The notes under the pieces: generated by a model
What the model was told of the DNA's origin: nothing
Seen by the model: the letters and a program-made list of their open reading frames with translations, nothing else
Database searches by the model: none
Translations under genes and position numbers: made by a program
Source: an uncultured Oscillospiraceae bacterium
GTDB taxonomy: Bacteria > Bacillota > Clostridia > Oscillospirales > Oscillospiraceae
Direction: 5' to 3'
NCBI GenBank assembly: GCA_947584295.1
Contig: CANPWM010000004.1
Span: 1 to 57,313, forward strand
Length of the DNA: 57,313 nucleotides
Shown here: positions 1 to 57,313 of the stretch, piece by piece
Numbering within the stretch: position 1 is the first letter of the stretch
How the letters are laid out: each line of letters starts with the position of its first letter

Positions 1-75
1 GTATTTGGCCTCTGTCTCCGCCAGGGCCCGCTGATCCCGCCGGAAATAAAGCTCCACGATGTCCGCGTCCTCCAC
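1..75 (-). CDS. RNA polymerase sigma-70-type sigma factor, N-terminal fragment
   Basis: Twenty-five codons run off the left edge of the window, starting with GTG at 75 and preceded by AAGGAGG at 84-90. The peptide begins MEDADIVELYFRRDQRALAE, which resembles the start of short clostridial ECF-like sigma factors (a conserved ELY-x-R-x-x-A-L-x-E-T-x-x-K-Y pattern). Such proteins direct RNA polymerase to a small regulon, usually together with a neighbouring anti-sigma protein, which would lie outside the window. It is divergent from gdhA. The call rests only on the N-terminus. Confidence 0.6.
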   Translation of the reverse strand, partial: MEDADIVELYFRRDQRALAETEAKY

Positions 76-338
76 GTTACCCGCCTCCTTCTTCCTATGT
101 GTCTATGTGTGGCGCGCCTTAGGGCTTTTTTTGCCCTCACCCATATAGTCACGTTTTTTTCCGAAAGGTTTCGATTTTTCTTGATTTTTCTTATTATACC
201 ATAAAATTTTTGATTTCGCGGTATATTCGCCACGTTTTTCGGTTCCGGCGTAAGGTGACGGGAGTCGAACGGCAGCGCCTTTCGTCTATTTTTTGCAAGA
301 TTAATCATGCAAAAATTCAATTTTATCTGTATTGACCA

Positions 339-367
339 TTGACAATACCGTTTTAAACCAGTAAAAT
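339..367 (+). promoter_or_regulatory. sigma-A promoter upstream of gdhA
   Basis: TTGACA at 339-344, a 17-nt spacer, and TAAAAT at 362-367 give a near-consensus vegetative promoter with an expected start near 374. It is the only strong promoter seen in the 76-483 gap. The rest of that gap holds an AT-rich stretch around 180-230 and the leader hairpin listed next. Confidence 0.8.
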
Positions 368-375
368 GATAGCCG

Positions 376-431
376 ATAACGGCAAGGGCGTCGCGGGCTT
401 TTGCCCGTGATGGTTCAGGCCGTTATTTTTT
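376..431 (+). terminator. intrinsic terminator/attenuator in the gdhA leader
   Basis: An 8-bp outer stem (ATAACGGC 376-383 with GCCGTTAT 419-426) encloses a second hairpin (CGGGC 394-398 with GCCCG 403-407) and is followed by T427-431. It begins within a few bases of the predicted transcription start and lies about 50 bp before the gdhA start, so most transcripts would stop here unless antitermination occurs. It could alternatively end a small RNA of about 57 nt. Confidence 0.6.
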
Positions 432-483
432 GATCCTTTTATATTCTGTTTTGTTGAAATTTTATTTTATGGAGGTTTCATAA

Positions 484-1824
<1,341 letters not shown>

Positions 1825-1839
1825 AAGTTATATATTTTA

Positions 1840-1868
1840 GAGGGGGGCTTGTCCCCCCCTCCTTTTTT
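1840..1868 (+). terminator. rho-independent terminator of gdhA
   Basis: A G-rich arm (AGGGGGG) and its C-rich complement, separated by CTTGT, are followed by a run of Ts, 15 bp after the gdhA stop codon. Confidence 0.85.
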
Positions 1869-1950
1869 ATAGAAGAGGAGATATCAGGCGGGAAAACCGA
1901 GCCTTTCCTGGAAAGCAACCGAAAATTGACAGATTGTAACGCGGATGCGG

Positions 1951-1979
1951 TTGCTTTTTTTCGGAAGATGGTATATTAT
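1951..1979 (+). promoter_or_regulatory. candidate promoter of the XRE cassette
   Basis: TTGCTT at 1951-1956, a 17-nt spacer and TATTAT at 1974-1979. The predicted start falls immediately before the ribosome site of the XRE gene, giving a very short leader. Confidence 0.5.
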
Positions 1980-2000
1980 AACATGAAAGGAGATAAAGAG

Positions 2001-2528
2001 ATGTTATCGGAAAAACTGATCGCGCTCCGAAGGGAGAAAGGTCTTTCCCAGGTCGAGCTGGCCGAGGAGCTTAAAGTCTCGCGCCAAGCTGTCTCCCGAT
2101 GGGAAACGGGCGAGGCCGCGCCGAGCCTGGAGAATTTAAAGTGCTTAAGAGATCTGTACGACGTGTCTCTTGATTATCTGGTGTGCGACGTGGAGAGGAC
2201 GGAGCAGCCCGCTCCGCCGCCGGAGATCGAGCCGGAAACCGTGGCGGTGGAGAGCGTCGCCGCGCCCACCCGCTCACCCGGCGTACTCCTTTCCCTCGCC
2301 CTTTCCTCCGCCGCGCTTGCCATCGCCGTTCTGACGGCAGTTCTTCTCCTGTTCCGCCCGGCTTCTATATCCAAAGCGCCCCCAGACCCGCTTGACGGCC
2401 TTGGCACCTCCGAATATGTTACAGGGGAGAACGGAGAGAAACTTGAAAAAATAAACCTTGACAATTACAACGTGTCCTTTTTTTCGTTCAAACCTCTTGA
2501 ATCAATAACGGAAGAGTCGTCTGAATAA
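2001..2528 (+). CDS. XRE-family transcriptional regulator with a C-terminal membrane segment
   Basis: This is a 175-residue protein. Residues 1-65 form a helix-turn-helix of the Cro/CI type (LSEKLIALRREKGLSQVELA, then KVSRQAVSRWETGEAAPSL), followed by a proline-rich linker, one hydrophobic helix at about 108-130 and a short polar tail. The ATG at 2001 is chosen over an in-frame upstream start at 1926 because AAAGGAG sits 8 bases before it and the HTH starts directly there. The architecture suggests a membrane-tethered regulator whose tail is outside the cell, next to a secreted protein gene that could relate to its signal (inference). Its target genes are unknown. Confidence 0.85.
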   Translation: MLSEKLIALRREKGLSQVELAEELKVSRQAVSRWETGEAAPSLENLKCLRDLYDVSLDYLVCDVERTEQPAPPPEIEPETVAVESVAAPTRSPGVLLSLALSSAALAIAVLTAVLLLFRPASISKAPPDPLDGLGTSEYVTGENGEKLEKINLDNYNVSFFSFKPLESITEESSE

Positions 2529-2529
2529 C

Positions 2530-2919
2530 ATGAGAAAACTGTTAGGAACAATAGCCATTATTATTTCATTATCGTTTTGCCTTGGAATCCCGGTCGCAGC
2601 CGTTGAGGCAAGGTCTCCGGGAAGTGTTATGTCAACAGCCAGATTCAGCTTTGCCGTTCCGGCCAACTCCTGCAAACAGGAAAGCACTGGATTCAACCTT
2701 GATGCAGGGGAGAAAGTGACCGTAAAGGGATCTGTTTCTCCAATTTCCGCAAACGTGAAATACGGGCTTGTCACTCCAGACGGTATGTTTTGCGGTATTT
2801 CCGCCAAAGACGGAATCCTTGATTATACATTTACCATCGAAAAAAGTGGAACATATTGTTTTGCCGTCTTAAACAACTCCTCCGTCATCGTCAGCGTGAG
2901 CGGGTATATCAACTACTGA
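2530..2919 (+). CDS. small secreted protein of unknown function
   Basis: This 129-residue protein has an N-terminal Lys/Arg, a hydrophobic core (LLGTIAIIISLSFCLGIPVAA) and a likely signal-peptidase site after VAAVEA. The mature part of about 100 residues alternates short polar and hydrophobic stretches, as in a beta-sandwich, and contains three cysteines. I do not recognise the family. It starts one base after the XRE stop codon, so translation is probably coupled. No strong ribosome site is visible apart from GGAAGAG upstream. Base composition is more AT-rich than in the flanking nitrogen genes. Confidence 0.7.
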   Translation: MRKLLGTIAIIISLSFCLGIPVAAVEARSPGSVMSTARFSFAVPANSCKQESTGFNLDAGEKVTVKGSVSPISANVKYGLVTPDGMFCGISAKDGILDYTFTIEKSGTYCFAVLNNSSVIVSVSGYINY

Positions 2920-3081
2920 ATGTTCACAGCAGCAGCGGCGGAGTGTAAAAAACGGCGTGGATGGGCGGATCCGGCGCACGATCATGGGAGGTGATAGGCG
3001 ACACATTTTTATTCGGTTCGGGAATGTACGTCAGAAGGCTTACAGGATCATTAAGTCAAATACAGAAAAGGCGGTGTAGTT

Positions 3082-3546
3082 ATGTCAAAATCGTGGAGGA
3101 TCTTCTGGTTTTCGATATGCGTAGTTATAGAGGCAATTATGCTTGCCTATGTTCTGAAATATCCAAATATGATCTATCCCTTTTCACATGTTCATAAGTT
3201 GGGCTACGAGGAATGGGTGGCGACTATCGCCCAAAAGGAACGCTATCCCGACTATCGCGCGGCTTACGATTTCGCTCGTTATTTCCGCATCAGCGTCGCA
3301 GGTATATTGACTGGGGGTATTGTCCATTCATTGATCGCGTCCAGACGGACCGGCCTGAATATAAGAAAAATGATTGGCGGCCTCATCATACTTCTTTGCT
3401 ATATCCCCGTCTTCTTTATAACAAAATATGTTAAATTGTTTTATGCGTGGATGCTCTTCGCACCCGTTCAGTTTGTTTTGTTTGTTCTTTTATTTATGCT
3501 TCTGTGCGACTGGCGTCAGGCGGCGAATGCCACTGCTGTGCAATAG
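3082..3546 (+). CDS. small integral membrane protein of unknown function
   Basis: This 154-residue protein has hydrophobic segments at about 5-24, 72-87, 95-115 and 120-142, so probably four membrane helices. A charged loop between the first two contains the YPDYRAAYDFARYFRIS stretch. I do not recognise the family. It lies 160 bp after the secreted-protein gene in the same lower-GC stretch and may be part of the same acquired cassette. The ribosome site is weak (AAAGGCGG). An overlapping 78-codon frame starting at 2961 looks like chance. Confidence 0.6.
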   Translation: MSKSWRIFWFSICVVIEAIMLAYVLKYPNMIYPFSHVHKLGYEEWVATIAQKERYPDYRAAYDFARYFRISVAGILTGGIVHSLIASRRTGLNIRKMIGGLIILLCYIPVFFITKYVKLFYAWMLFAPVQFVLFVLLFMLLCDWRQAANATAVQ

Positions 3547-3626
3547 GAAATAATGCGGTCAGCCCATGCGCGCCGTCGTCGTCGCGGAAGTCGCGATACC
3601 TCGCCTCCGCGCAAGCGCGAAGGCTC

Positions 3627-3763
3627 AGTCGCGGACTTCGCTCCGCCTCTCCCCACCGGGCAGCGGCCCGGCGGGGCCCCATTAGCATACTTGCGCGACA
3701 AAAGGGATTTTTTCCGACGTACATGCCGCCGGAAAAAATATCAAATTTGCGTTTTTTGACAAA
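3627..3763 (+). repeat. dispersed bipartite-hairpin repeat, copy A
   Basis: This non-coding element has two parts. A GC-rich stem-loop has outer arms GTCGCG 3628-3633 and CGCGAC 3694-3699 and an inner CCCCACCGGGC/GCCCGGCGGGG stem. After AAAAGGGA comes a second hairpin with T-rich and A-rich arms (TTTTTTCCGACG / CGCCGGAAAAAA), then a tail ending TTTGCGTTTTTTGACAA. About 110 bp are nearly identical to the copy at 28389-28498 in inverse orientation. Further GC-rich palindromic sequence (3565-3625) lies to its left. It sits between the membrane-protein gene and glnA. Confidence 0.8.
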
Positions 3764-3767
3764 CTGC

Positions 3768-3798
3768 GCTGGGGGCGGACTGCCGCCCCCAGCTTTTT
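3768..3798 (+). terminator. rho-independent terminator downstream of repeat A
   Basis: GCTGGGGGCGG and its complement CCGCCCCCAGC, separated by ACTG, are followed by TTTTT. It isolates glnA from the upstream cassette. Confidence 0.8.
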
Positions 3799-3898
3799 AT
3801 CTCTTTCCACCATTGAATAATTTGCACGAACAAAACGGGCGGATTGCAAATCCACTATGTATAACTCTCCAAAAAGACGAAATTTGCAATTTTTACGG

Positions 3899-3927
3899 TT
3901 GACATATGGCATTTGCGGCCATATAAT
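3899..3927 (+). promoter_or_regulatory. glnA promoter P1 (perfect consensus)
   Basis: TTGACA at 3899-3904, a 17-nt spacer and TATAAT at 3922-3927 match the sigma-A consensus exactly. Transcription would start near 3934, only a few bases before a terminator hairpin. Confidence 0.85.
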
Positions 3928-3937
3928 AGCGCGTGTA

Positions 3938-3979
3938 AGGGCGATGGTGCTTTTCCGGGAGGAAGCCATTGCCCTTTTT
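3938..3979 (+). terminator. intrinsic terminator/attenuator in the glnA leader
   Basis: AGGGCGATGG 3938-3947 pairs with CCATTGCCCT 3966-3975 (one G-U pair), with further pairing inside the loop, and is followed by T3975-3979. Its position directly after P1 parallels the gdhA leader. It would end P1 transcripts at about 45 nt unless relieved. Confidence 0.65.
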
Positions 3980-3997
3980 GTGAATGTATGATATAAT
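3969..3997 (+). promoter_or_regulatory. glnA promoter P2 (extended -10)
   Basis: TGATATAAT carries a perfect -10 at 3992-3997 with the TGN extension, and TTGCCC at 3969-3974 stands 17 nt upstream. P2 lies beyond the leader terminator, so it would give glnA expression that does not depend on antitermination. Its -35 overlaps the terminator stem. Confidence 0.6.
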
Positions 3998-4043
3998 CCC
4001 ATCACTGTATATCCTTATTCTATAAGCCGAAAGGAGCTTTCCC

Positions 4044-5375
4044 ATGAGTAAGTACACCAAGGAAGACATTATCCGTTTAGTGGAGGAGCAGGACATCGAG
4101 TTTATCCGTATGCAGTTTACGGACATCTTCGGCCAGCTCAAGAACGTGGCCATCACCAAGAGCCAGATCCAGAAGGCGGTCAACAACCAGATCATGATCG
4201 ACGGAAGCTCCATTGAAGGCTTCACCCGTATCCACGAGTCCGACCAGTACCTGTATCCCGATCTGGACAGCTTCACCGTTCTGCCCTGGCGGCCCCAGTA
4301 CGGCAAGGTGGCGCGGCTTATCTGCGACGTCTATAACCCCGACGGCACCCCCTTTGTAGGCGACCCCCGCGGCGTTTTGAAGAAGGCGCTGAAGCGGGCC
4401 GCCGATATGGGGTACAGCTTCAACGTGGGCCCCGAGTGCGAGTTCTTCCTCTTTGAGACGGACGACGAGGGCCGTCCCACCACCAAGACGGGCGACGAGG
4501 CCGGTTACTTTGACCTGGGGCCTCTCGATCACGGCGAGGGCACCCGGCGGGAGATCTGCCTGAACCTGGAGGCCATGGGCTTTGAGATCGAGGCCAGCCA
4601 CCATGAGGTGGCCGCCGGTCAGCATGAGATCGACTTCAAGTATGACGAGGCCCTCAGCGCCGCCGACAAGATCATGACCTTTAAGCTGGCGGTCAAGACC
4701 GTGGCCCAGAAGAACGGCCTCCACGCCACCTTTATGCCCAAGCCGGTGTTCGGCATCAACGGCTCCGGTATGCACACCAATATGTCCCTCTTTAAAGACG
4801 GCAAGAACGTGTTCTACGATCCCAGCGACGCCCGGGGCCTTTCCAAAGAGGCGTACAGCTTCATCGCGGGCCTGCTGGCCCACGTCCGGGGTATGGCCGC
4901 CGTCACCAACCCCCTGGTCAACTCCTACAAGCGGCTGGTGCCCGGCTATGAGGCCCCCTGCTATCTGGCCTGGTCCGCCTCCAACCGCTCCGCCCTTATC
5001 CGTATCCCCGCCGCCCGCGGGCAGTCCACCCGCGTGGAGCTGCGTTGCCCCGACCCGTCCTGCAACCCCTATCTGGAGCTGGCCTGCTGCCTGGCCGCCG
5101 GTCTGGACGGCATCGAGAAGGGCATGACGCCCCCGGCGGAGATCACCGAGAACATCTTTGCCATGGATCGCAAGACCCGCCACGCCCACGGCATACACTC
5201 CCTGCCCGGGAACCTCAGCGAAGCCATCGACGAGATGGAGAAAGATGAGCTTATTTGCCAGACACTGGGCGAACACGTGGTAGAGCAGTACATCCAGGGC
5301 AAGCGCAAGGAGTGGGACGCTTACCGTACCTACGTCTCCGACTGGGAGATCGACAAGTACATCGTCACCTATTAA
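4044..5375 (+). CDS. glnA: glutamine synthetase type I (alpha subgroup)
   Basis: This 443-residue enzyme condenses glutamate and ammonium to glutamine using ATP, as a cytoplasmic dodecamer. Visible motifs include DGSSIEGF and ESDQYLYPD in the beta-grasp region, the metal-binding GPECEFFLF segment near residue 130, the [14 protein letters not shown] block, the [10 protein letters not shown] stretch near 238, and [18 protein letters not shown]. The 443-residue length and short C-terminus match the Gram-positive GSI-alpha form, which is controlled by feedback rather than by adenylylation (family knowledge). AAAGGAG precedes the ATG. Two promoters and a leader terminator lie upstream, and an ANTAR regulator gene follows. 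Confidence 0.97.
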
Positions 5376-5381
5376 AACCGG

Positions 5382-5493
5382 CTTGAAGGGCCGGAACGGC
5401 CTTTCAAGGCCAAGGGATCTTTCGCAGGGCGCAGCCTGGCGAAAAGCAGTTGATTTTGGATCTTGGGGCGGGCTTGACGCCCGCCCTGATTTT
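5382..5493 (+). terminator. structured glnA-ANTAR intergenic region with terminator
   Basis: Three stems occur in a row: CTTGAAGGGCCG with CGGCCTTTCAAG around 5382-5406 (triloop GAA); a nested structure with TTTCGC/GCGAAA arms around 5420-5445; and GGGCGGGC 5466-5473 with GCCCGCCC 5479-5486 followed by TGATTTT. The last looks like an intrinsic terminator 19 bp before the ANTAR gene start, so expression of that gene could itself be attenuated or depend on readthrough. Confidence 0.6.
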
Positions 5494-5511
5494 GTTGGGG
5501 GGTGAAAACCC

Positions 5512-6042
5512 ATGATCCGCACAGTCGTCGCCTTTGAGAAGGACGATTCCCGCAACAAGATCGCGGATATGCTGGAGAGGGCCGGTGTGACGGTGCGCTT
5601 CCGGTGCCGGTCAGGCGCGGAGGTGCTGAGGGCCGTCAAGACCATGGGCTCCGGGGTGGTCATCTGCGGCCACAAGCTGGCGGATATGCCGGCGGAGCAT
5701 CTGGCCCACGATCTGCGCGGGCAGGCCAAATTCCTGGTTCTGGCCAAGCAGGCGCAGCTTGAGCTTCTCAGCGACCCGGATATCTTTAAGCTTCAGATAC
5801 CCATCTCCGCCGCGGAGTTGCGGGGGAGTGTTAATATCCTTATCCAATTGGACGAGATCTCCTCCCGGGATCAGATCCCGCAGCGAAGCGAGGAGGAGCG
5901 GCACGTCATCGCCAAGGCCAAGGAGCTTCTGATGGAGTCCCGCGGCTTTACCGAGGCCCAGGCCCACAAGTATTTGCAAAAGCGCAGTATGGAAACGGGC
6001 GTGAAGCTGGCGGAGACGGCCAGGCAGATACTTGAGATGTAG
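5512..6042 (+). CDS. ANTAR-domain RNA-binding response regulator with degenerate receiver
   Basis: This is a 176-residue protein. Residues 1-110 fold-match a receiver domain (MIRTVVAFEKDDSRNKIADML), but the position of the phospho-acceptor aspartate reads VVICGHKL, so the usual Asp appears to be missing. Residues 118-176 match the ANTAR domain (AKAKELLMESRGFTEAQAHK, then LQKRSMETGVKLAETARQIL). ANTAR proteins bind nascent RNA and prevent terminator formation (NasR, AmiR, EutV families). Its position between glnA and gltBD makes nitrogen-gene leaders its likely targets (inference). The classical twin hexaloop RNA motif was not found here. A GGGGGGTGA ribosome site precedes the start. Confidence 0.88.
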   Translation: MIRTVVAFEKDDSRNKIADMLERAGVTVRFRCRSGAEVLRAVKTMGSGVVICGHKLADMPAEHLAHDLRGQAKFLVLAKQAQLELLSDPDIFKLQIPISAAELRGSVNILIQLDEISSRDQIPQRSEEERHVIAKAKELLMESRGFTEAQAHKYLQKRSMETGVKLAETARQILEM

Positions 6043-6051
6043 CCTGCAATC

Positions 6052-6156
6052 TTGTCAAAAGCACAGATTCGAGCATTTTTCCGGCGGCGGGTACGCCGGA
6101 AAAATATCCCGCGCGTTCCCCTTGCCGGGAAAAGCCCCGGCGGGCTTTTTCCGACA
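6052..6156 (-). repeat. dispersed bipartite-hairpin repeat, copy D
   Basis: Read on the minus strand, this has the same architecture as the copy at 51201-51310: CTGTCGGAAAAAGC with an adjacent stem, AGGGGAA, a hairpin with arms TTTTTCCGGCG/CGCCGGAAAAA (perfect here), then CTCGA and a tail ending TTTTGACAAG. It fills nearly the whole gap between the ANTAR gene and gltB, so it would be present as RNA structure in any readthrough gltB transcript. Confidence 0.7.
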
Positions 6157-6179
6157 GTCCACACAAGGATGTGATGGTT

Positions 6180-9100
6180 ATGAAAGATTTGAACCAACAG
6201 CGCAAGGCGGGTCTTTACGATCCGCGCTTTGAGCATGACGCCTGCGGCATCGGCGCTATCGTGAACCTGCGGGGCGTGAAGTCCCACAGGACGGTGGACG
6301 ACGCTCTGAAGATCGTGGAGCGTCTGGAACACCGAGCCGGGAAGGACGCCACAGGCGAGACCGGCGACGGCGTGGGCATCATGCTCCAGGTGAGCCACAG
6401 CTTCTTTAAAAAGGCCGCCGCCAAGATCGGCGTTGAGCTGCCCGGCGAGCGGGACTACGGCGTGGGAATGTTCTTCTTCCCCCGGGATATCGTCAAACGC
6501 TCCCAGGCCATGCGGATGCTGGAGATCATCGCCGCCAAGGAGGGGCTGGAGCTTTTGGGCTGGCGCGATGTGCCGGTGGATCCCTCCATTCTGGGGAAGA
6601 AGGCCCTGGACTGTATGCCCTACATCGCCCAGTGCTTTATCAAAAAGCCGGACAGCGTGGAGCGGGGCCTGCCCTTTGACCGGCTCCTCTACGTCATTCG
6701 CCGGGAGTTTGAGCAGTCCAACGACAACACCTATGTGCTGAGCCTCTCCAGCCGCACCGTGGTCTACAAGGGTATGTTCCTGGTGCATCAGCTTCGCCGG
6801 TTCTATCCCGATCTGCAAAGCCCGGATTACAAGAGCGCCATCGCCCTGGTCCACTCCCGCTTTTCCACCAACACCAACCCCAGCTGGGAGCGGGCGCACC
6901 CCAACAGGCTTATCCTGCACAACGGAGAGATCAACACCATACGCGGCAACATCGACCGTATGGTGGCCCGGGAGGAGACGATGCACTCGGAGATACTGGA
7001 TCCGTACATGGATCGGATCCTGCCCGTGGTGAACCCCTCCGGCTCCGATTCCGCCATGCTGGACAACACCCTGGAATTTTTGATGATGAGCGGCATGGAT
7101 CTTCCCATGGCCGTGATGCTCCTCCTGCCCGAGCCCTGGCGGCACTCCGACGCCGGGGAGAGCGAGAAGCAGGATATGTACCACTATTACGCCACCATGA
7201 TGGAGCCCTGGGACGGCCCCGCGGCTGTCCTGTTCTCCGACGGCGACAGGGTGGGCGCTGTCCTGGACCGCAACGGCCTCCGGCCGGCCCGGTACTACGT
7301 CACCGACGACGACACGCTGATCCTCTCCTCCGAGGTGGGTGTCGCCGACGTGGACGAGAGCCGCGTCAGGGAAAAGGGGCGGCTCCAGCCGGGGCGTATG
7401 CTGCTGGCGGACACCCTGGAGAAGCGCATCGTCACCGACGAGGAGCTGAAGGCACGGTACGCCGCCTCCAAGCCCTACGGCGAGTGGCTGGACGCCAATC
7501 TGCTGAAGCTCCGCGATCTGCCTATCCCCAACAAGAAGGTGCCGATCCACACCCAGGATCAGCGGGACCGGCTCTACAAGGCCTTCGGCTACACCTACGA
7601 GGACGTGCGGAGCATCATTCTCCCCATGGCCCGCACCGGGAGCGAGCAGACGGCCTCCATGGGTACGGATATCCCCCTGGCGGTACTCAGCGAAAAGCAC
7701 CAGCCCCTGTTCAGCTACTTCAAGCAGCTCTTCGCCCAGGTCACCAATCCCCCCATCGACGCTATCCGGGAGGAGATCGTCACCGATACCACCGTCTATG
7801 TGGGTTCCGACGGGAATCTGCTGGAGGATAAGCCGGAGAACTGCCGGGTGCTGGAGATCCACAACCCCATTCTCTCCGGCGTTGATATGCTGAAGATCCG
7901 CTCCATGTCCAAGCCGGGCTTTAAGGTGGAGACCGTCTCCATCCTCTACTACAAGAATACCCCCCTGGAGCGGGCCGTCGAGCGGCTGTATATCGCCTGC
8001 GACAGAGCCTGGCGCGGCGGCGCCAACATCATCATTCTCTCCGACAGGGGCGTTGATGAAAACCATGTGGCGATCCCCTCGCTGCTGGCTGTCTCCGCCA
8101 TGGAGCAGTATCTGATCCGCACGAAAAAGCGCACCGCCGTTTCCGTCATTTTGGAGTCCGGCGAACCCAGGGACGTACACCATTTCGCCACGCTCTTAGG
8201 CTACGGCGCACGGGCCGTCTATCCGTATCTGGCCCACGAGTGCATCGCCGAGCTTATTGAGAAGTCCATGCTGGACAAGGACTTTTACGCCGCCGTGGAC
8301 GACTACAACGCCGCCGTCCTGCACGGCATCGTGAAGATCGCCTCCAAGATGGGCATCTCCACCATACAGTCCTACCAGTCGGCCCAGATCTTTGAGGCGG
8401 TGGGCATCCGGCAGGACGTTATCGACAAGTATTTTACCAACACCGTCTCCCGGGTGGGAGGCGTGGGCCTTGAGGAGATCGGCGAGGGCGTGGAATACCG
8501 CCACTCCCACGCCTTTGATCCCCTGGGGCTGGGGGTGGATCCGACGCTGGACTCCACCGGCACCCACTCCCTCCGCTCCGGCGAGGACAAAGAGGATCAT
8601 ATGTATAATCCCCTCACCATTCTGACCCTCCAGAGGGCCACCCGTGAGGGCGACTATCAGCTCTTTAAGAAATATTCCGAGCTTGTGGATTCCGACGCTG
8701 TCCCCCACACCCTGCGGGGCCTTCTGCGCTTTGACTACCCGGAAAAGGGCGTTGACATCGACGAGGTGGAGAGCGTGGACAGCATCGTTCGCCGCTTCAA
8801 GACCGGGGCCATGTCCTACGGCTCCATCTCCCAGGAGGCCCACGAGTGTCTGGCGGTGGCTATGAACACCCTCCACGGCAAGTCCAACTCCGGCGAGGGC
8901 GGCGAGCTGCCGGAACGGCTGGGGACGATCCGGGGTTCAGCCATCAAGCAGGTGGCCTCCGGGCGCTTCGGCGTTACCAGCGAATACCTGGTATCCGCCC
9001 AGGAGATCCAGATCAAAATGGCTCAGGGCGCCAAACCCGGCGAGGGCGGGCTGCTCCCCGGCGGGAAGGTGTACCCCTGGATCGCCAAGACCCGCTATTC

Positions 9101-10709
9101 CACCCCCGGCGTGACGCTGATCTCTCCCCCGCCCCACCATGACATCTACTCCATCGAGGATCTGGCGCAGCTCATTTACGACCTGAAATCCGCCAACCGT
9201 TACGCGGACATCGCCGTGAAGCTGGTGAGCGAGGCGGGCGTGGGCACCATCGCCGCGGGCGTGGCCAAGGCGGGCGCGCAGACGGTGCTGATCTCCGGCT
9301 ACGACGGCGGCACCGGCGCGGCCCCCAAGACCAGTATCCACGACGCGGGCCTGCCCTGGGAGCTGGGCGTGGCCGAGACGCACCAGACGCTTGTGCAAAA
9401 CGGCCTGCGCCGCCGCGTCCGCATCGAGGCCGACGGCAAGCTGATGACGGGCCGGGACGTGGCTATCGCCTGTATGCTGGGGGCGGAGGAATTCGGCTTC
9501 GCCACAGCGCCCTTAGTCACCCTGGGCTGTGTGATGATGCGCGTCTGCAACCTGGACACCTGCCCCATGGGCGTCGCCACCCAGAACCCGGAGCTGAGAA
9601 AACGCTTTTGCGGGAAGCCCGAATACGTGATGAATTTCATGCGTTTCGTGGCCCAGGAGCTGCGGGAGATCATGGCGAGCCTTGGCATACGCTCGGTCGA
9701 TGAGCTTGTGGGCCGCACGGATCTTTTGAAATTCCGTGAAAAGCAGGTCACCCACCGGGCGGCCAGCGTGGATATGTCCGCCGTGCTGGGCGGGGCCTAT
9801 TCCGTCCCCCAGCACTTTGAGCCGGAGGCCGTCTACGACTTTCAGCTGGAAAAGACCGTGGATCTGAGCAAGCTCCTCCCCGGCCTCGATCTCCAGAAGA
9901 AGTCGGGCCGCATCAGCGTGGAGGTGGGCAATACGGATCGGGCCTTCGGCACGATCTTAGGCTCTGAGATCACAAGGCTCTACAAAAACACACTGCCGGA
10001 GGACGCCTTTACGGTGGATTGCCGGGGCGCGGGCGGACAGTCCTTTGGGGCCTTTATCCCCAGGGGGCTGACGCTGAACCTGACAGGCGACTCCAACGAC
10101 TACTTCGGCAAGGGCCTCTCCGGCGGCAAGCTGACGGTGAAGCCCCCGGAGGGCGTGAAATACAGGGCCTGTGAGAACATCATCATCGGCAACGTGGCCC
10201 TATACGGCGCCACGGCGGGCAAGGCGTTCATCGCCGGGCTTGCCGGGGAACGCTTCGCCGTCCGCAACTCCGGCGCGTACGCCGTGGTGGAGGGCGTGGG
10301 CGACCACGGCTGTGAGTACATGACCGGCGGGCGCGTGGTGGTCCTTGGCCCCACGGGCAAGAACTTCGCGGCGGGTATGTCCGGCGGCATTGCCTACGTT
10401 TGGGACGGCAAGCGGGATCTCTACAAGCGGGTGAACAAGTCCATGGTGGAGCTGGAGCCGGTCACGGAGAAGCACGACATCGAGGAGCTGCGCGCGCTTA
10501 TCGAGGAGCATCTGAAGGCCACCGGCTCACAGCGCGCCAGGGAGATTTTGGACGATTTCAGCCGGAACATCGGACTCTTTAAGAAGATCATGCCCCGGGA
10601 CTACGACCGTATGCTCCGGGCCATCAGCCAGTTTGAGGAGCGCGGCATGAGCCACGAGGAGGCCGCCGAGGAGGCCTTTTACCTGATCACGAGAGGGGGC
10701 GCGCGGTAA
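6180..10709 (+). CDS. gltB: glutamate synthase (GOGAT) large subunit
   Basis: This protein of about 1509 residues transfers the amide of glutamine to 2-oxoglutarate, yielding two glutamates. The class II glutaminase domain starts at FEHDACGIG, where Cys22 should become the N-terminal nucleophile after propeptide removal. The central and FMN-binding synthase domains follow (GAMSYGSISQEAHE, GEGGLLPGGKV, ISGYDGGTGAAPKTS), then the iron-sulfur cysteines CVMMRVCNLDTCPMG near residue 1117, and a C-terminal glycine-rich beta-helix region. The ATG at 6180 is preferred to GTG 6171 because AAGGAT at 6165-6170 gives normal spacing. It overlaps gltD by one base (TAATG). Confidence 0.97.
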   Translation: MKDLNQQRKAGLYDPRFEHDACGIGAIVNLRGVKSHRTVDDALKIVERLEHRAGKDATGETGDGVGIMLQVSHSFFKKAAAKIGVELPGERDYGVGMFFFPRDIVKRSQAMRMLEIIAAKEGLELLGWRDVPVDPSILGKKALDCMPYIAQCFIKKPDSVERGLPFDRLLYVIRREFEQSNDNTYVLSLSSRTVVYKGMFLVHQLRRFYPDLQSPDYKSAIALVHSRFSTNTNPSWERAHPNRLILHNGEINTIRGNIDRMVAREETMHSEILDPYMDRILPVVNPSGSDSAMLDNTLEFLMMSGMDLPMAVMLLLPEPWRHSDAGESEKQDMYHYYATMMEPWDGPAAVLFSDGDRVGAVLDRNGLRPARYYVTDDDTLILSSEVGVADVDESRVREKGRLQPGRMLLADTLEKRIVTDEELKARYAASKPYGEWLDANLLKLRDLPIPNKKVPIHTQDQRDRLYKAFGYTYEDVRSIILPMARTGSEQTASMGTDIPLAVLSEKHQPLFSYFKQLFAQVTNPPIDAIREEIVTDTTVYVGSDGNLLEDKPENCRVLEIHNPILSGVDMLKIRSMSKPGFKVETVSILYYKNTPLERAVERLYIACDRAWRGGANIIILSDRGVDENHVAIPSLLAVSAMEQYLIRTKKRTAVSVILESGEPRDVHHFATLLGYGARAVYPYLAHECIAELIEKSMLDKDFYAAVDDYNAAVLHGIVKIASKMGISTIQSYQSAQIFEAVGIRQDVIDKYFTNTVSRVGGVGLEEIGEGVEYRHSHAFDPLGLGVDPTLDSTGTHSLRSGEDKEDHMYNPLTILTLQRATREGDYQLFKKYSELVDSDAVPHTLRGLLRFDYPEKGVDIDEVESVDSIVRRFKTGAMSYGSISQEAHECLAVAMNTLHGKSNSGEGGELPERLGTIRGSAIKQVASGRFGVTSEYLVSAQEIQIKMAQGAKPGEGGLLPGGKVYPWIAKTRYSTPGVTLISPPPHHDIYSIEDLAQLIYDLKSANRYADIAVKLVSEAGVGTIAAGVAKAGAQTVLISGYDGGTGAAPKTSIHDAGLPWELGVAETHQTLVQNGLRRRVRIEADGKLMTGRDVAIACMLGAEEFGFATAPLVTLGCVMMRVCNLDTCPMGVATQNPELRKRFCGKPEYVMNFMRFVAQELREIMASLGIRSVDELVGRTDLLKFREKQVTHRAASVDMSAVLGGAYSVPQHFEPEAVYDFQLEKTVDLSKLLPGLDLQKKSGRISVEVGNTDRAFGTILGSEITRLYKNTLPEDAFTVDCRGAGGQSFGAFIPRGLTLNLTGDSNDYFGKGLSGGKLTVKPPEGVKYRACENIIIGNVALYGATAGKAFIAGLAGERFAVRNSGAYAVVEGVGDHGCEYMTGGRVVVLGPTGKNFAAGMSGGIAYVWDGKRDLYKRVNKSMVELEPVTEKHDIEELRALIEEHLKATGSQRAREILDDFSRNIGLFKKIMPRDYDRMLRAISQFEERGMSHEEAAEEAFYLITRGGAR

Positions 10710-12184
10710 TGGGAAAGCCCACAGGATTTCTTGAATACGATCGGCGCGTCAACCCCTCCCAGTCCCCCGCCCAGCGGGTCAAGCACTGGAACGAGTTCCA
10801 CCCGCCTCTTGACCTTGCCCAGCGGCAGGAGCAGGCGGCCAGATGTATGGACTGCGGCGTTCCCTTCTGCCAGTCGGGTATCCGTCTGGGCGGCGGCTAT
10901 ACCGGCTGTCCCCTGCACAACATGGCCCCTGAGTGGAACGACCTTGTCTACCACGGCAATTTTGAGGAGGCGTACAAGCGCCTGCGCAAGACCAACAACT
11001 TCCCCGAGTTCACAGGCCGGGTCTGCCCGGCGCTCTGCGAGGCGGCGTGTACCTGCGGCCTCCACGGTGATCCTGTGACCGTCCGGGAGAACGAGCTTTT
11101 TGTGGTGGAGAAGGCCTACGAGCTGGGGGCCGTCAAGCCCCAGCCTCCGGCGGTGCGCACGGGCAAGCGCGTCGCCATCGTAGGCTCCGGCCCGGCGGGC
11201 CTGGCCGCGGCGGATCAGCTCAATCGCCGGGGCCACACCGTCACCGTCTTTGAGCGGGCCGACCGGGTTGGCGGACTGCTGATGTACGGGATCCCCAACA
11301 TGAAGCTGGAGAAATCCGTCATCGAGCGGCGGGTACAGATCATGAAGGACGAGGGCGTGGAGTTCAAAACCGGCGTGGACGTGGGACGGGACTTCCCGGC
11401 GGGGGGCCTGACCTCCGTTTTTGACGCGGTGATCCTGTGCTGTGGGGCCAAGAACCCCCGGGATCTGAAGATACCCGGCCGGGAGGCCAAGGGCGTACAT
11501 TTCGCCGTGGACTATCTGACCGCCGCCACAAAGAGCCTGCTGGATCCGAACCGCAGGACCGGCGGCATCAGCGCCAAGGATAAGCAGGTGGTGGTGGTCG
11601 GCGGCGGCGACACGGGCAACGACTGTGTGGGTACGGCGATCCGTCAGGGGTGTGCCGGGGTCGCGCAGCTTGAGATGATGCCCCGGCTCCCGGAGGCCCG
11701 GGCGGAGAACAACCCCTGGCCCGAATGGCCCCGGGTGGAGAAGACCGATTACGGCCAGCAGGAGGCCATCGCCCTCTTTGGACACGATCCCCGGCTCTAC
11801 CAGCGGACGGTGAAGGAGATCCTCGCCGATGAAAACGGCGCGGTGAATGAGCTTGTCACCGTGTCGCTGATGCCCCGGCTGGAGAACGGCAGGACGGTGA
11901 TGGTGCCTGTGGAGGGTTCCGAGGAGCGCCTCCCCTGCCAGCTTCTGCTGATCGCGGCGGGCTTTGTGGGCGCTGAGAGCTATATCGCGGAGTCCTTCGG
12001 CGTGGAGACGGACGCCCGTGGCAACATCGCCGCCTCCGGCGGGTACAAAACGTCCAATCCCAAGATATTCGCCGCCGGTGACGCCCGGCGGGGCCAGTCC
12101 CTGGTGGTACACGCCATTGCCGAGGGGCGCGGCGCGGCCATGGAGGTCGATGAATTTCTGATGGGGTATACGAACCTGATCTGA
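10709..12184 (+). CDS. gltD: glutamate synthase small subunit, NAD(P)H oxidoreductase
   Basis: This 491-residue partner of GltB passes electrons from NAD(P)H through FAD and iron-sulfur clusters to the large subunit. Cysteine-rich segments occur at the N-terminus (RCMDCGVPFCQSG, GCPLHNM, RVCPALCEAACTCGLHG). The FAD site is VAIVGSGPAGLAAADQL near residue 153, the NAD(P)H site is VVVVGGGDTGNDCVG near 294, and the C-terminal FAD motif is IFAAGDARRGQSLVVHAI. The length is standard for the family. The one-base stop-start overlap with gltB implies coupled translation and equal subunit supply. Confidence 0.96.
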   Translation: MGKPTGFLEYDRRVNPSQSPAQRVKHWNEFHPPLDLAQRQEQAARCMDCGVPFCQSGIRLGGGYTGCPLHNMAPEWNDLVYHGNFEEAYKRLRKTNNFPEFTGRVCPALCEAACTCGLHGDPVTVRENELFVVEKAYELGAVKPQPPAVRTGKRVAIVGSGPAGLAAADQLNRRGHTVTVFERADRVGGLLMYGIPNMKLEKSVIERRVQIMKDEGVEFKTGVDVGRDFPAGGLTSVFDAVILCCGAKNPRDLKIPGREAKGVHFAVDYLTAATKSLLDPNRRTGGISAKDKQVVVVGGGDTGNDCVGTAIRQGCAGVAQLEMMPRLPEARAENNPWPEWPRVEKTDYGQQEAIALFGHDPRLYQRTVKEILADENGAVNELVTVSLMPRLENGRTVMVPVEGSEERLPCQLLLIAAGFVGAESYIAESFGVETDARGNIAASGGYKTSNPKIFAAGDARRGQSLVVHAIAEGRGAAMEVDEFLMGYTNLI

Positions 12185-12216
12185 GATCGGTTCAGAATTT
12201 ATCTTTGTTAAATGAA

Positions 12217-12250
12217 GCGAGGGTGCTTTCGTTGAAGCGCCCTCGTTTTA
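12217..12250 (+). terminator. terminator after gltBD / in the amt leader
   Basis: CGAGGGTGCTT 12218-12228 pairs with AAGCGCCCTCG 12235-12245 around a six-base loop (TCGTTG), followed by TTTTATTTAT. It lies 33 bp after gltD and about 80 bp before amt. No convincing promoter was found between gltD and this hairpin, so it mainly looks like the gltBD terminator. Confidence 0.75.
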
Positions 12251-12328
12251 TTTATAGATCCAACCGGATCCCGCCGCAACGGTGAGACGGTCTTCGGCTG
12301 AAAAAAACATTTTCAGGAGGAAACAAAA

Positions 12329-14026
12329 ATGGATATGTCTGTATGGTACTTAGTGGGGGCTGTTCTGGTGTTCTTCATGCAGGGCGGCTTTGCCATGGTG
12401 GAGACGGGCCTGACCAGGGCCAAGAACGCCGGCAACATCATCATGAAGAACCTGATGGACTTCTGCATCGGCACTGTGGTGTTCTCCCTTTTGGGCTACG
12501 GCATCATGATGGGCGAACATGTGTTCTTCGGCCTCATCGGCAAGCCCAACTGGCAGCTCTTCACCGATTTTGACGGCGCTGACTGGCGCAGCTTCGTGTT
12601 CCAGCTTGTGTTCTGCGCCACCGCCGCCACCATCGTGTCCGGCTCCATGGCTGAGCGCACGAAGTTCTCGTCCTACTGCATCTACTCCGCCGTCATCTCC
12701 CTGGTCATCTACCCCATCGAGGCCGGTTGGGCCTGGGGCGGCGGCTGGCTCTCCAAGCTCCAGTTCATCGACTTTGCCGGTTCCGCCGTTATCCACATGG
12801 TGGGCGGCTGGACAGCCCTGATCGGCGCGGCTATCGTAGGCCCGCGTATCGGCAAATACACCAAGGACAAGGACGGGAAGACGAAGGTCAACGCCATTCC
12901 CGGCCACTCCATGACCCTGGCGGCCCTGGGCGTCTTTATGCTCTGGTTCGCCTGGTACGGCTTCAACGCGGCGGCCGCCGCTGATGTCACGGAGATGGCG
13001 CAGATCTTGGGTACCACCACCATCGCCCCCTCCGTGGCTACGGTGGTCTGCATGATCTACACCTGGCTGCGCACGGGCAAGCCCGACGTCTCCATGTGCC
13101 TGAACGCCTCCCTGGCGGGCCTTGTGGCCGTCACCGCCGGGTGCGCCAGCGTTGACGCCATCGGCGCCGCCGTCATCGGCGCGGTGTCCGGCGTGCTGGT
13201 GGTGGAGTCCGTGAACTTCATCGACCAGAAGGTGAAGATCGACGACCCCGTTGGCGCCTTCTCCGTCCACGGCGTCCACGGCCTGTGGGGCACCATCGCC
13301 GTCGGCCTTTTCGCCTGCAATGAGAAATACGGCACCAAGGGTCTTTTCTACGGCGGCGGCTTCCGTCAGCTGGGCGTGCAGTGCCTGGGCGTGGTGTGCA
13401 TCTTGGCCTGGACCATCGTCACCATGTTCCTGGTCTTTAAGATCATCGAAAAGACCAACGGCCTGCGCGTAAAGCCCGAGGAGGAGATCGAGGGCCTGGA
13501 CATCGCCGAGCATGGCCTGGTATCCGCCTATGCCGACTTTGTGACGCCTCAGAACCTCAGCGTCTACTCCCTGGGCGCCTCCACCATTCCCACGGAGGCG
13601 GTGGCCAAGGCCGATGGAAACGTCCCCGTGGAGGCCGCTGTACCCGTCTATGGCCGGAAGTCCGACTCCAAGCCCGGTGAGAAGATCAGCAAGGTTGAGA
13701 TCATCATGAACATGAACCGCTTCGAGCCGTTGAAGAACGCCCTGGAGGAGATCGGCGTCACCGGCATGACCGTCACCAACGTCATGGGCTGCGGCATCCA
13801 GAAGGGCCAGAGCCGCTATTACCGCGGCGTCCCCGTGGAGATCCAGCTTCTGCCCAAGGTGCAGGTGGATATCGTCGTCTCCAAGGTTCCCGTCAGCGAC
13901 GTTATCAACACCGCCCGGAAGGTACTCTACACCGGCAACATCGGCGACGGCAAGATCTTCGTCTTTGACGTGGAGAACGTGGTCAAGGTGCGCACCGGCC
14001 AGGAGGGCTACGACGCGCTCCAGTAA
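12329..14026 (+). CDS. amt: ammonium transporter fused to a PII signalling domain
   Basis: This is a 565-residue fusion. Residues 1 to about 385 form a complete Amt channel with about 11 membrane helices (start MDMSVWYLVGAVLVFFMQGG; GSMAERTKF; HMVGGWTALIGAAIVGPRIG; SVHGVHGLWGTIAVG). A linker with EEIEGLDIAEHG follows, and residues from about 451 form a GlnB/GlnK domain (MTVTNVMGCGIQKG, LLPKVQVDIVVSKVPV, GNIGDGKIFVF, KVRTGQEGYDAL). The T-loop reads YYRGVPVEIQ, so the tyrosine that is uridylylated in proteobacterial PII is not conserved. The fusion would place the PII gate permanently on the channel. GGAGG precedes the start. It completes the nitrogen block. Confidence 0.95.
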   Translation: MDMSVWYLVGAVLVFFMQGGFAMVETGLTRAKNAGNIIMKNLMDFCIGTVVFSLLGYGIMMGEHVFFGLIGKPNWQLFTDFDGADWRSFVFQLVFCATAATIVSGSMAERTKFSSYCIYSAVISLVIYPIEAGWAWGGGWLSKLQFIDFAGSAVIHMVGGWTALIGAAIVGPRIGKYTKDKDGKTKVNAIPGHSMTLAALGVFMLWFAWYGFNAAAAADVTEMAQILGTTTIAPSVATVVCMIYTWLRTGKPDVSMCLNASLAGLVAVTAGCASVDAIGAAVIGAVSGVLVVESVNFIDQKVKIDDPVGAFSVHGVHGLWGTIAVGLFACNEKYGTKGLFYGGGFRQLGVQCLGVVCILAWTIVTMFLVFKIIEKTNGLRVKPEEEIEGLDIAEHGLVSAYADFVTPQNLSVYSLGASTIPTEAVAKADGNVPVEAAVPVYGRKSDSKPGEKISKVEIIMNMNRFEPLKNALEEIGVTGMTVTNVMGCGIQKGQSRYYRGVPVEIQLLPKVQVDIVVSKVPVSDVINTARKVLYTGNIGDGKIFVFDVENVVKVRTGQEGYDALQ

Positions 14027-14059
14027 ACCCGCCTGTATTCTTCCCAATTTTCTCTGTAT

Positions 14060-14084
14060 GGGGGCCGGCATTTTGCCGGCCCCC
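14060..14084 (+). terminator. rho-independent hairpin after amt
   Basis: GGGGGCCGGCA pairs with TGCCGGCCCCC around a TTT loop, 33 bp after the amt stop. The following T content is modest (TGCTCTTGC). Confidence 0.65.
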
Positions 14085-14089
14085 TGCTC

Positions 14090-14118
14090 TTGCATTTGCG
14101 GCGCTTTCGCGGTACAAT
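14090..14118 (+). promoter_or_regulatory. promoter of the amidohydrolase-phosphatase pair
   Basis: TTGCAT at 14090-14095, a 17-nt spacer and TACAAT at 14113-14118, about 20 bp before the amidohydrolase start. Confidence 0.65.
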
Positions 14119-14137
14119 GGCGGTATGAGGTGATCCC

Positions 14138-14980
14138 ATGATTATCGACTTCCACACCCACACCTTCCCCGACGCGCTGGCCCCCCGGGCCGTGGCCGGA
14201 ATGGCCGCCGCGGCGGATATGATGCACTACTCCGACGGCACCGCGGCCGCCCTCCTGGCCTCTATGGCCCGGGCCGGTATCGACGCCGCCGTTCTGGCCC
14301 CGGTGGTCACAAAGCCCCATCAGACCGGGGACATCAACCGGGCCGCCGCGGAGGTCAACGCCGCCTTTCAGGGGCGCGGCCTCATCTCCCTGGGCGGCGT
14401 CCACCCGGACACGGAAGACCCGGAAAAGGTGCTGGAGGGCCTGGCCGCCCGGGGATTTCCCGGCATCAAGCTCCACCCGCTCTTTCAGGGCGTCCCCATC
14501 GACGACGAGCGCAACGTCCGCCTTGTGGAGATCGCCGCCGCCCTGGATATGATCGTCCTGATCCACGCCGGTTCCGACCCCAACTATCCCGGCCTGGACT
14601 ACGCCTCTCCCCGGCGGCTTCTGCGGCTTTTGGAGCGCGTTCCTCACAAGAAGATCATTCTGGCCCACATGGCGGGCTTCGCCGACTGGGACGAGGCCGA
14701 GGCCCTGTGGGGCGCGCCCTGCTATATTGACACCGCCGTGGCCCTGGGCCCCTGGCGGCGGCGGGACGGACAGCTCTCCCCCGCCCGCCCTATGGACGGC
14801 GATAGATTTGTGAGGGCCGTTCGGACCCACGGGGCGGAGCGGGTACTTTTCGGCTCGGACAGCCCCTGGTCCGACCAGGGCGAGTCCCTGAGCGCCCTTC
14901 GCGCCTCCGGCCTTTCTGACAGCGAGCTTTCCGCCATATTGGGCGGCAACGGGGCGAGGCTCCTGGGTTGGGAGGGGTAA
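14138..14980 (+). CDS. metal-dependent amidohydrolase (Amidohydro_2/TatD-like)
   Basis: This 280-residue TIM-barrel hydrolase has an N-terminal metal site IDFHTHTFPD. Further ligand-like motifs are GIKLHPLFQG near residue 110, VLIHAGSDPNYPG near 142, ILAHMAGF near 172, and the terminal aspartate in VLFGSDSPWSDQGES near 245. This pattern fits the decarboxylase/amidohydrolase group that acts on small carboxylated or amide substrates; the substrate cannot be told from sequence. It has its own promoter and is followed after one base by a histidine phosphatase gene, so the two are co-translated. Confidence 0.85.
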   Translation: MIIDFHTHTFPDALAPRAVAGMAAAADMMHYSDGTAAALLASMARAGIDAAVLAPVVTKPHQTGDINRAAAEVNAAFQGRGLISLGGVHPDTEDPEKVLEGLAARGFPGIKLHPLFQGVPIDDERNVRLVEIAAALDMIVLIHAGSDPNYPGLDYASPRRLLRLLERVPHKKIILAHMAGFADWDEAEALWGAPCYIDTAVALGPWRRRDGQLSPARPMDGDRFVRAVRTHGAERVLFGSDSPWSDQGESLSALRASGLSDSELSAILGGNGARLLGWEG

Positions 14981-14981
14981 G

Positions 14982-15575
14982 ATGCAAAGACTATATATCG
15001 TCCGCCACGGCGAGCCGGACTTCCCCGGCGGGGTATGGCTCTGCATCGGCTCCGGCACCGACCTGCCCCTGGCGCTCAGGGGCAGGGAGCAGGCCGCCGC
15101 CCTGCGGCCCTATTTTGAGGCCCGTCCCGTGGCCGCCCTCTGGGCCAGCCCCTTGAACCGGGCCGTGGAGACGGCGTCGCTGATGACCGGGGGGAAATAT
15201 ACGATCCATACCCATCGCGGCCTGCGGGAAGCCTACATCGGCGAGTGGGAGGGCCTGTCCCCGTCGGAGATACGCCAACGCTTTCCCGGCTCGTGGGAGA
15301 AACGGGAGGCCGATATGTCCATTCCCCCCGGCGGCGGGGAGGACTACGGCGCGGCGGGCGCGCGCTTTGAGGCCGCCCTGCGGGAGATTTTAGCCGCCGC
15401 CCATGGGGACGTGGCCGTGGCCGCCCACCAGGCCGTCACCTGCGGTTTTCTCTGCCGGCTCACCGGCACGCCCCTGTCCCGCTGGCCCGATTTCGCCCAC
15501 GACTACGCCACCGTGACGGAGCTTGCCTTTGAGAACGGCGCTTTTTCGCTTCTGAGCTTCGGGAACAGGACGTAA
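14982..15575 (+). CDS. histidine phosphatase superfamily protein
   Basis: This 197-residue protein opens with the phosphohistidine motif YIVRHGEPDF. It continues with the arginine-containing WASPLNRAVETASL motif near residue 60, the acidic REAYIGEWEGL near 85, and the second catalytic histidine in VAVAAHQAVTCGFLC near 145. This is the phosphoglycerate-mutase-like/CobC-like fold that hydrolyses phosphate monoesters. No cobalamin genes are nearby, so a specific alpha-ribazole phosphatase call is not justified. Its TAA stop is directly followed by the MITE-like element. Confidence 0.88.
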   Translation: MQRLYIVRHGEPDFPGGVWLCIGSGTDLPLALRGREQAAALRPYFEARPVAALWASPLNRAVETASLMTGGKYTIHTHRGLREAYIGEWEGLSPSEIRQRFPGSWEKREADMSIPPGGGEDYGAAGARFEAALREILAAAHGDVAVAAHQAVTCGFLCRLTGTPLSRWPDFAHDYATVTELAFENGAFSLLSFGNRT

Positions 15576-15734
15576 TACTAATATCTATTTAAAAGGAGAC
15601 ACCGAGCGGCGAGGATTTTTCGTGTCAGGCAAGGAAGATGCCACAGGGAATACTGTATGTATTCCCAAGGCGGCTGACGCAGCATGGCGCGAAAAAGACC
15701 GGCGCGAATGTCTTATTTTAATTAGATATTAGTA
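15576..15734 (+). mobile_element. MITE-like element with 19-bp terminal inverted repeats
   Basis: The 159-bp segment starts TACTAATATCTATTTAAAA (15576-15594) and ends with its inverse complement at 15716-15734 (18 of 19 positions match). TAA occurs directly outside both ends (15573-15575 and 15735-15737) and may be a target duplication; the left one is the phosphatase stop codon. Inside is a hairpin, GGGAATAC/GTATTCCC, and GC-rich sequence with partial dyad symmetry (TTTTCGTG against CGCGAAAA). There is no coding capacity. Transposition would need a transposase in trans. Confidence 0.75.
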
Positions 15735-15797
15735 TAAATCCCGCCTGTCCGAGACAGGCTCATGCTGACATCGTCAAATCTGAAGGAGGTAATTTTC

Positions 15798-16139
15798 ATG
15801 CCCTTTATTAACGCCAAGATCTCCCTGCCCCTGGACGGGGCCAAGAAGGAAGTCCTCAAGACCCGCTTTGGCAAGGCCGTGGCCCTGATCGGGAAGCCGG
15901 AGAGCTACCTGATGGTGGACATCGAGGGCGGACACGACCTGTGGTTCGCCGGAAAGAAGCTGGAAAAAGGCGCTTACGTCTCCGTCTCCGCCTTTGGCAG
16001 TCCCTCCAGGACAGGCTGCGCCAAAATGGCCGCCGAGCTGAACAAGATTTTAAACGAGGAGCTTGCCATTCCCGGCGACAGCATCTACATCACCTTCCAC
16101 CCGGTGGACACCTGGGCCTGGGACGGAAGTCTGTTCTGA
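15798..16139 (+). CDS. phenylpyruvate tautomerase/MIF-family protein
   Basis: This 113-residue protein begins MPFINAKISLPL. After removal of Met the N-terminal proline would be the catalytic base typical of the tautomerase/MIF superfamily. The length and the YLMVDIEGGHDLWFAG and PGDSIYITFHPVDTWAWDG segments fit the MIF subgroup. The ATG at 15798 is chosen over an upstream in-frame ATG at 15762 because AAGGAGG lies at 15784-15790 and Pro must follow Met. Its physiological substrate is unknown. It is monocistronic between the MITE and a terminator. Confidence 0.88.
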   Translation: MPFINAKISLPLDGAKKEVLKTRFGKAVALIGKPESYLMVDIEGGHDLWFAGKKLEKGAYVSVSAFGSPSRTGCAKMAAELNKILNEELAIPGDSIYITFHPVDTWAWDGSLF

Positions 16140-16158
16140 TGCGTTTATCCGCAAACTG

Positions 16159-16195
16159 TTCAGCCCATCCGGCAAAACCCGGATGGGCTGAATTT
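16159..16195 (+). terminator. rho-independent terminator
   Basis: TTCAGCCCATCCGG pairs perfectly with CCGGATGGGCTGAA around CAAAAC. It lies between the convergent tautomerase and anti-sigma genes and may serve both strands. Confidence 0.75.
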
Positions 16196-16218
16196 GCATG
16201 TGCCTGTCACCAAATACG

Positions 16219-17307
16219 TTATTGAAAGCTGACCGCCGCGCCGCCCACGGTGAGGCTCTCCACCTCCTCCGTCGGTATGGGCTTTGCGAAGCTCACCGTT
16301 CGAACAATCTCGTCATAGACGCCTCCCCACTGATCATCGGCCATCCAGCCCTCCGCCGCCGTAGGCTCCGAGCCGTCGCGGAGTGTTATGGATATCTGCC
16401 CCGCCGTGCCGCTTTTGCCCCGGAGGGTGACCCCGATATCCGAGAGGAACACGGACGCCTCGCCCACCGTCCCCTCTTTCAAGGGCAATGTTTCCACGTC
16501 GGAGACCAGCACCCAGCCCGTCTTACTGTTGATATTATTGAACATGGAGGTAAACGTGGAGGTATCAAGTGTGATCTCATGAGTGGTGTCTACGGTGTAC
16601 CCGGACCCGTCGGCAAAGACAAACTGCTCCCCCTGCTCGATTTCCGTCTTGTCCTCCATGGGGAATCTCTCGATGGGGATTCTCTCCGTCCCGAAGGCCC
16701 CGGTGTTGATGGAGACGCTCACCTGCGAAGGGCCGCCGCTGAATCCCGAATTTAAGATTCGGTATTCCAGCATCAGCGTCCCCGTGTCCCGGTCAAAGCC
16801 CAGGATCTCCGGCGGGTAGCCTACGCTCATCTCCACCCCCTCGCCGCTGTCGTAGAACATACAATAGCTGAGAGCGTTTCCTTTTGTCAAGTACAGCTTA
16901 CCCCCGCTTGCCACAACGTCGTTATAGACACTGCTCAACCGGTCGCCCTGGGTATCGCGCACCGCCACATGGACTACCGCAATGTACCCGTCGGTGAGCG
17001 CGGAGTCTATCCACGCCTCGACGCCGTCGTATACGGCCATGTTCTCCCCGCCGGGCTCCATATCCTGCTTGATCCCGCTGAAATCGCCCCACAGCCGCTC
17101 CCGCAGCTCCGGGCTGGCCGCCAGGGTGACACCCGTCAGCAGGCAGAAGCTCAGCGCCGCCGCCAGCGCGGCCCGCAGGGGCCGGAAGAACCCCCGGCGC
17201 GCCGGTGCCTTACGGCCGTCCTCCAATGCCGCGTCCAATATCCGCTCCCGGGCCTCCCCGGACAGCCTCAAGTCCGAAAACGCCCTCTCAAAAGCCTCGT
17301 TTTTCAC
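16219..17307 (-). CDS. membrane-anchored anti-sigma factor-like protein (DUF4179 type)
   Basis: This 362-residue protein has a short cytoplasmic N-terminus (MKNEAFERAFSDLRLSGEAR), one membrane helix at about 45-64 (LRAALAAALSFCLLTGVTLA) and a large extracellular, beta-rich domain. This layout, and the 4-bp overlap with an upstream sigma-factor gene, is that of clostridial anti-sigma factors. The N-terminal part would hold the sigma factor inactive until an extracellular signal acts on the outer domain (inference from family). No zinc-binding HxxxCxxC motif is seen. Confidence 0.8.
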   Translation of the reverse strand: MKNEAFERAFSDLRLSGEARERILDAALEDGRKAPARRGFFRPLRAALAAALSFCLLTGVTLAASPELRERLWGDFSGIKQDMEPGGENMAVYDGVEAWIDSALTDGYIAVVHVAVRDTQGDRLSSVYNDVVASGGKLYLTKGNALSYCMFYDSGEGVEMSVGYPPEILGFDRDTGTLMLEYRILNSGFSGGPSQVSVSINTGAFGTERIPIERFPMEDKTEIEQGEQFVFADGSGYTVDTTHEITLDTSTFTSMFNNINSKTGWVLVSDVETLPLKEGTVGEASVFLSDIGVTLRGKSGTAGQISITLRDGSEPTAAEGWMADDQWGGVYDEIVRTVSFAKPIPTEEVESLTVGGAAVSFQ

Positions 17308-17771
17308 AGGTTTTCCTCCTCCTTCAAAATGTCCCGCAGTTTTTCCCGCGCTCTGGCGAGCCGCGACCTGACCGTGGCCTCCGGCGCGGACACCAGCCGC
17401 CCGATCTCACGGGTGGAATATCCCTCGTAGTAAAAGAGATACGCCGCCACCCGGAGCTTTTCAGGAAGGCCCATCACCGTGTCCAGAAGCTCCCGGCTCT
17501 CCGGCGCGTCCGGCCTCTCGGGTACCTCCTCCACGGGTATGTTGCGCCTGTACCACCGCGCGGCCCTGCGGCACTCGTTGACGGTGACGCGGATCAGCCA
17601 GAAGCGCGTATGCTCCTCAGACGCGAAGACCTTGTCCGTCCGCCACAGCTTTAAAAGCACCTCCTGGGTCACGTCCTCCGCGTCCTCCCTGCGCTTCAGG
17701 GCGCTGAACGCGACCCGGAACACCATATCGCCGTATGTCTCCACGATCCCGGCAAATTCCCGGTGTGTCAC
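17304..17771 (-). CDS. ECF-type RNA polymerase sigma factor
   Basis: This protein of about 155 residues has a region 2 (GDMVFRVAFSALKRREDAED, VTQEVLLKLW) and region 4 (GLPEKLRVAAYLFYYEGYST, then REIGRLVSAPEATVRSRLAR) separated by a linker. GTG at 17771 is chosen because GAGGTGA sits 6 bases upstream; an in-frame GTG at 17822 lacks a ribosome site. The stop overlaps the anti-sigma start (ATGA), giving a classic sigma/anti-sigma pair. A GGAACA motif upstream (17836-17841 on the minus strand) could be part of an autoregulated promoter. Confidence 0.9.
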   Translation of the reverse strand: MTHREFAGIVETYGDMVFRVAFSALKRREDAEDVTQEVLLKLWRTDKVFASEEHTRFWLIRVTVNECRRAARWYRRNIPVEEVPERPDAPESRELLDTVMGLPEKLRVAAYLFYYEGYSTREIGRLVSAPEATVRSRLARAREKLRDILKEEENL

Positions 17772-17851
17772 CGTCTCACCTCTTCTCTCTTTCCGAATGG
17801 CCCATTCATACCTAATATCCACGGGGGGAGGAAAATGTTCCGTGGGAAATC

Positions 17852-17882
17852 AAAAAAATTTCCCCCACTGTGAAGTGGGGGA
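17852..17882 (-). terminator. rho-independent terminator of the nitroreductase gene
   Basis: TCCCCCAC and GTGGGGGA flank TGTGAA. On the minus strand the hairpin is followed by AAATTTTTTT. It separates the nitroreductase gene from the sigma operon. Confidence 0.8.
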
Positions 17883-17892
17883 TATCCTCAGC

Positions 17893-18411
17893 TCAGAGGA
17901 TCGTCACCTGTTTTTCCTTATCAAAGCCGTGGGGCTCCTTTTCCGCGGCCTTGCGGCCCACGGCGATGGCGATCTGGAAGGCATAGCCTTCGGGGAAGCG
18001 AAGGGCCTTGGCGTACCGCTCCCGGTTCTCGCCGTCCATGGCGGCCTTGAGACAGCCCAGGATCACATTGCCCAGGCCCAGCGCCTCGGCGGCCAGGGCG
18101 ATGTTCTCCACGGCGATGCCCGCGTCCACCGCCGTCCAGCGGAAGTCCCGCTCGCCGCTGATGACGATGACCGTGGGCGCGTCGTACCAGAAGTTCATCG
18201 TTGGCCTCGCCCGGCCTCCCATGGCCTCCTGAATGTCAAAGAGCAGGGGATCCTGCCCGTCCATGACGGTGAAGTGAAGCTCCTGGCGGTTGGTGGCCGT
18301 GGGGGCCTGGAGGCCCGCCGTCAAAAGAGCGTCCAGCTCCGCCGGGGTCAGCTTTTCCGCCGTGTAGCCCCTGGTGGAGCTGCGGGCGGCGATGGCTTTC
18401 ATAACGTTCAT
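17893..18411 (-). CDS. nitroreductase-family flavoprotein
   Basis: This 172-residue FMN-dependent oxidoreductase has the N-terminal signature AIAARSSTRGYTAEKLTPAEL with the phosphate-binding arginines, LLTAGLQAPTATNRQELHF, the central AVDAGIAVENIALAAEALGLGN helix and the GYAFQIAIAVG strand. These proteins reduce nitro, quinone or enone compounds with NAD(P)H; the true substrate is unknown. AGGAGG lies 5 bases before the ATG. It is followed by a terminator and preceded by tyrS on the same strand, 45 bp upstream. Confidence 0.9.
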   Translation of the reverse strand: MNVMKAIAARSSTRGYTAEKLTPAELDALLTAGLQAPTATNRQELHFTVMDGQDPLLFDIQEAMGGRARPTMNFWYDAPTVIVISGERDFRWTAVDAGIAVENIALAAEALGLGNVILGCLKAAMDGENRERYAKALRFPEGYAFQIAIAVGRKAAEKEPHGFDKEKQVTIL

Positions 18412-18456
18412 GTTATACCTCCTGAATAATTTAAATTCGGCCCGTAAGCCGGGGAT

Positions 18457-19680
18457 CTATTTTAAAACCACCTTCATGAAGCTCTTTTTGCCGCGCCTCA
18501 GCATGACGCCGTCGCGCAGCTCCGCCTCCGTGAAGGTCTTGCCGATGTCTGTGACCTTGACATCACCCGCGGTGACGCCGCCCTGCTGGATATTCCGGCG
18601 GGCCTCGCTCTTGGAGGCCACAAGCCCGGCCTTCACCAGCAGCGTCATGATGTCCGCCGCGCCGTCAGTAAGGTCGGCCTCCGTCAGCTCCACCGTGGGG
18701 GTCTGGCCGCCCTCGCCGCCGCCGAAAAGGGCGCGGGCGCTCTGCTGGGCCTTTTGGGCCTCCTCCTCGCCGTGGACAAGCTTCGTAAGCTCAAAGGCCA
18801 AAATCTCTTTGGCGGTGTTTACACGGCTGGTGTTGACCCACTTCTCCATCTCGGCGATCTCGTCCAGGGGCAGGAAGGTCAGCATCTTCAGGCACTTGAT
18901 AACGTCCGCGTCGCCCACGTTGCGCCAGTACTGGTAGAAATCATAGGGGCTTGTCTTGTCGGGATCCAGCCACACGGCGTTACCGGCGGTCTTGCCCATC
19001 TTGTTGCCGTTGGAGTCCGTCAGGAGGGTGATGGTCATGGCGTGGGCGTCGCGGCCCAGCTTGCGGCGGATAAGCTCGGTACCGCCCAGCATATTGGACC
19101 ACTGGTCGTTGCCGCCGAACTGCATATTGCACCCGTAGTGCTGGAACAGGTAGTAGAAGTCGTAGGACTGCATGATCATGTAGTTGAACTCCAGGAAGGA
19201 AAGGCCCTTCTCCATGCGCTGTTTGTAGCACTCGGCCCGGAGCATATTGTTGACGGAGAAGCAGGCGCCCACCTCCCGCAGAAGCTCCACATACTTGAGA
19301 TCCAACAGCCAGTCGGCGTTGTTGACCATCTGAGCCTTGCCCTCGCCGAACTCGATGAACCGCTCCATCTGGCGCTTGAAGCAGGCGGCGTTATGCTCGA
19401 TGTCCTCCCGGGTGAGCATCTTGCGCATATCCGTGCGGCCGGAGGGGTCGCCGATCATGGTGGTGCCGCCGCCGATGAGGGCGATGGGGCGGTTGCCCGC
19501 CATCTGGAGGCGCTTCATCAAGGTCAGCGCCATGAAATGCCCCGCCGTCAGGCTGTCCGCCGTGCAGTCAAAGCCGATGTAAAAGGTGGCCTTCCCGGCG
19601 TTGATCATCTTTCTGATCTCTGTCTCGTCGGTGACCTGGGCGATCAGGCCCCGGGCCACCAGCTCTTCATAGATTTCCAT
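18457..19680 (-). CDS. tyrS: tyrosyl-tRNA synthetase
   Basis: This 407-residue class I synthetase charges tRNA-Tyr. The N-terminal Rossmann domain holds FYIGFDCTADSLTAGHF (HIGH-like), the tyrosine pocket (YMIMQSYDFYYLFQHYGCNM, GGNDQWSN) and GNKMGKTAGNAV as the KMSKS counterpart. An S4 RNA-binding domain forms the C-terminus (LVASKSEARRNIQQGGVTAG). It is second in the unit after a zinc-ribbon gene, both downstream of a tyrosine T-box, so it should be induced when tRNA-Tyr is uncharged. Confidence 0.97.
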   Translation of the reverse strand: MEIYEELVARGLIAQVTDETEIRKMINAGKATFYIGFDCTADSLTAGHFMALTLMKRLQMAGNRPIALIGGGTTMIGDPSGRTDMRKMLTREDIEHNAACFKRQMERFIEFGEGKAQMVNNADWLLDLKYVELLREVGACFSVNNMLRAECYKQRMEKGLSFLEFNYMIMQSYDFYYLFQHYGCNMQFGGNDQWSNMLGGTELIRRKLGRDAHAMTITLLTDSNGNKMGKTAGNAVWLDPDKTSPYDFYQYWRNVGDADVIKCLKMLTFLPLDEIAEMEKWVNTSRVNTAKEILAFELTKLVHGEEEAQKAQQSARALFGGGEGGQTPTVELTEADLTDGAADIMTLLVKAGLVASKSEARRNIQQGGVTAGDVKVTDIGKTFTEAELRDGVMLRRGKKSFMKVVLK

Positions 19681-19718
19681 TTCTTTTCTCCTTATCGTTA
19701 CTTGAATTGTTGTCCGTA

Positions 19719-20060
19719 TTACGGTTCCTCATGCTCCTTGCCGTCCCCCGGCTCCATCAGGCGCTTGCCGCAGAAGGGACAGCGGGGGTCGTCCATGTCG
19801 TGCATGGTGCCGCAGTGGGGGCAGGGGATCTGTGCCATGGCGCCGCCGTTTTCCTCCGCCTGATCCGTCTTGCCGGAACCCTCGGCGGCGTAGAACTCCA
19901 TCTTGTGGCACCGGTCGCACACATATACCTCCACGTCATAGGCCCCGGACATGAGATTGCTCCACTCCCCCAGGAAAAATCCCATTTTCCCTTTTTGCAG
20001 GTACTCCCGGCCCGCATAGCTCATGTGGCCGCCGCAGCGAAGACACGTCTCTTTATCCAT
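19719..20060 (-). CDS. small double zinc-ribbon protein
   Basis: This 113-residue protein has two pairs of CxxC knuckles: CLRCGG and CDRCHK in the first half, CPHCG and CPFCGKR in the second, joined by an acidic linker. Small zinc-ribbon proteins of this kind are common in Firmicutes and have no firm function. It starts 19 bases after the T-box terminator's T-tract and precedes tyrS by 38 bp, so it is the first gene under T-box control. A weak AAAGGGG ribosome site is present. Whether it has a role related to translation is unknown. Confidence 0.75.
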   Translation of the reverse strand: MDKETCLRCGGHMSYAGREYLQKGKMGFFLGEWSNLMSGAYDVEVYVCDRCHKMEFYAAEGSGKTDQAEENGGAMAQIPCPHCGTMHDMDDPRCPFCGKRLMEPGDGKEHEEP

Positions 20061-20078
20061 AGCTTTTCACGCCCCTTT

Positions 20079-20376
20079 CCAAAAAATAAGCCCTCCGTCC
20101 CCTTTTGCGGGGACAGAGGGCGTTAAGGTGCGGGTTCGGCTCCCGTCACCTTTATACGCGGTACCACCTCTGATCGCGGTATCCTCGCGGATACCGCCTT
20201 ACGGGGTTCATGACCCCACGCGCTGTACCGGGCGCACCCGTCGAGGGCTACTGAGGAAACCCGTTCACCCCGCCGCTCCGGGCCGTATTCACTCCGGCGT
20301 CCCCTCCCCCTTCCACCGAACCGGGGTCTCTCTGCGCGGGACAGTCCGGGCTACTTGCGCCCTTCATCGCGTTGAC
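20079..20376 (-). promoter_or_regulatory. tyrosine T-box riboswitch leader
   Basis: On the minus strand the leader starts near 20376 (CGCGATGAAGGGCGCAAGTAG, stem I base). It carries a specifier-loop region GTGAATACGG with the Tyr codon UAC (complement of 20285-20287), the conserved T-box AGAGGTGGTACCGCG (20157-20171), and a terminator with arms GGGGACGGAGGGC/GCCCTCTGTCCCC (20090-20121) followed by TTATTTTTT. Uncharged tRNA-Tyr would pair with the specifier and the T-box bulge and switch the terminator off. The 20413-20515 remainder of this gap shows nothing clear. Confidence 0.93.
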
Positions 20377-20382
20377 AGATAG

Positions 20383-20411
20383 ATTCTACTATCGAAAATC
20401 GGATTTGTCAA
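20383..20411 (-). promoter_or_regulatory. sigma-A promoter of the T-box/tyrS unit
   Basis: On the minus strand, TTGACA (20406-20411), 17 nt, and TAGAAT (20383-20388), starting transcription just before T-box stem I. Confidence 0.85.
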
Positions 20412-20515
20412 TTCTATTTTTGGTTTATACGGTTAAATTTTGGTCACTTCACGGCCGTTTTCCTGTTTTCCCTCTCCCGCCGCCCTGCCCCTGGCAGCGG
20501 CTGACAGGAGCTGAT

Positions 20516-21535
20516 TTATTGATGCTCCGCGTAGAACTTTTTGTAATTTTGAAGGTTATAGGCGATGAGCGCCGGGGTGTCCAGGCCGTAGGGACACCGG
20601 GAGGCGCAGGCGCGGCAGTGGACGCAGTCGGCCATCTTCATGGCCTTTTCGTGGAAATCGTCGGTCATGTACTGCTGCCAGGGGGAGCGCAGAAGGAGCA
20701 TATCCAGCCGCGCCATGGTGAAGATCTCGATATTCGCGGGGCACGGCAGGCAGTAGCCGCACCCCCGGCAGAAGGAACCGGCCAGGGCCTTCTTCTCCCG
20801 CTCCAGCTCCGAGCGAAGCTCCGGGGTCATCTGCGGCTCGGCCTCCTCGGCCTCGACCCACTGCCGGAGCTGATCCTCGAACTGGATACCCCAGATGGGT
20901 ACCACGTTGTCAAACTGGTTCATGAACGCCCGGCACAGGGTCACGTTGGTGAGCAGTCCCCCGGCCAGGCCCTTCATGGCGATAAAGCCCATGTCATGCT
21001 CCCGGCACTTCCTCACCAGCTCCAGCTCCTGCTCCCCGGCCAGATAGCTGAAGGGGAACTGGAGCGTCTCGAAGTGGCCGGACTCGATGGCCGCGTGGGC
21101 CACGGCGAGGCGGTGATTGGTGATGCCGATATGGCGGATATAGCCCTTCCTTTTGGCCTCCGCCGCGGCGGCGTAGGGGCCGTCGGGATCCGCCGGATCC
21201 GGCAGTACGGCGGGGTTGTGGAACTGGAAAAGGTCTATGTACCCGGTCTTCATTCTGTCCAGGCTCATTTCGATGTGCCGCTTCACGGTGGCGTAGTCCC
21301 CGCCGCCGCTCTTGGTGGCGATGACGATGTTCTCCCGCACGTCGGCAAGGCCCATGCCGATCTTCTCCTCGCTGTCCGTGTAGGCGTTGGCGGTGTCGAA
21401 GAAGTTGATACCGGCATCATAGGCCATTCTGAGAAGCCTCGCTCCGTCCTCCTTGGAGCGCCTCTGCACAGGCAGAGCGCCGAAGGCCGTGCGCGTGACC
21501 ATAAGCTCCGTTTTGCCAAGTCGAATTTTCTTCAT
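20516..21535 (-). CDS. aldo/keto reductase with C-terminal iron-sulfur domain
   Basis: This is a 339-residue protein. Residues 1-250 form the aldo/keto reductase barrel, with catalytic-tetrad-like motifs FFDTANAYTDSEEKIG (Asp and Tyr), IATKSGG (Lys) and LFQFHNP (His). The C-terminus adds cysteine motifs CRGCGYCLPCP and CVHCRACASRCPYG, as in 4Fe-4S ferredoxin-like domains. This fused class is common in anaerobes and probably links substrate reduction to low-potential electron carriers; the substrate is unknown. The start overlaps the recN stop by 4 bp, so it is co-translated at the end of the recN operon. Confidence 0.92.
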   Translation of the reverse strand: MKKIRLGKTELMVTRTAFGALPVQRRSKEDGARLLRMAYDAGINFFDTANAYTDSEEKIGMGLADVRENIVIATKSGGGDYATVKRHIEMSLDRMKTGYIDLFQFHNPAVLPDPADPDGPYAAAAEAKRKGYIRHIGITNHRLAVAHAAIESGHFETLQFPFSYLAGEQELELVRKCREHDMGFIAMKGLAGGLLTNVTLCRAFMNQFDNVVPIWGIQFEDQLRQWVEAEEAEPQMTPELRSELEREKKALAGSFCRGCGYCLPCPANIEIFTMARLDMLLLRSPWQQYMTDDFHEKAMKMADCVHCRACASRCPYGLDTPALIAYNLQNYKKFYAEHQ

Positions 21536-23208
21536 TTCAGGCCCTCCTTATATTTTTCCGCCGCCTCCAGCTGCTCCGCGGCGGCCAGGAGCGTTGTTTT
21601 TGTCACATTGTCCCCGCCGGTGAGCCGCGCGATCTCGCCCTGGCGGCCCTCCCGCTCAAGCTTCGTCACGCTGGTGTACGTCCTGCCGCCCTCCACCCGC
21701 TTGGCGATGGAGAACTGCTGGTCGGCCATGGCGGCGATCTGCGGCAGGTGCGTCACGCAGATGACCTGCTTGCCCCGGCCTATGACCGCCAGCTTCTCCG
21801 CCACCCGCTGGGCGGCGATGCCGGAAACGCCGGTGTCGATCTCGTCAAAGACCATGGCCTCCACCGTGTCCGCCCGGGAGAGGACGGTCTTCATCGCCAG
21901 CATCACCCGGGAAAGCTCGCCGCCGGAGGCCACCCGGGCGATGCGCCCGAAGCTCTCCCCGGCGTTGGCCGCCATCAGGAACCGCACCTCGTCGGCCCCC
22001 TCCGGCCCCAGCTCTTTTGGCATTATGTCAACCTTAAAGGCCGCCCCGGCCATGCTCAGCTCCCGCAGCTCCCGTTCGATGGCCTGGGCCAGCGCCTGCG
22101 CGGCCTTCCGGCGCTTCTGGGAGAGGGTCTCCGCCAGGGCTCTGGCCTCCTTCTCCGCCGAGGCCAGCTTGACCTCCAGCTTTTTCAGCTTCTCGTCGGA
22201 GAACTCGATCTCGTCCAGCTCCCGCTTGGCGCTGTCGTAAGTCTCCAGTACGGCCTCCTCACTGCCGCCGTATTTGCGCATCAGGCGCTTTAGGGCGTCC
22301 AGCCGCGCGTCCAGCTCGTCCAGCTCCTCCGGGGAGAACTCCAGCCGCTCCCGGATATCTCGCAGCTCCTCCGCCGCGTCCTCGGCGGCGTATTTCAGAT
22401 CGGTCAGCTTCTGGGAGAGCTGCCCCAGCTCCTCCGACCACCGGAGGGCGTAGGCGATGGTTCCGGCGGCGGACTCGATCAGATTCACCGCCCCGTCGCT
22501 GCGCTCGGAACCCATCAGGCACGCCCCGGCGTCCCGCACGGAGTCCGACAGCTTCCCGGCGGCCTTGAGAAAGTCCCGGCGCTTGGCCTTTTCCTCGTAT
22601 TCTCCCGGCGTGACCCCGGCCCGCCCGATCTCTTTGATTTGAAATTCCAGCATATCCACGCGCCGTTCCCGCTCGCCCTCGTCCAAGGTCAGGGCCTCGA
22701 TCTCGTCGCGCAGGGCCTTCATGGCCTGATAGGCCGCCCTGTATGCCGTAAGCTCCCTGTCCAGGCCGCCGAAGCCGTCCAGATAGGTGAGGTGCCAACG
22801 CTCGTTGGTGAGCCTCTGTCCGTCCCCCTGGCCGTGAATGTCGATGAGCCGCAGGCCCAGCTCCCGGAGCTGGACGGCGGAGATGGGGATCCCGTTGACC
22901 CGGCAGGTGCTTTTGCCGTCCTCGGAGATGCGGCGGGTCAGCACCAGCTCCCCGTCATACGTCACGCCGTTTTCCTCACACCAGCCGGTCACATCTGTGC
23001 CGGTGAAGGTGGCCGTGACCAGGGCGGATTTAGCCCCGGTGCGCACCAGCTCCCGGCTTGTCCGCCAGCCCAGGGAGGCCTCCAGGGCGTCGATGACGAT
23101 GGATTTGCCCGCACCCGTCTCGCCGGTCAGGACGTTGAGTCCCGGCCCGAATTCTATATCCGCCCGTTCCACCACGGCGATATTCTCAATATGAAGAAGG
23201 GAGAGCAT
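21532..23208 (-). CDS. recN: DNA repair protein RecN
   Basis: This 558-residue SMC-like ATPase acts early in double-strand break repair. It has Walker A (GETGAGKSIVIDALEASLG, near residue 30), a long central coiled-coil region rich in Glu/Arg/Leu (about 150-370), the ABC signature VASGGELSRVMLAMK near 445, and Walker B DEIDTGVSGIAAQR. The length is standard. It belongs to the conserved argR-recN order but is separated from argR by a 619-bp gap filled with hairpin repeats. It overlaps the aldo/keto reductase start. Confidence 0.96.
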   Translation of the reverse strand: MLSLLHIENIAVVERADIEFGPGLNVLTGETGAGKSIVIDALEASLGWRTSRELVRTGAKSALVTATFTGTDVTGWCEENGVTYDGELVLTRRISEDGKSTCRVNGIPISAVQLRELGLRLIDIHGQGDGQRLTNERWHLTYLDGFGGLDRELTAYRAAYQAMKALRDEIEALTLDEGERERRVDMLEFQIKEIGRAGVTPGEYEEKAKRRDFLKAAGKLSDSVRDAGACLMGSERSDGAVNLIESAAGTIAYALRWSEELGQLSQKLTDLKYAAEDAAEELRDIRERLEFSPEELDELDARLDALKRLMRKYGGSEEAVLETYDSAKRELDEIEFSDEKLKKLEVKLASAEKEARALAETLSQKRRKAAQALAQAIERELRELSMAGAAFKVDIMPKELGPEGADEVRFLMAANAGESFGRIARVASGGELSRVMLAMKTVLSRADTVEAMVFDEIDTGVSGIAAQRVAEKLAVIGRGKQVICVTHLPQIAAMADQQFSIAKRVEGGRTYTSVTKLEREGRQGEIARLTGGDNVTKTTLLAAAEQLEAAEKYKEGLK

Positions 23209-23256
23209 CTTTATACCTCCTGAGCCGGTGGGGCTCCTGTCCTGTTGGGATTGTCC

Positions 23257-23485
23257 GCCGTCCCGGCGGCCCGTACGGCGTATGAAGATAGATTTTCCGT
23301 AAATCGGAAGGCGGGCCGGCCGGGTGTCCGGCCCGTACGGGGGATTGTGCGTTGGACGAAATGATCAATTTATGGGGAAATCGTTGCGTATGACGTTGGG
23401 CCGCCGTGGGCGGCGGCCCGTACGGCGTTGTGGGGTGGCCGTTCAGAAATTCGATACACGGGCCGGCCAGGTGTCCGGCCCGTAC
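23257..23485. repeat. duplicated 146-bp array of GC hairpins
   Basis: Two kinds of hairpin alternate. Type 1 (GGCGGCCCGTACGGCG) occurs at 23265-23280 and 23411-23426, 146 bp apart. Type 2 (GGCCGGCCGGGTGTCCGGCC then CGTAC) starts at 23314 and, with one change, at 23461, 147 bp apart. All four end in CCCGTAC. The sequence between units has diverged more than the hairpins. No reading frame is supported. It occupies the recN side of the argR-recN gap. Confidence 0.75.
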
Positions 23486-23538
23486 AGAACATTATGCGTA
23501 ATAAATCAGGCTTCCGTATAATCGGAGGGAAGGGTTTG

Positions 23539-23749
23539 GAAGGGGAACCGTCAGGGTTCCCCTTCTGATTCAATCACCCCGCCGCTGTGCGGCGGGTTCC
23601 CCGGGGTTCTCCACATAGGGGCCGCGGCCCCTGTGTGGCCGTTTTCAAAAGGGGATTGTCAAGGGGGAAAATCGGAATCCCCCTTGACTCGTCTTTTCTT
23701 CTCTTTGTTGCTTTCTCCTCTTTTGACGAGACAAAAGAGGAGAAAGCAA
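23539..23749. repeat. cluster of five long palindromes
   Basis: In order: GAAGGGGAACC/GGTTCCCCTTC (23539-23565); CCGCCG/CGGCGG (about 23579-23594); CACATAGGGGCC/GGCCCCTGTGTG (about 23611-23638); GTCAAGGGGGA/TCCCCCTTGAC (about 23659-23688); and an 18-bp perfect pair TTGCTTTCTCCTCTTTTG with its complement around ACGAGA (about 23708-23749). None is followed by a T-run on the minus (coding) strand, so they are not ordinary terminators for argR. Confidence 0.75.
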
Positions 23750-23827
23750 ATCCCTCCGCCCCATAAGGGCGGAATCCTTATACCCCCGTCTGGTCAAGAC
23801 GTTACCCCGCCGCCGGTCAGGCGGCAA

Positions 23828-24274
23828 TCAAATCAGCTTCCGCATACGCCGGCACAGCTCCTCCGCCGCGTCGTCGTCCCGCATGGCCAAAAAGGCCGTG
23901 TCGTCCCCGGCGATGGTACCCACCAGGGTGCGAATGGACATCTTGTCGATGGAGGCGCAGGCCGCCGACGCCAGCCCCGGCAGGGTCTTGATGACCACCA
24001 GGTTCTGCGCCCGGTCTATGCCCGTGACGCACTGGGAGAAGATCGTCCTCAGCCGCGCCTCCACGTCCACCGCCCGTTCCCGGGGCAGGATATAGCGGTA
24101 GCGGCCCTTGGCCGTGCGCTCCCGCGTCAGCCGCAGGGCGCTGATGTCCCTGGACAGCGTGGCCTGGCAGGCGTGGATCCCCTCTTTTTCCAGCTCATGG
24201 GCAAGCTCCGCCTGGGTGCCGATGGCCTTTCTCGTTATGATCTCTACGATCTTCTCCTGGCGCTCGTTTCTCAA
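23828..24274 (-). CDS. argR: arginine repressor ArgR
   Basis: This 148-residue regulator of arginine metabolism has an N-terminal winged helix (MRNERQEKIVEIITRKAIGT, QAELAHELEKEGIHACQATL, SRDISALRL) and a C-terminal oligomerisation/arginine-binding domain ending with GTIAGDDTAFLAMRDDDAAE, where the GDD motif contacts arginine. Length and motifs are canonical. The start overlaps the nadK stop by 4 bp, placing it in the dxs-tlyA-nadK-argR-recN operon. No arginine-biosynthesis genes are in the window. Confidence 0.96.
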   Translation of the reverse strand: MRNERQEKIVEIITRKAIGTQAELAHELEKEGIHACQATLSRDISALRLTRERTAKGRYRYILPRERAVDVEARLRTIFSQCVTGIDRAQNLVVIKTLPGLASAACASIDKMSIRTLVGTIAGDDTAFLAMRDDDAAEELCRRMRKLI

Positions 24275-25089
24275 AGTGACTCCCCCAGCTTACTGCTGAC
24301 CTTCTCATAAAAGCTCCTGCCGGTGACCCGCACAAGCTTTGTGACGATGGCGGAGCGGCGCACTTCGATCCTGTCCTGATCCTGCAGGGCCACGCTCTCC
24401 CCGCCGTCCACGGAGAGGTACGCCGTCTTATTGTCCAGCCTGTGAAGCTCCACCGTGACCGTCCTCTCCGGGGCCAGGACGTAGCTTCTGGCGCTGAGGA
24501 TATGGGGGCAGACCGGGGTGACCAGCAGGCTCTGGGCCGTAGGCTCCACCACGGGGCCTCCGGCGGACAGGGAATAGGCCGTGGAGCCGGTGGGGGTGGA
24601 GACGATCACGCCGTCCCCGTCAAAGCCCATGATCCTGCGCCCGTCGCCGTACACGTTGACGCCGATGACCCTGGCCATGCCCTTGACAACGGCCTCGTTG
24701 AGCGCGAAGTCCCGGTACACGGCCCTCCCCTCCCGAAAGACGGTGATATCCGCCATCATGCGGCTCTCCGGGATAAATCTCCCCTCGAAGGCCGTCCTGG
24801 CCAGCTCCGCCTCCCCGGCCTCCAGCTCCGCCATAAAGCCCTTATGGCCCAGGTTGATGCCGAGAATGGGGATATCCATGCCGCAAAGGGCCCTGGCCGC
24901 CCGCAAAATGGCGCCGTCGCCGCCGAAGGTGACGGCCATTCCGGCCCCCCGCGCCAGCGTCTCCAGCTCGCAGGGCAGGTTCCCCACGGCGCACTCGATG
25001 CCCAGGGACTCGGCGATGGCCCTGACCCGCTCCAGTGTTTTAAGCTCAGGATCCCGCTTGGGATTTGCGAATAGTATGATCTTTTCCAT
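24271..25089 (-). CDS. nadK: NAD kinase
   Basis: This 272-residue cytoplasmic enzyme phosphorylates NAD to NADP. Diagnostic motifs are TFGGDGAILRAAR (GGDG, near residue 55), INLGHKGFMAEL, and DGVIVSTPTGSTAYSLSAGG near 160-180. The length is normal. It lies 4 bp downstream of tlyA and overlaps argR by 4 bp, as in many clostridia. Confidence 0.96.
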   Translation of the reverse strand: MEKIILFANPKRDPELKTLERVRAIAESLGIECAVGNLPCELETLARGAGMAVTFGGDGAILRAARALCGMDIPILGINLGHKGFMAELEAGEAELARTAFEGRFIPESRMMADITVFREGRAVYRDFALNEAVVKGMARVIGVNVYGDGRRIMGFDGDGVIVSTPTGSTAYSLSAGGPVVEPTAQSLLVTPVCPHILSARSYVLAPERTVTVELHRLDNKTAYLSVDGGESVALQDQDRIEVRRSAIVTKLVRVTGRSFYEKVSSKLGESL

Positions 25090-25093
25090 CGTC

Positions 25094-25891
25094 TCACCCG
25101 TTCAAGACCGCGTGGGATTCCGCCACCACGGCGCGCACGTCCGCCCGGTTTTCGCAGGGCGCGCTTACCAGATGGCCCAGATACTCAATATTCCCCTCCG
25201 GCCCCCGAATGGGGGACCAGGTCATATTCTCCACATAAAACCCGGCGTTCCTGGCGTTGTCCAAAAACGCCTCCAGCACCTCCATGTGCGTCTCCGGCTC
25301 CCGGACAACGCCCTTCTTGCCCACTTTCTCGCGCCCCGCCTCAAACTGGGGCTTGATAAGGCAGAACACCTCGCCGTCCTCCGTGAGAACGCCGCGCACG
25401 GCGGGCAAAATCAAAGACAGGGAGATAAAGCTCACGTCGATGGCGGCAAGGCTCGGCCGCTCTGGGAACATATCGGCGGTGAGATACCTGGCGTTGGTGC
25501 GTTCCATCACCACCACCCGGGGATCTGACCGGATACTCCAGGCCAGCTGTCCGTAGCCCACATCCACGGCGTAGACCTTCACCGCCCCCCTCTGGAGCAT
25601 CAGATCCGTAAACCCGCCGGTGGACGCGCCGCAGTCCAGGCACACCTTCCCCTCCGGGCTTCCCCCGAAGGTATCCAGCGCCCGCTCCAGCTTCAGCCCG
25701 CCCCGGGAGACGTACCTCAGCCCCGCGCCCCGCAGCTCGATCTGCGCGTCCGGGGCGTAGGCGTTCCCCGGCTTATCGGACCGCTGACCGTTCACATAGA
25801 CCTCCCCGGCCATGATCACCGCCCTGGCCTTCTCCCGGCTCTCGCAGAGGCCCCGCTCCGTCATAAGCACATCAAGTCTCGTCTTTGCCAT
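25094..25891 (-). CDS. tlyA: TlyA-family rRNA 2'-O-methyltransferase
   Basis: This 265-residue protein has an N-terminal S4 RNA-binding domain (LDVLMTERGLCESREKARAV, GEVYVNGQRSDKPG) and a SAM-dependent RrmJ-like methyltransferase (CLDCGASTGGFTDLMLQRGA near residue 85; IDVSFISLSLILP; LIKPQFEAGRE). The family methylates ribose positions in rRNA and was once called a hemolysin. It overlaps the end of dxs by 20 bp, so the two are translationally coupled. Confidence 0.94.
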   Translation of the reverse strand: MAKTRLDVLMTERGLCESREKARAVIMAGEVYVNGQRSDKPGNAYAPDAQIELRGAGLRYVSRGGLKLERALDTFGGSPEGKVCLDCGASTGGFTDLMLQRGAVKVYAVDVGYGQLAWSIRSDPRVVVMERTNARYLTADMFPERPSLAAIDVSFISLSLILPAVRGVLTEDGEVFCLIKPQFEAGREKVGKKGVVREPETHMEVLEAFLDNARNAGFYVENMTWSPIRGPEGNIEYLGHLVSAPCENRADVRAVVAESHAVLNG

Positions 25892-27758
25892 GGCCGTCCC
25901 CCGTGTCCGAAACGCTCCCCCTATGGGCCGCGATGGCCTCCGCCACGCTCTGGGCGTCTATGCCCACCAGCCGCCGCAACTCCTCCACCGTCCCGTGGGG
26001 GATAAACCTGTCTCCCAGATTTTTCAGGATCAGCGCCTTCAAGGCGACTCCCCGCGCGGCCAGCTCGGCGGCTATCTGCTGTCCCACACAGCCGCCCGCC
26101 ACGGCCTCCTCCAGAACAAGCAGCCGCCCCGTGCGCCTGACAGATCCCTCAAGGGGCCCGTAGTCGATGGGCTTTATCCGCCCCAGCTTGATAACGTCCA
26201 CCGCGATGCCCCGCTTTTCCAGCTCGTCGGCGGCGCAGAGGGCCGTGTTGACGCTGATGCCATAGGTGACAAGGGTGAAATCGCCGCCCTCCCGGAGCCT
26301 CAGCGCCGGTTCCGCGCCGCCCTGGGTGTACCGGCCCTCGCCCCCCTTGGGGTAGCGCACGGCCACGGGGCCTGTCTCCTCCAAGACGGCGTATCGAAGC
26401 ATATCCCGCAGCTCCGCGAAGCTGGCCGGCGACCAGACGCTCATGTTGGGCATGGAGGTCAGGAAGCTTACGTCCATGCTCCCCTGGTGGGTCTCCCCGT
26501 CCTCGCCGGAGAGGCCCGCCCGATCCACCGCCAAAACGGCGTGTTCACGGCCCATGGCCACGTCCTGCAATAACATATCGTAGCTTCTCTGCAAAAAGGT
26601 GGAGTACACGGCAAACACCGGCACGCACCCGCGCTCCGCCGCCCCGCCGATCATACTGGCGGCGTGGCCCTCGCAGATGCCCACGTCGAAAAAGCGTTCC
26701 GGGAAGCGCGTGGCGAACTCTGAAAGCCCCGTGCCGGAGGGCATGGCGGCGGTCACCGCCAGGATCCGCGGGTCTTTATCCGCCAGAGCGCACAGCTCGT
26801 CCCCGAACACGGAGGAGAAGCACGCCCCGGCGGCGGGGATAACGCCGGTGGCCGGGTCGAAGCTCCTGACGCCGTGGAAGGCGTCGGGGTTGGCCTCGGC
26901 GTACTGGTAGCCCTTTCCCTTTTGGGTGATCACATGGACAAGCGCCGGCCCCTGGGCGTCCCGGGCGATCTTCAGCGCCTCCGTCAGCTTCTTCAGATTA
27001 TGCCCGTCCACCGGCCCGATATAGAGGAATCCCATATCTTCAAAGAGGGAGCAGTTGAAGATGGCCTCCTTCACGCCCTGTTTGACCCGGTGGAAAAAGC
27101 GGTAGATCCACTGCCCGCCGGGGAACCTGTTCATAAATCGCCGGTAGGCGTTTTTGAAAGCGATATACCCGTGCCGCAGCCGCAGACGGGAGAGATACAG
27201 CGCCATGCCCCCTACGCTCTTGTCGATGGACATGCCGTTGTCGTTGAGGATCACGATGAAAGGCTCCGGGCTGGCCCCGGCGTCGCACAGCCCCTCATAG
27301 GTGAGGCCCCCGGCCAGCGCGCCGTCGCCCACCACGGCGATCACGTTGTAATCCTCCCCCAACAGCGTCCTGGCCCGGGCCATACCAAGCCCGGTGGACA
27401 CCGCCGAGGAGGCGTGGCCCGCCACAAAGGCGTCATGGACGGACTCCCCCGGCTTGGGAAAGCCCGAAACGCCCCCGAAGGATCGCAGTGTGCCGAAGCT
27501 CTCCCTGCGTCCCGTCAGGAGCTTATGGATATAGCTCTGGTGTCCCACATCAAAGAGGAGCCTGTCGCGGGAGGTGTCGAACACCCGGTGGATAGCCACC
27601 GTCAGCTCCACCACGCCCAGGTTGGAGCTGAGATGCCCGCCCGTCCTGGCGGTGGTGTTCACCACCGTCTCCCGAAGCTCCCGGCAGAGCTGGGGCAGCT
27701 CCGCCTCCTTGAGCCGTTTTACATCTTCCGGGGAATTGATCTTTTCAAGTACGCTCAC
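25872..27758 (-). CDS. dxs: 1-deoxy-D-xylulose-5-phosphate synthase
   Basis: This 628-residue thiamine-diphosphate enzyme condenses pyruvate and glyceraldehyde 3-phosphate, the first step of the MEP isoprenoid pathway. It shows the transketolase-like N-terminus (GGHLSSNLGVVELTVAIHRV), the TPP motif VGDGALAGGLTYEGLCDAG, the NDNGMSID segment, and in the pyrimidine domain GLSGEDGETHQGSMDVSFL and VAVRYPKGG. The length is typical. It follows oapA by 19 bp and is associated with the OLE RNA locus in many Firmicutes. Confidence 0.97.
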   Translation of the reverse strand: MSVLEKINSPEDVKRLKEAELPQLCRELRETVVNTTARTGGHLSSNLGVVELTVAIHRVFDTSRDRLLFDVGHQSYIHKLLTGRRESFGTLRSFGGVSGFPKPGESVHDAFVAGHASSAVSTGLGMARARTLLGEDYNVIAVVGDGALAGGLTYEGLCDAGASPEPFIVILNDNGMSIDKSVGGMALYLSRLRLRHGYIAFKNAYRRFMNRFPGGQWIYRFFHRVKQGVKEAIFNCSLFEDMGFLYIGPVDGHNLKKLTEALKIARDAQGPALVHVITQKGKGYQYAEANPDAFHGVRSFDPATGVIPAAGACFSSVFGDELCALADKDPRILAVTAAMPSGTGLSEFATRFPERFFDVGICEGHAASMIGGAAERGCVPVFAVYSTFLQRSYDMLLQDVAMGREHAVLAVDRAGLSGEDGETHQGSMDVSFLTSMPNMSVWSPASFAELRDMLRYAVLEETGPVAVRYPKGGEGRYTQGGAEPALRLREGGDFTLVTYGISVNTALCAADELEKRGIAVDVIKLGRIKPIDYGPLEGSVRRTGRLLVLEEAVAGGCVGQQIAAELAARGVALKALILKNLGDRFIPHGTVEELRRLVGIDAQSVAEAIAAHRGSVSDTGDGHGKDET

Positions 27759-27777
27759 AAATATCTACCGCCATGGA

Positions 27778-28326
27778 TTATTTCTTTTTGCCGGGGGTCT
27801 TGAAGTGGGGCGCAAGAGACATGAGCTTCCCCACCATAAAAATGATCTGGGTGTTTTTTGTCAGGGCGACGCTCTTGCCCACCGCCTTGCCCCCGATGGT
27901 CAGTCCCGACACAACGCCGGTCACCAGCAGGGACATCACGATACTGTTCAGGCCGAAATCCCGCGTCAGGTTCCCGGCGATGGTGGCCGCCGTGGCGCCG
28001 GAGATGATGCCGGAGATATCGCCCACCACGTCGTTGCAGACGGAGCTGACGCGCTCGGCCTTCCGTAAAAGCCGCAGGGCCTCCCTGGCCCCCCGCTCCT
28101 TGTGGGAGGCCATGGCGTGAAAGGGCGTCTCGGTGGCCGAGGTGACCGCCACGCCGATGATATCAAAGAGGATCCCCAGGGCGATAAAGGCAAAGAGCAG
28201 CACAAAGGCCACGATATACCCCGCCCCGTCCAAGATCTCCGAGCTTGTCAGCGAGAAGATCACCGACATGGTGACGGACAGTACCACGATCTCTATAAGC
28301 CATTTTACGTCAGCTTTTTTCTTCAT
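27778..28326 (-). CDS. oapA: OLE RNA-associated membrane protein OapA
   Basis: This 182-residue integral membrane protein has hydrophobic stretches at about 8-28, 33-60 and in the C-terminal half (IMSLLVTGVVSGLTIGGKAV), and a conserved-looking cytoplasmic segment (ATETPFHAMASHKERGAREA, VSSVCNDVVGDISGIISGAT). The start at 28326 follows AGGGGAAGG; an upstream in-frame extension to 28500 lies inside the repeat and is rejected. Its place between a large structured RNA and dxs, and the CNNM/CorB-like character, match OapA, the protein that anchors OLE RNA in the membrane and is linked to magnesium homeostasis and stress tolerance (published family knowledge). Identity is inferred from context and resemblance. 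Confidence 0.78.
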   Translation of the reverse strand: MKKKADVKWLIEIVVLSVTMSVIFSLTSSEILDGAGYIVAFVLLFAFIALGILFDIIGVAVTSATETPFHAMASHKERGAREALRLLRKAERVSSVCNDVVGDISGIISGATAATIAGNLTRDFGLNSIVMSLLVTGVVSGLTIGGKAVGKSVALTKNTQIIFMVGKLMSLAPHFKTPGKKK

Positions 28327-28344
28327 ACCTTCCCCTAAACAAAA

Positions 28345-28362
28345 AATGCCGCTTCGCGGCAA
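28345..28362 (-). terminator. intrinsic terminator between OLE RNA and oapA
   Basis: On the minus strand TGCCGC-GAA-GCGGCA is followed by TTTTTTG, 20 bp before the oapA ribosome site. It could end the OLE transcript, with oapA expressed by readthrough. Confidence 0.65.
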
Positions 28363-28388
28363 ACCCCATTCCCTATCATTTTTAATAC

Positions 28389-28498
28389 TTTTTCCGGCGG
28401 CATGTACGTCGGAAAAAATCCCTTTTGTCGCCCAAGCGTACAAATGGGGCCCCGCCGGGCCGCTGCCCGGTGGGGAGAGGCGGAGCCAAGTCCGCGAC
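28389..28498 (-). repeat. dispersed bipartite-hairpin repeat, copy B
   Basis: This is the inverse complement of copy A (3627-3740) over about 110 bp at roughly 90 per cent identity by eye. It includes CCCCACCGGGCAGCGGCCCG, the CGACAAAAGGGA link and the TTTTTTCCGACG...CGCCGG hairpin. The TTTGCGTTTTTTGACAA tail of other copies is missing. It separates the OLE RNA 3' end from oapA. Confidence 0.8.
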
Positions 28499-28514
28499 AA
28501 CGAGGCGGCGGCGA

Positions 28515-29148
28515 ACAGGATAAATCTTGCGGCTTAGGTCGGGTTGGTTTTCCCCCGGCGCTGCCTTCCGTTGCCGTGAAGGCGGTTTCCCATTAAAGCG
28601 CCGTTCCGGCCGTCGCCGGCCCGGTCACCCGATCGCCACTGAGACCGCACTGCAATCCCCTGTTCGCCCGATGGACAGCCTAGATGTTTTCCATGGCGAA
28701 GCGAAACGTCTCTTTAGCCTCTTTTGCAGGAAATATTTCAAGAGGATATCGCTCCACACCCTGGCCGGGGCGTGAAGCGCGTAGCTCCCCTATCCGCAAG
28801 ACCCACTCAAGGCAGGCTACTCTGCACACAGCACAGGTTGAGTCAAACAAGTCTCTTCCATTCAGTCGCACCGCAATACAGGTTTAAACCCCGGGACGTA
28901 ATCAGGTCGCGTACCGCGAAAGGGAGTACGCCTGACCACAACTCCGGGTCTCCACACCAGCAGGGTCGGGGCCGCTATGCCATTAGCGGTCGCCCTGAAG
29001 ATGCAGACGCAATTTGCGCCTCCCTCCAGCACCCACCCGGAACTGGGCGTTCCAAGCAGACACAAGAGGCTTCAACGATGTGCCCTTCAAAGGATTTTTA
29101 GGCCCTTCTTAGGAGACGTCAGCTCCGACTAGGATACTGCGCCGCCGA
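28515..29148 (-). ncRNA. OLE RNA (large structured non-coding RNA)
   Basis: About 630 nt on the minus strand run from a strong promoter (start near 29148) to about 28515, with no plausible reading frame. They lie directly upstream of the OapA-like gene and dxs, the diagnostic neighbourhood of OLE RNA, which is about 600 nt long. The 3' part is rich in stem-loops (for example ACGGCAACGGAAGGCAG and AAACCAACCCGACC). OLE forms a membrane ribonucleoprotein with OapA. The 5' end is set by the promoter; the 3' end is approximate. A match to the Rfam OLE model would confirm this. Confidence 0.78.
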
Positions 29149-29154
29149 TTTGAA

Positions 29155-29183
29155 ATTATAACTGATTTTCGCCGCGTTTTCAA
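29155..29183 (-). promoter_or_regulatory. sigma-A promoter of the OLE RNA
   Basis: On the minus strand, TTGAAA (29178-29183), 17 nt, and TATAAT (29155-29160). Confidence 0.85.
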
Positions 29184-29227
29184 TAGGATAAATGATAATT
29201 TTTTAAAAATCCGGCTTTCCGGCCCCT

Positions 29228-29503
29228 CTATTCCTCCGCCACCGTCACCGTCAGCCCCGGATTCTCCCGGGCCGCGTCCTCGCACACCCTCAGCACCCGC
29301 CTGGCGTAGCCGTACCGCTCCTCAAGGGCGGCGTTGCAAAAGACGATACGCGCCGCGGTGATCTCTCCCAGCATATCGTAAAGGGCGTCCAGATTCCTCC
29401 CGTACCCGTCGGGGAAGCCGAAGGCCTCCTGAAGATACGCCTGGGCCGCCGCCCGCTCCCGCAGTCTCCGGGCGTCCAGCTCGATTTTTCTCGTCTGCGT
29501 CAC
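29228..29503 (-). CDS. barstar-family ribonuclease inhibitor
   Basis: This 91-residue protein matches the barstar fold. It contains DARRLRERAAAQAYLQEAFG, FPDGYGRNLDALYDML (the G-R/K-N-L-D-A-L-x-D signature) and ITAARIVFCNAALEERYGYA. It would bind and block the cognate ribonuclease in the cytoplasm before export. Its start overlaps the stop of the preceding barnase gene by 4 bp, as expected of a toxin-immunity pair. Confidence 0.92.
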   Translation of the reverse strand: MTQTRKIELDARRLRERAAAQAYLQEAFGFPDGYGRNLDALYDMLGEITAARIVFCNAALEERYGYARRVLRVCEDAARENPGLTVTVAEE

Positions 29504-30099
29504 CAGCTCACCCTCCCCTCGTTTACCGTGACCTCCCTGAAGCTTTCATAGTGGTCGCCGGTGTAAAAATACAGCCCGTCATTGGAAAATACCAGCCTCC
29601 GGCTCCCCCGGGAGCCGTACCCCAGGGTGTCGATATCGCACTCGGTCCACGCGCGCCCCGGCTTGTCGGGCAGCAGGCCCTCGTAATTGCCGAACCTGTC
29701 CCCGCCGATGGCCGCGCCCGCTTTGACCGCCTCCACGCTCCCGCCGGACCAGCCCAGGGCCCTGGCCTCGTTTTTGGTGATGTAGTTGGGGGGCAGCTGG
29801 CCGTAGGCCGCCAGATAGAGCACCACGTTCTCAACGTCGTAATAGTACCCGCCGTACTCCGGCGCCCAGCCCCGCTCCTCCCCGTCTGTATCCGCCGTAT
29901 CCGAGGCCGTGTCCCGGCCCTCCGTCCCCGGCGCGGCGGTCTCTTCGTTCTCTGTTCCCGGCAGAGCGGTATCCGCCGGGACCGGCAGTCCCTTGGCGGT
30001 GTCCGTATCCACCGCCGGGACGTCGTCCGGGAGCATCACGCAGGCGGACAGGGTCATCAACAGCGCCAGCACCAGCGCCAACAGCCTTAGCTTTCTCAT
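29500..30099 (-). CDS. secreted barnase-type ribonuclease, putative lipoprotein
   Basis: This 199-residue protein begins with a signal sequence ending in a lipobox-like LSAC (about residues 17-20), followed by a Thr/Asp/Glu-rich linker of about 60 residues. The C-terminal guanyl-specific ribonuclease domain has YGQLPPNYITKNEARALGW, FGNYEGLLPDKPGRAWTECD (catalytic Glu), GSRRLVFSNDGLYFYTGDHY (Arg and His) and ESFREV. All three barnase catalytic positions appear present. The linker suggests the enzyme is displayed from the membrane rather than freely released. Its transcription is divergent from the Bce-like operon. Confidence 0.92.
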   Translation of the reverse strand: MRKLRLLALVLALLMTLSACVMLPDDVPAVDTDTAKGLPVPADTALPGTENEETAAPGTEGRDTASDTADTDGEERGWAPEYGGYYYDVENVVLYLAAYGQLPPNYITKNEARALGWSGGSVEAVKAGAAIGGDRFGNYEGLLPDKPGRAWTECDIDTLGYGSRGSRRLVFSNDGLYFYTGDHYESFREVTVNEGRVSW

Positions 30100-30177
30100 C
30101 TTTATCCCCTTTCAGCTCGGCAACAACGCAAATTCGATATTTTCCCGACAGTTTGCCCTCTGGGCATCTTTAGTCAA

Positions 30178-30206
30178 ATTATAGTCCCGCCCGGCCCGGC
30201 CGTCAA
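30178..30206 (-). promoter_or_regulatory. sigma-A promoter of the barnase/barstar operon
   Basis: On the minus strand, TTGACG (30201-30206), 17 nt, and TATAAT (30178-30183). Confidence 0.75.
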
Positions 30207-30318
30207 GCCCGCCGCGCCGCCCTCCCCCGTCCAAATATTAAAATCCGCCCGCCGTATTTATTTTCCGCGCCGGTTGTGGTAGTATGGAGGCAAGAACAGC
30301 CAAAAGGAGAGCGCCGCC

Positions 30319-30990
30319 ATGTACCGTATACTTGTGGTAGAAGACGACCTGCGGATAGCGGAGGAGATACAGGAGCGGGCCCGCATGTGGGATATGGACT
30401 GCCGGACCGTCACGGATTTTCGGAACGTCCTGGCGGAATTTGCCCAATACGGCCCCCACATCGTCCTGATGGACATCGGCCTGCCCTTCTTCAACGGCTA
30501 CCACTGGTGCGCGGAGATCCGCAAGATCTCCAGCGTCCCTATCCTCTTTATCTCCTCCGCCTCCGACAACATGAACATCGTCATGGCCATCAACATGGGC
30601 GCGGACGACTTCATCGCCAAGCCCTTTGACCTGGAGGTGCTGATGGCCAAGCTCCGCTCCCTGCTGCGAAGGGCCTACGACTTCGGCCTCACCCCCCGTA
30701 TGCTGGAGCATCGGGGCGCCCTGCTGAACACCGACGACGGCTCCCTGACTTACGGCGGGGAGAAGATTCCCCTCACCCGGAACGAGTATCTGATCCTCTA
30801 CTGCCTTTTGGAGAACAAGGGGAAGATCGTCAGCCGGGAAAAGCTCATGGAGCGGCTGTGGAAGACCCGGCAGTTCGTGGACGAGAACACCCTGACCGTC
30901 AACATCGGCCGCCTGCGGCGCAAGCTGGATGCCGCGGGGCTGACGGATTTCATCGCCACAAAGGTGGGTTCCGGCTATCTGGTGGAGTGA
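30319..30990 (+). CDS. OmpR/BceR-type response regulator
   Basis: This is a 223-residue regulator. Its receiver domain has the acidic pocket (VVEDD), the phospho-acceptor Asp52 in IVLMDIGLPFFNGYHW and Lys in DDFIAKPFDLE. The C-terminal winged-helix DNA-binding domain is LTRNEYLILYCLLENKGKIV, SREKLMERLW and NTLTVNIGRLRRKLD. Together with the following kinase and ABC transporter this is a Bce-like detoxification module, typically sensing peptide antibiotics. AAAAGGAG precedes the start. A candidate binding site lies in front of the ABC genes. Confidence 0.93.
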   Translation: MYRILVVEDDLRIAEEIQERARMWDMDCRTVTDFRNVLAEFAQYGPHIVLMDIGLPFFNGYHWCAEIRKISSVPILFISSASDNMNIVMAINMGADDFIAKPFDLEVLMAKLRSLLRRAYDFGLTPRMLEHRGALLNTDDGSLTYGGEKIPLTRNEYLILYCLLENKGKIVSREKLMERLWKTRQFVDENTLTVNIGRLRRKLDAAGLTDFIATKVGSGYLVE

Positions 30991-31006
30991 TTCGGAGGAC
31001 AAAACC

Positions 31007-31996
31007 ATGCGTCTATTTTTCGCTTATCTGCGTCAGCGGCGCGGGGGGATCCTGGCGCTGACGCTTTTCTGCGCCGTTTTCGCCGTCAGCTTCCTTCTGT
31101 ACCGTCTGCCCGCCGGGGCGGTATTATATCCGGCGGCTGTCTGCGCCCTTCTGGGGGCGGTGTTCCTGCTGGTGGACTTCTCCCGCGCCCTCCGAAAGCA
31201 CCGGGCGCTGGCCCGGCTCCAAACACTGCCCGCCGCCATGCTGGAGCGCCTCCCGGAGTCCCGGGGCCTGGACGATGAGGACTACCAGGCCCTCATACGC
31301 GCTCTGCAAAAGGAGGCCGCCGACAGCGCCGCCCTGGCCGCCGCCCGGTACAGTGATCTGGTAGAGTACTACACCGTCTGGGCGCACCAGATCAAAACCC
31401 CCATCACCTCCATGCGCCTGTCCTTGGAGAAGGAGGACACGCCCCTGTCCCGGCGGCTGTCCTCCGGCCTTACGCAGATCGAGCAATATGTGGAGATGGT
31501 GCTGGCCTATCTGCGCCTGGACGCCGACAGCACCGACTATGTGTTCCGGGAATACGCCCTGGACGGGATCATCGAGCAGAGCGTCGCCCGGTTCGCCGGG
31601 GAATTCATCGACCGCAAGCTCCGCCTCGACTTCACCCCCACCCGGCTGTCGGTGGTGACCGACGAAAAATGGCTGGCCTTTGTGCTGGAGCAGATCCTCT
31701 CCAACGCCCTCAAATATACCCGGGAGGGCGGCATCAGAATCTACCTGCGGGAACCTTCGTCCCTCTGCGTCCAGGACACCGGCATCGGCATCGCCCCCGG
31801 CGACCTGCCCCGGGTGATGGAGCGGGGGTACACGGGCCTCAACGGGCGGACGGACAAGCGCGCCAGCGGCATCGGCCTCTACCTGGTCAAGCGCGTCTGC
31901 GACGGCCTGGGCATCGGCCTGGACGTCGCCTCCCAGCCGGACGTGGGGACGACCGTGACCCTGGAGCTGTCCCAATACGAGCTGAAGGCGGAGTAG
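31007..31996 (+). CDS. BceS-type intramembrane-sensing histidine kinase
   Basis: This 329-residue kinase has two closely spaced N-terminal membrane helices (about 15-32 and 38-57) with almost no extracellular loop, as in BceS kinases that receive their signal from the partner transporter. The phospho-acceptor is His127 in WAHQIKTPITSMRLSLE. The ATPase domain follows with N-box VLEQILSNALKYT, DTGIGI and GIGLYLVKRV. It begins 16 bp after the regulator gene. Confidence 0.92.
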   Translation: MRLFFAYLRQRRGGILALTLFCAVFAVSFLLYRLPAGAVLYPAAVCALLGAVFLLVDFSRALRKHRALARLQTLPAAMLERLPESRGLDDEDYQALIRALQKEAADSAALAAARYSDLVEYYTVWAHQIKTPITSMRLSLEKEDTPLSRRLSSGLTQIEQYVEMVLAYLRLDADSTDYVFREYALDGIIEQSVARFAGEFIDRKLRLDFTPTRLSVVTDEKWLAFVLEQILSNALKYTREGGIRIYLREPSSLCVQDTGIGIAPGDLPRVMERGYTGLNGRTDKRASGIGLYLVKRVCDGLGIGLDVASQPDVGTTVTLELSQYELKAE

Positions 31997-31998
31997 AC

Positions 31999-32073
31999 CT
32001 TACAAAAATGTAAGCTCCCGGGCGGGAAATGTAAGCCGTTTCGATGGCGGCGCGTTTCCCGCCCGTCTATAAT
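31999..32073 (+). promoter_or_regulatory. BceR-like operator and promoter of the ABC transporter genes
   Basis: A perfect inverted repeat TTACA-AAAA-TGTAA (within 31999-32014) is followed by a further half-site ATGTAAG at 32029-32035 and a consensus -10 TATAAT at 32068-32073 that lacks a recognisable -35. BceR-type regulators are known to bind TNACA-N4-TGTAA, so this looks like an activator-dependent promoter for the downstream ABC genes. Confidence 0.75.
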
Positions 32074-32125
32074 AAAGCCGTCAGTCGGCGGGCGAAGGCC
32101 CGCAATAAGGAGGCTTTATCCACAC

Positions 32126-32890
32126 ATGAGTATATTGGAAGTCAAAAATCTCCGCAAGGTCTACGCCTCCCGCTTCGGCGGGAACAAGGTGGAGGCTCTG
32201 CGGAACGTGAGCTTCACCGTGGAGCAGGGGGAATTCGTGTCCATCATGGGCGAATCCGGCTCCGGCAAGACCACCCTTTTGAATATCCTGGCGGCTCTGG
32301 ACAAGCCCACCGGCGGCACGGTACTGCTGGACGGGCAGGATCTGAAGTCGGTCAAGGAATCGGCTGTGGCCGCCTTCCGGCGGGACAACCTGGGCTTTGT
32401 GTTCCAGGACTTCAACCTGCTGGACACCTTCACCCTGGAGGACAACATCTACCTCCCCCTGGTGCTGGCGGGCAGGAGCTATCAGGAGATGCGCGACCGC
32501 CTGACGCCCATGGCCGCCCGGCTAGGAATCGACGAGCTTTTGAAAAAATACCCCTACGAGGTGTCCGGCGGCCAGAAGCAGCGGGCCGCCGTGGCCCGGG
32601 CCATGATCACGAACCCCAAGCTCCTGCTGGCCGACGAACCCACCGGCGCGCTGGATTCCCGCTCCACCGACGAGCTGCTGCGCCTGTTCGCCCAGGTCAA
32701 CCGCGCGGGCCAGACCGTCCTCATGGTGACCCACTCCGTCAAGGCGGCCAGCGTGTCGGGCCGCGTCCTCTTCATCAAGGACGGCGAGGTGTTCCACCAG
32801 ATCTACCGGGGCGGCGACACCGACCAGCAGCTCTATCAGAAGATCAGCGACGCCCTGACTCTGCTGGCCACCGGGGGGATGAAAAAATGA
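32126..32890 (+). CDS. BceA-type ABC transporter ATPase
   Basis: This 254-residue ATPase has Walker A GESGSGKTTLLN near residue 35, Q-loop FVFQDFNLLDTF, signature VSGGQKQRAAVARAM near 143, Walker B LLLADEPTGALDSRS and the switch VTHSVKAAS. It belongs to the MacB/BceA class that powers antimicrobial-peptide removal or mechanosensitive lipid-target release. It overlaps the permease gene by 4 bp (ATGA). Confidence 0.95.
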   Translation: MSILEVKNLRKVYASRFGGNKVEALRNVSFTVEQGEFVSIMGESGSGKTTLLNILAALDKPTGGTVLLDGQDLKSVKESAVAAFRRDNLGFVFQDFNLLDTFTLEDNIYLPLVLAGRSYQEMRDRLTPMAARLGIDELLKKYPYEVSGGQKQRAAVARAMITNPKLLLADEPTGALDSRSTDELLRLFAQVNRAGQTVLMVTHSVKAASVSGRVLFIKDGEVFHQIYRGGDTDQQLYQKISDALTLLATGGMKK

Positions 32891-34947
32891 AGCTGGGCTT
32901 TTATCCCCGTCTCGCCGCCGACGGTATCCGAAAAAATAAGCGCATGTACCTGCCCTATATCCTCACCTGCACCGGCATGGTGATGATGTTCTACATCATT
33001 CTGTACCTGTCCGTCAGCCCCGCGCTGACCGGCTTAAAGGGCGGGGATATCATGCGGGAGATCCTCTCCCTGGGCAGCTGGGTCATCACCGTGTTCGCCG
33101 CCATCTTCCTCTTTTATACCAACTCCTTCCTGATGCGGCGGCGCCGCCGGGAGTTCGGCCTCTACAACATCTTGGGCATGGGCAAGGGCAACATCGCCCG
33201 GATCCTCGTCTGGGAGACCGTCTGGACCGCCGTTCTCTCCATCGGCCTGGGCCTTTTCGCGGGGATCACCTTCTCAAAGCTGGCGGAGCTGGGAATGGTC
33301 AACGTGATGCGCGGGGAGGTCACCTTCGATCTGACCGTCTCCCACCTCTCCGTGATCCGCACGGCGGAGGTATTCGGCATCATCTTCGTCCTGCTGCTTC
33401 TAAACTCCATTCGCCAGGTGCGCTTTGCCAGCGCCGTCTCCCTGCTGCGCAGTGAGAACGTGGGGGAAAAGCCGCCCCGGGGCAACCTGCTCCTGGGGGC
33501 CGCCGGCGTCCTCCTGCTGGCCGCCGCCTACGCCCTGGCCGTCTCCATCAAAAATCCCCTGGCGGCGCTTCTCTGGTTCTTCGTGGCGGTGCTGATGGTC
33601 ATTGTCGGCACCTACCTTGTGATGATCTCCGGCTCCGTCCTCTTCTGCCGGCTCTTGCAGAAGAAAAAGAGCTACTACTATAAGGCCAGCCACTTCGTCT
33701 CCGTCTCCTCCATGGTCTACCGCATGAAGCGCAACGGCGCGGGTCTGGCGTCTATCTGTATCCTGGCCACCATGGTGCTGGTGATGATCTCCTCCACCAC
33801 CTGCCTCTACTTCGGGGCGGAGGACGCCATCACCCACCAGTACCCCCGGGAGATGAACGTCAGCGCCACCTTTACGGACGAACGCGACTCCTCCGCGGAG
33901 CCGGTGAAGCCCCTCCGGGACGCCGTCGAGGCCATTGCCGCCAGCCACGGGGCGGAGCTTCAAAACGTCTGCGGTTACAGCTATCTCAGCGTGTCCGGGG
34001 CCTTCCTGTCCGACGGTGAAGTGGAGACGGACGCGAACAGGCTGGACAGCTTCAACGTCTCCGTCTTAGGAAACATCACCACCTTCTGCTTCATTCCCCT
34101 TGCCGACTACAACGCCATGACCGGGGAGGATCGCGTCCTTAAGGACGGCGAGGCCCTGCTCTACGCCTACCGCACCTCCCTTGTCGGCGACACTCTCACC
34201 TTCAAGCGGGGCCTCACCCTGCACATCGCCGGGTCGGCGGACAAGATGGCCGCCAGCGACTCGGCGGCCAGAGACGTGGTTCCCACCGTGTTCCTCATCG
34301 TGCCGGATCTCTACGCCGCCATGGAAAAGCTCGTGGAGGGAATGTCCGAGGAGACAGAGCAGTACCTGGTCATGCGCTGGCTCCTCCAGTTCGACACCGG
34401 CCTGGACGCCGACGGCCAGAAAACGCTCTGTAAGGAGCTGCGGGCGAAGCTGCGCGAAGGCGGGGATCATCTGATCCATTTTGATGGGGTGACCGTGGGC
34501 GCCATCGAGTGCCGGGAGCTGGAGCGGGATCAGTTTTTCGGCCTCTACGGCTCCTTCTTCTACATCGGCATTATCCTGAGCATCGTCTTTATCCTGGCCG
34601 CCGTGCTGATCATCTACTACAAGCAGATCTCCGAGGGCTACGAGGACGAGGCCCGGTTCGATATCATGATGAAGGTGGGCATGACGCGGCCGGAGATCCG
34701 CAAAAGCATCAACTCCCAGCTCCTCACCGTCTTTTTCCTGCCCCTGGGGTTCGCCGCCGCGCACATCTGCTTCGCCTTCCCCATCATCGAAAAGCTCCTG
34801 CGGCTCTTTGGCCTCAACAACGTATCTCTCTTCGCCCTGACCACGGCCCTGAGCGCGGCGGTGTTCGCCCTGTTCTACGCCCTCGTCTACAAGGCCACCT
34901 CCAACGCCTACTACGCCATTGTCAGCGGCGCCCGGGAGGACAGATAA
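32887..34947 (+). CDS. BceB-type ABC transporter permease (FtsX-like)
   Basis: This is a 686-residue permease starting MKLGFYPRLAADGIRKNKRM. About ten membrane helices are seen: one near the N-terminus, pairs in the first 280 residues, and three at the C-terminus (YIGIILSIVFILAAVLIIYY and later). A large extracellular domain lies between about residues 300 and 540, the hallmark of BceB-like permeases that bind the peptide antibiotic. ATG 32887 overlaps the ATPase stop. The kinase-permease pairing predicts flux-sensing of a cell-wall-active peptide (inference). Confidence 0.93.
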   Translation: MKLGFYPRLAADGIRKNKRMYLPYILTCTGMVMMFYIILYLSVSPALTGLKGGDIMREILSLGSWVITVFAAIFLFYTNSFLMRRRRREFGLYNILGMGKGNIARILVWETVWTAVLSIGLGLFAGITFSKLAELGMVNVMRGEVTFDLTVSHLSVIRTAEVFGIIFVLLLLNSIRQVRFASAVSLLRSENVGEKPPRGNLLLGAAGVLLLAAAYALAVSIKNPLAALLWFFVAVLMVIVGTYLVMISGSVLFCRLLQKKKSYYYKASHFVSVSSMVYRMKRNGAGLASICILATMVLVMISSTTCLYFGAEDAITHQYPREMNVSATFTDERDSSAEPVKPLRDAVEAIAASHGAELQNVCGYSYLSVSGAFLSDGEVETDANRLDSFNVSVLGNITTFCFIPLADYNAMTGEDRVLKDGEALLYAYRTSLVGDTLTFKRGLTLHIAGSADKMAASDSAARDVVPTVFLIVPDLYAAMEKLVEGMSEETEQYLVMRWLLQFDTGLDADGQKTLCKELRAKLREGGDHLIHFDGVTVGAIECRELERDQFFGLYGSFFYIGIILSIVFILAAVLIIYYKQISEGYEDEARFDIMMKVGMTRPEIRKSINSQLLTVFFLPLGFAAAHICFAFPIIEKLLRLFGLNNVSLFALTTALSAAVFALFYALVYKATSNAYYAIVSGAREDR

Positions 34948-35035
34948 CGCCCCCCGCCCTCAGCTGGGTTCTCTTTCGCCATCAGGCGCGGGCTCGCGCC
35001 GTCCTCACCCATACGCCAAAATGGAGCGTTTTGGG

Positions 35036-35068
35036 AAAAAAGCGCCCAAGTTTTTACGCTTGGGCGCT
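35036..35068 (-). terminator. rho-independent terminator
   Basis: AGCGCCCAAG (35041-35050) and CTTGGGCGCT (35059-35068) form a stem; on the minus strand a TTTTTT tract follows. It ends transcription from the small AT-rich genes and also lies downstream of the convergent permease gene. Confidence 0.8.
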
Positions 35069-35124
35069 GTGATTTAATTGCTTACGAGGACTCATGACTC
35101 ACGGACAAATCGGCATTTGTTCTT

Positions 35125-35499
35125 TCAGTCCGCAATAACTTTGCCTGTTTCATCTGTCTTGTAAATGGATAGTGCTTCCAATCGGCCCGGGGAATTATCG
35201 TCCTTATTTCTTGCCATTACAACTCTTGCATATTCGCCTGCCACAAATTCAGGACATCCAGCTGCTGATACAACATCTGTCGAAACTTCAACCTTAGCCC
35301 CCTCCGAATAATTGCTATTACCTGTGTCAAACACTTCTAATAACAAGTATTCTTCGTGTGCCTCAATAACCCTGGCGGTAAAAAAATATTGCACACCCGG
35401 CTCTTGTTGTAAACCATCACCACCGCCTTTAAGCAGAACCGCTCCCACAACAAATACTACAAGTACACAGGCGGTTATGATGAATACTCGTTTCTTCAT
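35125..35499 (-). CDS. small membrane-anchored extracellular protein, unknown function
   Basis: This 124-residue protein has an N-terminal uncleaved anchor or signal (MKKRVFIITACVLVVFVVGAVLL) and an exported domain of about 95 residues. The pattern QYFFTARVIEAHEEYLLLEV, then EGAKVEVSTDV and EYARVVMARN, looks like a small OB/beta-barrel (similar to DUF3221-like proteins; not certain). An AGGGAGGG ribosome site lies about 10-15 bp upstream. Base composition is far more AT-rich than in neighbours, which suggests a different origin. Confidence 0.7.
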   Translation of the reverse strand: MKKRVFIITACVLVVFVVGAVLLKGGGDGLQQEPGVQYFFTARVIEAHEEYLLLEVFDTGNSNYSEGAKVEVSTDVVSAAGCPEFVAGEYARVVMARNKDDNSPGRLEALSIYKTDETGKVIAD

Positions 35500-35539
35500 T
35501 TTCCATGTCCCTCCCTATAACAAATTTCGATTTGTTATC

Positions 35540-35833
35540 CTAAACATTTTCAAAACGGATAAGCGTTCCTGAAACGTATCCAATAAAATATACCATACCA
35601 ATGTGCGCACAGAAGCAACAGGCAACCAGAATCATCGTCATGAGCTTACTTTTGGTCTCATCAAAAATAGTTTTCCAGTATCCTCCCATAAGCCAGAATT
35701 CCGACGCAAAAAACAAAATATAGAGTAAGCTGTTGCGAAAGAATAGCGCCATATTTGACAAGGCGTAATTGATGATAATGTAGTTGATTGACTCTATGAT
35801 AATATTGACCCACTTTGCTGCTTTGCCCTTCAC
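35540..35833 (-). CDS. small membrane protein, unknown function
   Basis: This protein of about 97 residues has hydrophobic stretches at about 9-33, 37-52 and 65-90. GTG at 35833 is preferred because GGAGGGAG at 35840-35847 gives normal spacing; TTG codons at 35836 and 35851 are alternatives. It has its own strong promoter and lies 40 bp upstream of the small anchored protein, so the two probably form an operon. No family is recognised. Like its neighbour it is AT-rich. Confidence 0.6.
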   Translation of the reverse strand: MKGKAAKWVNIIIESINYIIINYALSNMALFFRNSLLYILFFASEFWLMGGYWKTIFDETKSKLMTMILVACCFCAHIGMVYFIGYVSGTLIRFENV

Positions 35834-35889
35834 CAATGCTCCCTCCGTCAATCCTGATTAGTCGAACAGCCTCCCATTCGATATTTGAT

Positions 35890-35918
35890 ATTATACACTC
35901 GAATTGTGAAGAAATCAA
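35890..35918 (-). promoter_or_regulatory. sigma-A promoter of the AT-rich gene pair
   Basis: On the minus strand, TTGATT (35913-35918), 17 nt, and TATAAT (35890-35895). The rest of the 35852-36158 gap shows no clear gene; a TGN-TAGAAT extended -10 near 36114-36122 may serve the SEDS gene. Confidence 0.75.
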
Positions 35919-36158
35919 CCACAAAACAGAGGCCTTTTCAAAGAGAATACTTCGACTGTACTGCCGACTTTATGACTTCTTGAACGCTCGCTAAAAAGGA
36001 AGAACCGCCGTCGGTTGACAGCGGCAATTTCCCGTGCTGCGGGCATCAAGGGGATCGGGCGTTTACAAAAAAGGAAATTTTCCCTTGACCCGCTTTACCT
36101 TTTCGCCGGAATGTGTTAGAATAAGAGCGTAGAATGAATCTTTATAACTTTCCGACTG

Positions 36159-37301
36159 GTGAATGACGTGAAAAAATTTCTCAACTCCGCGAAAAGGTAC
36201 TTCAAGCGTTCGGACACGTTCCTGCTGGCGCTGTGCCTTCTGGCCACCGTTTACGGCATGGTGATGATCTCCAGCGCCATCAGGCACGACTCCCCCCGCT
36301 CCCTCTACGTCCAGATCGGCGCTCTCGTCATTGGGCTTATGCTGTACTTTCTCCTCTCCCTGGTGGACATCGACATTCTCGCCTCCCGCTGGCGCTTCCT
36401 CACCGTTGCGGGCCTTCTGCTGATCCTCTCCCTCCACTGGCTGGGCGACACCCGCGGCGGCAACAAGGCGTGGATCCGCTTCGCCGGCATCGGTATCCAA
36501 CCGGCGGAGTTCGTCAAGATCAGCTTCATCATCACCATGGCCTACCTTATGAGCAAATTCAAGGAGGCCGACACCCTGAACCGCCCCCTGAGCATCGTCG
36601 CCCTGGGCGCCCTGCTGATGGCCCACTTCGGCCTTATCGTCGCGGTGTCCGGCGACACCGGCTCGGCGCTGGTGTACCTCTTCATCTTCATCGTCATGAT
36701 CTTCTCCGCCGGGATCAAGCTCTACTGGGTGGCCGGAGCCGCCGCTGTCCTGGCCCTGCTGGCCCCCTACATCTGGTACTACTTCCTGACGGACAACTAC
36801 CGCACCCGTATCCTGGCCATCTTTATCCCCTCCCAGATCGACCCCTCGGGCCAGGGGGTCACCTGGCAGACGAACCTCTGCCGGATCGCCATCGCCACCG
36901 GCGGCGCTTTCGGGCGCGGGCTATACAAGGGCCCCCAGACCCAGGCCGGTTATATCCCCCTCCAAAGCTCCGACTTCATCTTCTCCGTGGCCGGCGAGGA
37001 ATTTGGCGTGGTGGGCTGTGCCGCCGTGGTGCTGCTGCTCACCGCCATCATTATCCGCTGTGTCTATGTGGGCCTGCGCTCCCAGAGCCGTCTGGGCGCG
37101 CTGTACTGCATCGGCGTGGCCGCCATGGTGGCCTTTCAGATGCTGGAGAACATCGGCATGTGCATCGGCGTGGCCCCGGTCATCGGCCTGACCCTCCCCT
37201 TCTTCAGCTACGGCGGCTCCTCCATCGTCACCCTCTACGCCGCCATGGGCATCGTCTCCGGCATCAAGATGCGCCCCCGCCCGGTGATGTTCCTGCAATA
37301 A
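36159..37301 (+). CDS. rodA: SEDS-family peptidoglycan glycosyltransferase (RodA/FtsW)
   Basis: This 380-residue protein of about ten membrane helices polymerises lipid II with a partner class B PBP. Family motifs are NKAWIRFAGIGIQPAEFVKI near residue 105, SGDTGSALVYLFIF near 165, and FFSYGGSSIVTLYAAMGIVSGI near the C-terminus. The length suits RodA better than FtsW, but the two cannot be fully separated by eye. The start is GTG 36159 (or GTG 36168); no good ribosome site is visible, so the exact start is uncertain. Confidence 0.9.
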   Translation: MNDVKKFLNSAKRYFKRSDTFLLALCLLATVYGMVMISSAIRHDSPRSLYVQIGALVIGLMLYFLLSLVDIDILASRWRFLTVAGLLLILSLHWLGDTRGGNKAWIRFAGIGIQPAEFVKISFIITMAYLMSKFKEADTLNRPLSIVALGALLMAHFGLIVAVSGDTGSALVYLFIFIVMIFSAGIKLYWVAGAAAVLALLAPYIWYYFLTDNYRTRILAIFIPSQIDPSGQGVTWQTNLCRIAIATGGAFGRGLYKGPQTQAGYIPLQSSDFIFSVAGEEFGVVGCAAVVLLLTAIIIRCVYVGLRSQSRLGALYCIGVAAMVAFQMLENIGMCIGVAPVIGLTLPFFSYGGSSIVTLYAAMGIVSGIKMRPRPVMFLQ

Positions 37302-37327
37302 TCCCCCCCTTTCAAAAATCATACAGC

Positions 37328-37357
37328 AAAAGAGGACTTGGCTTCCCAAGTCCTCTT
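37328..37357. terminator. bidirectional terminator between rodA and dapF
   Basis: AAAGAGGACTTGG and CCAAGTCCTCTTT form a 13-bp stem around CTTC. A/T tracts flank both sides, so it can act for both convergent genes. Confidence 0.8.
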
Positions 37358-37362
37358 TACGT

Positions 37363-37407
37363 TTGTCAAAAAACTTAAATCGAGATTTTTCCGGCGGCCC
37401 GCGCCGG
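37363..37407 (-). repeat. truncated bipartite-hairpin repeat, copy E
   Basis: TTGTCAAAAAACTTAAATCGAG followed by TTTTTCCGGCG...CGCCGGA matches the tail and second hairpin of the repeat family (inverse orientation relative to copy C). The first-hairpin half is absent. It sits in the rodA-dapF gap. Confidence 0.55.
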
Positions 37408-37432
37408 ATAGGCCGGACGCCTTGCCCGCCCG

Positions 37433-38272
37433 TCAGGAAAGCTCCTCGTCCAGAATCTCCCCCTCCGCCACAACGTTGGTGGGGCCGGTGAGCAGGATAT
37501 CCCTGGCCGTGCCGCCCTCCGCCGTGACGGTGACGTACAGCACGCCCCCGGGCATGGTGATCTTGGTATGGTCGCCGGAGACAAGCCCCCGCAGGGCCAG
37601 GGCCGTGACGGTAGAGCCGCACCCGGTGCCGCAGGCCAGGGTGAAGTCCTCCACCCCCCGCTCAAAGGTCCTGGCGTCCACGCTGTTTTCCCCGTCCACC
37701 CGGCAGACCGTCACATTGGCCCCCTTGGGGAAGCCCCTGTACCACCGTATCTCCCGGCACAGCGCCCGAAGCTGGTCCTCCGGCGTCTCCCGCCAGCTCT
37801 CCAGCGGCACCACACAGTGGGGGATCCCGGGGTCGCCCAGCTCCAGATAGGCGCAGTCAAAGACGCGTCCCCCCGCCTCCACCTGCCGGTGCAGGTCGAT
37901 CACGGTGGGGTCGTTGAGCCGCACGGTATACATCTGCCTGGACACCCGCCGCCCGGTGACAAGACCGGCGGTGGTCTCGATCCTGACCTCCCCGCCCCGG
38001 CCGAAGCCCCGCTCCAGGGCATAGCGGGAAATACACCTGGCCCCGTTGCCGCACATCTCCCCCACGGAGCCGTCGGAATTATAAAAGGCCATGCGCACGT
38101 CCCCGCCGCCCCTGGGCGGCTCCAGGATCATCAGTCCGTCGGCCCCGATGGACAGCCGCCGGTGGCACAGCCTGGCGGCCAGACGCGGATAGTCGGCCGG
38201 GTCGATGCTCCCGTCCAGATTTTCGATGAGTATAAAGTCGTTTCCCGCCCCCTGGATCTTCGTAAAGCGCAT
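37433..38272 (-). CDS. dapF: diaminopimelate epimerase
   Basis: This 279-residue enzyme converts LL- to meso-diaminopimelate for lysine and peptidoglycan synthesis. The start MRFTKIQGAGNDFILIENLD is typical, and both catalytic cysteines are visible in MCGNGARCISRYAL and TLACGTGCGSTVTAL. The ATG at 38272 has AGGGAGGG upstream; an in-frame extension to 38449 overlaps rnfB and is rejected. It lies 70 bp after rnfB but behind a terminator, so it is probably a separate unit. Confidence 0.95.
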   Translation of the reverse strand: MRFTKIQGAGNDFILIENLDGSIDPADYPRLAARLCHRRLSIGADGLMILEPPRGGGDVRMAFYNSDGSVGEMCGNGARCISRYALERGFGRGGEVRIETTAGLVTGRRVSRQMYTVRLNDPTVIDLHRQVEAGGRVFDCAYLELGDPGIPHCVVPLESWRETPEDQLRALCREIRWYRGFPKGANVTVCRVDGENSVDARTFERGVEDFTLACGTGCGSTVTALALRGLVSGDHTKITMPGGVLYVTVTAEGGTARDILLTGPTNVVAEGEILDEELS

Positions 38273-38304
38273 AATACCCTCCCTGTTCCGACGCCGGTCA
38301 TAAG

Positions 38305-38338
38305 AAAAGCCGCCAAAGCGTCGACCTTGGCGGCTTTT
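38305..38338 (-). terminator. rho-independent terminator of the rnf operon
   Basis: On the minus strand, AAAAGCCGCCAA and TTGGCGGCTTTT flank a 10-nt loop, with the stem's own T-run at the end. Confidence 0.8.
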
Positions 38339-38342
38339 GTGC

Positions 38343-39173
38343 TTATTTCGTTCCGTTGGGCGCGTTGTGCGCTCCCCGGAAGTCCCGGAAATGGACGCAC
38401 CCCACGGGGCAGACGTCCTGACAGTGGCCGCAGTCAACACACTTATCATAATCTATTTGAGAAAGATTGTCAACCACCGTAATGGCCCCGGCGGGACACT
38501 CCTTCTCGCACTTGTGGCAGGCGATACAGCCCTTGGCGCACTCTTTTCTGGTGTTGGCGCCCTTTTCGTGGTTGGAACAGCCCACAATCACCCGCTCCAC
38601 GTCGGGCATCAGGGTGATCACCTGGTTGGGGCAGGTACGCACGCACATACCGCAGCCGATGCAGGCCCGGTAACTGACGCGGGCCAGGCCGTCCACCACC
38701 CTGATGGCGTGTTCAGGACACACCTTCTCGCAGTCGCCAAGGCCGATGCACCCGTATACGCAGGCCTCCGGCCCGCCGTACAGCAGCTTCGCCGCCGCGC
38801 AGGAGCTAAGGCCCTGATACTCCAGCTTGTTCTTCACGGTGTTGCAGTCGCCGGAGCAGCGCACGATAGCCACCTGCTCCACCACGTCCTCAAACGCCGC
38901 CCCCGTGGCCGCCGCCAGGGCCTTGGCCACCGCGTCGCCGCCTGCCACGCACTTGTTGATCTTATCCTCCTCGCCGGAGGCCAGGGCCGTGGCGTAGCCG
39001 TCGCACCCGGCGTACCCGCAGGCGCCGCAGTTGGCCCCGGGCAGGCACTCCCGGATCTTGGGGAACTTCTCGTCCACCGGCACGTGCATGAACTTGGCCG
39101 CCAGCACCAGCAGGACGCCGCAGACAAGCCCGATAGCCGCCAGTACCCAGACGGCGTTCAGTATTGCAGTCAT
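38343..39173 (-). CDS. rnfB: Rnf complex subunit RnfB
   Basis: This 276-residue iron-sulfur subunit of the Rnf ferredoxin:NAD oxidoreductase has an N-terminal membrane helix (AVWVLAAIGLVCGVLLVLAA), then the four-cysteine domain GANCGACGYAGCDGYA, and several 2x4Fe-4S ferredoxin motifs (CIGCGMCVRTCPNQV, CIACHKCEKECPAGA, CVDCGHCQDVCPVG). It would accept electrons from reduced ferredoxin at the cytoplasmic face. It is last in the rnfCDGEAB operon, as in clostridia. Confidence 0.96.
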   Translation of the reverse strand: MTAILNAVWVLAAIGLVCGVLLVLAAKFMHVPVDEKFPKIRECLPGANCGACGYAGCDGYATALASGEEDKINKCVAGGDAVAKALAAATGAAFEDVVEQVAIVRCSGDCNTVKNKLEYQGLSSCAAAKLLYGGPEACVYGCIGLGDCEKVCPEHAIRVVDGLARVSYRACIGCGMCVRTCPNQVITLMPDVERVIVGCSNHEKGANTRKECAKGCIACHKCEKECPAGAITVVDNLSQIDYDKCVDCGHCQDVCPVGCVHFRDFRGAHNAPNGTK

Positions 39174-39189
39174 CTTCCGTTACCTCCCC

Positions 39190-39783
39190 TCAACCGCCGA
39201 ACATATTCTCGGCCATACCCGTAAAGCCCATAAAGGTCATACTGGTAAAGGCCGCCGCCACCAGGGAGATGGGCAGTCCCTCAAAGGCCTTGGGGGGCTT
39301 GGCCCGCTCCAGGGCCTTGCGGACGCCGCAGAAGAGGATCAGCGCCACGGAGAAGCCCAGCCCGGCGGAGAACCCGGAGACGCAGGACTCCAGGAAGTTA
39401 TAGCTCTCGTCGATGTTCAGGATCGTCACCGCCAGCACCGCGCAGTTGGTGGTGATCAGCGGCAGATACACGCCCAGGGCTTTGTAGAGGGGCGGCATAT
39501 ACTTCTTCAGAGTGATCTCCACCAGCTGCACCAGGGCGGCGATCACCAAAATGAAGATGATGGTGCGCATGAACTCCAGCCCGAAGGCCACCATCAGCGT
39601 GTTATAGATGACCCATGTGACGGCGCTGGCCAGGGTCATGACAAAGATCACCGCCCCGGACATACCCACGCAGGAGGACAGCTTCTGGCTGACGCCCAAA
39701 AACGGGCAGATGCCCAAAAACTGCACCAGCACATAGTTTTCCGTGAAAACAAGGGTGAAAAGAATGAGGAAGATCTTGCTCAT
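39190..39783 (-). CDS. rnfA: Rnf complex subunit RnfA
   Basis: This 197-residue membrane subunit has six hydrophobic helices. It contains FTENYVLVQFLGICPFLGVS and LITTNCAVLAVTILN, each holding the cysteine that coordinates the intramembrane iron-sulfur cluster in the RnfA/RnfE (NqrE/NqrD) fold. It overlaps rnfE by 4 bp and precedes rnfB by 16 bp. Confidence 0.96.
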   Translation of the reverse strand: MSKIFLILFTLVFTENYVLVQFLGICPFLGVSQKLSSCVGMSGAVIFVMTLASAVTWVIYNTLMVAFGLEFMRTIIFILVIAALVQLVEITLKKYMPPLYKALGVYLPLITTNCAVLAVTILNIDESYNFLESCVSGFSAGLGFSVALILFCGVRKALERAKPPKAFEGLPISLVAAAFTSMTFMGFTGMAENMFGG

Positions 39784-40460
39784 TTCGCTTCAGCCTCCTT
39801 CCGTTCGTCACAGCTCGAGTGGCAGGCGGCGCAGTTGCCGTCACAGCCCATCTTCGGCTCAAATTTCTTCCCGTGCTTGGCCATGGCGGCCACCAGGACG
39901 GCGATGGCGCACCCAAAGAGGAAGAACCCGCCGGGGGCTTGGGTCAGGATCCCAAGCTGATACCCCTCCGGAATGATCCGATACCCCAGCAGCGTCCCCG
40001 CGCCGAAAAGCTCCCGGATCACGGACATGGCGGTAATGACCATGGTGTAGCCGATGCCCATGCCCAGCCCGTCAAAGAAGCTGTCCGCCACCGAGTGCTT
40101 GCTGGCGAACATCTCCGCCCGGCCCAGGACGATGCAGTTGACCACGATCAGCGAGAGGAACACGCCCAGGGAATCGTAGAGGGACTTCAAATACGCCTCC
40201 ATCACCATCTCCACCAGGGTCACGAAGGTGGCGATCACCACGATATAGCAGGGGATACGCACCTTGGAGGGAATGATGTTGCGCAAAAGCGAGATCACCA
40301 CGTTGGAGCAGACCAGCACAAAGGTCAGGGCCAGCCCCATGCCCAGGCCGCCGGAGACGGATACGGACACCGCCAGCACCGAGCAGCACCCCAGCGCCAG
40401 GATCAGCACGGGATTTTCCTTGAACATACCGTTTAAAAGGATCTTCATCTTGGCTTTCAT
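39780..40460 (-). CDS. rnfE: Rnf complex subunit RnfE
   Basis: This 226-residue, six-helix membrane subunit is paralogous to RnfA in inverted topology. Motifs include GMFKENPVLILALGCCSVLA and LIVVNCIVLGRAEMFA with the cluster cysteines. The C-terminus carries an extra Cys-rich tail (GCDGNCAACHSSCDERKEAE), which is longer than in many homologues. It overlaps rnfG and rnfA by 4 bp each. Confidence 0.95.
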   Translation of the reverse strand: MKAKMKILLNGMFKENPVLILALGCCSVLAVSVSVSGGLGMGLALTFVLVCSNVVISLLRNIIPSKVRIPCYIVVIATFVTLVEMVMEAYLKSLYDSLGVFLSLIVVNCIVLGRAEMFASKHSVADSFFDGLGMGIGYTMVITAMSVIRELFGAGTLLGYRIIPEGYQLGILTQAPGGFFLFGCAIAVLVAAMAKHGKKFEPKMGCDGNCAACHSSCDERKEAEAK

Positions 40461-40999
40461 TTCGCGCTCGCCTCCTTGATGGAATCGAAGGCCTCCAAAA
40501 TGGCCGTAACGCCCGTGCGCACGGCGGTGCTGGAATAGGTGGCGTTGGTGATGGTGTCCACCCCCGCCGCCGTCCCGGAAAGGCCCATATACTTGGCAAG
40601 ATAGCTCTCCTGTCCGGCCTTGGAGCCCACGTTGGGCGTCTCACTCTGCACGTTGGCGGAGATCCCCACCACCTTGCCGTCGTTATCCAGGCCCACGGTG
40701 ACGGTGACGATGCCGCCGTAGCCCTTAAAGCCCGCGGTAGCCACATACCCCGCGCCGCCGTCGTCCCGGAAGGCCGTCTCAACGCCCTCCAGGGCCGAGA
40801 CGTCCAGCTCGGTAAAGGTGCCGGACCCGGGCAGAACCTCCTGCCGGGTGCGCTCCGCCTCGATCCGGGCGTTCTCCGCCACCACCGGGGCGGTCTTGGA
40901 GTTGGTAAAGGCCAGCAGGAAGGACACCACAAGGCAGATGACCACCAGCACCAGCGCCGGCTTTATGTACTCGTTGAAAGCGTTCGTCTTTGTCGTCAT
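40457..40999 (-). CDS. rnfG: Rnf complex subunit RnfG (covalent FMN)
   Basis: This 180-residue protein has one N-terminal helix (ALVLVVICLVVSFLLAF) and an extracytoplasmic FMN-binding domain. The flavinylation site is VDTITNATYSSTAVRTGV, where the Thr after NA would carry phosphoester-linked FMN; the usual S/T-G-A-T reads T-N-A-T here. It takes part in sodium- or proton-coupled electron transfer. It overlaps rnfD and rnfE. Confidence 0.94.
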   Translation of the reverse strand: MTTKTNAFNEYIKPALVLVVICLVVSFLLAFTNSKTAPVVAENARIEAERTRQEVLPGSGTFTELDVSALEGVETAFRDDGGAGYVATAGFKGYGGIVTVTVGLDNDGKVVGISANVQSETPNVGSKAGQESYLAKYMGLSGTAAGVDTITNATYSSTAVRTGVTAILEAFDSIKEASAK

Positions 41000-41937
41000 T
41001 TCTCCGTCACACCTCCAAAGGGCTTGGGGGCCGTCAGGTCATTGATATACGGCACCACAAGATTCATAAGAAGTATCGAGAAGGTCACCGCCCCGGCGGA
41101 GCTGGCAAATGTGCGCATCATAGCGGTGAGAAGCCCGCACCCCAGGCCGAAGATCAGCTTGCCCAGGTTGGTGGTGGGGCTCGTCACATAGTCCGTGGCC
41201 ATAAAGATGGCCCCCAGCATCAGCCCCCCGGAAAAGACCGCCAGCACCGGCTGGGGGGAGCCGAAGATCCACCCGAACACCAGCGTGGAGCCGATATACG
41301 CCAGGGGGATAATGGGCTTGATGACCCGGCGCGCGCACAGATAGACCCCGCCCAGCAGGAGCGCCACGGCGCAGGTCTCCCCCAGCACGCCCCCGTGGGT
41401 GCCCAGCAGGAGCCTTCCGAAATACTCCCAGCCCAGCTGGCCGCCGCGGATCACCGCCAGAGGCGTGGCGCTGGACAGGGCGTCCACCTTCCCCGCCATC
41501 ATGGCCGGGAACTGGTAGTTCGTCATATCCCCGGTGAAGGAAAAGAACATCACCACCCTGCCCACCAGGGCGGGATTCACAAAGTTGCAGCCGATGCCGC
41601 CGAACAGCATCTTTACGCAGATGATGGCCACCACGTCGCCCACCAAAAGCTCCCATACGGGCATGGACGCGGGTACGTTGAAGGCCAGCAGCACCCCGGT
41701 GACCACGGCGGACAGATCCCCCACCGTCACGGGCTGCTTCATCAGCTTTTCCCATATGTACTCACAGGCCACGCAGGCCGCGGCGGAGACCGCCGTCAAC
41801 AGCACGCACCGCCAGCCGAACAGGATCACCGAGGCGATGAAGGCCGGACACAGGGCGATCAGCACGTCCAGCATGATGTTTTGCGTCGTCCTCGTCCCTC
41901 TCAGGTGGGGCGATACGCTGACTCTCAGTTCGTTCAT
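40996..41937 (-). CDS. rnfD: Rnf complex subunit RnfD (covalent FMN)
   Basis: This 313-residue membrane subunit starts MNELRVSVSPHLRGTRTTQN. It has about eight to nine helices and a flavinylation motif DALSSATPLAVI (Thr carries FMN). The start at 41937 overlaps the rnfC stop (ATGA); a longer in-frame reading to 42108 lies inside rnfC and is rejected. Confidence 0.95.
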   Translation of the reverse strand: MNELRVSVSPHLRGTRTTQNIMLDVLIALCPAFIASVILFGWRCVLLTAVSAAACVACEYIWEKLMKQPVTVGDLSAVVTGVLLAFNVPASMPVWELLVGDVVAIICVKMLFGGIGCNFVNPALVGRVVMFFSFTGDMTNYQFPAMMAGKVDALSSATPLAVIRGGQLGWEYFGRLLLGTHGGVLGETCAVALLLGGVYLCARRVIKPIIPLAYIGSTLVFGWIFGSPQPVLAVFSGGLMLGAIFMATDYVTSPTTNLGKLIFGLGCGLLTAMMRTFASSAGAVTFSILLMNLVVPYINDLTAPKPFGGVTEK

Positions 41938-43307
41938 TTTACCGCCTCCTCCTTCTTCTCTTTCTCCTGGGCCTCCCGGGCCTTTTTCTCCGCCTCGGCC
42001 TTCTTTTTGGCGTTGTCCGCCGCGATAAGGCCCTTGGCCAGCTTGTTGGTCTGCACCAGCATACGCTTGGCGGGACACGCGAAGGAACAGCACCCGCACT
42101 CCATGCACAGGTTGGCGTGGAGGGCGCGTAGCTTATCCACGTTCCGCTTGTTGTAGGCCGCCTCGATGGCCGCCGGCATCAGGTTGAGGGGACAGGCGTC
42201 CACGCAACGGCCGCACCGGATACACGCCGTAGGCTCCGGCAGGACCGCCTCCGCCTCGGCAAAGGCCAGTATGGCGTTGGTGTTCTTCATCACCGGGAAA
42301 TCCGTATTGGGTACCGCTATGCCCATCATGGGGCCGCCGTAGAGGACCTTCCTGGCCTCCGCCTTGAAGCCTCCGCAAAAATCAAAGAGCGCCTGCATGG
42401 AGGCCCCGATGGGGGCGATGACGTTCTTGGGCTCCGCCACCGCCGAGCCGTCCACCGTGACCACCTTCTCCACCAGGGGCATTCCCGTCTTGATGTACTT
42501 GGCGATAGCCGCCAGGGTGGTGCAGTTGATAACGATGGCCCCCGCGTCCAGGGGCAGCTTGCCCTCCGGCACCACGCGGCCCGTGGTGTTGTAGATCAGC
42601 ACCTTCTCGCCGCCCTGGGGGTAGAGGGGCGGCAGGGCCATGACCTCCACGCCCTTCATGGTGCCTGCCAGCTCCCGCATGGCCTTGACGCACTCCGGCT
42701 TGTTGGCCTCGATGCCGATAACGACCCTGGGGACCTGCATATACTTCTGCAAAAGCCCGATCCCCTGCCCGATCCAGTCCGCGTCGTCCAGCATGGTGCG
42801 GGTATCGGAGGTCACATACGGCTCGCACTCCGCGCCGTTGATGATCACCGCCTCCACCTGCTTCAAGTCCTTGACGCTCAGCTTCACCGCCGTGGGGAAG
42901 CCCGCGCCGCCAAGACCCACCACGCCGCTGTCCCGGACGGCGCTTATAAAGGACGCCAGATCGTTTACCTCCGGGGGCTTCAGCCCCTCAAAGGGGGTCT
43001 GCTGTCCGTCGGACTCGATAGTGACAGCCTTCATGAACCGCCCGGAGGACATGAGCATATCGTCTATCTTCTTCACCTTGCCGGACACACTGGCGTAAAC
43101 AGGCGAAGAGACGAAGCCGCCGGGGGTGGCAATGAGCTGTCCCACCTTCACCGTGTCGCCCACCTTCACCGCCGGAACAGCGGGAGCGCCGATGTGCATG
43201 GACATCGGTATGGTCACCGACGCCGGCACCGGCATTCTTACCGGAGCAAGCCCCGCCGTGTTCTTCCTGTGGGGAACGTGGACGCCATGGAGCTTGGGTT
43301 TTTTCAC
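41934..43307 (-). CDS. rnfC: Rnf complex subunit RnfC
   Basis: This 457-residue peripheral subunit oxidises or reduces NAD and passes electrons to or from RnfB. It shows the N-terminal barrel-sandwich (MKKPKLHGVHVPHRKNTAGL), the NADH/FMN-binding SLBB region (GLGGAGFPTAVKLSV, NGAECEPYVTSDTRTML) and two ferredoxin motifs near the end (CIRCGRCVDACPLNL, CMECGCCSFACPAKR), followed by a charged Lys/Glu-rich helix. The start is GTG after GGGAGGGAAGG. It heads the operon. Confidence 0.96.
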   Translation of the reverse strand: MKKPKLHGVHVPHRKNTAGLAPVRMPVPASVTIPMSMHIGAPAVPAVKVGDTVKVGQLIATPGGFVSSPVYASVSGKVKKIDDMLMSSGRFMKAVTIESDGQQTPFEGLKPPEVNDLASFISAVRDSGVVGLGGAGFPTAVKLSVKDLKQVEAVIINGAECEPYVTSDTRTMLDDADWIGQGIGLLQKYMQVPRVVIGIEANKPECVKAMRELAGTMKGVEVMALPPLYPQGGEKVLIYNTTGRVVPEGKLPLDAGAIVINCTTLAAIAKYIKTGMPLVEKVVTVDGSAVAEPKNVIAPIGASMQALFDFCGGFKAEARKVLYGGPMMGIAVPNTDFPVMKNTNAILAFAEAEAVLPEPTACIRCGRCVDACPLNLMPAAIEAAYNKRNVDKLRALHANLCMECGCCSFACPAKRMLVQTNKLAKGLIAADNAKKKAEAEKKAREAQEKEKKEEAVK

Positions 43308-43365
43308 ATTCCTTCCCTCCCATTTCTGATTGACCCACTGTCAATTTCAATTTTTGGCTTTTATC

Positions 43366-43395
43366 AGTATAGCACATCTCCTCTCTTTTCCGCAA
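43366..43395 (-). promoter_or_regulatory. promoter of the rnf operon
   Basis: On the minus strand, TTGCGG (43390-43395), 18 nt, and TATACT (43366-43371). Between it and rnfC lies a perfect palindrome TTGAC-N5-GTCAA (43330-43344) that could be an operator in the 5' leader. Confidence 0.6.
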
Positions 43396-43456
43396 GGACA
43401 AATCGGGACATTTATATGTTTTTTTCGTCTTTTTGCCCGGGGAGTGCCGGGGGAAA

Positions 43457-43486
43457 TTGACAACTTTTTAACACTTTTCATAAAAT
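43457..43486 (+). promoter_or_regulatory. plus-strand promoter in the rnfC-udk gap
   Basis: TTGACA at 43457-43462, an 18-nt spacer and TAAAAT at 43481-43486. No plus-strand gene follows; the next structure is the hairpin at 43503-43528. Confidence 0.55.
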
Positions 43487-43502
43487 CCCCCTCCCCAAAA
43501 GC

Positions 43503-43528
43503 ACAGGGCCGCCTCCCGGCGGCCCTGT
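43503..43528 (-). terminator. GC-rich hairpin, possible terminator for udk
   Basis: ACAGGGCCGCC and GGCGGCCCTGT form a perfect 11-bp stem around TCCC. On the minus strand it is followed by GCTTTTGGGG, a weak T-run. It lies about 80 bp after the udk stop. Confidence 0.5.
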
Positions 43529-43560
43529 AAAAATAATTAAAAATATTTTTAAAAAAGTAC

Positions 43561-43589
43561 TTGACAACTACTTTTGTATATGCTATAAT
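43561..43589 (+). promoter_or_regulatory. perfect-consensus promoter facing into udk (antisense)
   Basis: TTGACA at 43561-43566, a 17-nt spacer and TATAAT at 43584-43589. Transcription would begin near 43596 and run antisense through the 3' end of the nucleoside kinase gene. No plus-strand reading frame with a ribosome site follows. Confidence 0.7.
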
Positions 43590-43605
43590 ACATTCAGTTC
43601 CCGGC

Positions 43606-44541
43606 TCAGTAGGTATATATTCCCCCGCCGATGAACTCCCTCAGCAGGCTGGTGGCGGGTACATACGCCTCGCTCATGGGCGCGAAGCGTTCCAGCAGGG
43701 GTATGATCTGCCGCACCTCCTCAAAGCCGGGCTTCCCGGCGGTGAGATCCCGCAAAAGGGGCAGGGCCAGGGGGGCCAGGACGCTCATCTCATACTCCAG
43801 GGAGGAGTCCAGCTTCAGCCGCGCCTTGTGGATATAGGGGGTGATATGCTCCCGCTCCCCGCGCATGACGTTGGCCCACAGCGACAGGGTATACTCCGCG
43901 TCGGCGCCCCGGAAGTTGTTGTCCCGGACCACCCGCCGCACCAGGCGCACCCACTCCGGCTTGAACACGGCCCCGTCGGGGAACACGATCTCCGACACGG
44001 CGGCGATATAGAGGCCAAAGGCCCCGGGGTTCCTGTCGGTGATGTCGTCGTTGAGGGCGTGGATCCCCTCGAAGATCGCCACCTCGTTTTTCAGCAGGCG
44101 CAGGGGGGTGAACTGGCTGGCCGAGCGTTTCTGGCGGGTGAACATGAAATACGGCACCCGGATCTCCCGGCCTTGGGCCAGGGCGGCGAAATGCTCGTTG
44201 AGCAGCTCCATATCCATAAGCCTGGGGGACTCGAAGTCGATCTCCCCCTCCGGCGTGCGGGGGCAGGTGCGCAGGTCAAGGGTATTGAAATAGTTGTCCA
44301 TGGAGATGGTGTGGGTGTTGATGCCCCGGCTCTCCAGCTCCGTCTCGATGTTCCGGGCCGTGGTGGTCTTCCCCGCCCCGGAGGGGCCGGACAGCAGCAC
44401 GATGGGGCAGACCGGCAGGTTCTCGCAGATCATATCCGCGGCCTCCCTTACCCGCCGGAAATACGCCCTGTCCGCCTCCGCCACAAAGCCCGCGGGGTCG
44501 TTCAACACCCGCTCATTGATCCTCTCGATGTCGTATGCCAT
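43606..44541 (-). CDS. udk: nucleoside (uridine-type) kinase
   Basis: This 311-residue P-loop kinase of the uridine kinase/phosphoribulokinase group has Walker A LLSGPSGAGKTTTARNIETE near residue 50, a substrate segment ISMDNYFNTLDLRTCPRTPE, and FEGIHALNDDITDRNP. An N-terminal extension of about 45 residues precedes the core, as in the clostridial form. It likely phosphorylates uridine or cytidine in salvage; substrate preference is not certain. It abuts hemZ with no gap, at the end of the recJ-relA-dtd-MBL-hemZ run. Confidence 0.9.
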   Translation of the reverse strand: MAYDIERINERVLNDPAGFVAEADRAYFRRVREAADMICENLPVCPIVLLSGPSGAGKTTTARNIETELESRGINTHTISMDNYFNTLDLRTCPRTPEGEIDFESPRLMDMELLNEHFAALAQGREIRVPYFMFTRQKRSASQFTPLRLLKNEVAIFEGIHALNDDITDRNPGAFGLYIAAVSEIVFPDGAVFKPEWVRLVRRVVRDNNFRGADAEYTLSLWANVMRGEREHITPYIHKARLKLDSSLEYEMSVLAPLALPLLRDLTAGKPGFEEVRQIIPLLERFAPMSEAYVPATSLLREFIGGGIYTY

Positions 44542-46020
44542 TTACGCTCCTCCCTCCGTCTGCCTGTAAAAAGAGATGATCTTCCCCTTGTCCGCCAGGA
44601 GCTTCTCCTGATTCTCGATATATTCCTTGGGATATTTGGGGTCAAATATCCGCTCGATGCGCCCGGAGGCCCGATCCACCAGCTTGGTGGAACCGCCCCC
44701 GCCCATGGCCAGTATGGTGCAAAGCTCCTCCATGATGAGGATATTGTATAGGCTCTCCGTGCCCTCCCTGGCCCAGCCCACGTTCTCGAACCCGCCGGAC
44801 ATGAATTTCTGCCGGTAGAGGTAAAAGGGCCGGTATCCGGCCTCCGTCAGCCGCTCCCGGGCCGCGTCCAGCATCAGCCCCACCTCCCGCTTTCCGGGCC
44901 GGGCCGTGTCCTCCTCGGTGATCCTGGAGCCTTTTTTCAGGGCCAGGGTGTGTACCGTCACGTTCTCCGGGGCCATGGAAACGACCTCACTGAGCGTCCG
45001 GGTAAAGCTCTCCGGCGTGTCCGCCGGCAGTCCGGCGATAAGATCCATATTGATCTGACAGGGGGTAAGCTCCCTTGCCAGCGCGTAAGCGCGCCTGATA
45101 TCCTCCGCCGTGTGCCTTCTCCCGATGGCCCGCAGCACCTCATCTGACATGGACTGGGGGTTGATGCTCAGCCGCGTGACCCCCTTCAGGGCCAGGAGCT
45201 TCTCCGCCGTTATGGTGTCGGGCCGCCCCGCCTCCACGCAAAATTCCCTCACCGCCGTAAGGTCAAAGGCCTCCCGGAGCCACCCCAAAAGCGCCTCCAG
45301 CTCCTCCGCCGAAAGCGTCGTGGGCGTCCCCCCGCCGATATACACGGCCACCACCCGCAAAGACAGCGCCCTCGCTGTCCGCGCCGTCTCAAAGATCTCC
45401 CGCCGCAGGGCCTCCAAAAAGGCCGGGATCAGCTTCATGGACTTCTCCACGCTCTGGGAGACAAAGGAGCAGTAGGCGCATCTGGTGGGACAGAACGGGA
45501 TCCCCACATAGAGGGCGATATCCCGCGGCCCCAGCCCCCGCTCCACCTTCAGGGACGCCTTGGCCGTATCGAGACACAGCGCCGCCCGCTCCGGGGCCAC
45601 AAAATAGTCGTTGGAAAACTTTTCCATCGCCTCCCGGTCGGACAGTCCCCGCTCCAGAAGCCTTGTCATGATGGTGCCGGGGCGGATCCCCGTCAGCGCC
45701 CCCCAGACGGGCTTCTCCTCCGAGAGCGCCATGGCCGCGTGGTAAAAGGCCAGCTTGATGATCCGCTGGGCCTCCCGGTCTTTACTTTGTTTCACGTGAA
45801 ACATTGAAGTATCTCCCCATTGGGAGGCCTCCGCCGTCTCCCCGTTCACCCGCAGCGTCACCCGGCACAGGGCCTCGGACTCCGTCAGGGCCACGCGGGC
45901 GTAGTCCTCCCCCGGCCCCGGCTCCGTGTCCGGGTATTCCGGACGGGCGGCGGGGAACAGGGCCAGCATGATCTGCTCCACGGCGTAGCGGTAGTCGTGT
46001 CCTTCCAGGTAAAGCTTCAT
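44542..46020 (-). CDS. hemZ: HemZ, radical SAM coproporphyrinogen dehydrogenase-like protein
   Basis: This is a 492-residue protein. After an N-terminal domain of about 160 residues, the radical SAM core starts at YVGIPFCPTRCAYCSFVSQ, with the CxxxCxxC ligands of the 4Fe-4S cluster. It continues with VYIGGGTPTTLSAEELEALL, CVEAGRPDTI and INMDLIAGLPADTPESF, as in oxygen-independent coproporphyrinogen oxidases. HemZ proteins are a Firmicutes subgroup whose exact reaction is less certain than that of HemN. The start overlaps the upstream MBL gene by 4 bp. Confidence 0.93.
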   Translation of the reverse strand: MKLYLEGHDYRYAVEQIMLALFPAARPEYPDTEPGPGEDYARVALTESEALCRVTLRVNGETAEASQWGDTSMFHVKQSKDREAQRIIKLAFYHAAMALSEEKPVWGALTGIRPGTIMTRLLERGLSDREAMEKFSNDYFVAPERAALCLDTAKASLKVERGLGPRDIALYVGIPFCPTRCAYCSFVSQSVEKSMKLIPAFLEALRREIFETARTARALSLRVVAVYIGGGTPTTLSAEELEALLGWLREAFDLTAVREFCVEAGRPDTITAEKLLALKGVTRLSINPQSMSDEVLRAIGRRHTAEDIRRAYALARELTPCQINMDLIAGLPADTPESFTRTLSEVVSMAPENVTVHTLALKKGSRITEEDTARPGKREVGLMLDAARERLTEAGYRPFYLYRQKFMSGGFENVGWAREGTESLYNILIMEELCTILAMGGGGSTKLVDRASGRIERIFDPKYPKEYIENQEKLLADKGKIISFYRQTEGGA

Positions 46021-46625
46021 AATCCCTTCGCGTACCTCAGGTAATAGTTATTGGCCTTCTCGATGTCCAGGGTGGTCTGATCCATATGGCCGGGGTAGAC
46101 CTCGTAATTGCCGGGGATCTCCCCCAGGCGGCGCAGGGAGGCCATCAGCGCCTCCATGTTTCCCCCGGGCAGGTCGGTCCTGCCGCAGCTGCCTTCAAAG
46201 AGGGTGTCCCCGGTGAAAAGGGCGTCCTGGCACTTGAGGGTGACGCTCCCCGGGGAGTGGCCCGGCGTCTCCATGACCCGAAAGCGCAGGGAACCCACGG
46301 TGACGGTGTCCCCGTCGGCGTAGAACCTTGTCCCCTCCGGGGCGCAATAGCGGTAGGACTCCCCGGGGTCGTCGGTGACGTCGGCCTTGTGGATAAAGAC
46401 AGGCGCGCCCGTCTCCTGGGAAATGGCCTGGGCCGCCCCGGTGTGGTCGTAGTGGCCGTGGGTCAGGAAGATGGCCCGCACCCGGAGCTTCGTCTCCTCC
46501 AGATAGTCCATGATGGTGTTGAACTCGTCGCCGGGGTCGATGACGGCGCACTCCAGGGTGTTCTCGTCGGCCGCCACATAGCAGTTGGCCTCGATATGGC
46601 CCACCGGCAGGCATTTTATCAGCAT
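46017..46625 (-). CDS. MBL-fold metallo-hydrolase (glyoxalase II-like)
   Basis: This 202-residue hydrolase has the zinc motif LTHGHYDHTGAAQ (HxHxDH) near residue 55, a GHSPGSVTL histidine near 120, the ligand Asp in LFTGDTLFEGSCGRTDLPGG, and PGHMDQTT near 180. This is the short glyoxalase II-like group common in Firmicutes that hydrolyses thioesters; the substrate is unknown. It overlaps hemZ by 4 bp and follows dtd by 39 bp. Confidence 0.93.
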   Translation of the reverse strand: MLIKCLPVGHIEANCYVAADENTLECAVIDPGDEFNTIMDYLEETKLRVRAIFLTHGHYDHTGAAQAISQETGAPVFIHKADVTDDPGESYRYCAPEGTRFYADGDTVTVGSLRFRVMETPGHSPGSVTLKCQDALFTGDTLFEGSCGRTDLPGGNMEALMASLRRLGEIPGNYEVYPGHMDQTTLDIEKANNYYLRYAKGL

Positions 46626-46664
46626 ATTCTATCCCCTTCCTGTTTTTTGCTGTTCAGCAGCGCC

Positions 46665-47105
46665 TTATTCCCTTGTGTCCAGCAGGATAGTCACCGGCCC
46701 GTCGTTGACGGACGCCACCTTCATGTCCGCCCCGAACCGGCCCTGCTCCACGGCAAAGCCCCGCTGCCGGCACTCCGCCATGAACAGCTCATAGAGCGGC
46801 ACGGCCTTCTCCGGCCTTGCCGCCTCGGTGAACCCCGGGCGGCGGCTCCTGGTGTCGGCAAAAAGGGTGAATTGGGAGACGCACAAGATGCTCCCCCCCG
46901 CGGCGGCCAGGTTCAGGTTCATCTTCCCCTCGCCGTCCTCAAATACCCGCAGGCCGCAGACCCTGTCCGCCAGCCTCTTGGCGTCGGCCTCCGTGTCGTC
47001 CCGGTGGACGCCCAGAAGCACCAGAAAGCCCCTGCCGATCCGGCCCACCGCCTCCCCGCCGACCTCCACCTGGGCGGAGGTTACCCTTGTGACCACAGCG
47101 CGCAT
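46665..47105 (-). CDS. dtd: D-aminoacyl-tRNA deacylase
   Basis: This 146-residue enzyme cleaves D-amino acids from mischarged tRNA. It shows the N-terminus MRAVVTRVTSAQVEVGGEAV, LCVSQFTLFADTRSRRPGF with the SQFTL active-site motif, and VNDGPVTILLDTRE corresponding to the conserved NxGPVT. Full length. It lies 31 bp downstream of relA, a common clostridial pairing. Confidence 0.96.
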   Translation of the reverse strand: MRAVVTRVTSAQVEVGGEAVGRIGRGFLVLLGVHRDDTEADAKRLADRVCGLRVFEDGEGKMNLNLAAAGGSILCVSQFTLFADTRSRRPGFTEAARPEKAVPLYELFMAECRQRGFAVEQGRFGADMKVASVNDGPVTILLDTRE

Positions 47106-47136
47106 AGAAAACTCCTTACAGTATGGCCTTTGGCCT

Positions 47137-49416
47137 TTAATTGCCTTGGCGTTTGACCTCTTTCACGTTGCGTACGCCCATGAGCTTCGTCATGGCGGCG
47201 CCCAGCTCCGCCTTGTCGTGGACGCGGATGGTGATGTAGATATTGGCGGCGCCGCCGGGGCCGTTCCGGGCGGTGAGGGCGTCCACCTTCACCTTCAGGG
47301 AGCTGAGTACCGTGGCCACGTCCATCACCAGGCCGTCCCTGTCGGCGGCGCTGATGGCGATGGCCGTCTGGTAGAGGTCGTCCTCCCCGGCGGCCCAGTG
47401 GACGCGGATCCACCTGTCCCGCTCCTCCTCCCGCTCGGCGGAGGCCTCGTAGTTCCGGCAGTCCGTCCTGTGGACGGAGACGCCGTAGCCCCGGGTGATG
47501 AAGCCTACGATCTCGTCCCCCGGCACGGGCATACAGCAGTGGGAAAATTTGACCAGGCAGTTGTCGATCCCCTCCACGATAATGCCGTTGACGGCCTTGC
47601 CGTCGCGGGCGTCCTGGGTGGCCCAGACGGGGTTGACGCCCATCTTCTTGGCGGTGCGCTCGATCTGGCGCATCTCGTCCTTGATGTTGTTGACGGTCTT
47701 TTGGGCGCTGAGACCCCCGTAGCCGATGGAGGCGTACATATCGTCCAGGGCGGAGACGGAGATCCGCTCCAGGATCCTGGGCAGGGCCCGCTCGTCGCTG
47801 AGGACGGAGAGGGGTACCGCCTGGCGGCGCATCTCCGCCTCGAAGGCGGCCTTGCCGGTGACGATGTTCTCCTCCCGGCGCTCCCGCTTGAACCACTGGC
47901 GGATCTTGTTGCGGGCCTCGGAGGACTTCACCAGGGTCAGCCAGTCCCGGCTGGGGCCCCGGGAGGTGCTGGAGGTGATCACCTCCACCACGTCGCCGTT
48001 TTGCAGGACATGGGAAAAGGGCACGATGCGCCCGTTGACCTTGGCGCAGGTCATGCGGTTGCCGATGGCGGAGTGAATGGAGTAGGCAAAGTCGATGGGG
48101 GTGGCCCCGGCGGGCAGGCTCTTCACGTCCCCGTGGGGGGTAAAGACGAACACCTCGTCGGCGAACATATCCACCTTCAGGTTGGAGATGAAGTCCTGGG
48201 CGTCGGAGTCCTCCTGGGTCTCCAGCAGGTTGCGGATCCAGGCGAATTTCTCCTCGTCGCCCCGGCCCACAATGCCGTCCTTATATTTCCAGTGGGCGGC
48301 GATGCCGTACTCGGCGGTGCGGTGCATCTCCCACGTCCTGATCTGCACCTCGAAGGGGATCCCCTCCGAGCCGATGACGGTGGTGTGGAGGGACTGGTAC
48401 ATATTGGGCTTGGGGGTGCCGATATAGTCCTTGAACCTGCCCGGCACGGGCTTATAAAGCTCGTGGATACACCCCAAGACGTTGTAGCAGTCGGCGATAT
48501 CGTCCACAATGACCCGGAAGGCGTAAACATCCATGATCTCGTCAAATTCCATGGATTTTCCGAACATTTTCCGATAGATGGAGTAGATATCCTTGGTGCG
48601 GGACTGGACGCCGCAGGTGATGCCCGCCTCGTCCAAGCGGGCCCTGATGGCCTTCTCGGTGCGCTCCATGAAGCCGGCGTTGCGCTCCTCCCGCTCCCGC
48701 AGGGCCTTCTCGATCTCGTGGTAGCCCACGGGGTCAAGGTACAGCAAAGAAAGATCCTCCAGCTCCAGCTTGATTTTCTGCATACCGAGCCTGTGGGCGA
48801 TGGGGGCGTAGATCTCCATGGTCTCCCGGGATTTTTCAAGCTGCTTCTCCCGGGACTGGTACTCCATGGTGCGCATATTGTGGAGCCGGTCGGCCATTTT
48901 GATGAGGACCACCCGGATATCCCTGGCCATGGCCAGGAGCATCTTCCGGAGGTTCTCCATCTGCTCCTCCTCCTTGGAGGTGTAGCGCATTTTGGTAAGC
49001 TTGGTGACGCCCTCCACGATGTCCGCCACGCTCTCCCCGAAGCGCCTGGCCACGTCCTCATGGGTGGCGGGGGTGTCCTCGATGACGTCGTGCAGGAGGG
49101 CGGCGATGACGGACTCCTCGTCCAGCCCCATCTCCGCCACGATCACCGCGGCGGCCAGGGGGTGGGTGATGTAGGGGCTGCCGTCCTTGCGCAGCTGGTC
49201 GCCGTGGGCCTCCCGGGCGAAGGCGTAGGCCGCCCGGACGCGCTCCGTGCTTTTGATCTGCGTCCCCTGGAGGATCGCGGCCTCCAGCCGGGCATACTCC
49301 CGCTCACACAGGTCGTCCGCCGCCGGGGCGGAGGGTTCCTGTGTCTCAGGGACGGTGATTTCGGTTTTGTCTGGATTGTCCATATTCATATCCACCTGTG
49401 GGGAAATATTTTGCAA
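47137..49416 (-). CDS. relA: bifunctional (p)ppGpp synthetase/hydrolase
   Basis: This 759-residue stringent-response enzyme has an HD hydrolase domain (ITHPLAAAVIVAEMGLDEES, LLHDVIEDT) with intact His-Asp. The synthetase domain (KDIYSIYRKMFGKSMEFDEI, VYAFRVIVDDIADCY, GRFKDYIGTPKPNMYQSLHT) follows, then a TGS domain (VFTPHGDVKSLPAGATPIDF), a zinc-finger/helical region with HCCMPVPGDEIVGF, and a C-terminal ACT domain. It makes and degrades (p)ppGpp. It starts 3 bp after the recJ stop; an N-terminal extension of about 40 residues precedes the HD domain. Confidence 0.96.
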   Translation of the reverse strand: MQNISPQVDMNMDNPDKTEITVPETQEPSAPAADDLCEREYARLEAAILQGTQIKSTERVRAAYAFAREAHGDQLRKDGSPYITHPLAAAVIVAEMGLDEESVIAALLHDVIEDTPATHEDVARRFGESVADIVEGVTKLTKMRYTSKEEEQMENLRKMLLAMARDIRVVLIKMADRLHNMRTMEYQSREKQLEKSRETMEIYAPIAHRLGMQKIKLELEDLSLLYLDPVGYHEIEKALREREERNAGFMERTEKAIRARLDEAGITCGVQSRTKDIYSIYRKMFGKSMEFDEIMDVYAFRVIVDDIADCYNVLGCIHELYKPVPGRFKDYIGTPKPNMYQSLHTTVIGSEGIPFEVQIRTWEMHRTAEYGIAAHWKYKDGIVGRGDEEKFAWIRNLLETQEDSDAQDFISNLKVDMFADEVFVFTPHGDVKSLPAGATPIDFAYSIHSAIGNRMTCAKVNGRIVPFSHVLQNGDVVEVITSSTSRGPSRDWLTLVKSSEARNKIRQWFKRERREENIVTGKAAFEAEMRRQAVPLSVLSDERALPRILERISVSALDDMYASIGYGGLSAQKTVNNIKDEMRQIERTAKKMGVNPVWATQDARDGKAVNGIIVEGIDNCLVKFSHCCMPVPGDEIVGFITRGYGVSVHRTDCRNYEASAEREEERDRWIRVHWAAGEDDLYQTAIAISAADRDGLVMDVATVLSSLKVKVDALTARNGPGGAANIYITIRVHDKAELGAAMTKLMGVRNVKEVKRQGN

Positions 49417-49419
49417 AAT

Positions 49420-51114
49420 TTACTTCTCCTGGCGCTCCGGCGCCCGGATATCGTCCAAGCTCAGCTGGACGGTGCGGCGGCCCCGGAACTCGTTGATCTG
49501 GGGGGTGAAGGCGATATCCGCCCTGTCCCCGGCCCGGACGCCCAGCTCCTCCGGGCGGTGGGAGAAGAAGAGGGCCTCGAACACCATGCCGTTTTTCTCC
49601 AGCCACAGCTTGGAGTGCCGCCCCTCGGAAAGCCCGGCCACGTTTTCCACGGACACGTCCCGCATACACAGCACCGGCGTGGGGTTGCCGGCCCCGTAAG
49701 GCTCCAGCCTGTCCAGGGCCTCCACGTTGGAAAGGCTGAGAAGCTCGGGCTTTATCACCTCGAAGTCCACGTTCAGCACCCGCTCCGGCGCGCCGGAGCC
49801 GTCGTAGAGCCGCCCCAGGGCCGCCCGCAGCTCATTGATCCGCTCCCGGCTGACGGTGAGGCCGGCGGCCATCTCGTGGCCGCCGTAGCCCAGAAGCACA
49901 TCCCGGCACCGGGAGAGGGCGTCGTAGAGGTTGAAGCCCTCCACGCTCCGGCAGGAGCCGCGCCCCACCCCGTCCTTTACGGAGATCATGATGGCGGGGA
50001 CGTTGAATTTTTCCGCGATCCGGCTGGCGACGATGCCGCAGACGCCCTGGTGCCAGGTATCCGAGGCCAGGACGATGGGCTTCGTCCTGTCGGGGAACGC
50101 CTCCAGCATGGCCAGGGCCTCGTGGAACATCTCGCTCTCGATGCGCTGGCGCTCCCGGTTCAGGGCGCACAGCTCGTCGGCCAGGACGGAGGCCCGCCGC
50201 CGGTCCCGGGTCAACAGCAGCTCCACGGCGGTGGCTGTGGAACCCAGGCGGCCCGCCGCGTTGATGCGCGGGGCCAGGGCAAAGCCCACGTTGGCCACGG
50301 TGGGGGGCCGGTTGTCCATGCCGGAGGCGGCGCGAAGCTCCAAAAAGCCGGGGCGCGAGCCCTCGCCCATGCGCTGGAGGCCCCGCTTGATGAGGACGCG
50401 GTTCTCCCCGGTGACGGGCATCACGTCCGCCACGGTGCCGGCGGCGGCCAGGTCGCCGTACCGCTCCAAAAGCCGCCGCTCGCTCCCCGGCCCCTCCACG
50501 GCGCAGATCAGCTTGAAGGCCACGCCCACTCCGGCCAGGTTCTTGGACCGGGAGGGGCAGTCGGGCCGCTTGGGATCCACCGCCGCCAGGGCGGCGGGCA
50601 GCGTCTCCCCGCACTGGTGGTGGTCGGTGATCACCAGATCCAGCCCCAGCTCGGCGGCGTGCGCCGCCTCCTCCAAGGCGGTGATGCCGCAGTCCACCGT
50701 GATGACCAGGGTACAGCCCCAGCTCTTTACCGTGTCCAGGGCGGCGGACTTGACGCCGTAGCCCTCCTCCAGCCGCTGGGGTATGTAGATGTCGCAGACA
50801 AGGCCGCGGCCCCGCAGATAGTCGGCCACCAGACAGCTGGCGGTGATGCCGTCCACGTCGTAGTCGCCGTAGACGGCCACGTGTTCGCCGTTCTCGATGG
50901 CCCGGCGCACCCGGTCGCGGGCCTTGTCCATATCCTTGAAGCTCAAGGGGTCGGACAGGGCAGACAGGTCGTCGTTCAGCCAGTCCGCCAGCTCCTCCGC
51001 CTGCGTGATCCCCCGGGAGGCCAGCAGTACCGCCGTCATGGGATCCAGCCCCTCCCGGCACAGCCGCACGGCCTGGGCCCGGTCATATCCCCTTACATTC
51101 CATCTGTCATACAC
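49420..51114 (-). CDS. recJ: single-stranded-DNA-specific exonuclease RecJ
   Basis: This 564-residue 5'-3' single-strand exonuclease has the DHH phosphoesterase motifs VYGDYDVDGITASCLVADYL near residue 80, TVDCGITALEEA and LVITDHHQCGETLP (DHH) near 155. DHHA1 follows (GVGRGSCRSVEGFNLYDALS, GGHEMAAGLTV), then a C-terminal OB-like region. It starts at GTG 51114 with AGGAGA upstream. It is the promoter-proximal gene of the recJ-relA-dtd-MBL-hemZ-udk run. Confidence 0.95.
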   Translation of the reverse strand: MYDRWNVRGYDRAQAVRLCREGLDPMTAVLLASRGITQAEELADWLNDDLSALSDPLSFKDMDKARDRVRRAIENGEHVAVYGDYDVDGITASCLVADYLRGRGLVCDIYIPQRLEEGYGVKSAALDTVKSWGCTLVITVDCGITALEEAAHAAELGLDLVITDHHQCGETLPAALAAVDPKRPDCPSRSKNLAGVGVAFKLICAVEGPGSERRLLERYGDLAAAGTVADVMPVTGENRVLIKRGLQRMGEGSRPGFLELRAASGMDNRPPTVANVGFALAPRINAAGRLGSTATAVELLLTRDRRRASVLADELCALNRERQRIESEMFHEALAMLEAFPDRTKPIVLASDTWHQGVCGIVASRIAEKFNVPAIMISVKDGVGRGSCRSVEGFNLYDALSRCRDVLLGYGGHEMAAGLTVSRERINELRAALGRLYDGSGAPERVLNVDFEVIKPELLSLSNVEALDRLEPYGAGNPTPVLCMRDVSVENVAGLSEGRHSKLWLEKNGMVFEALFFSHRPEELGVRAGDRADIAFTPQINEFRGRRTVQLSLDDIRAPERQEK

Positions 51115-51148
51115 GATCTTTATTCTCCTGTTTCTTTACTAAACTCTT

Positions 51149-51177
51149 ATTATAGCAAAAACATGGCCCGGTTACAA
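51149..51177 (-). promoter_or_regulatory. sigma-A promoter of the recJ-relA operon
   Basis: On the minus strand, TTGTAA (51172-51177), 17 nt, and TATAAT (51149-51154). Confidence 0.8.
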
Positions 51178-51200
51178 GTGCGGGAGGGAAAAAACTTTAT

Positions 51201-51310
51201 CAGCCTGTCGAAAAAGGCCGTTGGCCTTTTTCGACAAAGGGGAATGTGCGGATTTTTTCCGACGTACATGCCGCCGGAAAAAACCTCGATTTGCGTTTTT
51301 TGACAACCTG
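51201..51310 (+). repeat. dispersed bipartite-hairpin repeat, copy C, with flanking direct repeats
   Basis: A first hairpin TGTCGAAAAAGGCC/GGCCTTTTTCGACA (perfect 14 bp, loop GTT) is followed by AAGGGG and a second hairpin TTTTTTCCGACG/CGCCGGAAAAAA, then CCTCGATTTGCGTTTTTTGA and CAACCTG. The two ends are near inverse complements (CAGCCTGTCGAAAAA against CAGGTTGTCAAAAAA). AAAAACTTTAT stands directly outside on both sides (51190-51200 and 51311-51321). Apart from the two promoters, the remaining 51115-51474 gap only has AT-rich filler. Confidence 0.8.
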
Positions 51311-51407
51311 AAAAACTTTATATTTTTCTTTTTCCCGCTTTGGGGGCCACAAGATGTTGTATGCCCGGGGGAAGGAAAAACTTTTTATTAAATTTCTGCA
51401 AAATTGA

Positions 51408-51436
51408 TTTAAATCCCGTAACTTATGTGTTATAAT
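51408..51436 (+). promoter_or_regulatory. promoter of the U32 peptidase-maf-mre genes
   Basis: TTTAAA at 51408-51413, a 17-nt spacer and TATAAT at 51431-51436, with an upstream TGN extension that compensates the weak -35. Confidence 0.65.
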
Positions 51437-51474
51437 GGCTTTATCTGTGCGAACCCGGAAAGGAGGGGGAGGTC

Positions 51475-53544
51475 ATGGCTGATAAAATCGAGCTGCTGGC
51501 TCCGGCGGGCAATGCCGAGGGCGTGGCGGCGGCGGTGCAGTCCGGCGCGGACGCGGTGTATCTGAGCTTCTCCCCCTCGGCCAAGCGGGAGAAATACGAG
51601 CTTTCCGAGGACGAGCTGGGCAGGGCCTGCGAATTTGCCCGGGTACGGGGCGCGAAGGTCTATGTGAGCCTGGACTTCCCCTCCTCCGACGACTGGCTGG
51701 CCCCGGCGCTGGAAAACGCCCGGAGGGCCTGCCGCATGGGCGCGGACGCCCTGATCGTCAACGACATGGGCCTGATCTGGGCCCTGCGGAGGGCTATCCC
51801 CTCCATGCCGCTCCACGCCGGGGAGGCCCTGGGGATCCACAACGCCGACGGGGTGCGTATGTGCGCCGCCATGGGCGTGAAGCGGGCGGCGGTGTGCCGG
51901 GAGCTGAAGCTGGACGCCCTGGCGGAGCTGTGCAAAAGCGCCCCCATCGAGATAGAATACGCCGTCCACGGCCCCCTGTGTCCGCCCTTCGCGGGGCAGT
52001 GTATGCTCCCCGTCCTCCACGGCTACGGGGCCGGCCCCTGCCCCCACTGGTGCCTGCGGGATTTCCCGGCGGGGGTGAAGGGGAAGCACCCTCTGGGCAT
52101 GAAGGACAACTGCCTTTTGGAGCATTTAGAGGCCCTGGCGGGGGCCGGTGTGGCCGCCCTGCGCATCGACGGGCGGGAGAGGCGGCCTGAATACGCCGCC
52201 GCGGCCACGGGGGTCTATTCCCGCGCCCTGGGTACGGGCCGGAGGCCCTCCCAGGAGGATCGGGAGCTTCTGGAGGGGGCCTTCCCGGCGGCGGGCTTCA
52301 CCGACGGGTATCTCACCGGCGGGGACTACGGCAAGATGATGGGGACGGCCGGGACGGAGCCGGAGGAGGACACCCCCTTTTATTCCGCCGTCAGGAAAAA
52401 CTATTTAAACCACGAGTTCCAGCGGGTGAAGGTGAACTTCGACGTGGAGCTTGCGCTGGAAAAGCCCGTGAAGCTGACGGCGACGGATCAGGACGGCAAC
52501 AGCGCCTCCGCCGAGGGGGGGCTGCCGGAGCTGGCCTTCCACACGGAGACCACCCCCGCCATGCTGAGAACGGAGCTATACAACACCGGCGGCACACCCT
52601 TCGTCTGCGACGGGGTGATCTGCCGCATCCAGAAGGGGATCTTTCTGGATCCCAAGGAGCTGGCCCCCCTGCGGGACAGGCTCCTGGGGGAGCTTTTACA
52701 GAAGCGCCGGGGCTTTGAGCCGCGGGCGGAGAGCGAGGCCCTGGAGCTTCCGCCCTACCCCGCCCCCACCGAGCCGCCGGTGCTGACGGTGTCGGTGCTG
52801 AAATGCGCCCAGCTGTCCCAGAGGCTTTTGGAGCTGGCCCCGCCGGTGATCTATCTGCCCTTGGAGGAGGCGGCCTCGGGGGACAAGCGGCTGGAGCCGT
52901 TTTTGAGCGACAGGCGCATCTCCGTCTGCGCGCAGCTGCCCCCGGTCATCTACGACGGGGAGCTGGGGCGGGTCACGGAGCTTGCCCTGAAGGCCCGACA
53001 GCTGGGCGTGGAGGAGGCGGCGGTGTCCAACCCCGGCCACATCGTCTTTGCCCGGCAGCTGGGCTTTACCGTCCGGGGCGACACGGCCCTGAACGTGCGC
53101 AACTCCGCCGCCCTGGCGGTGCTGTTGAGCCTGAAGCTGAGATCCGCCGTGCTGGCGATGGATCTCAGCGCCGCGCGGGTACGGGGGATCCGAAAATATC
53201 TGGACACGGAGCTGGTGGTATACGGGCGTATGCCGCTGATGCACACCGCCGGGTGCCTGATACGGGCCAGGACGGGGGTGTGCGCCTGCGACGGGGCGGT
53301 GAGCCTTCCTGACGCGCAGGGCTTTGAGTGTCCCATGACCCGGGGGTTCCAGTGCCGCAACACCCTGTGGAGCGCCCAGAAGCTGCACCTGATCGGGCGC
53401 AGCAGGGAGTATATGAACGCGGGGCTTTGGGGCGTGAGGCTGAGCTTTACCACCGAGAACGCCGACGAGTGCGCCCGGATCTGCGAGCGGTATTTGGAGC
53501 TGGGGACTTATGAGCCTGTGACCACCACCGAGGGGAAATTCTGA
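51475..53544 (+). CDS. U32-family peptidase/collagenase-like protein
   Basis: This is a 689-residue protein. The N-terminal domain begins IELLAPAGNAEGVAAAVQSG (the U32 start) and has a Cys-rich block EYAVHGPLCPPFAGQCMLPV, CPHWCLRDFPAG, ending with MKDNCLLEHLEAL. A long C-terminal part includes RFTGxC-like cysteines CDGAVSLPDAQGFECPMTRG. U32 proteins are annotated as peptidases, but several relatives (TrhP/RlhA) act in tRNA or rRNA hydroxylation, so an RNA-modification role is equally plausible. AGGAGG lies 7 bp before the ATG. It leads the maf-mre gene set. Confidence 0.9.
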   Translation: MADKIELLAPAGNAEGVAAAVQSGADAVYLSFSPSAKREKYELSEDELGRACEFARVRGAKVYVSLDFPSSDDWLAPALENARRACRMGADALIVNDMGLIWALRRAIPSMPLHAGEALGIHNADGVRMCAAMGVKRAAVCRELKLDALAELCKSAPIEIEYAVHGPLCPPFAGQCMLPVLHGYGAGPCPHWCLRDFPAGVKGKHPLGMKDNCLLEHLEALAGAGVAALRIDGRERRPEYAAAATGVYSRALGTGRRPSQEDRELLEGAFPAAGFTDGYLTGGDYGKMMGTAGTEPEEDTPFYSAVRKNYLNHEFQRVKVNFDVELALEKPVKLTATDQDGNSASAEGGLPELAFHTETTPAMLRTELYNTGGTPFVCDGVICRIQKGIFLDPKELAPLRDRLLGELLQKRRGFEPRAESEALELPPYPAPTEPPVLTVSVLKCAQLSQRLLELAPPVIYLPLEEAASGDKRLEPFLSDRRISVCAQLPPVIYDGELGRVTELALKARQLGVEEAAVSNPGHIVFARQLGFTVRGDTALNVRNSAALAVLLSLKLRSAVLAMDLSAARVRGIRKYLDTELVVYGRMPLMHTAGCLIRARTGVCACDGAVSLPDAQGFECPMTRGFQCRNTLWSAQKLHLIGRSREYMNAGLWGVRLSFTTENADECARICERYLELGTYEPVTTTEGKF

Positions 53545-53557
53545 GAGGGTTTTGACG

Positions 53558-54145
53558 ATGATCGTACTGGCGTCCGGCTCGCCGCGCAGGCGGGAGCTTT
53601 TGGAGAATATGGGGATCCGGGACTTTACGGTGCGGCCCTCCGCCCACGAGGAGCCTTTCGACGGCACCCTGCCGGACACCCGGGCGGTGGAGAAGATCGC
53701 CTTGATGAAGGGCCGGGACGCGGCGCGCTCCGCCGGGGAGGGCGATATCGTCATCGCCGCGGACACGCTGGTTTTTCTGGACGGGCGGCCCCTGGGCAAG
53801 CCCGCCGGGGAGGCGGAGGCCGCCCAGATGCTCCGGGTCCTCTCCGGGCGGGAGCATCGGGTGATCACCGCCGTGGCGGTGCTGCGGGACAGGGCGGAGT
53901 ATGTGACCAGCGTGGTGACGCGGGTGCGGTTCCGGCCCCTGTCGGAGCGGGAGATCGGCTGGTATGTGGCCACCGGGGAGCCTTTGGACAAGGCCGGGGC
54001 CTATGGGATCCAGGGCCTGGGCGGCCTGCTGATCCAGGGCATCCGGGGGGACTACTACAACGTGGTGGGCCTGCCCGTGGCGGCGCTGGCGGAGCTTTTG
54101 GCGAAGGCGGGGTACGACGTCTTTTCCCCGCCGGAGAGGACTTAA
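53558..54145 (+). CDS. maf: Maf-family nucleoside triphosphate pyrophosphatase
   Basis: This 195-residue house-cleaning enzyme removes pyrophosphate from non-canonical or modified nucleotides and has been linked to septum control. Motifs are MIVLASGSPRRRELLENMGI at the start, KIALMKGRDAA, IAADTLVFLDGRPLGKP with the catalytic Asp, SGREHRVITAV, and AGAYGIQGLGG. ATG 53558 is preferred to TTG 53552 because the protein family starts there. It precedes mreC, the usual maf-mreCD order. Confidence 0.95.
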   Translation: MIVLASGSPRRRELLENMGIRDFTVRPSAHEEPFDGTLPDTRAVEKIALMKGRDAARSAGEGDIVIAADTLVFLDGRPLGKPAGEAEAAQMLRVLSGREHRVITAVAVLRDRAEYVTSVVTRVRFRPLSEREIGWYVATGEPLDKAGAYGIQGLGGLLIQGIRGDYYNVVGLPVAALAELLAKAGYDVFSPPERT

Positions 54146-54224
54146 AGAAATACGCGCGCCTTTGTGCCGGCGCAGGGCCGGCGGGAAAGGCGGTTTTGAT
54201 ACTGTTTTCAAAGGGTGAGAGAGT

Positions 54225-55067
54225 TTGAAGGATCTGATCTCAAAAAAAGTGATCCGTATCGGCGTGGCCGCCGTGCTGGCGGCCCTGCTGGCGGCGGTCA
54301 CCGTGGCGCTGTCCGGCGGCAGCGCCGGGTTCGCGGCCATGCTGTCCGAGCCGTTTTTCAAGCCGCTGAAATCCGCGCTGACCAGCCTTGTGGGGTCGCT
54401 GGAGCATGTGTACGACTACATGTACCGCTTTGACGAGATGGAGGCGGAGAACGCCGAGCTGAAAAAGCGGGTGGCCCAGCTGGAGCAGGATTACCGGGAG
54501 TACACCGAGATCAGCGAGGAGAACGGGCGGCTCCGCTCCCTTCTGGGCTTTGTGGAGCGGCACGAGGAGATGACGCTGGAACCGGCTACGGTGATCAGCT
54601 GGACGGCCTCCAACTTCTCCTCCTCCTTCACCGCCAGCAAGGGTTCCGACGCGGGGATCGCCCTCTACGACCCGGTGGTGGACGAGTACGGCAATCTGGT
54701 GGGGCAGGTGACCAGCGTCTCCGGCGCGTCCTGCGTGGTCTCCACCGTCGTCGACACCACCCTGAGCCTGGGGGCGCAGATGTATGAAAACGGCGAGGCG
54801 GGGGTCGCCGGAGGCGACTTCGCCCTGATGAAAGAGGGGGATCTGAAGCTCTCCTACATCAGTAACACCACCAACCTTGTCATCGGGAACACGGTGATCA
54901 CCTCCGGCTCCGGCGGGGTCTATCCGGCGGGGCTGGTCATCGGCACCGTCTCCGGCATCGCCGTGGGTTCCTCCGGCCTTGACCCCTACGCCATCGTGGA
55001 GCCGGCCTGCGACATCGACGCGCTGGCTCACGTCTATGTCATTACCGAGTTTGCCGTCAGCGAGTGA
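54225..55067 (+). CDS. mreC: rod shape-determining protein MreC
   Basis: This 280-residue protein has one N-terminal membrane helix (IRIGVAAVLAALLAAVTVAL), a coiled coil at about 68-110 (EMEAENAELKKRVAQLEQDY) and two beta-barrel domains outside the membrane (ASNFSSSFTASKGSDAGI, DEYGNLVGQVTSVSG, GGVYPAGLVIGTV). It links the elongasome synthases. The start is TTG 54225 with AAGGGTGAG upstream. mreB is not next to it. Confidence 0.94.
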   Translation: MKDLISKKVIRIGVAAVLAALLAAVTVALSGGSAGFAAMLSEPFFKPLKSALTSLVGSLEHVYDYMYRFDEMEAENAELKKRVAQLEQDYREYTEISEENGRLRSLLGFVERHEEMTLEPATVISWTASNFSSSFTASKGSDAGIALYDPVVDEYGNLVGQVTSVSGASCVVSTVVDTTLSLGAQMYENGEAGVAGGDFALMKEGDLKLSYISNTTNLVIGNTVITSGSGGVYPAGLVIGTVSGIAVGSSGLDPYAIVEPACDIDALAHVYVITEFAVSE

Positions 55068-55079
55068 GGAGGCGGGGCT

Positions 55080-55598
55080 ATGGCGAGACGTAAAAACGGC
55101 GTTTTGATTAAAGGACTGATCCTGGCGCCGTATCTGATCATCCTCTATCTTTTGCAGTCCACGGTGTTTACCCATTTACAGCTTATGGGGACGAAGCCCC
55201 TCCTGCTGCCGGTGGCGGCGGCGGGCATCGCCTTCTTCTGCGGACGGGTGGAGGGGGGCGTCTTTGGGCTTCTGGCCGGTATGCTGATGGATCTCTCCTA
55301 CAACCAGCTGACGGTGCAGTTCACCCTGCTGATGACGTTCCTGGGGATCTTAGTGGGGCTTTTGTCCGACACGGTGCTGGCGCAGGGCTTCCCGTCGTAT
55401 CTTTTGAGCTGCGCCCTGGAGCTGGCGCTGGTGTCCGGCTATCAGATCCTCTCCCAGTGGGTGCTGGGGAACGCCCCCATGGCCCTGACCGCCCCCGTGG
55501 CCCTGCGGCAGAGCCTCTATTCCCTGATCTTCTCCCTGCCCCTTTATTACCTCTCCCGGTTCTACTTCCGGGTGACGCGCTCCGGCAGGACCGTATAA
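55080..55598 (+). CDS. mreD: rod shape-determining protein MreD
   Basis: This 172-residue membrane protein has about five helices (LIKGLILAPYLIILYLLQST, PLLLPVAAAGIAFF, FGLLAGMLMDLSYNQLT with the GLLAGLLxD motif typical of MreD, then two more). It works with MreC and PBP2 in side-wall synthesis. GAGGCGGGG lies just before the ATG, 12 bp after mreC. Confidence 0.92.
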   Translation: MARRKNGVLIKGLILAPYLIILYLLQSTVFTHLQLMGTKPLLLPVAAAGIAFFCGRVEGGVFGLLAGMLMDLSYNQLTVQFTLLMTFLGILVGLLSDTVLAQGFPSYLLSCALELALVSGYQILSQWVLGNAPMALTAPVALRQSLYSLIFSLPLYYLSRFYFRVTRSGRTV

Positions 55599-55652
55599 AT
55601 TCGGCGGCCTTTTTCCGGCCGATCCCCCGCTTTGATCTATTGAGGTGACAAC

Positions 55653-57313
55653 ATGGAAAAATACGTAAAATCCTCCCGCCTTGTGGCGATGGCGCTGGTG
55701 ATGGCGCTGCTGCTGACCGTCTACGCCCTGACGCTCTACCGCATCGAGAAGCTGGACGTGAAGGCGCTGATGGACACCTCCGGGACGCTGACCTCCGCCA
55801 CCACCACGGTGAAGGCGGCCCGGGGCCCCATTCTGGACCGGAACGGGACGCTCTTAGTGTCCGACCGGGAGGTGCATGACGTGACGCTGATCCGCTCGTC
55901 CCTTTTGAACGAGGAGGATCCCAACGGGACGGTGCTGAAGCTTTTGAACAAGGCCGACGAGCTGGGGCTGGAGCATACGGACACCTTCCCCGTCACCAAG
56001 ACGGCCCCCTTTGAGTTCGACGCCTACGCCTCCGAGACACAGCGCAGCTGGATGCGGGAGTATTACGCCTATTTCAAGAACTCGCTGACCGACTATTTTG
56101 AGCGGGACATCGACGTGGAGGCGGAGAACGCCGGTCTTACGGCCACCGAGCTCATCAGCTGGATGCGGGAGCATTACGGTATCCCCTACACCGTCCCCGC
56201 CGAGGACGCCAGACGCATCATCGGCGTGCGCTGGGAGCTGGAGATCCGGGTGCCGGTGCGCACCAACGACTACGTCTTCGCCAAGGACGTTCCCGACGAG
56301 CTGGTGAGCTACATCGCCGAGCAGAACATGACCAGCGTCTCTATCTCCACCCGCTCGGTGCGGGAGTATCACACCGACTACGCCGCCCACCTTTTGGGCT
56401 ATGTGGGGGCCATGACCAGGGATCAGTACAACGACACCTATAAGGCCCTGGGCTATCCTCTCACCGCCCAGATCGGCCAGTCCGGGGTGGAGGCGGCCTT
56501 TGAGCAGTATCTCCACGGCACCGACGGGAAGATGACCGTCTACCGGGACGCCTCCGGCGCCGTCAACGACGTGGTCATCGACAGCGAGGCCAAGGCCGGG
56601 AACTGCGTCTTTCTGACCATCGACATCGGCCTCCAGGCCGCCACGGAGGCGGCGCTGGAGACAAGGATCACGGAGATCAACAACGACCGTATCCAGAAGG
56701 CCATTGAGGAGACCCCGCCCAACGAGGCCTATCAGGAGCCGGAGCTGGCCCGGGGCGGCGCGGCGGTGATGGTGGACGTGAAGACCGGCGAGGTGCTGGC
56801 CATGGCCAGCTACCCCTCCTACGCCCCGGCGGAGTATTACACCAACTACGCGGAGCTTTCCACCGACACGGTGGGTTCGCCCCTGACCAACAGGGCTATC
56901 CAGGGCATCTACAACCCCGGCTCCACCTTTAAGATGGTGACGGCCTACGCGGGGCTTTCCAACGGGATCATCTCCGTCAACACCACCTTTGACTGCACAG
57001 GCCGGTATATGGCGTACGCGGAGAACCAATACACACCCCGGTGCACCGGCCACCACGGGCCGCTGAACGTGGTGGGGGGCCTGGAGAAATCCTGCAACGT
57101 GTTCTTCTTCTCCGTGGGCGACAAGCTGGGCATCACCCGCATGGAGGAAGCCACGCGGCTCTTCGGCTTCGGACAGCGCACGGGCATCGAGCTGAACGAC
57201 AAGGCGGGCTTTGTGGCCTCCCGGGAGCGGAAAAAAGAGGCCGGGGACGGGGACGGCTGGTACGCCGCCGATAACCTGATCACCGCCATCGGCCAGGGCT
57301 ACAACGAGTTCAC
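55653..57313 (+). CDS. mrdA: penicillin-binding protein 2, partial (3' end outside the window)
   Basis: 553 codons are present. One N-terminal membrane helix (LVAMALVMALLLTVYALTLY) is followed by the PBP dimerisation domain (RGPILDRNGTLLVSDREVHD; LLGYVGAMTRDQY; GQSGVEAAFEQYLHG). The transpeptidase domain has SxxK as PGSTFKM (active Ser) and SxN as EKSCNVFFFSVG. The KTG triad would lie beyond 57313. This class B transpeptidase crosslinks peptidoglycan with a SEDS partner, probably RodA. A GAGGTGA ribosome site precedes the ATG. Confidence 0.95.
   Translation, partial: MEKYVKSSRLVAMALVMALLLTVYALTLYRIEKLDVKALMDTSGTLTSATTTVKAARGPILDRNGTLLVSDREVHDVTLIRSSLLNEEDPNGTVLKLLNKADELGLEHTDTFPVTKTAPFEFDAYASETQRSWMREYYAYFKNSLTDYFERDIDVEAENAGLTATELISWMREHYGIPYTVPAEDARRIIGVRWELEIRVPVRTNDYVFAKDVPDELVSYIAEQNMTSVSISTRSVREYHTDYAAHLLGYVGAMTRDQYNDTYKALGYPLTAQIGQSGVEAAFEQYLHGTDGKMTVYRDASGAVNDVVIDSEAKAGNCVFLTIDIGLQAATEAALETRITEINNDRIQKAIEETPPNEAYQEPELARGGAAVMVDVKTGEVLAMASYPSYAPAEYYTNYAELSTDTVGSPLTNRAIQGIYNPGSTFKMVTAYAGLSNGIISVNTTFDCTGRYMAYAENQYTPRCTGHHGPLNVVGGLEKSCNVFFFSVGDKLGITRMEEATRLFGFGQRTGIELNDKAGFVASRERKKEAGDGDGWYAADNLITAIGQGYNEF

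Follow-up and report, generated by a model that had tools for sequence, protein, structure and literature searches.

Long palindromic target duplications are recorded in ISfinder for some members of the IS1182 family of insertion sequences (ISs). REP/RAYT repeats have a GTAG-type tetranucleotide beside the hairpin and a Y1 transposase, class C group II introns insert after terminators, and the pneumococcal BOX repeat is modular with an RNA-like structure; to our knowledge, BOX, RUP and SPRITE have other sequences than the repeat described here and no IS1182-type ends. This repeat, which is very probably a MITE family whose insertion duplicates a whole terminator hairpin, resembles the IS1182 family, and IS1272 in particular, in the transposase family, the inverted-repeat ends and the targeting of stem-loops or terminators, as covered in the portions of PMC4923244 and PMC5678879 drawn on here. 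According to these portions, the target stem-loop of IS1272 is deleted or replaced without duplication, unlike the stem-loop targeted by the present element, which is duplicated; stem-loop duplication is one branch of the model proposed in PMC5678879, and one IS1182 member is listed with 4-bp repeats in the part of PMC3196728 used. From the abstract of PMC5896051, Coxiella QMITE1 and QMITE2 are similar in having about 50 MITE copies per genome, two size forms and MITE-derived small RNAs, and QMITE2 in lying mainly in 3' UTRs and intergenic regions, but they have 2-11-nt duplications, QMITE2 contains a GTAG REP, and the abstract makes no mention of terminator duplication. The pneumococcal BOX, RUP and SPRITE are likewise short intergenic repeats, SPRITE being terminator-like (in the cited parts of PMC3049150 and PMC10969869), but belong to another host. 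The DDE-type ends and long target duplications of the present element speak for a mechanism other than that of REP/RAYT repeats, while strong covariation in Firmicutes non-coding DNA is shared with OLE and other structured RNAs of Rfam.

The window analysed is a stretch of 57,313 nucleotides, contig 4 of the 2.35-Mb genome of an uncultured Oscillospiraceae bacterium in 123 contigs; the assemblies of this genome and of its relatives are all fragmented. A preliminary description of the window had proposed an undescribed dispersed repeat family of five copies, A to E, either MITE-like or RNA-structured. It is clear that the family exists and is larger, given that the exact pattern of one of its hairpins, H4, occurs at 45 places genome-wide, and at 69 when up to 3 mismatches are allowed, with 0 for the reversed-pattern control in both cases. 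The search of the genome and its relatives that had been proposed was performed with a covariance model, R1, built from 40 diverse copies. It gave at least 73 matches among 82 candidates scored in the own genome, matches in 31 of 34 genomes of the genus, and matches in 97 of 200 genomes of the family, spanning 64 of 106 genera; these family-level matches are biased to the same H4, since the source copies of R1 were fetched by the exact H4 core. The family explains at least 50 intergenic repeats in each of 19 of the 34 genus genomes, copy counts being lower bounds because at most 40, 82 or 14 candidates were scored per genome. Within the window, R1 recognises copies A, B, C and E with E-values no higher than 9e-11 and gives a sole other match at E 0.091, all R1 E-values being rough.

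The titles of the named loci that carry the element are, among the loci listed, nearly all Oscillospiraceae or Clostridia. For L104-L183 (80 listed of 108 stretches) the identity of H4 is by construction, as these were chosen by the exact H4 core; L127 (Spirochaetaceae), a chance-like match, was kept in the gene-orientation and end/duplication counts. The exact H4 core was also seen on two contigs of a viral collection (L292 and L293), the only 2 such stretches there. The 20 family-level copies that were fetched are by eye without the part of the element that carries GTGCG and hairpin H2, many have a fifth hairpin beyond H4, and duplicated terminators were seen by eye in several of them (L300, L302, L304, L309 and L311). 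A known Rfam RNA is ruled out as the identity of the element, given that in a scan of the window and eight loci its neighbour OLE was the sole family above the gathering score, a score that none of the 20 weak matches in the scanned loci reached. A description of the element was not found in Rfam or in literature searches of open-licence papers, so that its status as undescribed is not contradicted. The kind of element, a MITE, is already known; its target behaviour and its conserved core set it apart as a variant.

The element has a modal length of 203 bp, with a short form of about 110 bp and a long form of about 305 bp, carries no transposase gene, and has terminal inverted repeats. Its plan, taken from full-length copies elsewhere in the own genome and read on the strand of the upstream gene, is H1, H2, H3 (P3), H4 and right end. 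The left end CAGNCTGTCGAAAAA doubles as the 5' arm of hairpin H1, which is followed by the conserved stretch AAGGGGAACGTGCGG, by hairpin H2, whose loop is TGCG in 86 of 96 hairpins, and by CCTGCYGT; then come the long hairpin H3 (P3), AAAAGG, H4, a short stretch and the right end TTTTTTGACANNCTG. The GTGCG anchor lies at its standard distance in 98 of 164 copies examined. Short forms, such as B and E, retain H1 and H4, while long forms contain a nested GC-rich module within H3. This module (window 3576-3690 and about 28438-28500) was also seen by eye in another MITE-like family (L214) and after OLE in G016, a 94%-identical relative, and is apparently an independent mobile or recombining module.

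Copy A (3563-3766, plus strand, left limit approximate; model match 3581-3738) is a 5'-truncated long form that consists of part of H3 with the nested module (3576-3690, plus strand, limits approximate), H4 and the right end TTTTTTGACAAACTG, and a terminator-type hairpin adjoins it on the right (3769-3792, plus strand). Copy C (28388-28500, minus strand) is also 5'-truncated, with H3 containing the nested module and H4, so that in both A and C the module is present and the left part is lost; positions 3628-3745 of copy A are 93% complementary to 28381-28498 of copy C. Copy B (6047-6161, minus strand) is a short form of H1 and H4 between an ANTAR-domain gene and gltB, and at its site the element was seen by eye in none of 12 aligned relatives. 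Copy E (51201-51310, plus strand) is a complete short form of H1 and H4 that runs from CAGCCTGTCG to TTGACAACCTG, and copy D (37359-37410, minus strand, right limit approximate) is a right-end fragment beside a terminator-type hairpin (37330-37357). H2 is absent from every window copy. Copies A, B, C and E of the preliminary description are thus real, while D amounts to a broken right end, and a decayed sixth copy, F (about 5376-5446, plus strand), with H1 and H4 after glnA, had been missed. The single bipartite architecture that had been seen does not hold, because the truncation of A and C makes their supposed first stem H3, while that of B and E is H1, which forms the left end of the element; B, moreover, is without the long GC-rich insert assigned to it. 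The hairpin with T-rich and A-rich arms and its tail were correctly recognised at A and E, while at B and C the hairpin stands alone or with a changed tail. The supposedly perfect second stem of D is no evidence of selection, since the H4 of this copy, which the model did not find, has lost its A-rich arm.

Several neighbours of these copies deserve mention in their own right. The OLE RNA (RF01071, 421.5 bits) occupies 28489-29161 on the minus strand, with copy C at its 3' end; the gene downstream of it (27781-28326, minus strand) has a weak likeness to CNNM (PF01595, below the cut-off), and in L165 OLE is likewise directly followed by an element. A nitrogen cluster with gdhA, glnA, the ANTAR-domain regulator (PF03861) and gltB lies at 484-10709, and in relatives glnA has a conserved hairpin-like leader ahead of it. 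A second MITE-like family, with ends ATACTAATATCTA...TAGATATTAGTAT, is present at 15575-15735 and in L214 (G031, after glnA), L117, L168 and L267, where an IS1182-type IS lies inside one copy. Repeated hairpins around GGGCCGGCC..GGTGTCCGGCCCGTAC are found at 23295-23499, and similar GTACGGGCCGCCG hairpins in the glnA gap of L215 and L235.

The ends and target duplications were counted in 160 copies, 69 from the own genome and 91 in named loci. Both inverted ends CAGNYTGTCRAAAAA were found by fuzzy match in 64 of them, and 27 of these 64 have direct flanking duplications of 11-35 bp, compared with 0 of 64 when the flanks were swapped. In 26 of the 27, the duplication is 19-35 bp long and folds as a hairpin at -12.1 kcal/mol or lower; the remaining one is copy E, with 11 bp (AAAAACTTTAT, 51190-51200 on the left and 51311-51321 on the right). 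The other 37 two-ended copies have no direct duplication by the flank test, some of them having inverted loops and others unlike hairpins on each side. Terminator loops that are inverted within an unchanged stem were seen between flanking copies (L016, L070 and L093) and between relatives (L023 and L315), and such loop inversion may explain flanking hairpins that are alike except for the orientation of the loop (L016, L070 and L093).

Unoccupied sites point in the same direction. The site of copy E is empty in G016, in which sites B and D, the latter with its orthologous hairpin, are also without the element and site C, after OLE, holds another insert; for copy A, no relative gave an alignment of the left flank. 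For eight other sites, the flanks were joined with one hairpin retained and sought in six relatives, and for 5 of the 8 an uninterrupted counterpart with a single hairpin is present in one or more of them at 70-89% identity (L017 in G016; L021 in G022; L023 in G031, and also in G016 and G022; L066 in G022; L067 in G016). Among the remaining three, L030 has a match on the left only, L043 a match that spans the hairpin and 11 nt of the left flank, and L065 split pieces in relatives, which suggest insertions at the same site there. A class C group II intron was rejected as an explanation, given that no intron match was found in the window and eight loci and that the target is duplicated, where none would be expected for an intron. 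In the gap after glnA, relatives carry a full, partial, minimal or no element at the position orthologous to copy F and, because of these graded forms, some copies seem to be old and slowly decaying; repeated insertion or exchange between copies is also possible.

The ends of the element are shared with a member of the IS1182 family. IS1182-family transposases above the NF033551 cut-off were found in 8 of the 34 genus genomes; the same search gave no IS1182 transposase match in the own genome bin or in G014, G019, G023 and G027, which have 56-82 copies each, all of these being fragmented assemblies. The IS ends were examined by script at 16 of the 30 transposase loci, and CAGNYTGTC-type ends were found at 8 of the 16, the other 8 having different or no recognised ends. 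Five ISs of about 1.5 kb (L265-L269) have the ends CAGNYTGTCAAAAAA, while L263, L264 and the deleted copy L287 have the end variant GTCGACAAAC. A complete duplicated palindrome flanks 7 of the 8 ISs with CAGNYTGTC-type ends, L287 having unlike flanks. Whole-hairpin duplication is nonetheless no rule of the IS1182 family, because of the 8 of 16 loci with other or no ends and of the member with 4-bp repeats in the part of PMC3196728 used. The partner IS carries an IS1182-type DDE transposase (477 aa in L266, with Pfam DDE_Tnp_1_6, DUF772 and DDE_Tnp_1), for which the element, at about 203 bp, is too short, and the element is therefore at most a non-autonomous derivative of the IS1182 family. Up to 16 nt are identical between the ends of the MITE and those of the IS, and when 41 copies were compared with 6 ISs, all matches were 12-17 nt long and the best lay in the ends. 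Derivation of the core from the IS is rejected, as nothing convincing is common inside in this comparison; the suspicion that the copies are remnants of a known insertion sequence is thus borne out at the ends, which are of IS1182-family type, and not within the core. Sister genomes contain ISs of matching ends and duplication style and none was found in the own bin, where mobilisation of the element in trans is proposed on the evidence of the sister genomes. A second IS1182 type, with ends CAGTCTGTCGACAAACC, was observed in L263 and L264, and the MITE copies in L106, L113, L169 and L170 have, by eye, similar GTTTRTCWACARTYT ends, giving the impression that the core has changed its partner transposon.

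The core was studied in a reduced set, in which the 98 copies with the standard anchor were brought to 47 at less than 88% similarity, to 41 for the folding, strand and IS comparisons by dropping six without a standard H1, and to 40 in the alignments by dropping L110. Across these 40 diverse copies, 53 pairs make up the structure of the minus strand; 96.5% of cells are paired, and in 39 of the pairs both partners have changed. On each of five measures all 500 shuffles score lower, with the structure derived from this alignment itself and relatedness ignored in the shuffles, and slid versions of the structure are 38-58% paired. The plus-strand consensus has 47 pairs, 35 of them with double changes. 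Both parts of the earlier proposal, MITE-like and RNA-structured, are therefore supported, the former by terminal inverted repeats, target duplications and empty sites, and the latter by strong covariation.

The two strands are not equivalent. On the strand described, A·C and G·T mismatches number 7 and 3 in H1, 12 and 9 in H2, and 24 and 7 in H3 (non-redundant set, Watson-Crick-only scoring), compared with 19 and 19 in random stretches. In H4, the third pair from the loop is A·C in 17 of 19 family-level copies (H4 was located in 19 of 20), while the flanking stem varies; the mismatch regarded as a deviation in A and C is thus the conserved state. Conserved A·C mismatches correspond to G·U pairs on the complementary strand. 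In RNA folding, 40 of 41 copies are more stable as the minus strand (mean of -97.2 versus -85.1 kcal/mol), as are 39 of 41 without H4, while shuffles lean the opposite way. The RNAalifold consensus energy is -72.3 for the minus and -51.8 for the plus strand, and a 181-nt stretch of one copy, from the right terminator to part of H2, gives z = -9.4 and -5.8, respectively. This asymmetry depends strongly on a small number of conserved columns, in P3 and H4, which is evidence for one ancestral design and not for many independent events. The structure therefore favours the strand opposite to the one described. The preliminary description had also not noted that copies B and C lie on the minus strand of the window. 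Because pairing is better on the minus strand, the RNA strand, if any, is the one antisense to the upstream gene. The reading to which we tentatively lean, at somewhat under an even chance, is that the core is a MITE-borne structured RNA, which would be antisense to the gene upstream and have its 3' end at H1.

Other readings, which may overlap with this one, have to be weighed. The core may belong to a purely selfish MITE, whose hairpins are kept only for the transposase or for the DNA, as cruciform or single strand, and from which no RNA is made or used. This is conceivable, if doubtful: the mobility of the element is clear, target cruciforms are part of the published model for IS1272 (in the part of PMC5678879 used), and a scan of 98 copies found no conserved minus-strand promoter, the best-mismatch counts being like those of shuffles, with a perfect match in 3 of 98 copies against 0 shuffled. 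Against it, the compared ISs are without such a core, so that the transposase seems not to need it, and the asymmetry between A·C and G·U is not favoured by a two-strand cruciform, although single-stranded DNA of one strand is possible. It is rather unlikely that the copies are domesticated terminators, kept by their hosts as H1 terminates the upstream gene while the remainder decays. The remnants of H1 and H4 at glnA in several relatives and the persistence of H1 as a hairpin while its sequence changes are in line with this, but H2 and P3 covary as strongly as H1.

Gene orientation, taken from codon-usage gene calls, bears on the remaining alternative. A copy and its upstream gene share a strand in 54 of 62 cases in the own genome and in 61 of 77 in the named loci (7 more in each set being without a called gene), but only tandem pairs are informative, because convergent contexts count as same-strand either way; these are 24 to 6 in the own genome (p = 0.0014) and 22 to 13 in the named loci (p = 0.18). 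A plus-strand 3'-UTR element, acting in the mRNA of the upstream gene on stability or termination, would agree with these counts and with the persistence of graded orthologous copies after glnA, but is improbable given the weaker tandem excess of the named loci, the worse folding of the plus strand in 40 of 41 copies and the nearly fixed A·C in H4.

Returning to the MITE-borne structured RNA, the sequences lead us to propose the following course of events. An IS1182-type transposase would recognise the ends CAGNYTGTCRAAAAA and move the non-autonomous element in trans, and insertion at the two feet of a palindromic transcription terminator would leave the hairpin duplicated on both sides. H1 is on paper a two-way intrinsic terminator, which would make insertions beside genes tolerable, and its function as a working terminator is a model prediction, as is transcription of the core. 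Between the ends, in the minus-strand order H4, P3, H2 and H1, the core is predicted to form an RNA with H1 as its terminator-like 3' end. More speculatively, and with a probability that we consider low, the element would be a bacterial counterpart of SINEs, that is, a structured small-RNA gene, antisense to the gene whose terminator was invaded and ending at its own H1, that is spread by borrowed IS1182-type ends. Under this SINE-like reading, the conserved unpaired C/U-rich stretches CCUUUU and GUUCCCCUU could pair with ribosome-binding sites.

For the IS1182 family, the repeats are evidence from nature that a whole terminator can be duplicated by IS1182-type transposition, compared with its replacement in the consulted portions of the IS1272 papers (PMC4923244, PMC5678879). 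Their many copies offer a set for testing the function of a structured, possibly RNA, core. If the SINE-like reading is true, the ends of whichever IS1182-type transposon was resident would have allowed a rise to at least 50 copies per genome in the genus and spread through much of the family, and every full-length copy would represent a candidate small-RNA locus. If the core is transcribed, a mobile element would have distributed a small-RNA gene across a family of gut bacteria.
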